A stretch of 43,459 nt of DNA from contig CAMZLH010000036.1 of assembly GCA_947311565.1 (NCBI GenBank), forward strand, positions 1 through 43,459, in the 5' to 3' direction. Below the pieces are notes generated by a model, which made no database searches, was not told where the DNA came from, and saw only the letters and a list, made by a program, of their open reading frames with translations. Source of the stretch: an uncultured Nitratifractor sp. (GTDB lineage: Bacteria > Campylobacterota > Campylobacteria > Campylobacterales > Sulfurovaceae). Positions 1 through 43,459 of the stretch are shown in pieces (positions within the stretch are counted from its first letter, which is position 1; every line of letters begins with the position of its first letter). The translations under genes and the position numbers were made by a program.

Positions 1-2
1 AT

Positions 3-203
3 TGTATTTTTTGTACGATAGTTAATAATTGCATTAATTCTCTTGACTCCAACACCTTTTATACATTTATGCAAAGTTTGGGGCTTATTAGTGCTGATGA
101 GTTGAGAGAATTAAATGATGAGATAAAAGAGAATAAGCAAGAGTGGATAGATACTGTTAAGAGATATGATGATCCTGATATTGAGGATGTTTGGCGATTT
201 TAG
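3..203 (+). CDS. C-terminal fragment of an unidentified protein
   Basis: An open frame enters from the left edge and ends at a TAG at 201-203, giving about 66 residues with no start codon that must be the true one (an internal ATG lies at 69). The C-terminal part is acidic and helical-looking, ending in the residues DPDIEDVWRF. I do not recognise the family. Codon use (GAT, AAT, TTA) matches the rest of the window, unlike the convergent radC whose stop codon lies only 9 bases away. It is annotated because the frame is open to the edge and the A/T-ending codons look coding; it could be a C-terminal domain of almost anything. Confidence 0.55.
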   Translation, partial: CIFCTIVNNCINSLDSNTFYTFMQSLGLISADELRELNDEIKENKQEWIDTVKRYDDPDIEDVWRF

Positions 204-212
204 AAATTATAT

Positions 213-872
213 TTACAGTAACCCCTCATCGCTAAAGCTATAATAGCTATCTTTTGTTAGGATTATATGGTCGAGTAGTTCTATGCCTACTAGTTTGGCT
301 ACCTCTTTTAGGCGGTTGGTTATGTTTATGTCGGCTTGGCTTGGTGTGGGTGTGTTGCTTGGGTGGTTGTGGGCTATTATTATACTTGCGGCTCTATCTT
401 CTATGGCGGTGGCAAATACTTCTCTTGGGTGGACTATGCTTTGGTTTAGGGTGCCTATAAAAAGAGTGTGGGTGTTGATGATGTGTGATGCTCCATCAAG
501 GGTAATTAGTATAAAGTGTTCTTGTTTTTTGGTGGTGAAATCTTTTAATTCGTTGAATATATCTTGTGGTGATGTTACTTTTTTGTTCTGTTTTATTAGG
601 TAACGTCTTGATAGCTCTATTGCACTTATTATTTGCGAAGCTTTGGCTAAGCCTAAGCCATTTATCTTTTGTAGTTTTTCCAAAGAGAGGTTTGCAAAAT
701 CGTTTTCGAATAGTTTGGCTATCTCTTTTGAGAGGGCAAATACATCTTTTCCCTTTATGCCACTGCCAAGCAGGATTGCTATTAGTTCGTAATCTTTTAA
801 GGCTTTTGCTCCTTTTTTTAAGAGCTTCTCTCTGGGTTTGTCATTTTGGGGTAGGGTTGTTAGCTTTTTCAT
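213..872 (-). CDS. radC: RadC family JAB/MPN-domain protein
   Basis: A 219-residue protein of usual RadC length. Residues about 60-85 contain a helix-hairpin-helix-like segment (NGLGLAKA), and the C-terminal half carries the JAMM metal motif HNHPS...PSQAD at 168-181 (H168, H170, S178, D181 as likely zinc ligands and catalytic neighbours). The family was once linked to DNA repair, but its real function is unsettled; members are common on mobile DNA. In this copy the usual HNHPSG has Asn in place of Gly. Codon use is odd: AAC, CAC, ACC, GCC and CTA are frequent, whereas neighbours prefer AAT, ACA and TTA. This suggests a different ancestry. It is convergent with the fragment at 3-203 and followed on its 5' side by a 352-base gene-free stretch. 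Confidence 0.9.
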   Translation of the reverse strand: MKKLTTLPQNDKPREKLLKKGAKALKDYELIAILLGSGIKGKDVFALSKEIAKLFENDFANLSLEKLQKINGLGLAKASQIISAIELSRRYLIKQNKKVTSPQDIFNELKDFTTKKQEHFILITLDGASHIINTHTLFIGTLNQSIVHPREVFATAIEDRAASIIIAHNHPSNTPTPSQADINITNRLKEVAKLVGIELLDHIILTKDSYYSFSDEGLL

Positions 873-1224
873 ATTTTTATTTTAGCAAATATTTTAATAA
901 ATTAGTAAAATAATTAATATATTGCCATATAATATATAGTTACATAGTTTATTTGCTTTTATCGTAGTTGCGGCTAGGCTAATGATAGGGTTTTATTATT
1001 AAACTAGTAATGGTTATTGCTAGAATGATTGATCGAACTAAGGTTGTTACTAATTAGAGCTTTTTAAGAAGATTAGATTATGTTAGCTATAATTTAATCA
1101 AATTGGATATCTTATGTATATAGACAATTGCCTATATTTTAATCACATTTAATTGATAATTTAATGTATAATTGCACCACAAAACTATTGCTATGCTTTA
1201 GTTAAAATTATTAAAGGATATAGA
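873..1224. other. 352-base intergenic region between radC and amtB
   Basis: No convincing gene, tRNA or repeat is seen here. The stretch is AT-rich with many stops in all frames, and must hold the promoters for radC (leftward) and amtB (rightward). Two TATAAT hexamers lie on the plus strand, at 1088-1093 and 1167-1172. I found no clear sigma-54 site (GG-N10-GC), although amtB genes in many proteobacteria are sigma-54 dependent. A short patch at about 960-1000 is richer in GC than its surroundings but does not resolve into a recognisable gene remnant. Confidence 0.5.
1167..1172 (+). promoter_or_regulatory. Putative -10 box for amtB
   Basis: TATAAT preceded by TG at one base upstream spacing (ATGTATAAT), 52 bases before the amtB ATG. 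This fits the lone -10 type promoter seen throughout the window and known in Campylobacterota. No obvious -35 is present. Confidence 0.4.
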
Positions 1225-2553
1225 ATGAAAAAACTACTGCTACTTTTAGCTATGGTTATACCAGCTCTTGCTTTTGCTGGTGAAGCCCCAAAATTAGATA
1301 CAGGTGATACTGCATGGATGATGGTATCTACGGCATTTGTACTGCTTATGACACCAGCTGGTCTTGCACTGTTTTATGCAGGAATGACGAGAAGTAAGAA
1401 CTCTTTAAATACTTATTCAATGGTTGTAGGCGCATTTGTTGTTGCAATGATTGTTTGGGTTGTTGCTGGTTATTCGATTGCATTTGGTACTAGTGAGAGT
1501 GCTACTATTCAAAACTTCTTTGGTGGATTTTCTAATTTAATGTTGAGTGGTATTAAATATACTGACCTTAGTGGTACATACCCTACATATGTATTTGTTG
1601 CTTTTCAAGGTACATTTGCAGCTATTACAGTAGCAATTGCAGCGGGTGCTATTATTGAGAGAATTAAGTTCTCTACTTGGATTGTTATTGTAATTCTTTG
1701 GGGATTAGTTGTTTATGCTCCAATTGCTCATATGGTATGGGGTGGAGATGGTGCATATCTATTTGATGAAGGAGCACTTGATTTTGCTGGAGGAACAGTT
1801 GTTCATATGAATGGTGGTCTTGCTGGTTTGGTTCTTGCTATTTTAGTAGGTAAAAGAGCAAACTATCCAAAAATTGCTATTAAACCTATGAGTGTTATGC
1901 TTACAGCTTTAGGTGCAGCAATTCTTTGGTTTGGTTGGTATGGATTTAATGCTGGGTCTGCATTTGGTGCAAATGCAATTGCTGGTTTAGCACTTCTTAC
2001 TACTACAATTGCAACAGCAGCTGCAGGTATTACATGGATGGTAATCGAGTGGATTAGTTATAAAAAGCCAACTCTTTTAGGTCTTGCTTCTGGTATTGTT
2101 GCTGGTCTTGTTGCTATTACTCCTGCTGCTGGTTTTGTAGGGGTTGGTGGAGCTATTATTATTGGTGTAGTTGGTTCACTAATAGGATTCTTTGGTGTTG
2201 TAGGTCTTAAGAAGATGTTTGGTTATGATGATAGTTTAGATGCATTTGGTATTCACTTTTTAGCTGGTCTTTGGGGTGCATTGGCAGTTCCATTCTTTGC
2301 TCTTCAAGATAAAGATACGCTATGGGATGGTCCACTTAAGGCTTCTATAGAGGCTGGTAAAGCGGCAGATGTCATAGGTCAGTTTATTGTTCAATTAAAG
2401 TCTGTAGCACTTGTAGGTGCATGGACATTAGTAGGTACAGTAGTAGTTTACTTTATTGCAGCAGTAGTAACTGGTGGTGGAAGAGTAGATAGTGAAACAG
2501 AAGAGATTGGTTTAGACGAATCTGTACATGGTGAGAGAAGCTTTTATTTATAA
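1225..2553 (+). CDS. amtB: Ammonium transporter AmtB
   Basis: A 442-residue Amt/MEP/Rh-family channel that conducts ammonia/ammonium across the inner membrane. Residues 1-18 form a cleavable signal peptide (AFA|GEA), followed by eleven predicted transmembrane helices. The paired pore histidines are visible as H194 (GGTVVHMNGG) and H344 (FGIHFLAGLWG); the phenylalanine gate region (FVAFQGTF) and the FGWYGFN helix are also present. The start is supported by AAAGGA about 7 bases upstream. It lies 64 bases before a PII gene, its usual partner: PII binds the cytoplasmic face of AmtB and closes the channel when nitrogen is plentiful. The gene order amtB then PII is the reverse of the enterobacterial glnK-amtB arrangement. 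Confidence 0.96.
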   Translation: MKKLLLLLAMVIPALAFAGEAPKLDTGDTAWMMVSTAFVLLMTPAGLALFYAGMTRSKNSLNTYSMVVGAFVVAMIVWVVAGYSIAFGTSESATIQNFFGGFSNLMLSGIKYTDLSGTYPTYVFVAFQGTFAAITVAIAAGAIIERIKFSTWIVIVILWGLVVYAPIAHMVWGGDGAYLFDEGALDFAGGTVVHMNGGLAGLVLAILVGKRANYPKIAIKPMSVMLTALGAAILWFGWYGFNAGSAFGANAIAGLALLTTTIATAAAGITWMVIEWISYKKPTLLGLASGIVAGLVAITPAAGFVGVGGAIIIGVVGSLIGFFGVVGLKKMFGYDDSLDAFGIHFLAGLWGALAVPFFALQDKDTLWDGPLKASIEAGKAADVIGQFIVQLKSVALVGAWTLVGTVVVYFIAAVVTGGGRVDSETEEIGLDESVHGERSFYL

Positions 2554-2560
2554 GAGATAA

Positions 2561-2959
<399 letters not shown>

Positions 2960-2962
2960 TGA

Positions 2963-3005
2963 CTAAAGCTATAGAGGGGTTGTTATTAACCTCTATAGCC
3001 TTTAG
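2963..3005. terminator. Bidirectional hairpin terminator between glnK and the FAH gene
   Basis: CTATAGAGG (2969-2977) pairs with CCTCTATAG (2990-2998), and the outer CTAAAG/CTTTAG arms extend the stem with a one-base bulge. The right arm lies within the last codons of the reverse-strand hydrolase gene and its stop codon is in the loop, so one structure can end both converging transcripts. There is no long T-run on either strand. Confidence 0.6.
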
Positions 3006-3609
3006 CAGTAAACTCATAATTTAAAATTTCTTTATTATCTAAAAATAACTTTACTTCAAATATATCACCAATAGAGTAACTACCAACACCTTTAGGAGTA
3101 CCACTCATAATTATATCGTTATCTTCTAATTTCATAAATTTTTTAATCTCTGATAAGATACTGTTAGGTTTATGTATCATTAAATCTATTGTGGCGTACT
3201 GTTGAATCTTTTTATTAATAGATAGTTCCATCTTTAAATCTTTAATTTCATTCTTATTTATTGGTATAAAATTGCTAAAGATTGCAGAGTTGTTAAAAGC
3301 TTTAGCTCTCTCCCATGGAAGACCTTTTTGTTTTGCGTACTCTTGAGCATCTTTATTAGTTAAATCTAGACCAAAACCTACACCAATTATTTCACTATTT
3401 TTAATTAAAAAAGATATTTCACCTTCGAAACGGTGAGTATCGCTAAAGTAAAAAAGCTCATTTCCAATTGCACTGTTTGGCTTATTAAACAAAACCATAT
3501 TTTCTGGTATTTCATTTCCAAGCTCTTTGATATGCTCAACATAGTTTCTGCCTACACAGACCACTTTAGATGGAAAGATCTCGCTATTTTCAAAAATTAT
3601 ACTGTTCAA
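2986..3609 (-). CDS. Fumarylacetoacetate hydrolase (FAH) family protein
   Basis: A 207-residue single-domain FAH-fold enzyme. Metal-ligand residues are visible: E62 and E64 in FEGEISFLI, D82 in LDLTNKDAQ, and K103 of the PWERAKAF segment; the C-terminal MSGTPKGVG loop is typical. Family members are hydrolases, decarboxylases or tautomerases acting on 2-oxo acids such as acylpyruvates or oxaloacetate; the substrate cannot be told here. It is slightly shorter than YcgM-type acylpyruvases (about 219). Its ATG overlaps the stop of the upstream membrane-protein gene (4 bases), so the two are translationally coupled. With an AraC regulator farther upstream, the group may handle one small metabolite, which is inference. 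Confidence 0.88.
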   Translation of the reverse strand: MNSIIFENSEIFPSKVVCVGRNYVEHIKELGNEIPENMVLFNKPNSAIGNELFYFSDTHRFEGEISFLIKNSEIIGVGFGLDLTNKDAQEYAKQKGLPWERAKAFNNSAIFSNFIPINKNEIKDLKMELSINKKIQQYATIDLMIHKPNSILSEIKKFMKLEDNDIIMSGTPKGVGSYSIGDIFEVKLFLDNKEILNYEFTAKGYRG

Positions 3610-4454
3610 TTTGTCTCCTTAATTTTATAAAATTTTACTACTATAAGTGCAATTATTATTGCCCATAGAAGTCTTATGGCTACTATTGTTGTAAAATCAG
3701 CACCGTAAATGACAAATAGTAGTGGGTCTTCGATAATAGAGTGAGCTATGCTTAGAAATGTTACTATAATGAGTATCTCTTTTTTGCTCATACTCTTTGC
3801 TTCGTTTATTAAAATACCTGCACCGTAGGTGATGCCAAGAAATAATCCTGCACCCATTGCGAAGCCAAAAGATACATTTTTATGTTTTAGTTTGGATTTT
3901 ATAAAATCCATTATAAAAATTAGTACTGTAATTATTGCAATGATTTTTAATGCTAAAATTGTAGCATTTGATAAAGAGTTTAAGAGTAGTTCATAAATTG
4001 AGTCAAACTCTTGTTTTGCAACTTTTGACACTATTGATTTTGCATCGCTATTTGAAATTATAAATGTTGAACTATATGCAACTATAAGTCCTCCACCAAC
4101 TCTTAAAATATAAGAGAACTTATTGGAAATGCCTAGCTTTTTCATAATAGCATTTTCAACTAAAAGTGAGTGACAAACACCCAAAAATATAGCTAAAATT
4201 GTCCACTCATTTGGGCTTAGTCCTAACGGTGCTGCAAATGATATTGCAGCATATAGGTTTAAAAACATACCACTTACAATTGCTAAAGCAGCCTCTGGTG
4301 GCAAGTGTAAAAGAGAAGTTATTGGTTCAAATATAAATGATACTTTAGATAATAGGTTGTAATATAGAAGTAGGTCGGCTAAGATATATATAGGAATAAC
4401 AAGTTTAATAATAAGCCAAGATGATTTTAATGCATTTTGAAAAGTGTTTTTCAT
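3606..4454 (-). CDS. Nucleoside-recognition (Gate) domain membrane protein
   Basis: A 282-residue polytopic inner-membrane protein with about seven or eight hydrophobic segments. Two repeats of the Gate type are suggested by GMFLNLYAAISFAAPLGLSP with GVCHSLLVENAIMKK (first half) and GAGLFLGITYGAGIL with SIAHSIIEDPLLF (second half). This matches the nucleoside-recognition/SpmA-like family of unknown transport function. The start has AAAAGGAAA about 5 bases upstream, and a TATAAT with a 12-bp palindrome lies just before it. It overlaps the FAH-family gene by 4 bases. The substrate is unknown; a transporter for the FAH enzyme's substrate is one possibility. Confidence 0.75.
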   Translation of the reverse strand: MKNTFQNALKSSWLIIKLVIPIYILADLLLYYNLLSKVSFIFEPITSLLHLPPEAALAIVSGMFLNLYAAISFAAPLGLSPNEWTILAIFLGVCHSLLVENAIMKKLGISNKFSYILRVGGGLIVAYSSTFIISNSDAKSIVSKVAKQEFDSIYELLLNSLSNATILALKIIAIITVLIFIMDFIKSKLKHKNVSFGFAMGAGLFLGITYGAGILINEAKSMSKKEILIIVTFLSIAHSIIEDPLLFVIYGADFTTIVAIRLLWAIIIALIVVKFYKIKETN

Positions 4455-4477
4455 ATATTTATTTCCTTTTTTATGGG

Positions 4478-4496
4478 ATTATATAGTATATATACT
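4478..4496 (-). promoter_or_regulatory. Putative promoter and palindromic operator upstream of the Gate-FAH genes
   Basis: On the minus strand a TATAAT occupies 4483-4478, 24 bases before the Gate-protein ATG. Directly upstream is a perfect 12-bp palindrome, AGTATATATACT at 4485-4496. The position next to a -10 box and downstream of an AraC-type gene suggests an operator, although such AT palindromes can arise by chance. Confidence 0.4.
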
Positions 4497-4518
4497 TTTT
4501 AAACTAGTAAAAAATTGA

Positions 4519-5244
4519 CTATTTAAAGTTTTTAGCAGAAAATGCAAAAATTTTTTTAAAGTTTTTGTTGAAATGGCTTTGGTCGAAGAATCCATAATCT
4601 GTTGCAAGATGAGCAATATTTGCCTCTTTTATCTTATCTTTTGACAAGTTGGTTTTTAAAATTATTATAAACTGTTTAGGGGTTATTGAGTATGCTTTTT
4701 TAAACTCTCTTATGATATATGACCTATCATAAGCTATATCCTTGGAGATGGTAGATAGAGTTAGCTTTTTATTTATATTTTCTAAGATATACTCTTTTGT
4801 AATTTTTGCAACATTTTTTATACTACTATCTTGATCTATTTGATACTTTAATAGTGATTTTAATTCTATTTTTAGAGCTTCTAAGTTAGAGGTTATATTT
4901 CTTTTATTAATAATAATATTATGTAACGATTTGCTCTCTAATATATTGCAATTTAGATTAAAGTTTTTTGATATATATTTTGTTAGCCACTCTTGTTTTA
5001 AGCATAGTGTATAATACTCTTTTGCATCAATATTTATAGTTTTATGTATCTCATATGGATTAAAGATAATTATCTGATTTGCAGTTATAGTTTTAGTCTT
5101 TTTTGCAAACTCTATCTTTAGAGTTCCACTTTTAATGGTACCAATATATAGGTGGTTATGAAAGTGAGTTTTGTAGTCGTTATATATAATTTTCTGATAC
5201 TTAATTTCGCCAAATACTCTATTATTCTCTTCAATTAAAACCAT
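4519..5244 (-). CDS. AraC family transcriptional regulator
   Basis: A 241-residue regulator with an N-terminal cupin-like sensing region (the [12 protein letters not shown] and [12 protein letters not shown] strands, residues about 25-70) and a C-terminal double helix-turn-helix (about 145-241) with [24 protein letters not shown] followed by [22 protein letters not shown]. This is the usual order in the AraC/XylS family. It is encoded upstream of the Gate and FAH-family genes on the same strand with a 64-base gap, and is divergent from luxS with only 52 bases between. The likely target is the neighbouring Gate-FAH pair; its ligand cannot be deduced. Confidence 0.87.
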
Positions 5245-5296
5245 TAAATACTCTTTTAAGAAATTTTATGTAATATTAGCACAAAAAAGGATATTT

Positions 5297-5803
5297 ATGC
5301 CACTATTAGATAGTTTTTTAGTTGATCATACAATTATGCCAGCACCTGCTGTAAGATTTGCCAAAGGTATGTCTACTCCATCTGGAGATAAGATAAAAGT
5401 TTATGATTTAAGATTTTGTAAACCAAATAAAGAGATTATGGGAGAGAGAGGTATTCATACTCTAGAGCATCTATTTGCAGGATTTATGAGAGAGCATTTA
5501 AATAGTGATAGTGTAGAGATTATAGATCTCTCTCCAATGGGTTGTAGAACAGGATTTTATATGAGTTTGCTTGGTGAACCAGAAGAGAAAGATGTGGTTG
5601 AGGCTTGGAAAGCTTCGATGAATGATGTTTTAGAAGTTAAGAGCCAAAGTGATATTCCAGAGCTTAATATATATCAGTGTGGTACATTCTCTATGCATTC
5701 ACTTGATGAAGCTAAAGAGATATCTAAAGGTGTACTAGATAGAGGAATTACCATTATGGATAATGATGCACTAAAACTTGATTTAAATAGTTTAGAGGCA
5801 TAA
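5297..5803 (+). CDS. luxS: S-ribosylhomocysteine lyase LuxS
   Basis: A 168-residue enzyme of the activated-methyl cycle that cleaves S-ribosylhomocysteine to homocysteine and the precursor of autoinducer 2. The metal site HTLEH (H54, E57, H58), C128 (YQCGTFSMH) as the third ligand and the catalytic C83 (MGCRTGFY) all fall at the canonical positions. An AAGG ribosome binding site lies 6 bases before the ATG. It is one base upstream of the next gene and so heads a luxS-NifX-like-mnmC run. Both luxS and mnmC deal with SAM-dependent methylation chemistry, which may be why they are together, but this link is inference. Confidence 0.97.
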
Positions 5804-5804
5804 A

Positions 5805-6113
5805 ATGTATATTGCAATACCAGTAGATAGTAAAAACTTAGATAGTGCAAATATATCTAAACTTTTAGATGCACAAGGTTGGGCAGTTATTGATTTCGAT
5901 GAAGGAGTAGCTAAAAGTATACAATTTAGTGATGTTTATAGCCCTGAATATGTAGATTGGCTAGATTTTATGGTTGTAGATAATAGATTTGAAAATATTA
6001 TAGATTTTCTAAATGAAGGTATTATGGTTTTAGCTCGTAGAGATGGGCAAGAGAAAATAGAAGATATTATAGAAGCATTTAAGTTTAAAGAGTTAGATGA
6101 AGCGGGATTTTAG
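5805..6113 (+). CDS. Small NifX/NafY-fold-like protein of unknown function
   Basis: A 102-residue acidic cytoplasmic protein. It begins MYIAIPVDSKNL, and the following strand-helix pattern (WAVIDFDEG, WLDFMVVD, NEGIMVLARR) resembles the dinitrogenase iron-molybdenum cofactor-binding fold of NifX and the NifB C terminus. There are no cysteine clusters and no nif genes in the window, so no link to nitrogen fixation can be claimed. It begins one base after the luxS stop and overlaps mnmC by 17 bases, so it is almost certainly co-translated with both. The family assignment is tentative. Confidence 0.7.
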   Translation: MYIAIPVDSKNLDSANISKLLDAQGWAVIDFDEGVAKSIQFSDVYSPEYVDWLDFMVVDNRFENIIDFLNEGIMVLARRDGQEKIEDIIEAFKFKELDEAGF

Positions 6114-6882
6114 TAGCCTCTATAACCCAAGTTTAAGAGCTCAAAAAAAGATTATAACTACAGAAGATGGTACACAAACTCTATACTCTAAAGAGTTTGA
6201 TGAGTGCTATCATGGCATAAAAGATGGTGCATTAAAAGAGAGCCTAAAAAAACATGTTGAACCTGCCTATAATTTAATAAAAAATAGAGATTCTATAACA
6301 ATTTTAGATATATGTTATGGGTTAGGTTTCAATACACTTGCTACTTTATACTTTTATAAAGTAGAGTCTCCAAATAGTAAACTACATATTATATCTCCAG
6401 AGTTAGATGAAAGCTTAGTTCAAAGCTTAAAGGATTTTAACTACCCAAAAGAGTTTGATGATTTTAAAGATATTATAAAACAACTTAGTAAAAATTTTAA
6501 ATATGAAGATAAGAGTATAAAAATAGATATTTTAATAGGTGATGCTAGAGATGAGGTAAAGAAGATAGATAGAAAAATAGATATAATCTATCAAGATGCT
6601 TTTAGTCCAAAAAAGAATCCTGCACTATGGACAAAAGAGTGGTTTAAAGATTTAAAGAATATATCAAATAGTAGTGTAGTTTTAACAACATACTCGGTAG
6701 CAACATCGATTAGACTAGCGCTATATGAAAATGGTTTTAATATATATATGGCACCACAATTAGATATAAGAAGTGGTACAATTGCCTCTTTATCGAGCTT
6801 GCCACTAGAGAGAGTTGATATGGAACTAAAAAAAGAGCGAAACCCTAAGGCAATTGCTTTGCAAGATATAGATATTAATTAA
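6097..6882 (+). CDS. mnmC: tRNA 5-methylaminomethyl-2-thiouridine methyltransferase (MnmC methyltransferase domain)
   Basis: A 261-residue protein matching the methyltransferase half of MnmC (DUF752 type). It has the SAM-binding strand ILDICYGLGFNTLATLYFY, the QDAFSPKKNPALWTKEWF motif characteristic of the family, and the LTTYSVATSIRLALYENGF segment. The FAD-dependent oxidase half found in E. coli MnmC is absent, as in other monofunctional versions. It would complete the mnm5s2U34 wobble modification in tRNAs for Lys, Glu and Gln. Its first 17 bases overlap the upstream gene. Calling it MnmC rather than a generic DUF752 protein is supported by the QDAFSP motif. Confidence 0.85.
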   Translation: MKRDFSSLYNPSLRAQKKIITTEDGTQTLYSKEFDECYHGIKDGALKESLKKHVEPAYNLIKNRDSITILDICYGLGFNTLATLYFYKVESPNSKLHIISPELDESLVQSLKDFNYPKEFDDFKDIIKQLSKNFKYEDKSIKIDILIGDARDEVKKIDRKIDIIYQDAFSPKKNPALWTKEWFKDLKNISNSSVVLTTYSVATSIRLALYENGFNIYMAPQLDIRSGTIASLSSLPLERVDMELKKERNPKAIALQDIDIN

Positions 6883-7037
6883 TTTAGATTATCTATTTAT
6901 AATTTCAGTAACTTCTTTTCTCTCTTTATCTTAATATATTTAATTTTTGTTGCATAATTTGGGTTTAATTTAAAGAGTAAAGTATATAAAATTTATAACA
7001 AATTGCCATATTATGCGTGTATAGAATTTTTATTTGG

Positions 7038-7043
7038 TATAAT
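7038..7043 (+). promoter_or_regulatory. Putative -10 box upstream of the secreted glycoside-hydrolase-like gene
   Basis: TATAAT in the context TTTGGTATAATC, 90 bases before the ATG at 7133, within the 250-base gap after mnmC. The rest of that gap is AT-rich with no other feature seen. Confidence 0.4.
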
Positions 7044-7132
7044 CTTATTTATATTGATCTATGGTAATGAATCTAGTTTAAATAGTAGAAGATATTATTA
7101 TAATCAAGAATAAAAATTTAATTAGGAAATTT

Positions 7133-9049
7133 ATGAATAAATTAATGTTAATAGCACTATTATCAAGCTCTATATATGCAGGTTTTGATTTTGGAGAGTG
7201 CTCAGGTTCTGGTACATTTGAACAGCAGATAGTACACTATAATGGAGATTATGAAAATACAGCTTTAGTTGGAGAGATTCCATATGGAATTAAGGGTTTA
7301 AAGGTGACATTATCATCTGATAAAGATGTTGATATTCGTCTTTATGCTGATAATGGTGACAAAATAGTACATTGGCCTTATGGAGTACATAATCAGCCTA
7401 GTGAAGCAACTAAGCCTTATAACGGCGTAGATATAACATATAGTGGATATAATGGAGTTAATGGAGAGAGAGGAAATGAGTTTATATCTGTAGATGGTGC
7501 GACACCTTCTGTATTTATTATGAAAGCTTTTGGATATAAAGCAGGTTATGCAACAGTAAAATATAGCTGGACAGGAAAAGAGGGGTGTAGTGGTAAAGAG
7601 AGTGGCTCTGGAAGCTTTAATCAAGAGATACTTCATGATGCTACAAGTCTTGTAGGGAGTATTCCACCTAATGTTTCAAATATTGAGATTAAATTAAAGT
7701 CTGATAAAGATTTAGATATTCAGCTGTATGGTCAAGATGGTACAGCTATAGCTAGCTGGAAACCAACGGGTATTATGTCTGGTAAAGATAAGCAGAGCAT
7801 TGATTATCATGGTATGCATATAAGATGGTCTGGATATAACGGAGTTGATGGTTATTTAGGTAATGAGTTTATAAAAATTGATGGTAATACTACTGAAGTA
7901 TTAACAATGAAAGTTTATGGTTATCAGTCAGGTTCAGCAGAAGTACTTTATACTTGGGGTGATGTAAATAGCAGTGATATTAAGAAAATACCATCTGGTT
8001 TTATTATGAGAGGTAAAGCAAAGAGTAGTTATTGTGATTTTGCTAGAGGCGATGTTGATGGTGGTTATTGTCAGATAGCTTGGTCAGATTTAGAGCCTAC
8101 TAAGGGTCAATATGATTTTAGTTTAATAGATGAGGCTCTTGAACATGCTAAAGTATATAATAAATCTAAAAACTTGAGTGAAAAAGATGGTTTTAAAGTA
8201 TTAATAAGAATTAGAACAGGTGTATATTCTCCATCATGGGTTAAGAGTGAAGTAGGTGCTGTTGATTGGTACTTTAAAGATGAGAGTAAATTAGAGAAGT
8301 TACCAATATTTTGGGAAGAGCCATTTCAAAATTTATATAAAGATATGATGAGAGCATTAGCAGATAGATATGATAATAATGATATGATAGGTTTAGTTGC
8401 AGCTGGAATGTGTATGACTAAACATACAGAGATTATGTGGAATAGAACAGGAAGAGCAGAGGTTAATAGTATAGATATGCAAAATTTACTAAATGCACAC
8501 GATGCTAATGGAACCTTAGTTCCCTATACTAATGAGAAAGATTATAGTTGTCTAGAGAAGCAAGTTGATATACATAAGAGTGTATGGACTAGAACACCTA
8601 CAATATTTGGTAGTCATATATATCAAATATATAATTATACAACAGGTAAAAGAACACAAAGTTATGATAAAACTCTTGATATATTTAACTATTGTATAGA
8701 TAATCTTGGTAAAAGATGTATTTTAGGTAATAACAATTTATCTCAAACAGATAATAATTATGATAATAATATTAATAAAGCCCTACAGACTATTAATCAG
8801 TTAAACTATAATACATATTATCAGACACATGTATTTAAAGATGGGGTTTTTGATTTTGATGATTTAAAAACAGCAACAGATAAAGCTATTTCATGGGGTT
8901 CACCAATGATTGAATTACCAATGGGATGGGATTGTCCAGAGGGTGAAGAGATAACAACATCTGATAAGACACAGTGCAGTAGTGCAGATGTTAAATCAGC
9001 TCTACTTAGCTCTTATAGAACAAGATTAAAAGAGAACTTTAAAAAATAG
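7133..9049 (+). CDS. Secreted glycoside-hydrolase-like protein with two PPC-like repeats
   Basis: A 638-residue exported protein. Residues 1-16 are a signal peptide (SIYA|GFD). Residues about 22-150 and 151-275 are tandem copies of one beta-domain: each has SDKDxDIxLY, then SGYNGVxGxxGNEF, then a closing aromatic strand (VKYSW, VLYTW), each with a Cys near its start in the first two domains' boundaries. The SDKDxDIxLY motif resembles PPC (pre-peptidase C-terminal) domains. Residues about 285-638 look like a TIM barrel of the GH-A/GH42 kind: WSDLEPTKGQYDFSLIDEAL, a SPSW segment, and possible catalytic glutamates in KHTEIMWN and MIELPMGW. Monocistronic, with its own promoter and a strong hairpin after it. 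The substrate is unknown, and the catalytic assignment is inference. Confidence 0.7.
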   Translation: MNKLMLIALLSSSIYAGFDFGECSGSGTFEQQIVHYNGDYENTALVGEIPYGIKGLKVTLSSDKDVDIRLYADNGDKIVHWPYGVHNQPSEATKPYNGVDITYSGYNGVNGERGNEFISVDGATPSVFIMKAFGYKAGYATVKYSWTGKEGCSGKESGSGSFNQEILHDATSLVGSIPPNVSNIEIKLKSDKDLDIQLYGQDGTAIASWKPTGIMSGKDKQSIDYHGMHIRWSGYNGVDGYLGNEFIKIDGNTTEVLTMKVYGYQSGSAEVLYTWGDVNSSDIKKIPSGFIMRGKAKSSYCDFARGDVDGGYCQIAWSDLEPTKGQYDFSLIDEALEHAKVYNKSKNLSEKDGFKVLIRIRTGVYSPSWVKSEVGAVDWYFKDESKLEKLPIFWEEPFQNLYKDMMRALADRYDNNDMIGLVAAGMCMTKHTEIMWNRTGRAEVNSIDMQNLLNAHDANGTLVPYTNEKDYSCLEKQVDIHKSVWTRTPTIFGSHIYQIYNYTTGKRTQSYDKTLDIFNYCIDNLGKRCILGNNNLSQTDNNYDNNINKALQTINQLNYNTYYQTHVFKDGVFDFDDLKTATDKAISWGSPMIELPMGWDCPEGEEITTSDKTQCSSADVKSALLSSYRTRLKENFKK

Positions 9050-9061
9050 CTCTTTTTAAAG

Positions 9062-9102
9062 AAAATGAATTGGCTATTTTTGATAAATAGTCAATTCATT
9101 TT
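9062..9102 (+). terminator. Long hairpin terminator after the glycoside-hydrolase-like gene
   Basis: Positions 9062-9079 and 9085-9102 form an 18-bp stem with a single G-T pair and a TTGAT loop, starting 13 bases after the stop codon. Short A and T runs flank both sides, so it could act in either direction. It is the strongest inverted repeat in the window. Confidence 0.75.
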
Positions 9103-9226
9103 GAGTTTTGAGATATTTAGCACACTTTAGAGTTTTTATACTCTTAATTTTGTTAAAAATATAATATAATTAACATATTAATATATTTTTTATCAAATTT
9201 GTGTTAATATTCGCCACCAAAAGTGG

Positions 9227-9232
9227 TATAAT
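9227..9232 (+). promoter_or_regulatory. Putative -10 box for the rpsP operon
   Basis: TATAAT in the context GTGGTATAATACC, 33 bases before the rpsP ATG. The hexamer sits inside a short near-palindrome (GGTATAATACC). An AAGGAA ribosome binding site follows at about 9251-9256. Confidence 0.55.
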
Positions 9233-9264
9233 ACCATTAATATAAAATGCAAGGAATGCTTTAA

Positions 9265-9492
9265 ATGACAGTAATTAGATTAACAAGAATGGGTAGAAAA
9301 AAGAGACCATTTTACAGAGTAGTTGTAACAGATAGTAGAAAAAGAAGAGATGGTGGTTGGATTGAGTCTATTGGTTACTATAATCCAATGAAAGAGACAA
9401 AAGAGATTAAGATTGATGAAGAGAGACTTAACTACTGGATTAGTGTTGGTGCTCAAATGAGCGATAGAGTTAAGAAAATTACTGGTAAGTAG
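9265..9492 (+). CDS. rpsP: 30S ribosomal protein S16
   Basis: A 75-residue small-subunit protein. The opening [20 protein letters not shown], then DSRKRRDG and GYYNPM, are hallmark S16 sequence. It is the first gene of the widely conserved rpsP-khpA-rimM-trmD-rplS cluster, with its own -10 box. In many bacteria ffh lies just upstream; here it does not, and a terminator separates rpsP from the preceding gene. Confidence 0.98.
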
Positions 9493-9497
9493 ATTTT

Positions 9498-9749
9498 ATG
9501 GTTCAAGATTTCATCTTAGAGTATGTTAAGCTAATTGCAAAGCATCCAGACATTATATCTATTGATACAAAAGAGATAGATGAAAACTTGAGTGAACTAT
9601 TTTTATATGTCCATCAAGATGATATTGGCAAGGTAATAGGTAAAGAGGGTCGTATGATTAGCTCTATAAAGACTATTGTATCTGGATGCAAGCCAAAAGG
9701 TGGGCCAAGTTATAAGGTTAGCGTAAAAGCTATAGAAAATGAAAAGTAG
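9498..9749 (+). CDS. khpA: KH-domain RNA-binding protein KhpA
   Basis: An 83-residue protein with one type II KH domain: IGKVIGKEGRMISSIKTIV contains the GxxG loop (GKEG) that grips single-stranded RNA. It is placed between rpsP and rimM exactly as in many bacteria. KhpA is a broadly conserved RNA chaperone that pairs with KhpB in Gram-positives; the role in Campylobacterota is less clear. The ATG is 5 bases after the rpsP stop, and the gene overlaps rimM by 11 bases. Confidence 0.93.
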   Translation: MVQDFILEYVKLIAKHPDIISIDTKEIDENLSELFLYVHQDDIGKVIGKEGRMISSIKTIVSGCKPKGGPSYKVSVKAIENEK

Positions 9750-10272
9750 TAGTAAAAATTTTTTAGTTGCACAGTTTGGTAAAACTGTAGGGCTAAAAGG
9801 TGACTTAAAACTACATTTGCATACCGACTTCCCTGAGCAATTTAAGATAGGTAGAGTTTTCGATACTTTAAGAGGAAAATTGAAGATTGAAAACTATAAC
9901 CCTAAAAGAGGTTTAATAAAGATTGTCGGCTACAATAATCCAGAAGATTCTAAACTATTAACTAATGTTAAACTATTCTCTAGCGAAGATGAGACAAGAG
10001 AGTATTGTAAATTAGATAGTGGTCAATATTTTTGGTTTGACTTAATAGGTTCTCTTATTAAAGAAGCTAATGATGAATTAGGTTTAATTAAAGATATTCA
10101 AAGATTACCACAAGGGGATTATTTTTTAATTAATACCTCTAAAGAGTTGATAGATAAGGGGTACTCTAAGAGTTTTCTTCTTCCTTACTTGCCAAATTTT
10201 GTAACTAGTGTAGATATTGAAAAAAAAGTTATTATTGCAATAGGTGCTAAAGATATTTTAGAAGCAAGTTAG
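9739..10272 (+). CDS. rimM: Ribosome maturation factor RimM
   Basis: A 177-residue assembly factor for the 30S head, which binds S19. It has the N-terminal barrel (VAQFGKTVGLKGDLKLHLHTDFPEQF) and a C-terminal PRC-barrel with FWFDLIGSLI and LLPYLPNFVTSVDIEKK. The length is typical. It starts inside the end of khpA and its stop codon is directly followed by the trmD ATG, so the three are coupled. Confidence 0.96.
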   Translation: MKSSSKNFLVAQFGKTVGLKGDLKLHLHTDFPEQFKIGRVFDTLRGKLKIENYNPKRGLIKIVGYNNPEDSKLLTNVKLFSSEDETREYCKLDSGQYFWFDLIGSLIKEANDELGLIKDIQRLPQGDYFLINTSKELIDKGYSKSFLLPYLPNFVTSVDIEKKVIIAIGAKDILEAS

Positions 10273-10971
10273 ATGACTTTTAATTTTGTTACACTTTTTC
10301 CTAAAATTGTTGATGGCTACTTTAGTGACTCTATTTTAAAAAGAGCAGTAGATAACAGCTCTATTAGAGTTAACTATTTTAATCCAAGAGATTACTCTAT
10401 TAATAAACATAGCAAGGTAGATGCTCCACTTGTTGGTGGTGGTGCAGGTATGCTTATGAGTATTCAACCTCTTGATGATTGTTTAAGTGAGATAAAAAGA
10501 GATGATAGTTTAACTAAGATTATTTTTTTAACACCAGTTGGCAAAAAGTTTAGACAAAATGATGCTATAAGGTTATCTAAAGAGAGTTCGATTACTTTTG
10601 TATGTGGCAGATATGAAGGTTTTGATGAGAGAGTATTAGAGGGATATGCGGATGAGCTATTTAGTATAGGAGATTTTATACTAACTGGTGGAGAGTTAGG
10701 TGCATTAGTTATGTGTGATGCTATTAGTAGAAATATAGGTGGAGTATTAGGAAATAGCGACTCATTAATTCAAGAGAGCTTTGAAAATAATCTTTTAGAG
10801 GCACCTAATTTTACAAAACCAAATATTTATAAAGAAAACAGTGTAATTTCAGAGTTTTTAAAGGGTAATCATAGTAAAATCTCGTCCATTAAACTAAAAC
10901 TATCTTTGTTAAAAACAAAGTATTTTAGACCAGACATCTATAGCAAAGTAAAGGCAGATTATGAGAAATAA
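10273..10971 (+). CDS. trmD: tRNA (guanine-N1)-methyltransferase TrmD
   Basis: A 232-residue SPOUT enzyme that makes m1G37 in tRNAs and so prevents +1 frameshifting. The trefoil-knot motifs are clear: [23 protein letters not shown] and the [13 protein letters not shown] knot loop. It begins immediately after the rimM stop and overlaps rplS by 11 bases. Confidence 0.97.
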
Positions 10972-11320
10972 GTATATCGAGAGTTTTGAGAAAACACAAG
11001 TTGAAGCAAAGAATGTTCCAGATTTCAGAGCAGGGGATACTGTAAGAGTTGCAGTAAGAATTAAAGAGGGTAGCAAAGAGAGAGTTCAAAATTATGAAGG
11101 TATCTGTATAGCTATTCGTGGTGAAGGAACTGGAAAAACTTTTAATGTTAGAAAAATTGGTGCTAATAATGTAGGTGTAGAGAGAATTTTCCCACTATAT
11201 TCAGATAGTATCGAGAGCATTGAAGTTATTAGAAAAGGTAGAGTAAGAAGAGCTAAACTATTCTATTTAAGAGAGTTAAGAGGTAAAGCAGCAAGAATTA
11301 AAGAGCTTAGAAGAAAGTAA
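10961..11320 (+). CDS. rplS: 50S ribosomal protein L19
   Basis: A 119-residue protein with the typical [16 protein letters not shown]...[12 protein letters not shown] barrel and a basic C-terminal segment [26 protein letters not shown]19 sits at the subunit interface. It is the last gene of the conserved cluster; an inverted repeat and a new promoter lie downstream before the TonB-system genes. Confidence 0.98.
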
Positions 11321-11339
11321 TCTTCTCTCTTTATACAAT

Positions 11340-11368
11340 ACTAATTAAATCCTTTTGCTATAATTAGT
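11340..11368 (+). promoter_or_regulatory. Extended -10 promoter inside an inverted repeat, upstream of the TonB-system genes
   Basis: TTTTGCTATAATTAG contains an extended -10 (TGC plus TATAAT at 11359-11364), 21 bases before the next ATG. ACTAATTA (11340-11347) and TAATTAGT (11361-11368) form a perfect 8-bp inverted repeat, the right arm overlapping the -10. The repeat could end rplS transcription or serve as an operator; it does not match a known Fur box. Confidence 0.55.
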
Positions 11369-11384
11369 AAAAAGGTACTACATA

Positions 11385-11897
11385 ATGATTAATCAATTAC
11401 TTAACAAATTACTATTTATATTTAAATCTATACTTATTGTAATATATATTATCTTAGAAGAGCTAATATGGGAGCGATTTGCAGAGCCAATATATGATTA
11501 TATAAAAGAGTTAAGAGTATTTAAAAGGTTAGAGTTACTATTAAGAGGTAGGAATAGATATATAGTTTTAATACTTTTTTTATTTCCATTTATTGTGGGT
11601 GAACTTTTAGGACTTTACTCCGCAGTAGTTGCACTAAAAGGTTATATATTATTTTCGGTCTTACTATATATATTTAAACTTATAGTTATCTCTTTCTCAT
11701 TTTGGTTATTTAATATAGAAAAAGATAAGATTTTATCATTTATATTGATTAATTACAGCTATAAAAAAATTTTAACATTTATATCTTGGATTAAAACTAG
11801 AGATATTTTCATTACTACTAAGATAGGAATATTAAAAATAAAAAGATACTCTAAAGAGCTGTTTATTAAGCTTAAAGAGTGCTGTTTAAAGTTATAA
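11385..11897 (+). CDS. Membrane protein of unknown function preceding exbB
   Basis: A 170-residue basic protein. A hydrophobic N-terminal segment (about 8-26) is followed by an amphipathic ELIWERFAEPIYDYIKELRVFKRLE stretch, then a hydrophobic pair (about 58-78 and 88-110), and a Lys/Arg-rich C terminus. I do not recognise a named domain. It has its own promoter and lies 18 bases before exbB, so it is probably transcribed with the ExbB-ExbD-TonB genes; that is the only clue to its role. Confidence 0.8.
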   Translation: MINQLLNKLLFIFKSILIVIYIILEELIWERFAEPIYDYIKELRVFKRLELLLRGRNRYIVLILFLFPFIVGELLGLYSAVVALKGYILFSVLLYIFKLIVISFSFWLFNIEKDKILSFILINYSYKKILTFISWIKTRDIFITTKIGILKIKRYSKELFIKLKECCLKL

Positions 11898-11915
11898 AAG
11901 TTAAGGGGCTAATTA

Positions 11916-12365
11916 ATGAATGTTAATCTCATAGGTAGTGTGGTAGATTATGGTATTTTAGGTTTGCTTTTAGTTATGGCATTTTTGTCTCTATTTTTTT
12001 GGATAGAGAGAGTTCTATTTTTTAAAAGTATTGATGTTAATATCTATGATACTATTGAAGAGTTAGAGTTAGATTTGACAAATAATATATCAGTTATCTC
12101 TAGTTTTGCTGCTAATGCACCTTATATTGGACTTTTAGGAACTGTACTATCTATAATTATAACTTTTTATCAAATATCTATTAACCACTCTATTGAGACA
12201 AGTTTTATAATGAGTTCACTCTCTTTAGCACTTAAATCTACTGCTATGGGCTTAGTTGTAGCAATTCCTGCTATATTTTTTTATAATCACTTAGATAGAA
12301 AAATAGAGATTATATTAAATAGATGGATTATTTTGAGAAAAAAAGAATATGAGACGAAAATCTAA
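11916..12365 (+). CDS. exbB: ExbB/TolQ/MotA family proton channel protein
   Basis: A 149-residue, three-helix ExbB-type protein. The conserved ANAPYIGLLGTVLSIIITF and ALKSTAMGLVVAIPAIFFYN helices line the proton path; the Thr residues in LGT and KSTAMG are the expected polar positions. With ExbD it turns proton-motive force into movement of TonB. It is compact compared with E. coli ExbB (244), as in other Campylobacterota. It overlaps exbD by 17 bases. Confidence 0.93.
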   Translation: MNVNLIGSVVDYGILGLLLVMAFLSLFFWIERVLFFKSIDVNIYDTIEELELDLTNNISVISSFAANAPYIGLLGTVLSIIITFYQISINHSIETSFIMSSLSLALKSTAMGLVVAIPAIFFYNHLDRKIEIILNRWIILRKKEYETKI

Positions 12366-12726
12366 ATTTTATTCTATAAATGTAGTTCCATTTGTAGATA
12401 TTATGCTGGTACTTTTGGTTATAGTTTTACTAAGCTCTTCTTTTATTAAGAGAGATTCAATTAAGACAAAACTACCTACATCTTCTAGTCAAAATAGTAA
12501 TGGTAAAAAAGATATAGATATAACTATAAAGGTAGATGATAGGGTCTATTTAAATAAAAATGAGATAGTTATAGATGAAATTAGTAGTAAATTAGCTACT
12601 TTTAAAAAGAGTAGTAGAGTATTTATATATGCAAGTAAAGATTTAAAATATAGTAAGTTTGTAGATATTTTAGATCTTTTGCAAATTAATGGATTTAGTA
12701 ATATATCAATAGTTACACAAAAATGA
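12349..12726 (+). CDS. exbD: ExbD/TolR family protein
   Basis: A 125-residue single-pass protein. A short basic cytoplasmic start leads into the transmembrane helix NVVPFVDIMLVLLVIVLL, in which the Asp is the essential proton-binding residue. The periplasmic domain (about 45-125) has the IDITIKVDDRVYLNKNEI and VFIYASKDLKYSKFVDILDLLQ pattern of ExbD. It is coupled by overlap to exbB upstream and to the TonB gene downstream (4 bases). Confidence 0.93.
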   Translation: MRRKSKFYSINVVPFVDIMLVLLVIVLLSSSFIKRDSIKTKLPTSSSQNSNGKKDIDITIKVDDRVYLNKNEIVIDEISSKLATFKKSSRVFIYASKDLKYSKFVDILDLLQINGFSNISIVTQK

Positions 12727-13505
12727 ATAGATACTTTAAAGCACTTATTTTAACATTAATTATATTTACTATAACTATATCTATTTTTATTCGATTTATT
12801 AATAGTAGTAAAATTAATAAAAAGAGTAGAAGAGTTGTCAATATTAGAAGTATTAAAGAGTATAAGAAGAGTGAAAAAGAGATAAATAAAAATATTTTGA
12901 AGAGTACAATGGCTGATAAAGAGATAGTAAAATATCAGAATAAAGAAATTATGAAAAAAGTAGTAGCTAAAAGGGCTAAATTTAAAAGAGTTATAGCTAA
13001 AAAGAGAATAATTAAAAAAAAGATACTTAAAAAGAGAGATAAGAAAAAGAGTAGAGTTAAAAAAGTTATATTAAAACAAGATAGAAGATATAAAATATCT
13101 ACTAAGCATAAGAGAGTTTCTAAAAAAATAGTTAATAGAGGATCAAAAAGAGTGTTGCTTAAAAAATCTAATAGAGTAGTCAAGAGGGGTAGTAAAAAAA
13201 AAGTAAGTTATGGCAGAGTGAGTAAAATAAATTTTTTAGAAACTATTAGAAGTAAAATCAGATCAAATATTGTATATCCTGTTAGTGCTAGAGCTAAACA
13301 TATTGAGGGTGTAGTTGTTGTGAATTTTGATATAGGCAAATTTGGTGAATTAAAAAACTTTAAGTTTATTAGAGCTAAAAGAGTTTTCAGAAAAAGTGTG
13401 AAGAGTGCATTTAGGGCAGTATTTCCTATTAAAGTACCAGATAGTTTAAAAAGAGTTAGACTATATAGAGGTATAAGTTTTCCTATCAATTTCCGTATTG
13501 ATTAA
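12723..13505 (+). CDS. tonB: TonB-like energy transducer with a proline-free basic linker
   Basis: A 260-residue protein with an N-terminal signal anchor (about 7-25) and a C-terminal TonB domain (about 170-260: NIVYPVSARAKHIEGVVVVNFDI and the closing GISFPINF). Between them, residues about 27-165 are extraordinarily rich in Lys and Arg and contain no proline at all; the first proline of the whole protein is P186. Ordinary TonB has a Pro-rich EP/KP spacer that crosses the periplasm. Its place right after exbB-exbD and before a receptor gene fixes the role: passing energy to TonB-dependent receptors in the outer membrane. Confidence 0.87.
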   Translation: MNRYFKALILTLIIFTITISIFIRFINSSKINKKSRRVVNIRSIKEYKKSEKEINKNILKSTMADKEIVKYQNKEIMKKVVAKRAKFKRVIAKKRIIKKKILKKRDKKKSRVKKVILKQDRRYKISTKHKRVSKKIVNRGSKRVLLKKSNRVVKRGSKKKVSYGRVSKINFLETIRSKIRSNIVYPVSARAKHIEGVVVVNFDIGKFGELKNFKFIRAKRVFRKSVKSAFRAVFPIKVPDSLKRVRLYRGISFPINFRID

Positions 13506-13535
13506 AAAATAGCCAATATTTTTAGAAAAATATGC

Positions 13536-13541
13536 CATAAT
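13536..13541 (+). promoter_or_regulatory. Possible -10 box for the TonB-dependent receptor gene
   Basis: CATAAT in the context TATGCCATAAT, 25 bases before the receptor ATG. An 8-bp inverted repeat (ATATTTTT/AAAAATAT, 13516-13533) lies just upstream and may be an operator or a weak terminator of the tonB transcript. An AAAGGA ribosome binding site follows. Confidence 0.35.
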
Positions 13542-13565
13542 TTCAAAAAGCTATAAAGGATTTAA

Positions 13566-15356
13566 ATGAGTAAAAGAGTTTTACTTTCAGTTTTAACAGT
13601 TACAGCATTAGTTAATGCTAACATTAATTTAGAGACAATCACAATAAGTGCTAGTGATAAATTTGATACAACACTAGAAAATACCACAGCCAATGTTACA
13701 GTAGTTACAAGTGAGGATATTGAGAAAAATGGTTATGTCAATCTAAAAGATGCACTAAGTCATGTTGCAGGAGTTAACTTTGTATCTAATGGTGGTGAAG
13801 GAGCATCTACATCTCTTTATATGAGAGGTTTTGGTAGTGGAAATGTGCAAATTTTGTTAAATGGTATACCTTTAAAAGATCCAACAGACCCTAGTTTCAA
13901 CTCATCTATTTCTAATTTATCATTATTTAATGTAGATAGAATTGAGGTAATTAAGGGTGCTCAAAGTGGTCTGTGGGGTGCAGATGCAGTTGCTGGAGTT
14001 ATAAATATTGTTACAAAAAGCAACTCTCAAGAGGTTTATGCTGGTTATGGAAAGTATAAGAGTAAAGAGTTTGGTTTTAGTTTTGGTAAAGATTTAGGGA
14101 AAGTTGTTTTTAGTTTAAGTGGTAACTACTATAAAACAGATGGTTTCTCTGCTTATACTCCAAGAGATGATGAGGCAGATGGCTATGAGAATAAAAATTT
14201 AGATTTTAAAACAGATTTTAAAATTAATGAGAGTAATAAAGTTGGAGTTTTTTATAATTATATAGATACAAAAGCAGATTTTGATGCAATAGGTAACGCT
14301 AACTCAACAGAAGAGAAGTCTAAATTTAAACAAAATCTTTTTGGTGCTAAATACTCTTACAGAGGAAAAGATTTAAAAGTTAATTTAGCAGTTTCAAAAA
14401 ATGAGATTAAAAGAGATTTAAAGGGTGCTTCATCTTATGGTCCTTGGGAATCTAAAGCTAAAGGTGAAGTTACTAGATACACTTTAGATGCTCAACAAAG
14501 TTTTGGTAAGCATACAGTTAGTGGTGGATTAGAGTATAATAAATATAAATCTACTACAGACTTTGGCTTTGGTACAACAAAAGATAGTTTTGATGACAAA
14601 GCAATTTGGTTAGGATATGGTACAACTTTAGATAACTTTGTTGCAGCAAAAACAGTACTAAATGGAACTATTAGATATGATAAATTTGATAAGTTTAAAA
14701 ATAAATTAACATATCGTTTAGGTGTTAAAAGATATTGTATAGCACTAGAGGGGCTTCATAGTGGATTTAATATCTATAGTGCTTACAAAGTTCCTAGCCT
14801 CTACCAGTTTGCTAATGCACTCGATACTCTTAATCCAGAATATACAACTGGTGCAGAGTTTACATTGGGTTATAAAGATCTAATTAGTGCAACTCTCTTC
14901 TATAATAAAACAAAAGATAGTATTACTTATAATAGTATCTCTTGGAAATACTATAATTTAGATTCAACTATAATAAGAAAGGGTATTGAGTTAAATAGTA
15001 GATATGATTTTGAGGAGATTCCGCTAACTGTTGGGCTTAACTATACACATCTATTTAATATAAAAAGAAGTTATATAAATATTGCAAAGGATAGTGCTAA
15101 TTTCTTTGTAGATTACAACCCAACAGAGAGTATTACAGTTGGTGCAGAAGTTGAGTACGTAGGAAAAAGAGTAGGGTATGGTGATGTTGATTTAAAATCA
15201 TATACAGTTGCAAATTTACACTATAATCAAGAGATTAACGATAACTTAACTCTAAATATTACAGCTAAAAATATTTTCGATAAAAATTATGAAGAGATTA
15301 AGGGGTATAGTACTAGTGGTAGAGCAATTTATGCTAAGATCAAGTATAGATTTTAG
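13566..15356 (+). CDS. TonB-dependent outer-membrane receptor (BtuB/CirA-like)
   Basis: A 596-residue receptor. A signal peptide (about 1-19, VNA|NIN) is followed by a TonB-box-like ETITISAS near the mature N terminus. The plug domain (about 30-155) has TSEDIEKNGYVNLKDALSHVAGVNF, MRGFGSGNVQILLNG and DRIEVIKGAQSGLWGADAVAGVINIVTK. The remainder is a 22-strand-type barrel ending in Phe (AKIKYRF), as needed for BAM insertion. The compact size resembles vitamin B12 or catecholate-siderophore receptors; no cobalamin riboswitch is visible upstream, so the substrate stays open. It is encoded with its own ExbB-ExbD-TonB set. Confidence 0.93.
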   Translation: MSKRVLLSVLTVTALVNANINLETITISASDKFDTTLENTTANVTVVTSEDIEKNGYVNLKDALSHVAGVNFVSNGGEGASTSLYMRGFGSGNVQILLNGIPLKDPTDPSFNSSISNLSLFNVDRIEVIKGAQSGLWGADAVAGVINIVTKSNSQEVYAGYGKYKSKEFGFSFGKDLGKVVFSLSGNYYKTDGFSAYTPRDDEADGYENKNLDFKTDFKINESNKVGVFYNYIDTKADFDAIGNANSTEEKSKFKQNLFGAKYSYRGKDLKVNLAVSKNEIKRDLKGASSYGPWESKAKGEVTRYTLDAQQSFGKHTVSGGLEYNKYKSTTDFGFGTTKDSFDDKAIWLGYGTTLDNFVAAKTVLNGTIRYDKFDKFKNKLTYRLGVKRYCIALEGLHSGFNIYSAYKVPSLYQFANALDTLNPEYTTGAEFTLGYKDLISATLFYNKTKDSITYNSISWKYYNLDSTIIRKGIELNSRYDFEEIPLTVGLNYTHLFNIKRSYINIAKDSANFFVDYNPTESITVGAEVEYVGKRVGYGDVDLKSYTVANLHYNQEINDNLTLNITAKNIFDKNYEEIKGYSTSGRAIYAKIKYRF

Positions 15357-15361
15357 TATAT

Positions 15362-15946
15362 ATGAATAGCTCAAATATTAAGATAGATATTAATAACTAT
15401 CTTTTTTATAAGTTTTTAAATTCTCTATTTTTAGGGCTTAGTGTGGGTAGTGTTTTTACACTATATACTCCACTTAAGCCATCTATCTACTCGCTTGGTG
15501 GTATAGCTTTAGCAGTGGGAATGTTATTTGTTGCAAGGATCTATCCATATATTATGAATCTAAAGTGGTTTTTTAGACTCTCTTTATTTGTAGAGTTGGC
15601 TATCTTAGCTGTTATAATATATTTTTTATTAAATCCATATAGATATTTTACAGCACTCTTAATATATGTAGGATATCAAGTTACATTTACATTTGGAAGC
15701 TATTTAGTTAGAGCAGAGACTCTAGCAATTAGTGGAGATAAAAATTTAAGTAACCTAGATAGTGCAAAACAGATAGGGTACCTTGTAGGGATGTTGGGTT
15801 CATATATTTTTTATAAAGTAGTAGAGAATTTTTATAGCATAAGTGATAAGCAAGAGCAAGTATATAGTTTACACTTTATTTTGCTACTAATCGAGCTTTT
15901 TATTATTCTATTTATATTTAAGAGTTTTAATAGCAAGAAATTATAA
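15362..15946 (+). CDS. Six-helix membrane protein, possibly MFS-like, next to the receptor
   Basis: A 194-residue protein with about six predicted transmembrane helices. The first segment (NSLFLGLSVGSVFTLYTPL) and the arrangement resemble one half of an MFS transporter, but a full MFS protein has twelve helices and no second half is present downstream. It begins 5 bases after the receptor stop with no clear Shine-Dalgarno sequence, so it probably depends on coupling. A role in moving the receptor's ligand across the inner membrane is a reasonable guess, not shown. Confidence 0.75.
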   Translation: MNSSNIKIDINNYLFYKFLNSLFLGLSVGSVFTLYTPLKPSIYSLGGIALAVGMLFVARIYPYIMNLKWFFRLSLFVELAILAVIIYFLLNPYRYFTALLIYVGYQVTFTFGSYLVRAETLAISGDKNLSNLDSAKQIGYLVGMLGSYIFYKVVENFYSISDKQEQVYSLHFILLLIELFIILFIFKSFNSKKL

Positions 15947-16020
15947 TTTTTTAATATTGTTACCATTTGGTGGCACTTTTATGTAATTATTTCACTATCT
16001 TATTAATAGGAGATGGATAG

Positions 16021-16230
16021 ATGGAGTATTATATAGATGTTACACAAGATCAGATGATAAAATTAGCTAATTTAGTTAGTAAAGGTATGAAGATAACTTT
16101 AGATGATGCACAAAGTTTAATATATGATGAGTATGATTTAGTTGAAGATCTATTTGATAAATATAAAAGAGTAAAAGATGTTGCTAATAGATTTAGAGTT
16201 GAAGTTAATGAGTTTTATAAGATAGCGTAA
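16021..16230 (+). CDS. Small conserved-looking protein of unknown function
   Basis: A 69-residue acidic, helical protein with a good ribosome binding site (AGGAGA, 8 bases upstream). The segment DDAQSLIYDEYDLVEDLFDKYKRVKDVANRF suggests two or three helices. I do not recognise the family. It is preceded by 74 bases of intergenic DNA and ends only two bases from the convergent radical SAM gene. Confidence 0.65.
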   Translation: MEYYIDVTQDQMIKLANLVSKGMKITLDDAQSLIYDEYDLVEDLFDKYKRVKDVANRFRVEVNEFYKIA

Positions 16231-16232
16231 GT

Positions 16233-17111
16233 CTATAATCTCTCTAGGTTAAACCTATCTTTATAAGAGCACTTAAGGCATAACTCTTGGGTGCATTTAC
16301 CTATTTTGAAGCCATTTATAATATCTTGTGCTTTTTTACTTTGTAGAATACTCTTTAGAGTTTCTCTTTTTAGGTTACCTAAGTTAATATCTGCTTTACT
16401 ATCTAAGCAACATGGTACTACAACTCCATTGGCTAATATAGCAATATGAGAGCTTAAGCCCTGGCAAGTCCCATCGCCATATATTTTATTATCTAAAGAT
16501 GGCCACTCAAAGTAGTTGTCAAAGTGGAGCAGGGTTTTATACTCTAATCTAATAGTATCTTTAGATTTCAAAGAGTGTTGCTCTATGTTTAGCTCTATAT
16601 TAAAGTGTTGCTCTAAAATTTTAAATAGCTCTTTATTAAAGTTTGAATCACTTAAATATTCGTTAAGGTTCCAGACTCTTAAATTTATAAATATCTCTTT
16701 AGCACTATTTTGTTTCTCTTTGCATACCTTTAGTATAGGCTCTATATATTGATTTAGAGTAATTGCAGAGTTATTTTTATTGTAAGAGTTTATAGAGAAG
16801 TTTATCTGTTTTACAGCTTTATGAAATAGGGTATTATGTGTTTGTTTTTTTGTGTAGTACCCAGATGTAGTAAGTATAGCTTTTAATTGGTGTTTGTCTA
16901 GTATATCTAAATACTCATTTAGATTATTTAGAGTCAATGGATCTCCTACAACATGGCAAGCTACCTCTTTTGTATAGCTCTTTACTTGTGATACAATAGT
17001 TTCGAAAAACTCTAAGCTCATAGTTGTATCAGCTCTATCTTTAGTAGGGCAAAATGAGCACTTTAGTCCACACACATTTGTGAGTTCTATATAGACTCTA
17101 TAGAATTTCAT
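16233..17111 (-). CDS. Radical SAM/SPASM domain protein
   Basis: A 292-residue enzyme. The N-terminal radical SAM cluster motif CGLKCSFC (CxxxCxxC, residues about 14-21) binds the 4Fe-4S cluster that cleaves SAM; GDP in VVGDPLTL corresponds to the usual GGE-like SAM contact. The C terminus has a SPASM-like cysteine set (GTCQGL, VVPCCLDSKADINLGNL, CTQELCLKC) for auxiliary clusters. Such proteins modify peptides, enzymes or small molecules; nothing here names the substrate, and no precursor peptide is obvious beside it. It overlaps the HIT gene by 14 bases and follows prfB in one reverse-strand operon. Confidence 0.88.
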   Translation of the reverse strand: MKFYRVYIELTNVCGLKCSFCPTKDRADTTMSLEFFETIVSQVKSYTKEVACHVVGDPLTLNNLNEYLDILDKHQLKAILTTSGYYTKKQTHNTLFHKAVKQINFSINSYNKNNSAITLNQYIEPILKVCKEKQNSAKEIFINLRVWNLNEYLSDSNFNKELFKILEQHFNIELNIEQHSLKSKDTIRLEYKTLLHFDNYFEWPSLDNKIYGDGTCQGLSSHIAILANGVVVPCCLDSKADINLGNLKRETLKSILQSKKAQDIINGFKIGKCTQELCLKCSYKDRFNLERL

Positions 17112-17460
17112 TAACTCTCTTAGTAAAAGTGCTAAACTCTGGAAGCTCTAAATTAAAGTCTCTAATAGGCTCCTCCCATGTTGTTTTAGGAAAGTATGGA
17201 TCATTTTGAAATCTTGCAATTATATGCCAATGCATATGTGGCAGCATATTTCCAAAAGAGGCGATATTTACTTTTGTTGGGTTATAAACTTCTATAATTA
17301 TAACTTCTATTTTCTCTATAATTTCAAACATCTCTAACTTTAGATTTTGTGGTATCTCACTTAACTCTTTATACTTTTTTTTAGTAAATAGTTTAACCCA
17401 TGGTAGTTCGCTATCGTGTTGCTCTAAATAGAAGCTGTTATTTTCCCAGATATGTGCCAT
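17098..17460 (-). CDS. HIT family hydrolase
   Basis: A 120-residue histidine-triad protein. The active-site motif appears as HMHWHIIARF at about 91-100, with the middle residues forming HxHxH. HIT proteins hydrolyse nucleoside monophosphate linkages such as AMP-NH2 or dinucleoside polyphosphates. The ATG lies one base after the prfB stop; its 3' end overlaps the radical SAM gene. Confidence 0.9.
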   Translation of the reverse strand: MAHIWENNSFYLEQHDSELPWVKLFTKKKYKELSEIPQNLKLEMFEIIEKIEVIIIEVYNPTKVNIASFGNMLPHMHWHIIARFQNDPYFPKTTWEEPIRDFNLELPEFSTFTKRVNEIL

Positions 17461-17461
17461 T

Positions 17462-18568
17462 TTAAGCCTTTTTACTATTTGCTTGGGCTATTAAAACCCC
17501 CTCTAATATCTTATCTATATCACCATCTAACACAGCTGGAACATTTGTAAATGCTTCGTTACTTCGGGTATCTTTTACCTGCTGATAAGGTTGAAGAACA
17601 TAACTTCTAATTTGGTGTCCCCAGCCAATTTCACTCTTTTCTATACCATCGATTTGAGCCTGCTTTTTTGCCATTTCATACTCGTATAATCTTGACTTTA
17701 ACATTTTCATAGCTGCAGCTCTATTTTTATGTTGACTTCTGTCGTTTTGACACTGTACGACTATACCAGTTTCTATATGAGTTATTCTAATTGCACTCTC
17801 TGTTTTATTTACATGTTGCCCACCAGCGCCACTTGCACGGTATGTATCTACACGGATATCTCTATCTTCTATATCTATATCTATATCATCATCAACCTCT
17901 GGTGATACCATTACTGAGCTAAAAGAGGTATGTCTTTTTGCATTAGAGTCAAATGGCGAGATTCTAACAAGTCTGTGAATACCATTTTCAACTTTTAGAT
18001 AACCATAGGCATTTTCGCCTTTTATAATAAAACTTACATCTTTGATACCAGCCTCTTCACCTGGTTGATAGTCTAAAACTTCTATTTTAAAGTCGTGTCT
18101 CTCTGCCCATCTTAGGTACATTCTATATAGCATACTTGCCCAATCTTGGCTCTCTGTTCCACCAGCTCCGGGATGAATAGATACAATTGCACTATTACTA
18201 TCGTGCTCTCCACTAAGCATTATCTGTACTTCTAATTTTTGAATATGCTTTTTTAGGCTATCGGCATCTTCAAATAACATTTGTAGTGTATCTTCATCAT
18301 TTTCTGACTTAGCTAGTTCAAAATACTCTACAGCATCTGCAAGTGCATCTTTAGCATCACTATATACATTTAAAATTCTCTCTAGTTTTGTCTTCTGTTG
18401 CGATACTTTTGCTGCATTTTTTGCATCATTCCAAAACTCTGGATCTTGTTGAAGAGTCCCTATCTCTTTTAATCTTAGATCTATTTTTTCTGGTTGCGTA
18501 ATACCTGTAATATTAGACATCTTACTCTGAAGACTTTTTAGCATCTCTCCATACTCATAACTATCCAT
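17462..18568 (-). CDS. prfB: Peptide chain release factor 2
   Basis: A 368-residue class I release factor that ends translation at UGA and UAA. The SPF codon-recognition tripeptide is at 204-206 and the catalytic GGQ at 249-251, in almost the same positions as in E. coli. The whole protein is read from one uninterrupted frame, so this gene lacks the in-frame UGA and programmed +1 frameshift that controls prfB in many bacteria. An AGGA sequence lies 7 bases before the ATG. It is divergent from panC with a very short shared promoter region. Confidence 0.97.
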
Positions 18569-18593
18569 AATCTATCCTAATATAAACTTTTGG

Positions 18594-18599
18594 TATGAT
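18594..18599 (+). promoter_or_regulatory. Putative -10 box for panC
   Basis: TATGAT in the context TTTTGGTATGATTTT. The ATG of the longest panC reading frame (18595) lies inside this hexamer, so a transcript made from it would begin about 18606 and could not include that ATG. This favours the downstream GTG. Confidence 0.5.
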
Positions 18600-18630
18600 T
18601 TTACCAAAAAATAGCCAAAAGGTAGAAGCA

Positions 18631-19458
18631 GTGATTGTAGTTAATGATTATAAAAGCTTTAAAGAGGCAAGAGAGAAGTTGAGTGGCAGTGTTGGTTTTG
18701 TTCCTACTATGGGAGCACTGCATGAAGGTCATATAGGTTTGATTAAAAGAGCAGTTGATGAGAATGAGACTGTTGTTGTATCTATATTTGTTAATCCTAC
18801 ACAATTTTTAGAGGGTGAAGATTTAGATAAGTATCCTAAAAAAGATTTAGCAGATATTGAAATCTGTAAAAGAGCAGGTGTAGATATTGTTTTTATGCCA
18901 ACTATAGACTCTATATATAGTAAAGATGAGCTAAAGATTGAAGCACCAAAGATTAGAGGATTTATACTTGAAGGAGCTAAAAGGTCTGGACATTTTGATG
19001 GAGTTTTACAAATTGTTATGAAACTATTTAATATTGTTTCTCCTACAAACTCATACTTTGGTAAAAAAGATGCTCAGCAGTTAGCATTAATTACTCAGAT
19101 GAAAAATGATTACTTTTTAGATACAAATATTGTACCTTGCGAAATTGTAAGAGATAGTAGTGGATTAGCACTTAGTAGTAGAAATGTATATCTTGATACT
19201 CAAGAGTATAAAAGAGCTCTTAGTTTAAGTAGAGCTTTAAAAGAGGCTTCTTTAATGATTGGAAATAAAGAGTTTAGTGTAGATAAAATAGAAGATACAA
19301 TGTATGAAATAGTAGAGCCGAATATAGATAAATTAGATTATATTGCAGTTGTAGATAGAGAGTTTAATATGGTAGATGAGGTAGAGATTAATAATACAAT
19401 AATCTTGGTAGCTGCATTTATAGGAACTACAAGATTAATAGATAATATTTGGATTTAA
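18631..19458 (+). CDS. panC: Pantothenate synthetase
   Basis: A protein of 276 residues from the GTG start that joins pantoate and beta-alanine using ATP in the pathway to coenzyme A. Visible motifs are [11 protein letters not shown] (with the HxGH nucleotide site), [18 protein letters not shown] and [10 protein letters not shown] (KMSKS-like SSRN). I chose GTG at 18631 rather than the in-frame ATG at 18595 because AAGGTAGA lies just before it, the -10 box covers the ATG, and the distance to the PTMG motif then matches the family. The longer form would be 287 residues. The gene is convergent with ftsI and overlaps its end by 4 bases. Confidence 0.93.
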
Positions 19459-21515
19459 AATAGGTCTGGTTGGTTACTTGGAGGCTTGACTAGTTTTACT
19501 TTTGTATCTGGTTTCAAGCTCTTTTCAGCCTGCTTTTTAACTGTTTTAGTTTTTATATTATTTGAATTTTTTTTACTTTTTTCTCTCTTAATCATCTCTT
19601 TTTGTCTTTTAATTAATTGCTCTCTTTGTCGTCTTAGTTTCTCTTTTAAGTCTATTACATTTTGTTGCTGTTTTTGTTTAATTAGGTTCTTTTTAAGCTT
19701 CTTTTTTTCCTCTTTTTCTGCTTGCTTTTGGCGACTTAAGTTAGGCTTTAGCATATCTCTTTCTACTAGAGCATTTACAACTCTTTTAAATACGGGAACA
19801 GCACTTTGAGATGCAAAGTGAGCTTCATATTTTGGCTCTACTACTAAAACACCTATTGTATATTTGTTCCCATATTGATCATTGGCAAAACCAAAAAAAC
19901 TACAGTGATATCTTTTTTGATATCCACCTTTTCCTGCAATCATAGCTGTACCAGTTTTGCCACCAATCTCTAAGCCTTCTATTTGAGCAGCTCTACCTGT
20001 TCCTTTTTTTACAACATCTATTAGGGTACTCTTTACAATAGCTGCACTATCTTTGGATATTGGTTTTAAAACTGTATAGTCTTTAGTTAGGTGAAATTTT
20101 TTACCACTGTCGTTTTGTAGATAGTTTATAGCTCTAGGAGTATATGAGACTCCACCATTATTAAATACATTATATGCTTTAATTAATTGTGCAAAAGTTG
20201 CCTGAATCCCATAACCATAAGCAGTAGTTGCTTTATTAACTACACTTCTTAATTTTCGTTGGCTATAGATCTTTCCTCTTGCCTCTCTACCGATATCTAT
20301 ACCACTTTTTTGGTCTCCAAGTCCAAACTTCTTTAATCCATTACTAAACTCTCGACCTTTCATTTTCCAAGCAATTTTAGATATACCAATATTAGATGAT
20401 CTAATTATTATATTTTTCGCATCTAATATTAGTGCTGGTTCATCATCTGTAATTTTAAATTTACCTATATACATTTTTCCATTATTTACATCAAACTCTG
20501 TATCTGGTGTAATTAGCCCTTTATTTATTGCTAAAGCATAAGTAATTGGCTTTAAGACTGAACCAGGTTCATAAGAGTATGTTGTAGCTTTAGGTTGCAA
20601 GTTCTCTATTTGCTCCTGTTTAATATTTAGTGGGTTGTATCGATTACTAGATGTAATTGCTAATAGTTTTGAGTTACTAGATTTCATAACTGCGACAACT
20701 ATATCTTTTGCACCTAATTTGTTTTTATAGATGTCTAGTATATAGTCTAAGTTTTTTTGTAATCCTAAGTCGATATTTAAAATTAAATTATAGCCATTCT
20801 CTTTAGCTACATACTTTGTTGAGTCTGTGTGTATTATATAGCCTGTTGCATCTCTTTTTCCGCTAACTAGCCCATCTTTTTTCCTATTTAGATATTTATC
20901 ATAAAACTTCTCTATACCATTAAATCCGACTATATAACTATATCCATTATTATCTTTAGATCTTGTGTATCCTAAAATTGGGGATAGTGCCTCTTTTAGT
21001 GGATACTCTCTGCTTTCGCCTTTTTGGTTAATAGTAAGACCATAGTAAAAGTTCTTATTTACTCCTCTTGCTGCAAATACTTTAAATCTATTTAGTTTAT
21101 ACTTTAATTCTTTTAAATATATAGCTGTTTTTGCATCTATATTATCACTAAGTGTTACCCAACCTTTTTTAGCTTTTCCTTTTTTATCTATAAGTTTTAA
21201 CTTTAGCTCCTCTAGTGGAGTATTGGTATATATGCTAAATAGTCTAAGGAAAAAATCTTTTTTATTAGGGTCCAAATATTGTGTATGAAAAGAGGCGCTA
21301 TAAGTTTTAATAGAGCGACTAATTGTATATCCGTCACTAGATATAATACTACCTCTTAATGCCCTATCTTTTAGGGTATTAGTTTTTATATTTCCATCTC
21401 CTGCTAGCCCTAAGCTTAGGAGTCTTATAGCGAAGATAGAGAATATTACTGTCATCATTATAATTATTAATTTTAATCTTTTTTTATTTAAAACATTACT
21501 TAATTCACTACTCAT
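19455..21515 (-). CDS. ftsI: Division transpeptidase FtsI/PBP2-class with a Lys-rich C-terminal tail
   Basis: A 686-residue class B penicillin-binding protein. A signal anchor (about 13-37) leads to the dimerisation domain and a transpeptidase domain with SVLK (S319 nucleophile, K322), SSN (373-375) and KTG (520-522). The domain ends by about 590; the last 95 residues are a charged, Lys- and Gln-rich predicted coiled coil ([30 protein letters not shown]) not usual in FtsI, and would lie in the periplasm. An AGAGG site lies before the ATG. It is divergent from ftsW-murG, its partners in septal wall synthesis. PBP2/MrdA is less likely given that setting. Confidence 0.9.
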
Positions 21516-21550
21516 TAGGCCTCTAAAATTATTTATTTAAATTGTTGCGC

Positions 21551-21556
21551 TATAAT
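21551..21556 (+). promoter_or_regulatory. Putative -10 box for ftsW-murG
   Basis: TATAAT in the context TTGCGCTATAATAAC within the 116-base divergent ftsI-ftsW spacer, 76 bases before the ftsW ATG. The long leader it would produce carries a 13-codon open frame. Confidence 0.4.
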
Positions 21557-21597
21557 AACATAATTTTAATACTAATTAATAAAAAAAAGGTATTATT

Positions 21598-21639
21598 ATG
21601 GATAAACTTTATAATTTAAGGCATTTTTTTTATGGATAG
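21598..21639 (+). CDS. Possible 13-codon leader frame overlapping the ftsW start
   Basis: A short frame (MDKLYNLRHFFYG, then TAG) has an AAAAGG site 7 bases before its ATG and ends 8 bases inside ftsW, so its stop overlaps the ftsW start region. It could couple ribosomes onto ftsW, whose own AGG site is weaker and spaced by a T-run. It may equally be chance; there is no comparative evidence. Confidence 0.25.
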   Translation: MDKLYNLRHFFYG

Positions 21640-22780
21640 AGCTCTATATTTATCTACAGTAGCACTACTTTTGTTCTCTTTGGTGGTGGTTTACTCTCTC
21701 TCTATTTACCCAACAATATATTTTGGTTCTAATGAGTATAGTTTTTTAAAGAGACAAGCAATATCAATATTTATAGCTATTGTACTACTTAGTTTGGTTG
21801 TAAAGATGAATCCTTATAGAGTATTTGAGCCACTAGGGTTTACAATCTTTATTCTTTCTTTTGTAGCATTTGCAGCTATGCTTGTACTTCCAGATAGTAT
21901 GGTTAAAGAGGTATTAGGTGCTAAGCGTTGGATAAGGTTTGGTGGTTTCTCTTTAGCACCTGTAGAGTTTTTTAAATATGGCTTTCTCTTTTTTATATCT
22001 TGGAGTTTAGCTAGAAAACATAGAGAGTTAAATAGCTCAAAGAGCCTTATACGCGAGTTTATAATTCTGGCTCCATACTTTTTTGTTCTATTTGTAGCCG
22101 TTGCATTTATTGCTATTGCTCAAAAAGATTTAGGTCAAGTTGTTGTAATTACAGCTACACTAATTACTCTGATATATCTAGCAGGAGGCTCTAAAAAGTT
22201 ATATGGTACTATCTTCTCTTTAGCTATATCTCTATTTACTCTACTTATATTAGTGGCTCCGCATAGGTTACATAGATTTAAAGGTTGGTGGGTAGGTATT
22301 CAAGATATCTTATCGCCTATTATTCCAGACTCTCTAAGAGTTACCGATACAGCAATTCCATACCATATTATAAACTCTTTAAATGCTATAAGAGGTGGTG
22401 GATTAGGTGGTGTAGGTGTAGGTGAAGGGCAGTTTAAATTAGGTTTTTTGAGCGAAGTACATACCGATTTTATTATTGCAGGTATATCAGAAGAGATAGG
22501 TTTTATTGGATTAATGATGTTATTTGTCCTCTATGGGTATATACTATTTAGATTATTTGTTATTGGCAACAAATTAACAACGCTACAAGATAGATTTTTT
22601 GTATATGGAGTAGCAGTAGTTATATTTATAAGTAGTATGATAAATTTTTATGGAATAAGTGGGTTAATTCCAATTAAGGGTATTGCTGTTCCACTGCTTA
22701 GCTATGGTGGTTCACAAATAATTGCTTCTACTTTAGCAATTGCAATAGTTTTAATGTTATCAAGAAAGGTAGAGTCGTGA
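21632..22780 (+). CDS. ftsW: Septal peptidoglycan polymerase FtsW (SEDS family)
   Basis: A 382-residue polytopic protein with about ten transmembrane helices. SEDS hallmarks include LGAKRWIRFGGFSLAPVEFFK, AQKDLGQVVVI with the catalytic-site Asp, and GLIPIKGIAVPLLSYGGSQII near the C terminus. It polymerises lipid II at the septum with FtsI, which is encoded divergently next door. The identity FtsW rather than RodA rests on that neighbour and on murG following with a 4-base overlap. Confidence 0.93.
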   Translation: MDRALYLSTVALLLFSLVVVYSLSIYPTIYFGSNEYSFLKRQAISIFIAIVLLSLVVKMNPYRVFEPLGFTIFILSFVAFAAMLVLPDSMVKEVLGAKRWIRFGGFSLAPVEFFKYGFLFFISWSLARKHRELNSSKSLIREFIILAPYFFVLFVAVAFIAIAQKDLGQVVVITATLITLIYLAGGSKKLYGTIFSLAISLFTLLILVAPHRLHRFKGWWVGIQDILSPIIPDSLRVTDTAIPYHIINSLNAIRGGGLGGVGVGEGQFKLGFLSEVHTDFIIAGISEEIGFIGLMMLFVLYGYILFRLFVIGNKLTTLQDRFFVYGVAVVIFISSMINFYGISGLIPIKGIAVPLLSYGGSQIIASTLAIAIVLMLSRKVES

Positions 22781-23784
22781 GTATTATATTAACAGGTGGT
22801 GGCACAGGTGGGCACTTAACAATTATAGATGCAGCTGTTGAACACTTAGATGAAAAACCGATATATATTGGTTCAACAAAAGGTCAAGATAGAAGTTGGT
22901 TTGAGGATGATATCAGATTTGAAAAATCTTATTTTATTGATAGTGTAACAGTAGCAGATAAAGGTATCTTTGGAAAGATCTTCTCTTTATGGCATACTGC
23001 TAAAGTGGCATTAGAGATAAGAAGAGTATTAAAAGATAAAGATGCAAAAGTTGTATTCTCTGTGGGTGGATTCTCTGCCGCTCCAGCTTCTGTTGCATCA
23101 CTTATGTTAAGAGTTCCTTTGATAATTCATGAACAAAATGCATATGTTGGTATTTTAAATAGATATTTAAGACCGTTTGCCAGCTCTTTTATATCTACAT
23201 TTGAAGATGGTAACCTATCAAATAGTTATCCTGTTAAGCAGGTTTTCTTCGAGAAACAAAGAGTAAGAGGTGGGGTAAAATCTATCTTAATAAGTGGTGG
23301 CTCACAAGGCTCTGTAGCACTAAATAATTTTGCAATTAAATTGGCAATAATCTTTAAACGCAGGGGTATAAAAATATATCATCAAGCTGGTTTAAACAAT
23401 GTAGATTTAGTAAAACAAGAGTATGAAAATTTAGGAGTAGATGCAGAGGTTTTTGGATTTACTAAAGATATGCCAAAAATAATAGAAGAGGCAGATTTTG
23501 CTATTGCAAGAGCTGGGGCATCAACTCTTTGGGAGATGACTGCCAATGGGTTGCCAGCTCTTTTTGTACCATATCCATATGCTGCAAATGATCACCAATA
23601 CTATAATGCAAAACATTTAGTCGATAGAGGATTGGCTTGGGTCTGTAGAGATAAAGATTTAAATGAGGATATTGTTTTAGATATTTTAGATAAAGATTTA
23701 AGTAGTATAAGTAGAGAGTTAATTAAGCAGATAGAGCCAAATGGAGCAAAACTTTTAGCTAAACATATAGAAGAGTTTATATAA
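22777..23784 (+). CDS. murG: UDP-GlcNAc:lipid I GlcNAc transferase MurG
   Basis: A 335-residue GT28 glycosyltransferase that converts lipid I to lipid II on the inner face of the membrane. The N-terminal GGGTGGHL loop, SVGGFSAAPASVASLMLRVPLIIHEQNA, ISGGSQG and the GASTLWEMTANGLPALFVPYP donor site are all present. It starts at GTG overlapping the ftsW stop (GTGA), and is followed by a hairpin terminator. Confidence 0.96.
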   Translation: MSIILTGGGTGGHLTIIDAAVEHLDEKPIYIGSTKGQDRSWFEDDIRFEKSYFIDSVTVADKGIFGKIFSLWHTAKVALEIRRVLKDKDAKVVFSVGGFSAAPASVASLMLRVPLIIHEQNAYVGILNRYLRPFASSFISTFEDGNLSNSYPVKQVFFEKQRVRGGVKSILISGGSQGSVALNNFAIKLAIIFKRRGIKIYHQAGLNNVDLVKQEYENLGVDAEVFGFTKDMPKIIEEADFAIARAGASTLWEMTANGLPALFVPYPYAANDHQYYNAKHLVDRGLAWVCRDKDLNEDIVLDILDKDLSSISRELIKQIEPNGAKLLAKHIEEFI

Positions 23785-23791
23785 GGCTTTT

Positions 23792-23819
23792 GAGCTCTGT
23801 TTAAGTTAAAATAGAGTTC
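23792..23819 (+). terminator. Hairpin after murG
   Basis: GAGCTCTGTTT (23792-23802) pairs with AAATAGAGTTC (23809-23819), an 11-bp stem with two G-T pairs and a 6-base loop, 7 bases after the murG stop. Only a short TT follows. It may also end a transcript arriving from the opposite side. Confidence 0.5.
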
Positions 23820-23882
23820 TTACACAATAGTAGTAGAAATAGGTAGTTATTTCACAACTTCTACACAATATAGTTATATACT

Positions 23883-23888
23883 TATAAT
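23883..23888 (+). promoter_or_regulatory. Possible -10 box for an RNA in the murG-alaS spacer
   Basis: TATAAT directly upstream of a run of perfect hairpins. A second candidate, TATAGT at 23869-23874, would give a transcript that includes the first hairpin whole. On the minus strand a TATGAT at 24021-24016 could drive a transcript through the same region the other way, so the direction is undecided. Confidence 0.35.
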
Positions 23889-23889
23889 A

Positions 23890-24010
23890 CCAATAGCGAT
23901 ATTGGTAGATAGAGTTTTGGATTATCCATTTAGTAATCAATTACATCAATTTCTTCTCCTCCTCCTAACGTAGATGTAATTGTTAAGTAGTAGCTCTGTT
24001 GAGCTACTAG
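23890..24010 (+). ncRNA. Candidate structured small RNA with a CU-rich loop
   Basis: About 120 bases between murG and alaS fold into a string of hairpins: CCAATA-GCGA-TATTGG (23890-23905, a GNRA tetraloop), a small TGGA/TCCA stem near 23918-23928, CAATTACATC/GATGTAATTG (23938-23947 with 23973-23982, perfect 10 bp) around a 25-base loop that contains CTCCTCCTCCT (23956-23966), and TAGTAGCTC-TGTT-GAGCTACTA (23988-24009) as a possible terminator. The loop is complementary to Shine-Dalgarno sequences, a style known from regulatory RNAs. I do not recognise a catalogued family (not tmRNA, 6S, SRP or RNase P). The strand is uncertain; on the minus strand the same loop reads AGGAGGAGGAG. Confidence 0.5.
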
Positions 24011-24048
24011 ATTTAATCATACTTTAGTTTATTTTAACCCATTTTAGA

Positions 24049-24054
24049 TAAAAT
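24049..24054 (+). promoter_or_regulatory. Putative -10 box for alaS
   Basis: TAAAAT inside the short palindrome TAGATAAAATATCTA, 29 bases before the alaS ATG. The site is weak by sequence but well placed. Confidence 0.35.
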
Positions 24055-24082
24055 ATCTACTAATTTAATAATAGGATATTTT

Positions 24083-26632
24083 ATGAGTATTAGAGAAGAG
24101 TTTTTATCATTTTTTGAATCAAAAGGGCATAGAGTAGTCTCTAGCTCTCCACTTGTTCCAGATGACGATACACTGTTATTTACTAATGCTGGTATGGTGC
24201 AGTTTAAAGGTATATTTACAGGTCAAGAGCCAATACCTACACCACCTCGTGCTACTAGCTCTCAAACTTGCTTAAGAGCTGGTGGAAAACATAATGATTT
24301 AGATAATGTTGGATATACAGCAAGACACCATACACTATTTGAGATGCTTGGTAACTTCTCTTTTGGAGATTATTTTAAAGAGGATGCAATTGCTAATGCT
24401 TGGGAGTTTGTAACTGATAAAAAGTATCTAAATTTACCTATTGAGAAGATGTGGGTAACTGTACATGATAGTGATGATGAAGCGTATGATATTTGGAAAA
24501 AATATATAAACGAAGATAGAATTATTAGATTTGGTGATAAAGATAATTTTTGGCAAATGGGTGATACTGGACCTTGTGGACCATGTAGTGAGATTTTTTA
24601 TGATCAAGGAGCAGAGCACTTTAACACTCCAGAAGATGTAATGGGTGGTGATGGTGACAGATTTTTAGAGATTTGGAACTTGGTATTTATGCAGTATGAG
24701 AGAAGTAGTGATGGAACACTTACACCACTTCCAAAGCCATCTATAGATACAGGAATGGGCTTAGAGAGGGTTGTTGCAATTAAAGAGGGAGTAATTAATA
24801 ATTATGACTCATCTTTATTTAAACCTTTAATAGAGAAGATTAGTGAGATTGTAGGAAAAGAGCCAAGTGAGAACAATATTGCATCTTATCGTGTAATTGC
24901 TGATCATCTGCGTTCAACAACATTTCTTTTAGCACAAGGTGTAAACTTTGATAAAGAGGGGCGTGGATATGTGCTAAGAAGAATCTTTAGAAGGGCTATT
25001 AGACATGGATATCTTCTTGGATTAAGAGAGCCATTTATGGATAAAATAGTAGATACTCTTTGTGCACAGATGGGTAGTGTTTATGACTACTTACCAAAAG
25101 CATCAGCTTCTATAAAAAATAGTATGAAGCTAGAGGGAGAGAGATTTTTTACTACTATTGAAGCTGGTATTAAACTATTTGAAGATGAGTTAAAAAATAG
25201 TAAAGATATATTTAGTGGAGAGGTTGCATTTAAACTTTATGATACTTATGGTTTTCCTTTAGATTTAACAGAGGATATGCTTAGAGAGAAAGATATAAAG
25301 CTTGATATTGATGGATTTAATAGAAGTATGCAAAAGCAAAGAGAGCAATCTAAAGCTAACTGGAAAGGTAGTGGAGACTCTGTTGCAAGTGGAGATTTTA
25401 AAGATATAAAAGAGAAGTTTGGAGTTAATGAGTTTGTAGGCTATGATGCAACAAACTTTAATACAGAAGTTTTGGCTCTTTTGGATGAAGAGTTTAAACT
25501 TACTGAGCAAGTAGATGGAAAAGGTTGGGTATATTTAGAAAAAACACCTTTATATGCCGAGAGTGGTGGGCAAGTTGGTGATAAAGGTGTTATTAAAATA
25601 GGCTCTAGCATTGTAAAAGTATTAGATACTAAGAAGTTTAACGATTTAAATTTAAGTTTAATTGAGGGATCTTTAAGTAGTGGAGATAGTGTAGAAGTTG
25701 TTGTAGATAGTAAACGATTTGAAATTGCTAAACACCACTCGGCAACCCACCTGTTACATGCAGCACTAAAAGATATTTTAGGAGAGCATGTTGCACAAGC
25801 TGGATCACTTAATGATGAGAGTAGATTAAGATTTGACTTTTCACATAATCAAGCATTAAGCAAAGAGGAGCTGAAAAAGGTTCAAGATTGGGTTAATGAT
25901 AAAATTTTAAGAGCTATAGATGTCAGAACAGATGTTATGTCTATAGATGAGGCTAAGAGTAGTGGTGCAGTAGCACTATTTGGTGAAAAATATGGTGATA
26001 GAGTTAGAGTTGTTAAGATGGGTAATGCCTCAACAGAGCTTTGTGGTGGTACACATATTAATAATATTGGTCTAATTGGATCATTTTTAATAACTAAAGA
26101 GAGTGGAGTTAGTGCAGGTATTAGAAGAGTAGAAGCGGTGTGTGGTGCAAGTGCTTTAGAGTATATTAGTAGTAATTTTGAGCTTTTAGAAGTTATTCGC
26201 CAAGAGCTTAAAAATGTAGATCCAATTGCTGGAATCAGTAGAGTTAAAAAAGAGAATAAAGAGTTAAAAGAAGAGTTACAAAATGCTTTAAACTCAACTA
26301 AGAAAGAGTTAACATCTGTAAAAGTTGGTGATATAGATTTAATTGTAGATATTATAGAAGCTGGAGATATAAAAAGTTTAATAGATGAAGCAAAAAATAG
26401 GTATGAGAAGGTGGCTATACTGCTACTACAGAAAAAAGGGGATAGAGTCTTATTAGCAGCAGGATCTAAAAATTGTGATCTTCATGCAGGTAATTGGATT
26501 AAAGAGGTTGCACCATCTGTAAAAGGTGGTGGTGGTGGACGCCCAGATTTTGCGCAAGCTGGTGGCAAAGATACCTCTAAAATTAAAGAGGCATTAGATT
26601 TGGCAATAAGTTACGCACAAGAGAATATATAG
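24083..26632 (+). CDS. alaS: Alanyl-tRNA synthetase
   Basis: An 849-residue class II synthetase. The catalytic core (about 1-250) has [23 protein letters not shown] and the motif 2 region [21 protein letters not shown]; the editing domain carries [12 protein letters not shown] and [10 protein letters not shown], whose His and Cys residues bind zinc and clear mischarged Ser-tRNA; the C-Ala domain ends with [16 protein letters not shown]. Length is close to the usual 850-875. The ATG follows AATAGGAT. It is followed by maf after two bases. Confidence 0.98.
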
Positions 26633-26634
26633 CT

Positions 26635-27201
26635 ATGGTTAGGCTATGTTCTCTATCTGAAACTAGGGCTAAATTACTTGATAAGTTTAGTATAGATTAC
26701 ATACAATCACCAATAGATTTTAATGAAGATAGTGTAGTAGAGAGTGATGCTAAAAGTTTTGTTTATAAAGTAGTGCAGGGTAAGCTTAGTAGTGCTTTAA
26801 GCAGTTTTGAATTAGATACTCCACTTTTAGTTGCAGATACAGTAATTTCAACAAGTAGTGGGAAAATTTTAAGAAAAGCAAAAGATATCCATGATGCAAG
26901 AGAGATTTTATTAGCACAAAGTGGTAGTAGTATATCTATAATAACTGCAACTATTTTAAAATCTAAAAAATTAGAGTTTATAGATATATCATCTACTAAT
27001 TATAAGTTTTTAGAGTTTGAGAGTAGTGCTTTAGATATATATTTAGCTAGTAATGAGTGGCGTGGCAAGGCTGGTGCGTGTATGGTCGAAGGCTTTTGTA
27101 AAAACTATATAAAAGATGTAGTTGGTTTAGAGTCTAATGCAATGGGTCTGCCTGTCGAGAAGATAGTGCCATGGATAGAGATATATGGTAAAAATAGATA
27201 A
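26635..27201 (+). CDS. maf: Maf family nucleotide pyrophosphatase
   Basis: A 188-residue Maf/YhdE-like protein. The N-terminal LCSLSETRAKLL corresponds to the SxSPRR substrate loop, VADTVIS holds the catalytic-base Asp, and WRGKAGACMVEG with GLPVEKI close the fold. Maf proteins hydrolyse non-canonical or modified nucleoside triphosphates and have been linked to septum inhibition. It begins two bases after the alaS stop and overlaps the following ATPase gene by 17 bases. Confidence 0.9.
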   Translation: MVRLCSLSETRAKLLDKFSIDYIQSPIDFNEDSVVESDAKSFVYKVVQGKLSSALSSFELDTPLLVADTVISTSSGKILRKAKDIHDAREILLAQSGSSISIITATILKSKKLEFIDISSTNYKFLEFESSALDIYLASNEWRGKAGACMVEGFCKNYIKDVVGLESNAMGLPVEKIVPWIEIYGKNR

Positions 27202-27877
27202 ATTAAAGATAACATCAGCTAGTAAATGTTTAGTAGATTTATCTATGAATATATCTAAATCTACTGCTTTAGTTGGGCAAAGTGGTAGTGGAAAGTCTTT
27301 AACTCTTAAAGCAATTTTAGGTATGACACCTAGTAGTTTAAAGACTACCCTAGATATAGAGTCTCCATTTGATTTAATAAGAGGAGATACGCTATCTTTT
27401 GTTCCTCAAAACCCATTTACTGCACTCTCTCCTCTTACTAAGATATCTAAACAGTTTTATACAGATAAGAGCAGTATAAAAGAGATTTTTGATATGCTCT
27501 CTTTAGAGTGGAGATTATATAGTGAGTATCCAGCAAATTTGAGTGGTGGACAGCTGCAAAGAGTTATTTTTGCAATATCTTTAGTTAATAGACCAAAACT
27601 ACTTTTGCTAGATGAACCAACAACTGCATTAGATGCTAGTTTAAGAGATGAGATGGTATCTATAGTTAAGTCTCTTCAAGATAAGTTAGATTTTTCTATA
27701 CTTTTTGTAACTCACGATATAAATTTAGCTTCAACTTTATGCGAAGATATGGTAGTATTAAAGAATGGTTCGGTAGTAGAGTCTGGCAGTAGTAGGGATT
27801 TGTTAATTAATTCTAAAGAAGATTATACTAAGCTTTTGATTGAATCAAATTTTATAAATAGAGAGTATCGGCAATGA
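27185..27877 (+). CDS. ABC transporter ATP-binding protein (Opp/Dpp/Nik-type), orphan
   Basis: A 230-residue ABC ATPase with Walker A GQSGSGKS, Q-loop VPQNPFTALSPL, signature LSGGQLQRV, Walker B LLLLDEPTTALD and H-loop VTHD. The QNPFTALSPL segment and overall sequence resemble the peptide or nickel importer ATPases (DppD, NikD). No permease or binding protein is nearby; it sits between maf and pbp1A with overlaps on both sides (17 and 4 bases). It may work with components encoded elsewhere or have a different role. The function beyond ATP hydrolysis is not known. Confidence 0.9.
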   Translation: MVKIDKLKITSASKCLVDLSMNISKSTALVGQSGSGKSLTLKAILGMTPSSLKTTLDIESPFDLIRGDTLSFVPQNPFTALSPLTKISKQFYTDKSSIKEIFDMLSLEWRLYSEYPANLSGGQLQRVIFAISLVNRPKLLLLDEPTTALDASLRDEMVSIVKSLQDKLDFSILFVTHDINLASTLCEDMVVLKNGSVVESGSSRDLLINSKEDYTKLLIESNFINREYRQ

Positions 27878-29937
27878 TAAGTAAAATTATAAAATTTATA
27901 GTTGTTTTAGGCTTACTATTTTTAGCTTTACTATTTGGAATATTTGCTTATACATATAGTTCTGTAGATTCTGATGTAAAAAGAGTTACCAGCTATACTC
28001 CTGATATATCAACAGAGATTTTAGATAGAAATGGTAGAAGAATAGCATTTATATTTAGCAAACGCCATAGGCTTTACGCAACTTATAGTGAGATACCTTT
28101 TTATATTATTGAGGGTGTAGTTGCAATGGAGGATACTAAATTTTTTGAGCATAAAGGTGTAAATCCTGATGCAATTGCTAGAGCAGTTATTAAAGATATT
28201 AAAGCTCGAGCATTTGTAGAGGGTGGAAGTACAATTACGCAACAGCTTATTAAGAATATGTTCTTAAGTAGAAAAAAGAAGCTGAGTCGTAAATTAAAAG
28301 AGATGATATTAGCTTATAAAATAGAGAAAAAATTATCTAAAGAGGATATTTTAGAGAGATACTTAAATGAGATACCATATGGAAATAACTATTTAGGTGT
28401 AAAGACAGCTGCAGAGGGGTACTTTAGAAAGCCACTAAATAGTCTCTCTTTAAAAGAGTCTGCTATTCTTGTTGGTATACCAAATGCACCATCTTTTTAT
28501 AATCCTTTAAAGCACTATAAAAGGGTTGCTAAACGAGCAAATTTAATACTTAAAAGATTAAAAAGACTTGGTTGGATTACTGAAGATGAGTATAACATTG
28601 CTAAAAGTGAGCAACCGAGAGTCTATAAAACATCATTAACGCAGAATATTGCACCATATATTGTAGATGAAGTTGTCAGAAGATTTAAAGATAAATTTAA
28701 AGATTTAAAAACAGGTGGCTATAAGATATTTACTACAATAGATTTAGACAAGCAGCTTATAGCCAATAGTGCCGTTAAGGATAATCTTTTAAAGCATATA
28801 GAGAAGATTGATGAGAAGTTATCTAAAACTAACTTAAATGGGGCATTAGTATCTGTTGAAAATAGAACAGGAGATATCTTAGCACTAGTAGGTGGAGTAG
28901 ATTATAAAAAGAGCTCTTTTAATAGAGCAACAATGATAAAAAGGCAGCCAGGTTCAGCTTTTAAACCATTTGTTTATCAAACAGCATTAGACTATGGTTA
29001 CAATCCAGCAACGAAACTTGCAGATTTATCTAGAACTTTTAAATATACAAAGGGTGGTAAATCATATACCTGGACACCACAAAATTATGAGAGAAACTTT
29101 AAAGGTTTTATCTCTTTAAGAGAGGCTTTGGTTGAGTCTAGAAATTTAGCTACAGTTAACTTAGTTTATGATTTAGGTCTACAAAAAATAAGAGATAGGC
29201 TATCTAGATTAGATGTAGATAATATTCCTAATGATCTATCGATATCATTAGGTAACTTAGCATTAAGTCCACTTAAAATGGCACAAATATTTACTATTTT
29301 CTCTAACTATGGGCATATGATAGAACCAAGGTTAGTTAGTAAAATTGTATCTAAATATAACTCTATACTATACGAAACACAACCAAAAGAGATTTTAGAT
29401 TTTACTAAGCCAAAACAGGCATATTTAATGACAACTATTTTAAAAGATGTTATTACGCGTGGTACAGGTAAAAATGCAAAAGTTAAAGGGTTAGAACTAG
29501 CTGGCAAAACGGGAACAACAAATAACTATGTAGATGCTTGGTTTTGCGGATACTCTCCAACAACCACAACGATAGTATGGTATGGTAGAGATAAGTATAA
29601 ACCTATATATAAAGGTGCAACTGGTGGTAGAGTAGCTGCACCAGCATTTGCTCAATACTATAGACAAGTTTTACTCTTAGAGCCAAATATTAAACGAGAG
29701 TTTGATATACCAAAAGGTATCTTAGCTGGAAGTTATGCTGGTAAAACAGAGTTGTATACATCTATATCCCCACTACCTAGAAGTAAAAAAAGTTTAGATA
29801 TTTATGATGAAGCTGCAAGTTTTCCATTAGATAATAGTGTTAAAAAAGCAGAAAAGAGAAGTGAGAAGTCGAAAAATATAGATAGCTACAATGAAGAGCA
29901 AAGCAGTAGTAGTGAAGATGTAGAGGTTTTATATTAA
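27874..29937 (+). CDS. pbp1A: Bifunctional penicillin-binding protein 1A
   Basis: A 687-residue class A enzyme. After a membrane anchor (about 7-28), the GT51 glycosyltransferase domain shows MEDTKFFEHKGV with catalytic E86, EGGSTITQQLIKN, and LNEIPYGNNYLGV with AAEGYF. The transpeptidase domain has SAFK (S361, K364), SRN in LVESRNLATVN, and GKTGTT. A short Ser- and charge-rich tail ends the protein. It polymerises and cross-links peptidoglycan at the inner membrane's outer face, complementing the FtsW-FtsI pair encoded 6 kb upstream. Its ATG overlaps the ABC ATPase stop by 4 bases. Confidence 0.95.
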   Translation: MISKIIKFIVVLGLLFLALLFGIFAYTYSSVDSDVKRVTSYTPDISTEILDRNGRRIAFIFSKRHRLYATYSEIPFYIIEGVVAMEDTKFFEHKGVNPDAIARAVIKDIKARAFVEGGSTITQQLIKNMFLSRKKKLSRKLKEMILAYKIEKKLSKEDILERYLNEIPYGNNYLGVKTAAEGYFRKPLNSLSLKESAILVGIPNAPSFYNPLKHYKRVAKRANLILKRLKRLGWITEDEYNIAKSEQPRVYKTSLTQNIAPYIVDEVVRRFKDKFKDLKTGGYKIFTTIDLDKQLIANSAVKDNLLKHIEKIDEKLSKTNLNGALVSVENRTGDILALVGGVDYKKSSFNRATMIKRQPGSAFKPFVYQTALDYGYNPATKLADLSRTFKYTKGGKSYTWTPQNYERNFKGFISLREALVESRNLATVNLVYDLGLQKIRDRLSRLDVDNIPNDLSISLGNLALSPLKMAQIFTIFSNYGHMIEPRLVSKIVSKYNSILYETQPKEILDFTKPKQAYLMTTILKDVITRGTGKNAKVKGLELAGKTGTTNNYVDAWFCGYSPTTTTIVWYGRDKYKPIYKGATGGRVAAPAFAQYYRQVLLLEPNIKREFDIPKGILAGSYAGKTELYTSISPLPRSKKSLDIYDEAASFPLDNSVKKAEKRSEKSKNIDSYNEEQSSSSEDVEVLY

Positions 29938-30105
29938 AGTTATACAAAAAGTATATTGAGCAGCTAGTAGTAATTATTAATTATTTTGAGTATGTTTAGA
30001 GAGTAAATATTTAATTTATATAGATAATATGCAATCTATTAATTAAAGTTATTCACTATGTGAATGAATATGTGAATAATACATAAAAGTGATTATTTTT
30101 AAAGG
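29938..30105. other. AT-rich intergenic region after pbp1A
   Basis: This stretch holds no gene that I can see. It is almost entirely A and T from 29985 to 30050 and then carries the cluster of DnaA-box-like sites before the 3' end of tRNA-Asn. A looser match, TTATACAAA, lies at 29940-29948. Confidence 0.5.
30049..30079. promoter_or_regulatory. Cluster of three DnaA-box-like sites
   Basis: Three nonamers match the DnaA box within 31 bases: TTATTCACT on the plus strand (30049-30057), TCATTCACA on the minus strand (30067-30059) and TTATTCACA on the minus strand (30079-30071). All share the TTCAC core described for Campylobacterota, one equals the general TTATNCACA consensus, and spacings are 10-12 bases. 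They lie beside an AT-rich tract. Flanking genes (pbp1A, tRNA-Asn, ribD) are not the usual oriC neighbours, so a titration or regulatory site is as likely as an origin. Confidence 0.5.
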
Positions 30106-30180
30106 TGGCTCCGGATGCTGGATTCGAACCAGCGACCAAATGATTAACAGTCATCTACTCTACCGCTGAGCTAATCCGGA
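30106..30180 (-). tRNA. tRNA-Asn (anticodon GTT) with encoded CCA
   Basis: The minus strand folds as a full cloverleaf: acceptor stem TCCGGAT/ATCCGGA, D arm with AGCTCAGCGGTAGAG, anticodon loop CTGTTAATC with GTT, and T arm GCTGG-TTCGAATC-CCAGC. The discriminator is G, as expected for Asn, and CCA is encoded at 30108-30106. A -10 box lies 28 bases upstream. It is a single tRNA on the strand opposite to its neighbours. Confidence 0.97.
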
Positions 30181-30207
30181 TTTGAACATTTGTTTTGAAG
30201 TGGTGGA

Positions 30208-30213
30208 ATTATA
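30208..30213 (-). promoter_or_regulatory. Putative -10 box for tRNA-Asn
   Basis: On the minus strand TTACTATAATTCC places TATAAT at 30213-30208, 28 bases before the tRNA's first base, with a T-rich tract just upstream. Confidence 0.55.
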
Positions 30214-30265
30214 GTAAAAAAAAATATATTTGTCAAGAGTATTTGAGTAATTTTTAATTTTTTTG

Positions 30266-30271
30266 TATAAT
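30266..30271 (+). promoter_or_regulatory. Putative extended -10 box for ribD
   Basis: TTTTTTTGTATAATTA contains a TG-extended TATAAT. A start point near 30278 leaves room for the GGAG ribosome binding site at 30284-30287 and the GTG start at 30294, but not for a site serving the TTG at 30282. Confidence 0.55.
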
Positions 30272-30293
30272 TAAATAAAAATTGGAGTTTTTA

Positions 30294-31304
30294 GTGGATT
30301 TTGAGAATATATATATGAGTTTAGCAGTTAAAGAGGCATTTAAGTATCAGTTTATTACATATCCAAATCCAGCAGTTGGTTCTGTTGTTTTATATAAGGG
30401 TGCAATAGTTGCTATTGAGGCTCATCAAAAGGCTGGTACATCGCATGCAGAGGTTTTAGCTCTTCTTAGTGCATATAGGCAAATTAGTGGTAAGAGTATA
30501 GACTTTGATAGATTTAATGCTATATTAGCGCATAATTTTTTGCTCTCTTTGCCTAAAGATTTTTTTAAGGAGTGTTCTATATATGTAACTTTAGAGCCCT
30601 GTTCTCATGTAGGAAAGACTCCATCTTGTGCAAATTTAATTACTACTTTAGGTTTAAAAGAGGTAATAATTGGGGCTAAAGACCCCATAAAGTCTCATAG
30701 TGGTGGTATTGATATCTTGGAAGAGTGTGGAATTAGAGTAAAGTTTTTAGACTCTTATGAGGCAAAAGTGTTGCTAGAGCCATTTATAATTTGGCAAGAT
30801 AGAGCTTTTGTTCTCTTTAAGTTAGCTCAAACTATAAATGGTCAGATAGGTGGAGGGTATATTAGCTCTAAAAACTCTTTAAAACATACTCATAAAATTA
30901 GAGAAGTTTGCTCTAGTTTACTAATAGGTGGTAATACAGTAAGAGTAGATAGACCAACATTAGATTGTAGGTTTATTAATGCCAAGGCACCAAATGTTAT
31001 AATTTACTCTAAAAGTGGAAAATTAGAGAGTAGCATACCACTATTTAGTGTAGAGGGTAGAGAGGTTAAAATTAGTTCTAAATTAGATTTTTTAGATAAG
31101 CCATCGCTCATTTTAGTAGAGGGTGGAGATGGAATGTTTAAAGCTATAAAAGATAAGATAGATTGGTTTTTAAATTATCAGGCACCAAAAATTGCAAAAA
31201 AGAGTGTTAGCTACTATAGCGATATAGAGTTAGAGTTTATAAATGCATCTATTGTAGGAGATGATTTAAGAATATATAGTAGATTTAAAACAACTATTAT
31301 ATAA
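30294..31304 (+). CDS. ribD: Riboflavin biosynthesis protein RibD (deaminase/reductase)
   Basis: A 336-residue bifunctional enzyme for the second and third steps of riboflavin synthesis. The deaminase domain has NPAVGSVV, the zinc ligand His in SHAEVLAL, and PCSHVGKTPSC with both Cys ligands. The C-terminal reductase domain includes FKLAQTINGQI, RVDRPTLDCR and LILVEGGDGM. GTG at 30294 is preferred over the in-frame TTG at 30282 because GGAG lies 6 bases before the GTG and overlaps the TTG codon; the start VDFENIYMSLAVKEA also aligns with the usual family N terminus. The deaminase insert around residues 45-75 is slightly longer than usual. Confidence 0.93.
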   Translation: MDFENIYMSLAVKEAFKYQFITYPNPAVGSVVLYKGAIVAIEAHQKAGTSHAEVLALLSAYRQISGKSIDFDRFNAILAHNFLLSLPKDFFKECSIYVTLEPCSHVGKTPSCANLITTLGLKEVIIGAKDPIKSHSGGIDILEECGIRVKFLDSYEAKVLLEPFIIWQDRAFVLFKLAQTINGQIGGGYISSKNSLKHTHKIREVCSSLLIGGNTVRVDRPTLDCRFINAKAPNVIIYSKSGKLESSIPLFSVEGREVKISSKLDFLDKPSLILVEGGDGMFKAIKDKIDWFLNYQAPKIAKKSVSYYSDIELEFINASIVGDDLRIYSRFKTTII

Positions 31305-31320
31305 TTAAGGTAATTTTTTA

Positions 31321-32055
31321 ATGGAGATTAGTTTGGATAAGCAGAAAAAACAGCAAGATATTGTAAATATGTTCGATGACATCGCCTCTACATACGATTT
31401 AGCAAATAGAGTTTTAACAATGGGTATAGATATAAAGTGGAGAAAGATAGCGTGTCAGAAATCGTATGAGATACTTAATTTAAAAGAGTTAAAACAAGTT
31501 ACTGATGTAGCGTGTGGTACAGGTGATTTACTTATGTTTTGGAGAGAGTTTGCCCAAAAAAATAGTATAGAAGTAAAAAATTATGTAGGTGTTGACCCAT
31601 CTGTAAATATGCTCGAAGTTGCAAGAAAAAAGATAGATTTTGCTTCGTTTAAAGAGGGTAAAGCGCAAGAGCTACCAGTAGAAGATGAGAGCACTGAGAT
31701 AATATCGATAAGTTATGGAATAAGAAATGTAGTAGATAGAGTAGAAGCCCTGCAAGAGTTTTACAGAGCTCTAAAACCTGGTGGAATTGTAGTAATTTTA
31801 GAGTTTACAAAACAAGATAGAAGTGGAGTAATAGATAAAGTTGTAGATTTTGGAATGAAAAAGATACTACCAATGGTTGGTGGATTAATATCTAAAAACT
31901 ATGCAGCTTACAAGTATTTGCCAGATTCAATAGAGGGCTTTTTAACAACAAAAATGCTAGAAGATGAACTAACAAGCGTAGGATTTAAAATGAGTTACAC
32001 TAAAAGCTTCACCATGGGGATATCGACACTTTTGATTGCACAAAAATCTTTGTAG
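31321..32055 (+). CDS. ubiE: Demethylmenaquinone/ubiquinone C-methyltransferase UbiE (MenG)
   Basis: A 244-residue class I SAM methyltransferase. The family signature MFDDIASTYDLANRVLTMGID...WR is at the N terminus, followed by SAM motif DVACGTGDLL, VGVDPSVNMLEVARKK and ISYGIRNVVDRVEALQEFYRALKPGG. In Campylobacterota, which use menaquinone, the expected job is the methylation of demethylmenaquinone or a related quinone. It lies 16 bases after ribD and 10 bases before the ATPase gene. Confidence 0.95.
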   Translation: MEISLDKQKKQQDIVNMFDDIASTYDLANRVLTMGIDIKWRKIACQKSYEILNLKELKQVTDVACGTGDLLMFWREFAQKNSIEVKNYVGVDPSVNMLEVARKKIDFASFKEGKAQELPVEDESTEIISISYGIRNVVDRVEALQEFYRALKPGGIVVILEFTKQDRSGVIDKVVDFGMKKILPMVGGLISKNYAAYKYLPDSIEGFLTTKMLEDELTSVGFKMSYTKSFTMGISTLLIAQKSL

Positions 32056-32065
32056 GGAGTTTATA

Positions 32066-33388
32066 ATGGCAAGTTTAGATAGTATTAAAAGAAAACTCAT
32101 AGAGATTGAAAATATTGTAGAAACTTTAAAAAGTAATTTTTTAGAAAATGGTATTGATGCTAATGAGTTATTAGAGTTAATAAAATACTATCTAAATAAT
32201 TTTGAGCAATTAGAAAGTTTTAAAGATAGAGTTTTACTCGATTTGCTTGATGAGAAGTTATATTATTTTTATGAAAAATACAACTATATAAAATCATATA
32301 AAAATAAATTTTTGTTAGCTATAAACTTCTTAAAAAAGCACAAAAATACCTTTTTTAAACAAAATCATACAAACAAATCTGCTACAAAACAACTTCCAAA
32401 AAAGATTGATTTTAAATATATTGATAATATTAAAATATCTAACTTTTTTAGTATTAAAAATATAGAGTTAAATGGTTTAAAAGGTAAAAAAGAGGTCTAT
32501 ATTGTTGGTGAAAATGGAGATGGTAAAACGCTTTTACTTCAAGCAATTACAATTGGGTTAAAAGGGACAATTGAAGATAGCTTAAAAGAGTTTAGAAAAA
32601 GAGAAGAAGAGTTTTCTATCGAAATTGAGAATAAAGAGAGTATAAAAGATTGGTTTTTTGCTTATGGAAGTTCAAGAAACAGTAGCTGTCAAATAAAAGA
32701 GGATAAAGTTGGTTTTCTAACTCTATTTAGTTCAGAGTATGACCTCTATAGCCCAACAGAGTGGTTAATAGAGCTATATAATGCCCAAAATGCGAATGAA
32801 GAGTTGGTTATATCTTTGCAAGATGCTATTGGACTTTTACAAAAGATGTTAAATAGAGATATTGATATAGAAGTTAATTATAAAAGTGTTAAGTTTATAG
32901 AAAAAGGCTCAGAGGTCTCTTTTGAACAACTATCATCTGGGTATAAAAGTGTAATTACTATTATTTGTGATTTAATATATAGATTATCCCAATTGCAGCA
33001 AGTTAGCAATATATCTGAGTTTAAAAGTGTTGTTTTAATTGATGAAATAGAGTTGCATCTACACCCAAAGTGGCAATATAGATTTATGCAAAAGTTAAGA
33101 GAGATATTTCCTAATATTCAATTTATTGTTACAACACATAGCTCAACAGTAATTTTAGGCTCAAGTATAGATGCAATATACTACTCTATCTATAAAGAGG
33201 ATGGAGAGACTAAAATATCTGAGCCTCAAGAGATAAAGAGTCAATTTATTAATGAGATACAATTAAATATTTTTGGTTTCGATATCAATAGTGAACTTTT
33301 AAATAATAATTTAAATTATAATAGGCAAAAACAGCAAAAAGCTAAAGATGCTCTACTGAATTTAATAGATATCAATAAGGATAAGTGA
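32066..33388 (+). CDS. SMC/ABC-type AAA ATPase (AAA_21-like) paired with a PIN nuclease
   Basis: A 440-residue ATPase. Residues 1-115 are helical and charged with no known domain. The ATPase spans about 118-410: Walker A GENGDGKT (148-155), signature LSSG (289-292), Walker B VVLIDEIE with D326 and E327, and H-loop TTHSS with H358. The gap between Walker A and signature is only about 130 residues, so there is no long SMC coiled coil; this size and layout recall PtuA of Septu and AriA of PARIS. No TOPRIM domain is present. ATG at 32066 with AGGGAG upstream is chosen over a TTG at 32036 inside ubiE. Its TGA overlaps the ATG of the PIN gene. Confidence 0.85.
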   Translation: MASLDSIKRKLIEIENIVETLKSNFLENGIDANELLELIKYYLNNFEQLESFKDRVLLDLLDEKLYYFYEKYNYIKSYKNKFLLAINFLKKHKNTFFKQNHTNKSATKQLPKKIDFKYIDNIKISNFFSIKNIELNGLKGKKEVYIVGENGDGKTLLLQAITIGLKGTIEDSLKEFRKREEEFSIEIENKESIKDWFFAYGSSRNSSCQIKEDKVGFLTLFSSEYDLYSPTEWLIELYNAQNANEELVISLQDAIGLLQKMLNRDIDIEVNYKSVKFIEKGSEVSFEQLSSGYKSVITIICDLIYRLSQLQQVSNISEFKSVVLIDEIELHLHPKWQYRFMQKLREIFPNIQFIVTTHSSTVILGSSIDAIYYSIYKEDGETKISEPQEIKSQFINEIQLNIFGFDINSELLNNNLNYNRQKQQKAKDALLNLIDINKDK

Positions 33389-33792
33389 TGAGATACTTTA
33401 TTGATACAAATATTATAATAGATTTTTTAGATGAAAAACCAGATGCGATAGAGACCTTAGTCCCACTACTTCAAGATAGTAACACTTCGATATATATCAA
33501 TAGATTAGTATTAATAGAGTCTTTAAGAGGCATAAAATATACTCACTCTAATAAATTTAAACAAGCAAAAGAAGCTTTAGAGCAGTTTTTGCAATTAGAT
33601 ATAAAAGAGGGGATATATCTTGAGGCGATAGATTTTGCTAGATTTTTCAAAAGCAAAGGAGTAACTCTAAAGGGTTCTTGTGAAGTGATTGATTTTTTAC
33701 ACTTTATTACTGCTAAACAGTATGGATTAGAGTTAATTACAAATTATAAAGATTTTAACATATTAGAAAAAAAATACAAAGAGTTTAAATGA
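33388..33792 (+). CDS. PIN-domain ribonuclease-like protein
   Basis: A 134-residue VapC-like PIN protein. Acidic residues line up with the family: D6 (YFIDTNIIIDFL), E44 (LVLIESLRG), D102 (EVIDFLHFITAK) and D122 in NYKDF, where the usual third-position acid is less certain. PIN proteins cut RNA, often tRNA or rRNA. No small VapB-like antitoxin precedes it; the partner is the ATPase gene, to which it is joined by a TGATG overlap. Its own stop overlaps the xseA ATG by 4 bases. I start it at ATG 33388; a GTG lies one codon earlier. It may be the effector of a two-gene defence or toxin module. Confidence 0.85.
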   Translation: MRYFIDTNIIIDFLDEKPDAIETLVPLLQDSNTSIYINRLVLIESLRGIKYTHSNKFKQAKEALEQFLQLDIKEGIYLEAIDFARFFKSKGVTLKGSCEVIDFLHFITAKQYGLELITNYKDFNILEKKYKEFK

Positions 33793-35018
33793 TAAGTGTT
33801 AGTGAATTAAATGAAAAAGTAAAAGCTCTACTAGAGACAACTTTTATGCATGTTATAGTGCAAGGTGAGGTTGGTTCTGTTACTTACCATAGTAGTGGTC
33901 ATATCTATTTTAATATTAAAGATGACTCAAGTACAATTAGGTGTGTAATGTGGCGAAGCAGTGCTAAGAAGCTAAAATTTAAACTAGAGGCTGGAGAGCA
34001 TATAGTAGTAGATGGCTCTTTGGGTGTTTATGCTCCAAGAGGTGAGTATCAGTTAATGGCGGTAAGTATTGAACCTTATGGTAAAGGTGCATTGGCAGTA
34101 GCTTATGAGCAGTTAAAAGCTAAACTTAAAGCTAAAGGATACTTTAAAGATGAGAGCAAAAAAGTACTCCCTAAGTTTCCTAAAAAAGTTGCTGTTGTAA
34201 CTGCTAAAAGTTCAGCCGCGTGTGCCGATATAATAAGTGTTGCAACTAAAAGATGGCCGCTATTAGAGTTGATAGTAATTGATACTCTTGTTCAAGGAGA
34301 TATAGCAAAAAGCGAAATAGCTAAAGCTATGGAGTATGCAGATACCTTAAACGCTGATGTTATTTTAGTAGCTAGAGGTGGTGGAAGTGCAGAGGATTTA
34401 TGGGCATTCAACGAAGAGATTGTAGCAGATAGTATATTTAAAGCTAAAACACCAATAGTGAGTGCAATAGGACACGAAGTAGACTTTTTAATAAGTGATT
34501 TTGTAGCAGATTTAAGAGCGCCAACCCCAAGTGCTGCTATGGAGAGAATTCTACCAGATAAAAATGATTATCTATTTCTATTAGATGAACTAAAAGAGAG
34601 CTATAAAAATCAAGTTAATCTAAAATTAAATCATCTATCAGAAGAGTTAAAAAACATAGAGACCCAACTTAAGTCTCTATCACCAAAAGCTAAATTAGAG
34701 TTGCTCTCAAACCAATTTAAGACTCTATTAGAGCAGTTTAACAGTGCAGTAGAGTTTAAACTAACTACTAGTAAAAGCCAACTGTCACCACTAACAAATA
34801 GACTAAACTCTACAATTACACTACTGCTTCAAAAAAAGAGTCAAGAGTTAGATATGATACAAAAACAACTAATCCTAAATAACCCAAAAAATAAGATAAA
34901 AGATGGATTTGCTGAAGTAGTAAAAGATGGTAAAAGAGTAAAACTTTGTAATTTAAAAAGTAGAGATAAAATAGAGCTTGTAAATGAAGAGTGTAAAGTT
35001 AAGGTCATAGTTGAATAG
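33789..35018 (+). CDS. xseA: Exodeoxyribonuclease VII large subunit
   Basis: A 409-residue protein. The N-terminal OB fold (VSELNEKVKALLETTFMHVIVQGEV and GHIYFNIKDDSSTIRCVMWR) binds single-stranded DNA; the catalytic domain carries VVTAKSSAACADI, VARGGGSAEDLWAFNEE and SAIGHEVDFLISDFVADLRAPTPSAA. A long coiled coil (about 250-370) and a C-terminal segment that interacts with XseB follow. No xseB is in the window. It is coupled to the PIN gene by an ATGA overlap, which is unexpected for a housekeeping gene and ties the ATPase-PIN pair to its expression. Confidence 0.96.
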   Translation: MISVSELNEKVKALLETTFMHVIVQGEVGSVTYHSSGHIYFNIKDDSSTIRCVMWRSSAKKLKFKLEAGEHIVVDGSLGVYAPRGEYQLMAVSIEPYGKGALAVAYEQLKAKLKAKGYFKDESKKVLPKFPKKVAVVTAKSSAACADIISVATKRWPLLELIVIDTLVQGDIAKSEIAKAMEYADTLNADVILVARGGGSAEDLWAFNEEIVADSIFKAKTPIVSAIGHEVDFLISDFVADLRAPTPSAAMERILPDKNDYLFLLDELKESYKNQVNLKLNHLSEELKNIETQLKSLSPKAKLELLSNQFKTLLEQFNSAVEFKLTTSKSQLSPLTNRLNSTITLLLQKKSQELDMIQKQLILNNPKNKIKDGFAEVVKDGKRVKLCNLKSRDKIELVNEECKVKVIVE

Positions 35019-35081
35019 AGCTGGTATGATAATAGAGTTTAGAAGAGAGTTTGATTAAGATAAACATCATAAAGCTATGGC

Positions 35082-35087
35082 TATAAT
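35082..35087 (+). promoter_or_regulatory. Putative -10 box for mfd
   Basis: TATAAT in the context TATGGCTATAATAG, 37 bases before the mfd ATG, in the 105-base gap after xseA. A GGAG lies at about 35109-35112, rather far (11 bases) from the ATG. Confidence 0.45.
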
Positions 35088-35123
35088 AGTTAATAGTATA
35101 GAGTTTTGGAGTAGATATAATTT

Positions 35124-38099
35124 ATGCAAGCAAAAGTATATGAGTATATAAATAGTAAGAGTTTAGCAAAGATAGTAGTTGTAAGTGATGATAGAGAGGC
35201 TAAAAGAGTAGCTGATGTTTATAGTTATTTAGATAAAAAGGTTGCAACTCTCCCAGATATTAGATTGATTGTAGGTGATGATACAAGAAGCTATAAAGAG
35301 GATATTATAGATTGCTTTAATGCACTACGAGAGTTCAATAGGTATGGAAGTGCAACACTTATTGCACCATTTAGAACATTAACCTTAATGATGCCAAAAG
35401 CAGAGTATTTAAGTAGTATAAAGCTAGATTTTGGTGAAACTATTAATCTAGAGGATCTTAAGAGTAAATTATATTACTGGGGTTATAGCTTTGTAGATGT
35501 AGTTACAGCAAAAGCTGAGGTATCTTTTAGGGGTGATATTATAGATATATTTCCTGCTAATAGTGAAACTCCAATTAGGTTGTCTCTATTTGATAATGAG
35601 ATAGAAGAGATTAGAGAGTTTGATATATCTACCCAAAAAAGAGCTAAAGATGAAGTAGATACTATAGAGATAGCATCTGCATTTTTAGCACTTGTGCAGA
35701 GTGAGTTCGATAGCTTAAAAATTGAAGTGGAGAGTAGCTCTTTTAGTGCATTTGTAAAAGATATCGACTCTTTAGGGCTTTGGCATTTAGAGAGTTTAGG
35801 GCAGAACTATCTAGATAGTTTTGAGACAATTTTATTAAGAGAGTCCTTAAAGAGCGAGATTACAGAGTATTATGAGATAAATAAGGAAACTACCCCACAA
35901 GTTAATATAGATAGTTTTTCCTTAAATGTTATTCCAGAGGCTAAAGAGTTTAGAGATTTAGAAGTTGTAGATATAAACTCTATAGTAGAGGTAAATAGAG
36001 ATAAAAAGATTACTATAATATCTAAAAACCAGACTCAAATTAGAGCAAGTACATTGCCATATTTAGATAAGTTAAATATTAAATATCTTGATAGTATAGT
36101 AAATATCTCTTCTTCTAAAGAGATGATTTTATCTTTAAATAGGGATAAAAAGCGAAAGAGAGTAAAAAAGCCAACACTTATTTTAGATGAGATAAAAGTT
36201 GGGGAGTATGTAGTACACGAAGATTATGGGGTAGGTGTATTTAAAGGTATAGAGAAACGAGAAGTATTAGGTAGATTTAGAGAGTTTGTAAGTTTAGAGT
36301 ATCAAAATGAAGATATGTTGTATATCCCTGTAGAGAATTTAGAGGTTATAGATAGATATGTAGCCTCTAGTGGCTCTTTGCCCGCACTTGATAAGCTTGG
36401 AAAAGCTTCGTTTGCGAAGTTAAAAAGCAGAGTAAAAGAGAAACTATTTGCAATTGCTAGAGAGTTAATGGAGCTAAATGCAAAAAGAGTCTTAAAAAAG
36501 GGTATTAAACTAGTAGTCGATAGAGGAGTTCAAGAGCTCTTTTTAAAAGAGGCAGGTTTTGACCATACACAAGATCAGATGCAAGCTATAGAGGATATAT
36601 TAGATGAGCTAAGTAGTGGTAGAATTATGGATAGGTTACTTAGTGCAGATGTAGGATTCGGAAAGACAGAAGTTGCAATGAATGCAATATTTGCAATAGT
36701 TAAAAATGGATATCAAGCAGCACTGGTTGCACCAACTACACTACTAACTGCGCAACACTTTAATAGTCTCAAAGAGAGGTTTGAGAGTTGGGATGTTAAG
36801 ATAGCAAAGGTAGATAGATTTACTACAGCAAAATCTAAAAAAGCTATAATGCAGATGCTTCAAGATGGAGAGGTAGATGTTGTAGTTGGAACTCACGCTT
36901 TACTTAATGCAAAATTTAAAAAGTTAGCACTTGTAGTAATTGATGAAGAGCATAAGTTTGGAGTAAAACAGAAAGAGGCGCTTAAAGCTTTAACCATTGA
37001 TACACATCTTTTATCTATGTCTGCAACACCAATTCCTCGTTCACTTAATATGGCACTTTCGCAAATTAAAACATTTAGCGAAATTTTTACACCACCTATA
37101 TCTAGAGTAGGGATTAGAACATTTGTTAAAGATTACGATGCAAAAGTAATTAAAGAGGCTATAAGCAGAGAGCTTCGCCGTGGAGGTCAGGTCTTCTATG
37201 TATTTAACTCTATTGCGGCTATAGAGGAGAAAAAAAGAGTTCTATTAGATGAAATGCCAAATTTACGTATTACAGTTTTACACTCTAAAATTCCACCAGC
37301 AACTACAGAAAAAGAGATGATAAAGTTTGAAAATAGAGAGTATGATTTGCTACTAAGTACCTCTATAGTAGAGTCTGGAATACATTTACCAAATGCAAAT
37401 ACTATGATAGTAGATGGCTCTCAAAACTTTGGAATTGCAGATTTGCATCAGCTTAGAGGAAGAGTGGGTCGAGGTGGTAAAGAGGGGTATTGCTACTATT
37501 TAGTAGATAATAAAGAGACCCTTAAAGATAATGCAAAAAGAAGACTTTTAGCACTAGAGAGCCATAGTAATTTAGGAAGTGGTGCAGTTTTAGCAATGCA
37601 TGATTTAGAGATTCGTGGTGGTGGTAATTTGGTTGGTGAAGCGCAGAGTGGACATATAAAACAGATTGGATACTCATTATACTTAAAGATGTTAGAAGAT
37701 GCTATAAGATTACTTAGTGGGCAGAGTAAAGAGAGTAAAGTAAGTGTAGAGATAAAATTAAGTGTAGATGCCTACTTAAGTGATGATTTAATTACCGAAG
37801 ATAGGCTTAGATTAGAGCTTTATAGACGACTCTCTCAAGCAGATACAACAGTAGAAGTTTATGAGATAGAGGAGGAGATAGTAGATAGATTTGGAGAGCT
37901 AGATAAGCTAACCAAGCAGTTTATAGACTTAATGATTGTTAAGGTGTTGGCTAAAGATAGGGGTGTTAAGAAGGTATCTAGCTATGAGCAAAGAGTTTTT
38001 ATAGAGTATCCAGAGGATGGTAAAGATAGAGTAACTCTACAAGCTAATAGTAAAGATAGTGACGATATTATTGCTAAAACTTTAGAATTTTTTAAGTAG
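35124..38099 (+). CDS. mfd: Transcription-repair coupling factor Mfd
   Basis: A 991-residue translocase that removes RNA polymerase stalled at lesions and recruits UvrA. The N-terminal UvrB-like region has SFRGDIIDIFPANSETPIRLSLF; the RNA polymerase interaction domain begins around VGEYVVHEDYGVGVFKGIE; the motor has Walker A ADVGFGKTEVA, DEEH box VVIDEEHKFG, motif III SATPIPRSLNMALSQI, and motif VI RGRVGRGG. The C-terminal TRCF domain ends the protein. It is about 150 residues shorter than E. coli Mfd, as is normal in this phylum. Confidence 0.97.
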   Translation: MQAKVYEYINSKSLAKIVVVSDDREAKRVADVYSYLDKKVATLPDIRLIVGDDTRSYKEDIIDCFNALREFNRYGSATLIAPFRTLTLMMPKAEYLSSIKLDFGETINLEDLKSKLYYWGYSFVDVVTAKAEVSFRGDIIDIFPANSETPIRLSLFDNEIEEIREFDISTQKRAKDEVDTIEIASAFLALVQSEFDSLKIEVESSSFSAFVKDIDSLGLWHLESLGQNYLDSFETILLRESLKSEITEYYEINKETTPQVNIDSFSLNVIPEAKEFRDLEVVDINSIVEVNRDKKITIISKNQTQIRASTLPYLDKLNIKYLDSIVNISSSKEMILSLNRDKKRKRVKKPTLILDEIKVGEYVVHEDYGVGVFKGIEKREVLGRFREFVSLEYQNEDMLYIPVENLEVIDRYVASSGSLPALDKLGKASFAKLKSRVKEKLFAIARELMELNAKRVLKKGIKLVVDRGVQELFLKEAGFDHTQDQMQAIEDILDELSSGRIMDRLLSADVGFGKTEVAMNAIFAIVKNGYQAALVAPTTLLTAQHFNSLKERFESWDVKIAKVDRFTTAKSKKAIMQMLQDGEVDVVVGTHALLNAKFKKLALVVIDEEHKFGVKQKEALKALTIDTHLLSMSATPIPRSLNMALSQIKTFSEIFTPPISRVGIRTFVKDYDAKVIKEAISRELRRGGQVFYVFNSIAAIEEKKRVLLDEMPNLRITVLHSKIPPATTEKEMIKFENREYDLLLSTSIVESGIHLPNANTMIVDGSQNFGIADLHQLRGRVGRGGKEGYCYYLVDNKETLKDNAKRRLLALESHSNLGSGAVLAMHDLEIRGGGNLVGEAQSGHIKQIGYSLYLKMLEDAIRLLSGQSKESKVSVEIKLSVDAYLSDDLITEDRLRLELYRRLSQADTTVEVYEIEEEIVDRFGELDKLTKQFIDLMIVKVLAKDRGVKKVSSYEQRVFIEYPEDGKDRVTLQANSKDSDDIIAKTLEFFK

Positions 38100-38161
38100 T
38101 TTATTAATTGTTAATTTAATTTTAGTAGAATATCTTCTATTTATGTCTATTAGGAGTTATT

Positions 38162-39106
38162 TTGGATACCATTAGTAAAATTAGAGCAGAAGTTCATAAA
38201 GTTGTAGTTGGACAAGAGAAGATGGTAGAGTCTTTACTTGTGGGGCTTATTTGCCAGGGGCATATATTGCTAGAGGGTGTGCCTGGTGTTGCAAAAACAA
38301 CTACTATTAATGCTTTGGCTAAATCTTTAGGGTTAGACTTTAAGAGGGTTCAGTTTACTCCAGACCTTCTGCCTAGCGATATTATAGGTACAGAGATTTA
38401 TGATCCAACTACAAATAGCTTTAAGATTAAAAAAGGTCCAGTATTTACAAATTTACTATTAGCAGATGAGATAAATAGAGCTCCTGCTAAGGTTCAGTCG
38501 GCACTACTAGAGGTTATGCAGGAGAGACAATTGACAATTGGAGATGATACTTTTGCATTAGATTTGCCATTTTTGGTTATGGCTACACAAAACCCAGTAG
38601 AACAAGAGGGGGCTTATGAGCTTCCAGAGGCACAATTAGATAGATTTTTAATGAAAGTTGTAGTTGGGTATAATACAAGAGCTGAAGAGTTAGAGATTGC
38701 AAGAAGAGTCTCTAGTGATAGCTTTGAAGAGATAGAGCAAGTTGCAGATGCTAAAGATCTAATGTTAGCTAGAAAAGAGGCGATGAGTGTTCACTTAGAT
38801 GTAGAGATAGAGAAGTATATAATAGAGCTTATATTTGCCACTAGAGAGCCTAAAAAGTATGGTTTAAAAGATATAAAGAAATATATAGAGTTTGGAGCAA
38901 GCCCAAGAGCAAGTATCGATATGTATAAAGCAGCGCGTGCAGTAGCATATATAAAGGGACAAGATTTTGTCTCTCCAATAGAGATAGCATATATTGCAAA
39001 AGAGATACTTAGACATCGTATTATCTTAAGTTACGAAGCGCAAGCAGAGGGTATTACACAAGATAGTATTATAGAAAAAGTTTTAACAGCAGTGCCAATA
39101 CCTTAA
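38162..39106 (+). CDS. moxR: MoxR-family AAA+ ATPase
   Basis: A 314-residue ATPase with Walker A GVPGVAKTT (about 40-48), Walker B LLLADEINRAPAKVQSALLEVMQE, sensor 1 ATQNPVEQEGAYELPEAQLDRFL and sensor 2 GASPRAS. It starts at TTG: GGAG lies 5 bases upstream and the resulting N terminus ISKIRAEVHKVVVGQ is that of the family, while no nearby ATG fits. MoxR ATPases act as chaperones with VWA proteins; here it heads a MoxR-DUF58-BatABCD operon. Its stop overlaps the next ATG (TAATG). Confidence 0.95.
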   Translation: MDTISKIRAEVHKVVVGQEKMVESLLVGLICQGHILLEGVPGVAKTTTINALAKSLGLDFKRVQFTPDLLPSDIIGTEIYDPTTNSFKIKKGPVFTNLLLADEINRAPAKVQSALLEVMQERQLTIGDDTFALDLPFLVMATQNPVEQEGAYELPEAQLDRFLMKVVVGYNTRAEELEIARRVSSDSFEEIEQVADAKDLMLARKEAMSVHLDVEIEKYIIELIFATREPKKYGLKDIKKYIEFGASPRASIDMYKAARAVAYIKGQDFVSPIEIAYIAKEILRHRIILSYEAQAEGITQDSIIEKVLTAVPIP

Positions 39107-39933
39107 TGAATAAAAGAGGAAAACAGATTGTTCTAAAGACAAAAAAACAGGTTTTTGGGGCACTTAGTGGCAATAATATATCAGCTTTTCATGGTGAAGG
39201 TTTCGAGTTTAGTGAACTACGAGAGTATGCTTATGGAGATGATGTTAGAAAGATAGATTGGAAGACAACAGCAAGAGTTGGTAAACCATTTATTAAAGTT
39301 TACAATGAAGAGAGAGAGTTAAATGTAGTTGTCTCTACTATGTTATCTGGTTCAACATTTTTTGGTAGTGATAAAATAGTACAAGAGTATATTATTGAGG
39401 TTATGTCACTTTTAGGTTTTGGTGCAATTAGAAATAGAGATCAATTTAGCCATATACTATATGCTGATAAGTTGTATAGGTACTCTAAACCATCTAAGAA
39501 GATATATGCTGTTACTAAAGAGGTTGATGAAGCGATAGGTTTTAATGTTATTGGTAAAGAGGCTAACTTTGATGGATGGATTGATGAGCTTAATAAAAGA
39601 GTCTTAAAGAAGTCGTTACTTATTATGATAGGTGATTTTGTTGGAGAGGTTAATATATCTCTACTTGCTAAAAAGCATGATCTAGTTGTTATAGTAGTAA
39701 GAGATAGATTTTTAGAGAATTTAAAAGAGATGGGAGAAGTGACTTTAGTTGATCCAGCTCATTTAAGTAGTTTTAGTGGAAATATTGATAGTGAAACTAT
39801 AGATGCCTATAGAGAGGCTTTAGTGAATAATGATAAGGTACTATTTAAGCATTTAAGAAGAGTTGGCGCTAGATTTACAAAACTATATACTAATCAAGAT
39901 CCATATTTAGAGTTAAGTAAGAAGATGAGGTAG
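39106..39933 (+). CDS. DUF58 domain protein of the Bat operon
   Basis: A 275-residue protein. The DUF58 hallmark FSELREYAYGDDVRKIDWKTTARVGKPFIKVYNEERE is near the N terminus (about 33-70), followed by a VWA-like fold whose metal site is degenerate, as is normal in the family. No transmembrane segment is evident. DUF58 proteins accompany MoxR and Bat proteins almost everywhere; the molecular role is not settled. The start overlaps moxR. Confidence 0.92.
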   Translation: MNKRGKQIVLKTKKQVFGALSGNNISAFHGEGFEFSELREYAYGDDVRKIDWKTTARVGKPFIKVYNEERELNVVVSTMLSGSTFFGSDKIVQEYIIEVMSLLGFGAIRNRDQFSHILYADKLYRYSKPSKKIYAVTKEVDEAIGFNVIGKEANFDGWIDELNKRVLKKSLLIMIGDFVGEVNISLLAKKHDLVVIVVRDRFLENLKEMGEVTLVDPAHLSSFSGNIDSETIDAYREALVNNDKVLFKHLRRVGARFTKLYTNQDPYLELSKKMR

Positions 39934-39936
39934 TGA

Positions 39937-40320
39937 ATGTTAAGAGATATAAAACCAATAGTTGAAATACCAGACTACTCACTTTATATATTAATTGCTA
40001 CAGTGGCTGTTGGCTTATATTTTGGGTATATACTATTTAGAAAATTCTATATATATAGTCGCTCTAAGTGTAGTATAGATTGCGAAAAGTATTACTATAC
40101 TCAATTTTGCAATATAGATTGGAGTAAACCAAAAGAGGCATCTTATTTAGCAACAAAATATGGATTAGTTTTAGCTAAAGATAAGCGAAAAAAAGAGATA
40201 TTTAATCAATTAAGAGATAGATTAGATATCTATAAATATAGAAAAGATATAGATAAAATAGATAGTGAAACTTTAAACTATTATAATCTATTTAAGCAGG
40301 TATGTAATGAGTCAATATGA
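39937..40320 (+). CDS. DUF4381-like small membrane protein of the Bat operon
   Basis: A 127-residue protein with one transmembrane helix (about 16-34, LYILIATVAVGLYFGYILF) and a charged cytoplasmic C-terminal domain. Its place between the DUF58 protein and the first VWA protein is where DUF4381 proteins are usually found, and the DIKPIVEIPDYSLYIL opening fits that family. It overlaps batA by 14 bases. Confidence 0.8.
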   Translation: MLRDIKPIVEIPDYSLYILIATVAVGLYFGYILFRKFYIYSRSKCSIDCEKYYYTQFCNIDWSKPKEASYLATKYGLVLAKDKRKKEIFNQLRDRLDIYKYRKDIDKIDSETLNYYNLFKQVCNESI

Positions 40321-41233
40321 GTTTGAGTATCCATATGTATTTGTCTTATTGATACTATTTTGGATATGTTTTAAGAGATGTCCAGCTAGAGGTACTACGA
40401 TATATTTACCATATATTCATCTATTAGTAAGTAAAAATAGATTTAAGAGTAGATGGTTACTTATATTTCAGTGGGTAGGTATAGTTACACTAATTACATC
40501 TTTAGCCTCACCTGTTAAAGTTACAGAGTTTAGAAATGATAAAAAAGAGGGGCGAGATATAATGATAATATTAGACTCTAGTGAGTCTATGAATGAGAGA
40601 GGCTTTGATGACTCTAATTTAACTAGAGATAAGTTTACTGCTATTATGGAGGTTATATCTAAGTTTATAGAAGATAGAACAAGTGATAGAGTTGGTTTAA
40701 TTAATTTCTCTAGTAGTGCATTTATTGCATCTCCGCTTACATTTGATAAAGAGTTTCTTAAGGATATTATATCGAAGCAAAGAGTTGGTATAGTAGGTAA
40801 AAGAACAGCAATTTATGATGCATTACTTCAGGGACTATATATATTAGAGGGCTCTAAAGGAAAGAGTAAAATTGCACTTCTTTTGACAGATGGAATAGAT
40901 AATATGAGCCAAACGACTCATGAAGAGCTTTTAGAGGTTTTAAAAGATAGTAAAATAAAATTATATATTATTGGTATTGGAGAGGATAAAGATTTAGATA
41001 TTTCAAAGTTAAAGAGTTTAGCTAAAAAAGGTAATGGAGCCTTTTATTTAGCAACAAATAAAGGGGCATTAGAGACGATATATGAAGAGATAGACCAGAG
41101 TGAAACAACAAAAATAAAAGGGAAAATTTATAAACTCTATATATACTACTTCTATTTCCCTCTTATTATCTCTATTATCTCAATGTTACTGTTTATATAC
41201 TTTAAGAGTGTTATGGGGGTATTTAAAAGATGA
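40307..41233 (+). CDS. batA: VWA-domain membrane protein BatA
   Basis: A 308-residue protein. An N-terminal hydrophobic segment (about 10-22), a second near 50-67, a VWA domain (about 83-275) with MIDAS motif DSSES at 90-94 (D90, S92, S94; the usual Gly is Glu here), a second metal residue Thr in VGKRTAIYDALLQG, and Asp in LLTDGIDNMS. A C-terminal helix (about 282-302) anchors it. This is the BatA/BatB layout. Bat proteins were named for aerotolerance in Bacteroides. It is coupled to batB by a 4-base overlap. Confidence 0.9.
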   Translation: MSQYEFEYPYVFVLLILFWICFKRCPARGTTIYLPYIHLLVSKNRFKSRWLLIFQWVGIVTLITSLASPVKVTEFRNDKKEGRDIMIILDSSESMNERGFDDSNLTRDKFTAIMEVISKFIEDRTSDRVGLINFSSSAFIASPLTFDKEFLKDIISKQRVGIVGKRTAIYDALLQGLYILEGSKGKSKIALLLTDGIDNMSQTTHEELLEVLKDSKIKLYIIGIGEDKDLDISKLKSLAKKGNGAFYLATNKGALETIYEEIDQSETTKIKGKIYKLYIYYFYFPLIISIISMLLFIYFKSVMGVFKR

Positions 41234-42204
41234 CTTTTGAGAATATATATCTTCTGTATATACTTTTAGTACCATTCTCTTTATTTGCATTTTTAGTTTT
41301 AACTAATAAAGATGCTCTTGAGAGAGTATTTAAAAAGAGGGTCTTAAAGAGAATTAGTGTTGAAGATAGTGGAGTAAGTAGCAGAGTTAGGAATGCAACA
41401 ACTCTAGCCTCTATTTTTTTTATGATAATTGCAATAGCTAACCCTTATATAGATAGAGGTGAGCGTAATTTAAGAGTAAGTAGTTTAGAGGTTACTATTG
41501 TATTAGATATTTCGGGTTCAATGAGATGTAAAGATAGATATCCAAATAGATTAGAGTTTGCAAAATTAAAAATTGAGGAGCTTTTGTATAAGCTGAGTGA
41601 TGATGATATTATGCTTTTGGCTTTTAGTAAAAATACATATTTAGCATCTCCTATGAGTGATGATAAAGATACACTAAAAGAGGTTATACATGGAATTAGT
41701 AAAGAGTATCTACAAGGTGAAAGTAACTTTGAAACTCTAGCTAGTGTCTTAAAAAATAAGTTAAAATCAAGAAGTAAAATAGTTGTAATTGTAAGTGATG
41801 GTGCGCAGAGTAATGAGTTAATTAATTTTAAAAAAGTTATAAAATCTGAGGGTATAAAACTATATGCTATACTAATAGGAACTAAAGATGGCTCACCCGT
41901 TTTAGATAGCAAAGATAAGACAGTTTTTAATGGTGGTAAAATTGTTATTAGTAAATTAAATATGTCTCTTGCTAATGTTGCCAAAGAGTCTGGTGGAGAT
42001 TATATTATTGCCGATTATGGAGCAGAGAATATGGAGAGTATTGCAAAAAAAATAGACTCTAATATGCATAATAGTATTAAAAGTAGTTCTATTAAAGTTA
42101 GGGATAAACAAGTCTTATTCTACTACCCTTTAATTGTATCGATTCTACTACTATTAATAGCGATATCATCTATGCCTAGTTATAGTAAAAGAGATAAAAA
42201 ATGA
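41230..42204 (+). CDS. batB: VWA-domain membrane protein BatB
   Basis: A 324-residue paralogue of BatA. Hydrophobic segments lie at about 5-24 and 58-74, then the VWA domain with an intact MIDAS DISGS (about 95-99), the LQGESNFETLASVL threonine-region equivalent, and VIVSDGAQS. A C-terminal anchor is at about 297-314. The pair BatA-BatB is typically membrane-bound with the VWA domain in the periplasm. It overlaps batC by 4 bases. Confidence 0.9.
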   Translation: MTFENIYLLYILLVPFSLFAFLVLTNKDALERVFKKRVLKRISVEDSGVSSRVRNATTLASIFFMIIAIANPYIDRGERNLRVSSLEVTIVLDISGSMRCKDRYPNRLEFAKLKIEELLYKLSDDDIMLLAFSKNTYLASPMSDDKDTLKEVIHGISKEYLQGESNFETLASVLKNKLKSRSKIVVIVSDGAQSNELINFKKVIKSEGIKLYAILIGTKDGSPVLDSKDKTVFNGGKIVISKLNMSLANVAKESGGDYIIADYGAENMESIAKKIDSNMHNSIKSSSIKVRDKQVLFYYPLIVSILLLLIAISSMPSYSKRDKK

Positions 42205-42878
42205 CTCTATTTAGACTCTTTTTTATAAAAATTTTATTTTCGGTTGTGCTATTTGGCTCTCTGTTTGATTTTAGTTATATAAGTAGTTCAGAAGATAACT
42301 TTAGAGATAAAAAGTTTAAAGAGGCTTTAAGTGATTTGAAATCTTTAAATAGTGAGTCAGCAGAGATTAACTACAATATGGCTAATAATCTATATATGTT
42401 AAGTAGATATGAAGAGGCACTAAAATATTATAAAAGATCTGTTGGAGAGGCAGTAGATGAGGGTGATAGAGTCTATAATATAGGTAACTGCTACTACAAT
42501 TTAAAAGAGTATGATAATGCAATTTTTGCATATAAAATTTCGCTAAAACATAAAGATAGTAGAGATACAAGATATAACCTTTTCATAGCAAAAGAGTCTA
42601 AATTTAAAGAACAATTAGATAAAGAGAGAAAAAAAGATAAGAAAAAAGATAAGAAAAAAGAGAAATCTAAAGATGGAAATAGCAAAAAAAGAGATAAGAA
42701 AAAGTTAAATAAAAAGAGAAAATTAACAAAAGAAGATATTAAAAAGATGGAAGAGGCGAAGAGGAAGTTAAAGTTAAAAAGTATGCTAAAAGAGAATCTA
42801 AAGAGTAAAAAGGTACCGGTACTTTTGTATAAAATAGATACTAAAGAGAGTAATAAAATTAAACATAACCCATGGTAG
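42201..42878 (+). CDS. batC: TPR protein BatC with a Lys-rich C terminus
   Basis: A 225-residue exported protein. Residues about 1-20 form a signal peptide or anchor. Three TPR-like helical pairs follow (NYNMANNLYMLSRYEEALKYYKRS, VYNIGNCYYNLKEYDNAIFAYK, DTRYNLFIAKE). From about 134 to 185 the chain is mostly Lys with Asp, Glu and Arg (KKDKKKDKKKEKSKD and similar), then a short helical end. TPR after BatB fits BatC. The poly-charged stretch is extreme even for an AT-rich genome. Confidence 0.87.
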   Translation: MTLFRLFFIKILFSVVLFGSLFDFSYISSSEDNFRDKKFKEALSDLKSLNSESAEINYNMANNLYMLSRYEEALKYYKRSVGEAVDEGDRVYNIGNCYYNLKEYDNAIFAYKISLKHKDSRDTRYNLFIAKESKFKEQLDKERKKDKKKDKKKEKSKDGNSKKRDKKKLNKKRKLTKEDIKKMEEAKRKLKLKSMLKENLKSKKVPVLLYKIDTKESNKIKHNPW

Positions 42879-42886
42879 GAGTTTAT

Positions 42887-43459
42887 ATGAATAAGTTAAT
42901 ATTTTTAATAGTTGCAGCAGCTACAATAGTGTTTGCTCAAAAACCAAGAGTATATGTTGCACTTGATCCACAAAATAATATAGCTAGCTTAGGTAAGCTA
43001 AAGATTATACTTGTAGCAGAGGCAAAAAAAGGTTCTAAATTTAAATTTCCTAAAATTAAAGATATTGGTGGGTATGGTGTAAAGGGTAGAGCAAAAGGAT
43101 CTGTATCGTATAGAATTGCAGAGGTAAAAGATAAAAAAGTTGCTTTAGTAAAGAGAACTTTAACTTTAACTATAGCTCCAGAGAAAAGTTTTGATATGCC
43201 ATCTTTCTCAGTATTTGTTAATAAAAAAGAGTATAAAAGTGTGCCATTTAGGGTCTCTGTTTTAGCTAAAAAGAGTTCAAGTAAGAAGAGTAGCAAAAAG
43301 AGGGTAGTAGTAAAAGAGAAGAAGAGCGAGAATATAACAAAAAAACCTAAAAATAGTAATGAGAGTAGTAAAATTAAGAAAGAGATAGTAGCAAAAGATA
43401 AAAAAGTAGTTAAAAAGCCTATAGTTAGTAAAACTACAGTAGAGGAGAAGGTAGAGGAG
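42887..43459 (+). CDS. batD: BatD N-terminal part (runs off the window)
   Basis: An open frame from ATG at 42887 to the window end, 191 residues so far, with AGGAG 7 bases upstream. Residues 1-17 are a signal peptide (VFA|QKP). Residues about 18-125 look like a beta-sandwich with the RVYVALDPQNNIASLGKLKIILVAEA opening seen in BatD proteins. From about 126 the chain turns Lys- and Ser-rich (KKSSSKKSSKKR and on), still open at the edge. It is the expected last Bat gene; full BatD proteins usually continue with more beta domains and a membrane anchor. Confidence 0.75.
   Translation, partial: MNKLIFLIVAAATIVFAQKPRVYVALDPQNNIASLGKLKIILVAEAKKGSKFKFPKIKDIGGYGVKGRAKGSVSYRIAEVKDKKVALVKRTLTLTIAPEKSFDMPSFSVFVNKKEYKSVPFRVSVLAKKSSSKKSSKKRVVVKEKKSENITKKPKNSNESSKIKKEIVAKDKKVVKKPIVSKTTVEEKVEE

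Follow-up and report, generated by a model that had tools for sequence, protein, structure and literature searches.

The window analysed here is a 43,459-nucleotide stretch of DNA from an uncultured Nitratifractor sp. (contig CAMZLH010000036.1). On its forward strand it carries two adjoining genes inserted between ubiE (31321..32055), the left border, and xseA (33789..35018), the right border. The upstream gene (32066..33388) encodes a 440-residue ABC/SMC-type ATPase that Pfam, PADLOC, PDB sequence and fold searches identified as PtuA-like, a putative sensor and hub. The downstream gene (33388..33792) encodes a protein of 134 residues, predicted from Pfam, its AF2 model and PDB folds to be a VapC-like PIN RNase. 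The ATPase starts at the ATG at 32066, served by a GGGAG Shine-Dalgarno sequence, and its stop codon overlaps the PIN start (ATG at 33388) in a TGATG sequence (33386..33390), an arrangement that would couple their translation. The PIN stop in turn overlaps the ATG of xseA at 33789, so that the cassette sits seamlessly in its ribD, ubiE and xseA neighborhood. With a GC content of 26 to 27%, compared to about 33.5% in neighboring genes, both genes are AT-richer than their surroundings. No VapB-like open reading frame was found between or beside the two genes in the list of open reading frames of the window, and no reverse transcriptase gene adjoins the cassette. The original prediction had described these reading frames, their fusion through TGATG, the ABC motifs considered below and the lack of a VapB-like antitoxin; all of them were recovered.

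The ATPase contains Walker A (GENGDGKT, residues 148 to 155, 32507..32530), the ABC signature (LSSG, residues 289 to 292, 32930..32941), Walker B (VVLIDE, residues 322 to 327, 33029..33046) and an H-loop histidine (His358, 33137..33139). In an alignment of 13 homologues, K154, S290, G292, D326, E327 and H358 were invariant. With these motifs intact, the sequence has the features expected of the PtuA family. Pfam matches were obtained to AAA_21 (5e-17, above the curated cut-off) and to AAA_15. The best 25 PADLOC profiles comprised 24 PtuA profiles, headed by PtuA1 (2.3e-43), and one retron I-A ATPase. The closest PDB sequences were those of retron Ec78 and Septu PtuA, and all 50 among the fold matches listed were Septu or retron I-A PtuA entries, the query model being of moderate quality (pLDDT 66). 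On this sequence evidence, the ATPase core is a member of the PtuA family. Since its score against the NCBIfam PtuA model, an Ec78 equivalog, was 136.7 bits, below the cut-off of 500, the protein is described as PtuA-like and not as that exact protein. The region upstream of the core (residues 1 to 115, 32066..32410) had been called helical from the sequence, and helices were indeed modeled at about residues 1 to 101 with modest confidence.

The PIN protein matched the Pfam PIN domain above the curated cut-off (1.5e-13), and its AF2 model had a pLDDT of 91.6. The top fold matches in the PDB were VapC toxins within VapBC complexes, with TM scores of about 0.8. A PDB search with the sequence gave no match; relatives in the PDB came from the fold search alone. 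No PADLOC profile matched the protein, and its NCBIfam VapC score (46.5 bits) lay under the cut-off of 80. The acidic quartet of the fold is present as D6 (33403-33405), E44 (33517-33519), D102 (33691-33693) and D122 (33751-33753), all invariant in 19 relatives. Residue 120 (33745-33747) is Tyr in the window and Asp in the other family members (TNYKDF versus SNDKDF), and lies close to the fourth catalytic acid. The VapC-like character assigned to this protein by the original prediction is thus upheld by the Pfam match, the fold and the conserved acids, and the intact acids speak against a catalytically dead PIN domain.

We examined the distribution of the pair in related genomes. In a same-family sample of 150 genomes, including records named Sulfurovum, the ATPase was present in 17 and the PIN protein in 10. 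Only 2 of 12 same-genus genomes carried the pair, and in 7 same-genus genomes, one of them with a pair of its own elsewhere, ubiE directly adjoins xseA. These empty sites rule out a fixed gene pair of a ubiE-xseA operon; the pair is sporadic and, judging by its sites, mobile. Other pairs adjoin genes for ClpA and aat, RseP, ilvA and ppx, marC, an ILVD/EDD-family dehydratase or phosphoglucose isomerase, or lie inside operons for type III restriction. Across about 85,000 genomes scanned, 27 relatives of the PIN protein were returned. None turned up in plasmids, phage records or viral contigs, which gave no sign of a plasmid- or phage-borne reservoir. Adjacency to the ATPase is obligate in this sample: every PIN homologue of at least 37% identity with readable upstream DNA (19/19) lies directly 3' of a PtuA-like ATPase gene, with an overlap of 1 to 4 nt in nearly all pairs. 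These 19 come from Campylobacterota and gammaproteobacteria, and their carriers include the methanotrophs Methylomonas and Methylovulum (complete or draft isolate genomes) and a metagenome-assembled Thiomargarita. The partner ATPases belong to the window type, to a second lineage (the L048 type, also matched best by PtuA profiles in PADLOC) or to a single outlier (L078). Three more distant PIN matches (27 to 40% identity; L088 to L090) lie instead behind small genes of about 95 to 105 codons in the usual VapB layout, and these small genes matched antitoxin families weakly.

Several neighboring genes were recorded in passing. The gene that follows PIN in Methylomonas sp. LW13 (L068:5466-6290) encodes a Schlafen AlbA_2 domain protein; this domain is frequent in defense-related proteins. 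L048-type pairs (L048/L073, L075, L077 and L049/L081) lie within or next to type III restriction operons with a ResIII subunit downstream in 4/4, and in L075 an N6_N4 methylase upstream was confirmed. This layout resembles that of anticodon nucleases carried inside type I restriction operons. In two genomes of the genus, a VapBC-like gene pair that looks unrelated lies on the downstream side of xseA, close to the same operon (L061:2729-3312 and L063:1569-2155, minus strand).

Many window-type ATPases are followed by a PtuB-type HNH gene at the place where PIN would be; the HNH labels were set by sequence pattern, with PADLOC confirmation of PtuB for four. PIN and HNH labels are intermingled in the tree built from the ATPase cores, with 6 changes, at least 4 of which are forced by well-supported branches, and a single clade of PIN-partnered window-type ATPases was rejected (AU test, P = 0.003). 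The clearest mosaic is formed by L041, which carries HNH, and L035 and L082, which carry PIN. Protein identity across their ATPase cores is 87% and DNA identity 84%, whereas outside the core the N-terminal parts are 23% and the tails 17% identical and the nucleases are unrelated. The breakpoint between L041 and L035 lies just before the ATPase tail. The N-terminal part is likewise exchangeable: at least two types occur on the same core, the second being about 220 to 270 residues long, and each is found with both effectors. Together, the interleaved labels, the mosaic and the N-terminal types indicate that N-terminal part, core, and tail plus effector have been exchanged as separate blocks. Most loci come from metagenome-assembled genomes, in which chimeric assembly might pass for recombination; the pattern, however, recurs across many contigs, with the PIN type in the complete Methylomonas sp. 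LW13 genome and the HNH type in the one-contig genome G371.

The exchange of effectors is matched by an exchange of the C-terminal tail of the ATPase (about residues 393 to 440, some 48 residues; 33242..33385), which tail HMMs and covariation mark as effector specific. Tails of PIN-partnered ATPases share a motif that reads roughly NDI...FGFDVN...RI.NP...QK.AK..LL.LI and is kept across lineages whose cores are only about 27 to 35% identical. The tail is different (SPLFD...SSDDYIY..IH...) in HNH-partnered ATPases whose cores are much nearer to that of the window ATPase. An HMM built from window-type PIN tails alone scored all 16 other-lineage ATPases at 30 to 50 bits and no HNH-partnered one above 9. 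The reverse HMM gave 23 to 53 bits for window-type PIN ATPases and less than 6 for HNH ones. Across lineages, tail type matched effector type in 40/40 ATPases. Supported branches provided 4 independent contrasts, and although all 4 agreed (sign test, P = 0.125), they are too few to reach significance by themselves. Tail distance tracked PIN distance with core distance removed (partial r = 0.60, permutation P = 0.0002, 17 complete pairs). The tail analysis was made once the pattern had been seen in an initial set of 13 sequences, which makes it a strong description and not a preregistered test. Modeled by itself, the tail had low confidence (pLDDT of about 43); this would suit a segment that folds upon its partner and proves nothing. 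From these sequence patterns, we propose that the tail docks the PIN protein and acts as an antitoxin-like element.

Decayed loci bear on the relationship between the two proteins. Two ATPases are shortened, lacking the N-terminal part, and both stand beside broken PIN genes, frameshifted in L037 and with an in-frame deletion in L039. In L084, an intact ATPase adjoins a decayed PIN. Except at contig ends, no intact PIN beside a broken ATPase was seen among the loci examined. Small as the numbers are, these loci lean towards the ATPase acting as a brake on PIN. Other genes were observed directly upstream of the two shortened ATPases: a Uma2-family putative endonuclease gene in L037 (9213-9785, minus strand), and a second PIN gene, preceded by a small gene in VapBC layout, in L039 (10239-10819, minus strand).

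The reading that we favor, with moderate confidence, is that the pair is a variant of Septu in which a VapC-like PIN RNase takes the place of the PtuB HNH nuclease. The PtuA-type ATPase, with its variable N-terminal part and ABC core, would be the sensor and hub, and its exchangeable tail would bind the cotranslated PIN protein and keep it in an inactive assembly. Phage infection would change the ATPase so that PIN is released or repositioned, and the enzyme would then cut host RNA, stopping translation and aborting the infection. The likeliest target would be tRNA. tRNA-Tyr is cleaved during infection by Septu EcB88 (PMC13096335) and by retron-Eco7 PtuAB (PMC11555353), and VapC PIN enzymes cleave tRNA as well (PMC12409363), so the swap of effector could keep the kind of target. 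In terms of parts, by analogy with these systems, with PARIS and with NetFlax, the ATPase is probably the sensor, while the tail would serve as dock and probably as brake, and PIN would be the RNase that aborts infection. Braking is the weakest link in this scheme, as toxicity in retron-Eco7 requires PtuA and PtuB at once, PtuA being needed for the toxicity of PtuB and not suppressing it (PMC11555353). A broader proposal, to which we give an even chance, is that the PtuA-family ATPase serves as a universal sensor chassis on which an interchangeable C-terminal address tail would specify the nuclease, HNH or PIN, to be docked and controlled. The PIN-type tail would then be a built-in antitoxin replacing VapB, and N-terminal sensor, core, and tail plus effector would be swapped independently.

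The retron-Eco7 result leads directly to the main competitor of this scheme, in which the ATPase is a required coeffector scaffold and PIN is inactive alone, being activated or aimed through the tail by an ATP-bound ATPase oligomer. The PtuA-like nature of the window ATPase fits such a scaffold, as does the need for both Walker and HNH motifs in Septu EcB88 (PMC13096335). Restraint accounts better for the decayed loci, few as they are, where both shortened ATPases accompany a broken PIN and one intact ATPase adjoins a decayed one. Enzymes of the VapC fold, moreover, are usually toxic alone. NetFlax showed that AAA ATPases neutralize RNase and TOPRIM toxins (PMC10440598), and on balance we regard a scaffold as somewhat unlikely. 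Restraint without defense is the substance of another possibility, a self-maintained addiction module in which ATPase and tail replace VapB. It would explain the VapC fold, the antitoxin-first gene order with its overlap, the sporadic distribution across many sites and the small VapB-like genes beside distant PIN relatives. It sits poorly with a large energy-using ATPase whose exchangeable N-terminal regions are typical of sensors, whose closest relatives are Septu and four of whose relatives are located within type III restriction operons or next to them, and we consider it improbable.

The match between tail and effector might also be functionless, if recombination breakpoints happened to fall within the 3'-terminal part of the ATPase gene, with tail and nuclease gene moving as one DNA block. 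In favor of this, the two are neighbors on the DNA and the L041/L035 breakpoint falls immediately ahead of the tail; against it, the motif persists across lineages with cores only about 27 to 35% identical and the match holds in every ATPase compared, which leaves such hitchhiking a slim chance. Finally, the ATPase-PIN loci are not within recognizable defense islands, and many are embedded in housekeeping operons. This counts against the Septu-variant reading, as do the Tyr at residue 120 of the window PIN, the metagenome-assembled origin of most loci and the moderate quality of the ATPase model. Housekeeping surroundings would be expected of an ordinary cellular RNA-processing pair in a metabolic operon, neither toxic nor defensive. 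A pair that is sporadic, mobile, absent from most relatives, decaying in some genomes and homologous to Septu makes that explanation very improbable.

Neither PADLOC, NCBIfam nor the literature searched contains a two-gene system of PtuA with an active PIN protein, or, for the two databases, a family for a PIN with a PtuA partner; an earlier mention in ABC-ATPase classification or Septu structure work is possible. The sole PtuA-adjacent PIN described in that literature comes from ptuXYZ, an operon of three genes, and is a dead PIN-like domain (PMC11980606). There, too, a PtuA-like ATPase adjoins a PIN-like domain, but that domain is devoid of catalytic residues and forms a fusion with a BECR RNase, and a third gene encodes the DUF262 protein PtuX. 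With two genes and a stand-alone 134-residue PIN that has intact acids and no BECR domain, the window pair does not have the layout of DUF262 PtuX and PIN'-BECR PtuZ. PARIS likewise joins an ATPase with a nuclease, AriA keeping the tRNase AriB sequestered until it detects a phage protein (PMC12409363). Its effector is a TOPRIM protein, whereas here it is PIN with no TOPRIM AriB, and the best 25 PADLOC profiles of the window ATPase were all PtuA or retron I-A; PARIS is excluded. Canonical VapBC shares the PIN fold, size and acidic residues and an antitoxin-first type of gene order. It is ruled out, since VapB is missing and a PtuA-like ATPase stands upstream in all 19 homologues, of 440 residues in the window, whose tail may do the job of VapB. 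The NetFlax AAA (D29) antitoxin hub, with its AarT and TOPRIM partners, resembles the pair as a hub ATPase with various toxic nucleases and RNases; the part of that report consulted names no PIN partner, and its authors could not model a convincing ATPase-toxin interface (PMC10440598). Here, the swap series indicates one short segment, the tail, as the interface between ATPase and effector. Natural chimeras with an 87% identical core and different tails and effectors are at hand, so this interface could be tested by tail exchange.

The PtuAB proteins of type I-A retrons (Ec78/Eco7 and Ec83) provide the closest solved structures of the ATPase, but their HNH is replaced here by PIN and a retron is ruled out, as no reverse transcriptase adjoins the pair. 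As in Septu, a PtuA-type ATPase gene lies upstream of and overlaps a small nuclease gene, and the core interchanges with genuine PtuB-partnered homologues within the same bacterial family. The original prediction of a two-gene module of Septu logic with a PIN effector and no separate antitoxin thus stands; its claim of a wholly new module does not, because the ATPase is of the PtuA family and near-identical relatives carry normal PtuB. Conversely, the downstream gene encodes a VapC-like PIN and not HNH, and the ATPase tail is of the PIN-specific type. Since the PtuB HNH nuclease, a defining feature of Septu, is absent next to the ATPase, the pair is not a strict member, and because PIN has no PADLOC profile, Septu searches that require PtuB would miss such pairs. 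The pair very likely works like Septu; what is new here is that the ATPase tail predicts the nuclease across lineages and covaries with PIN beyond the relatedness of the cores.
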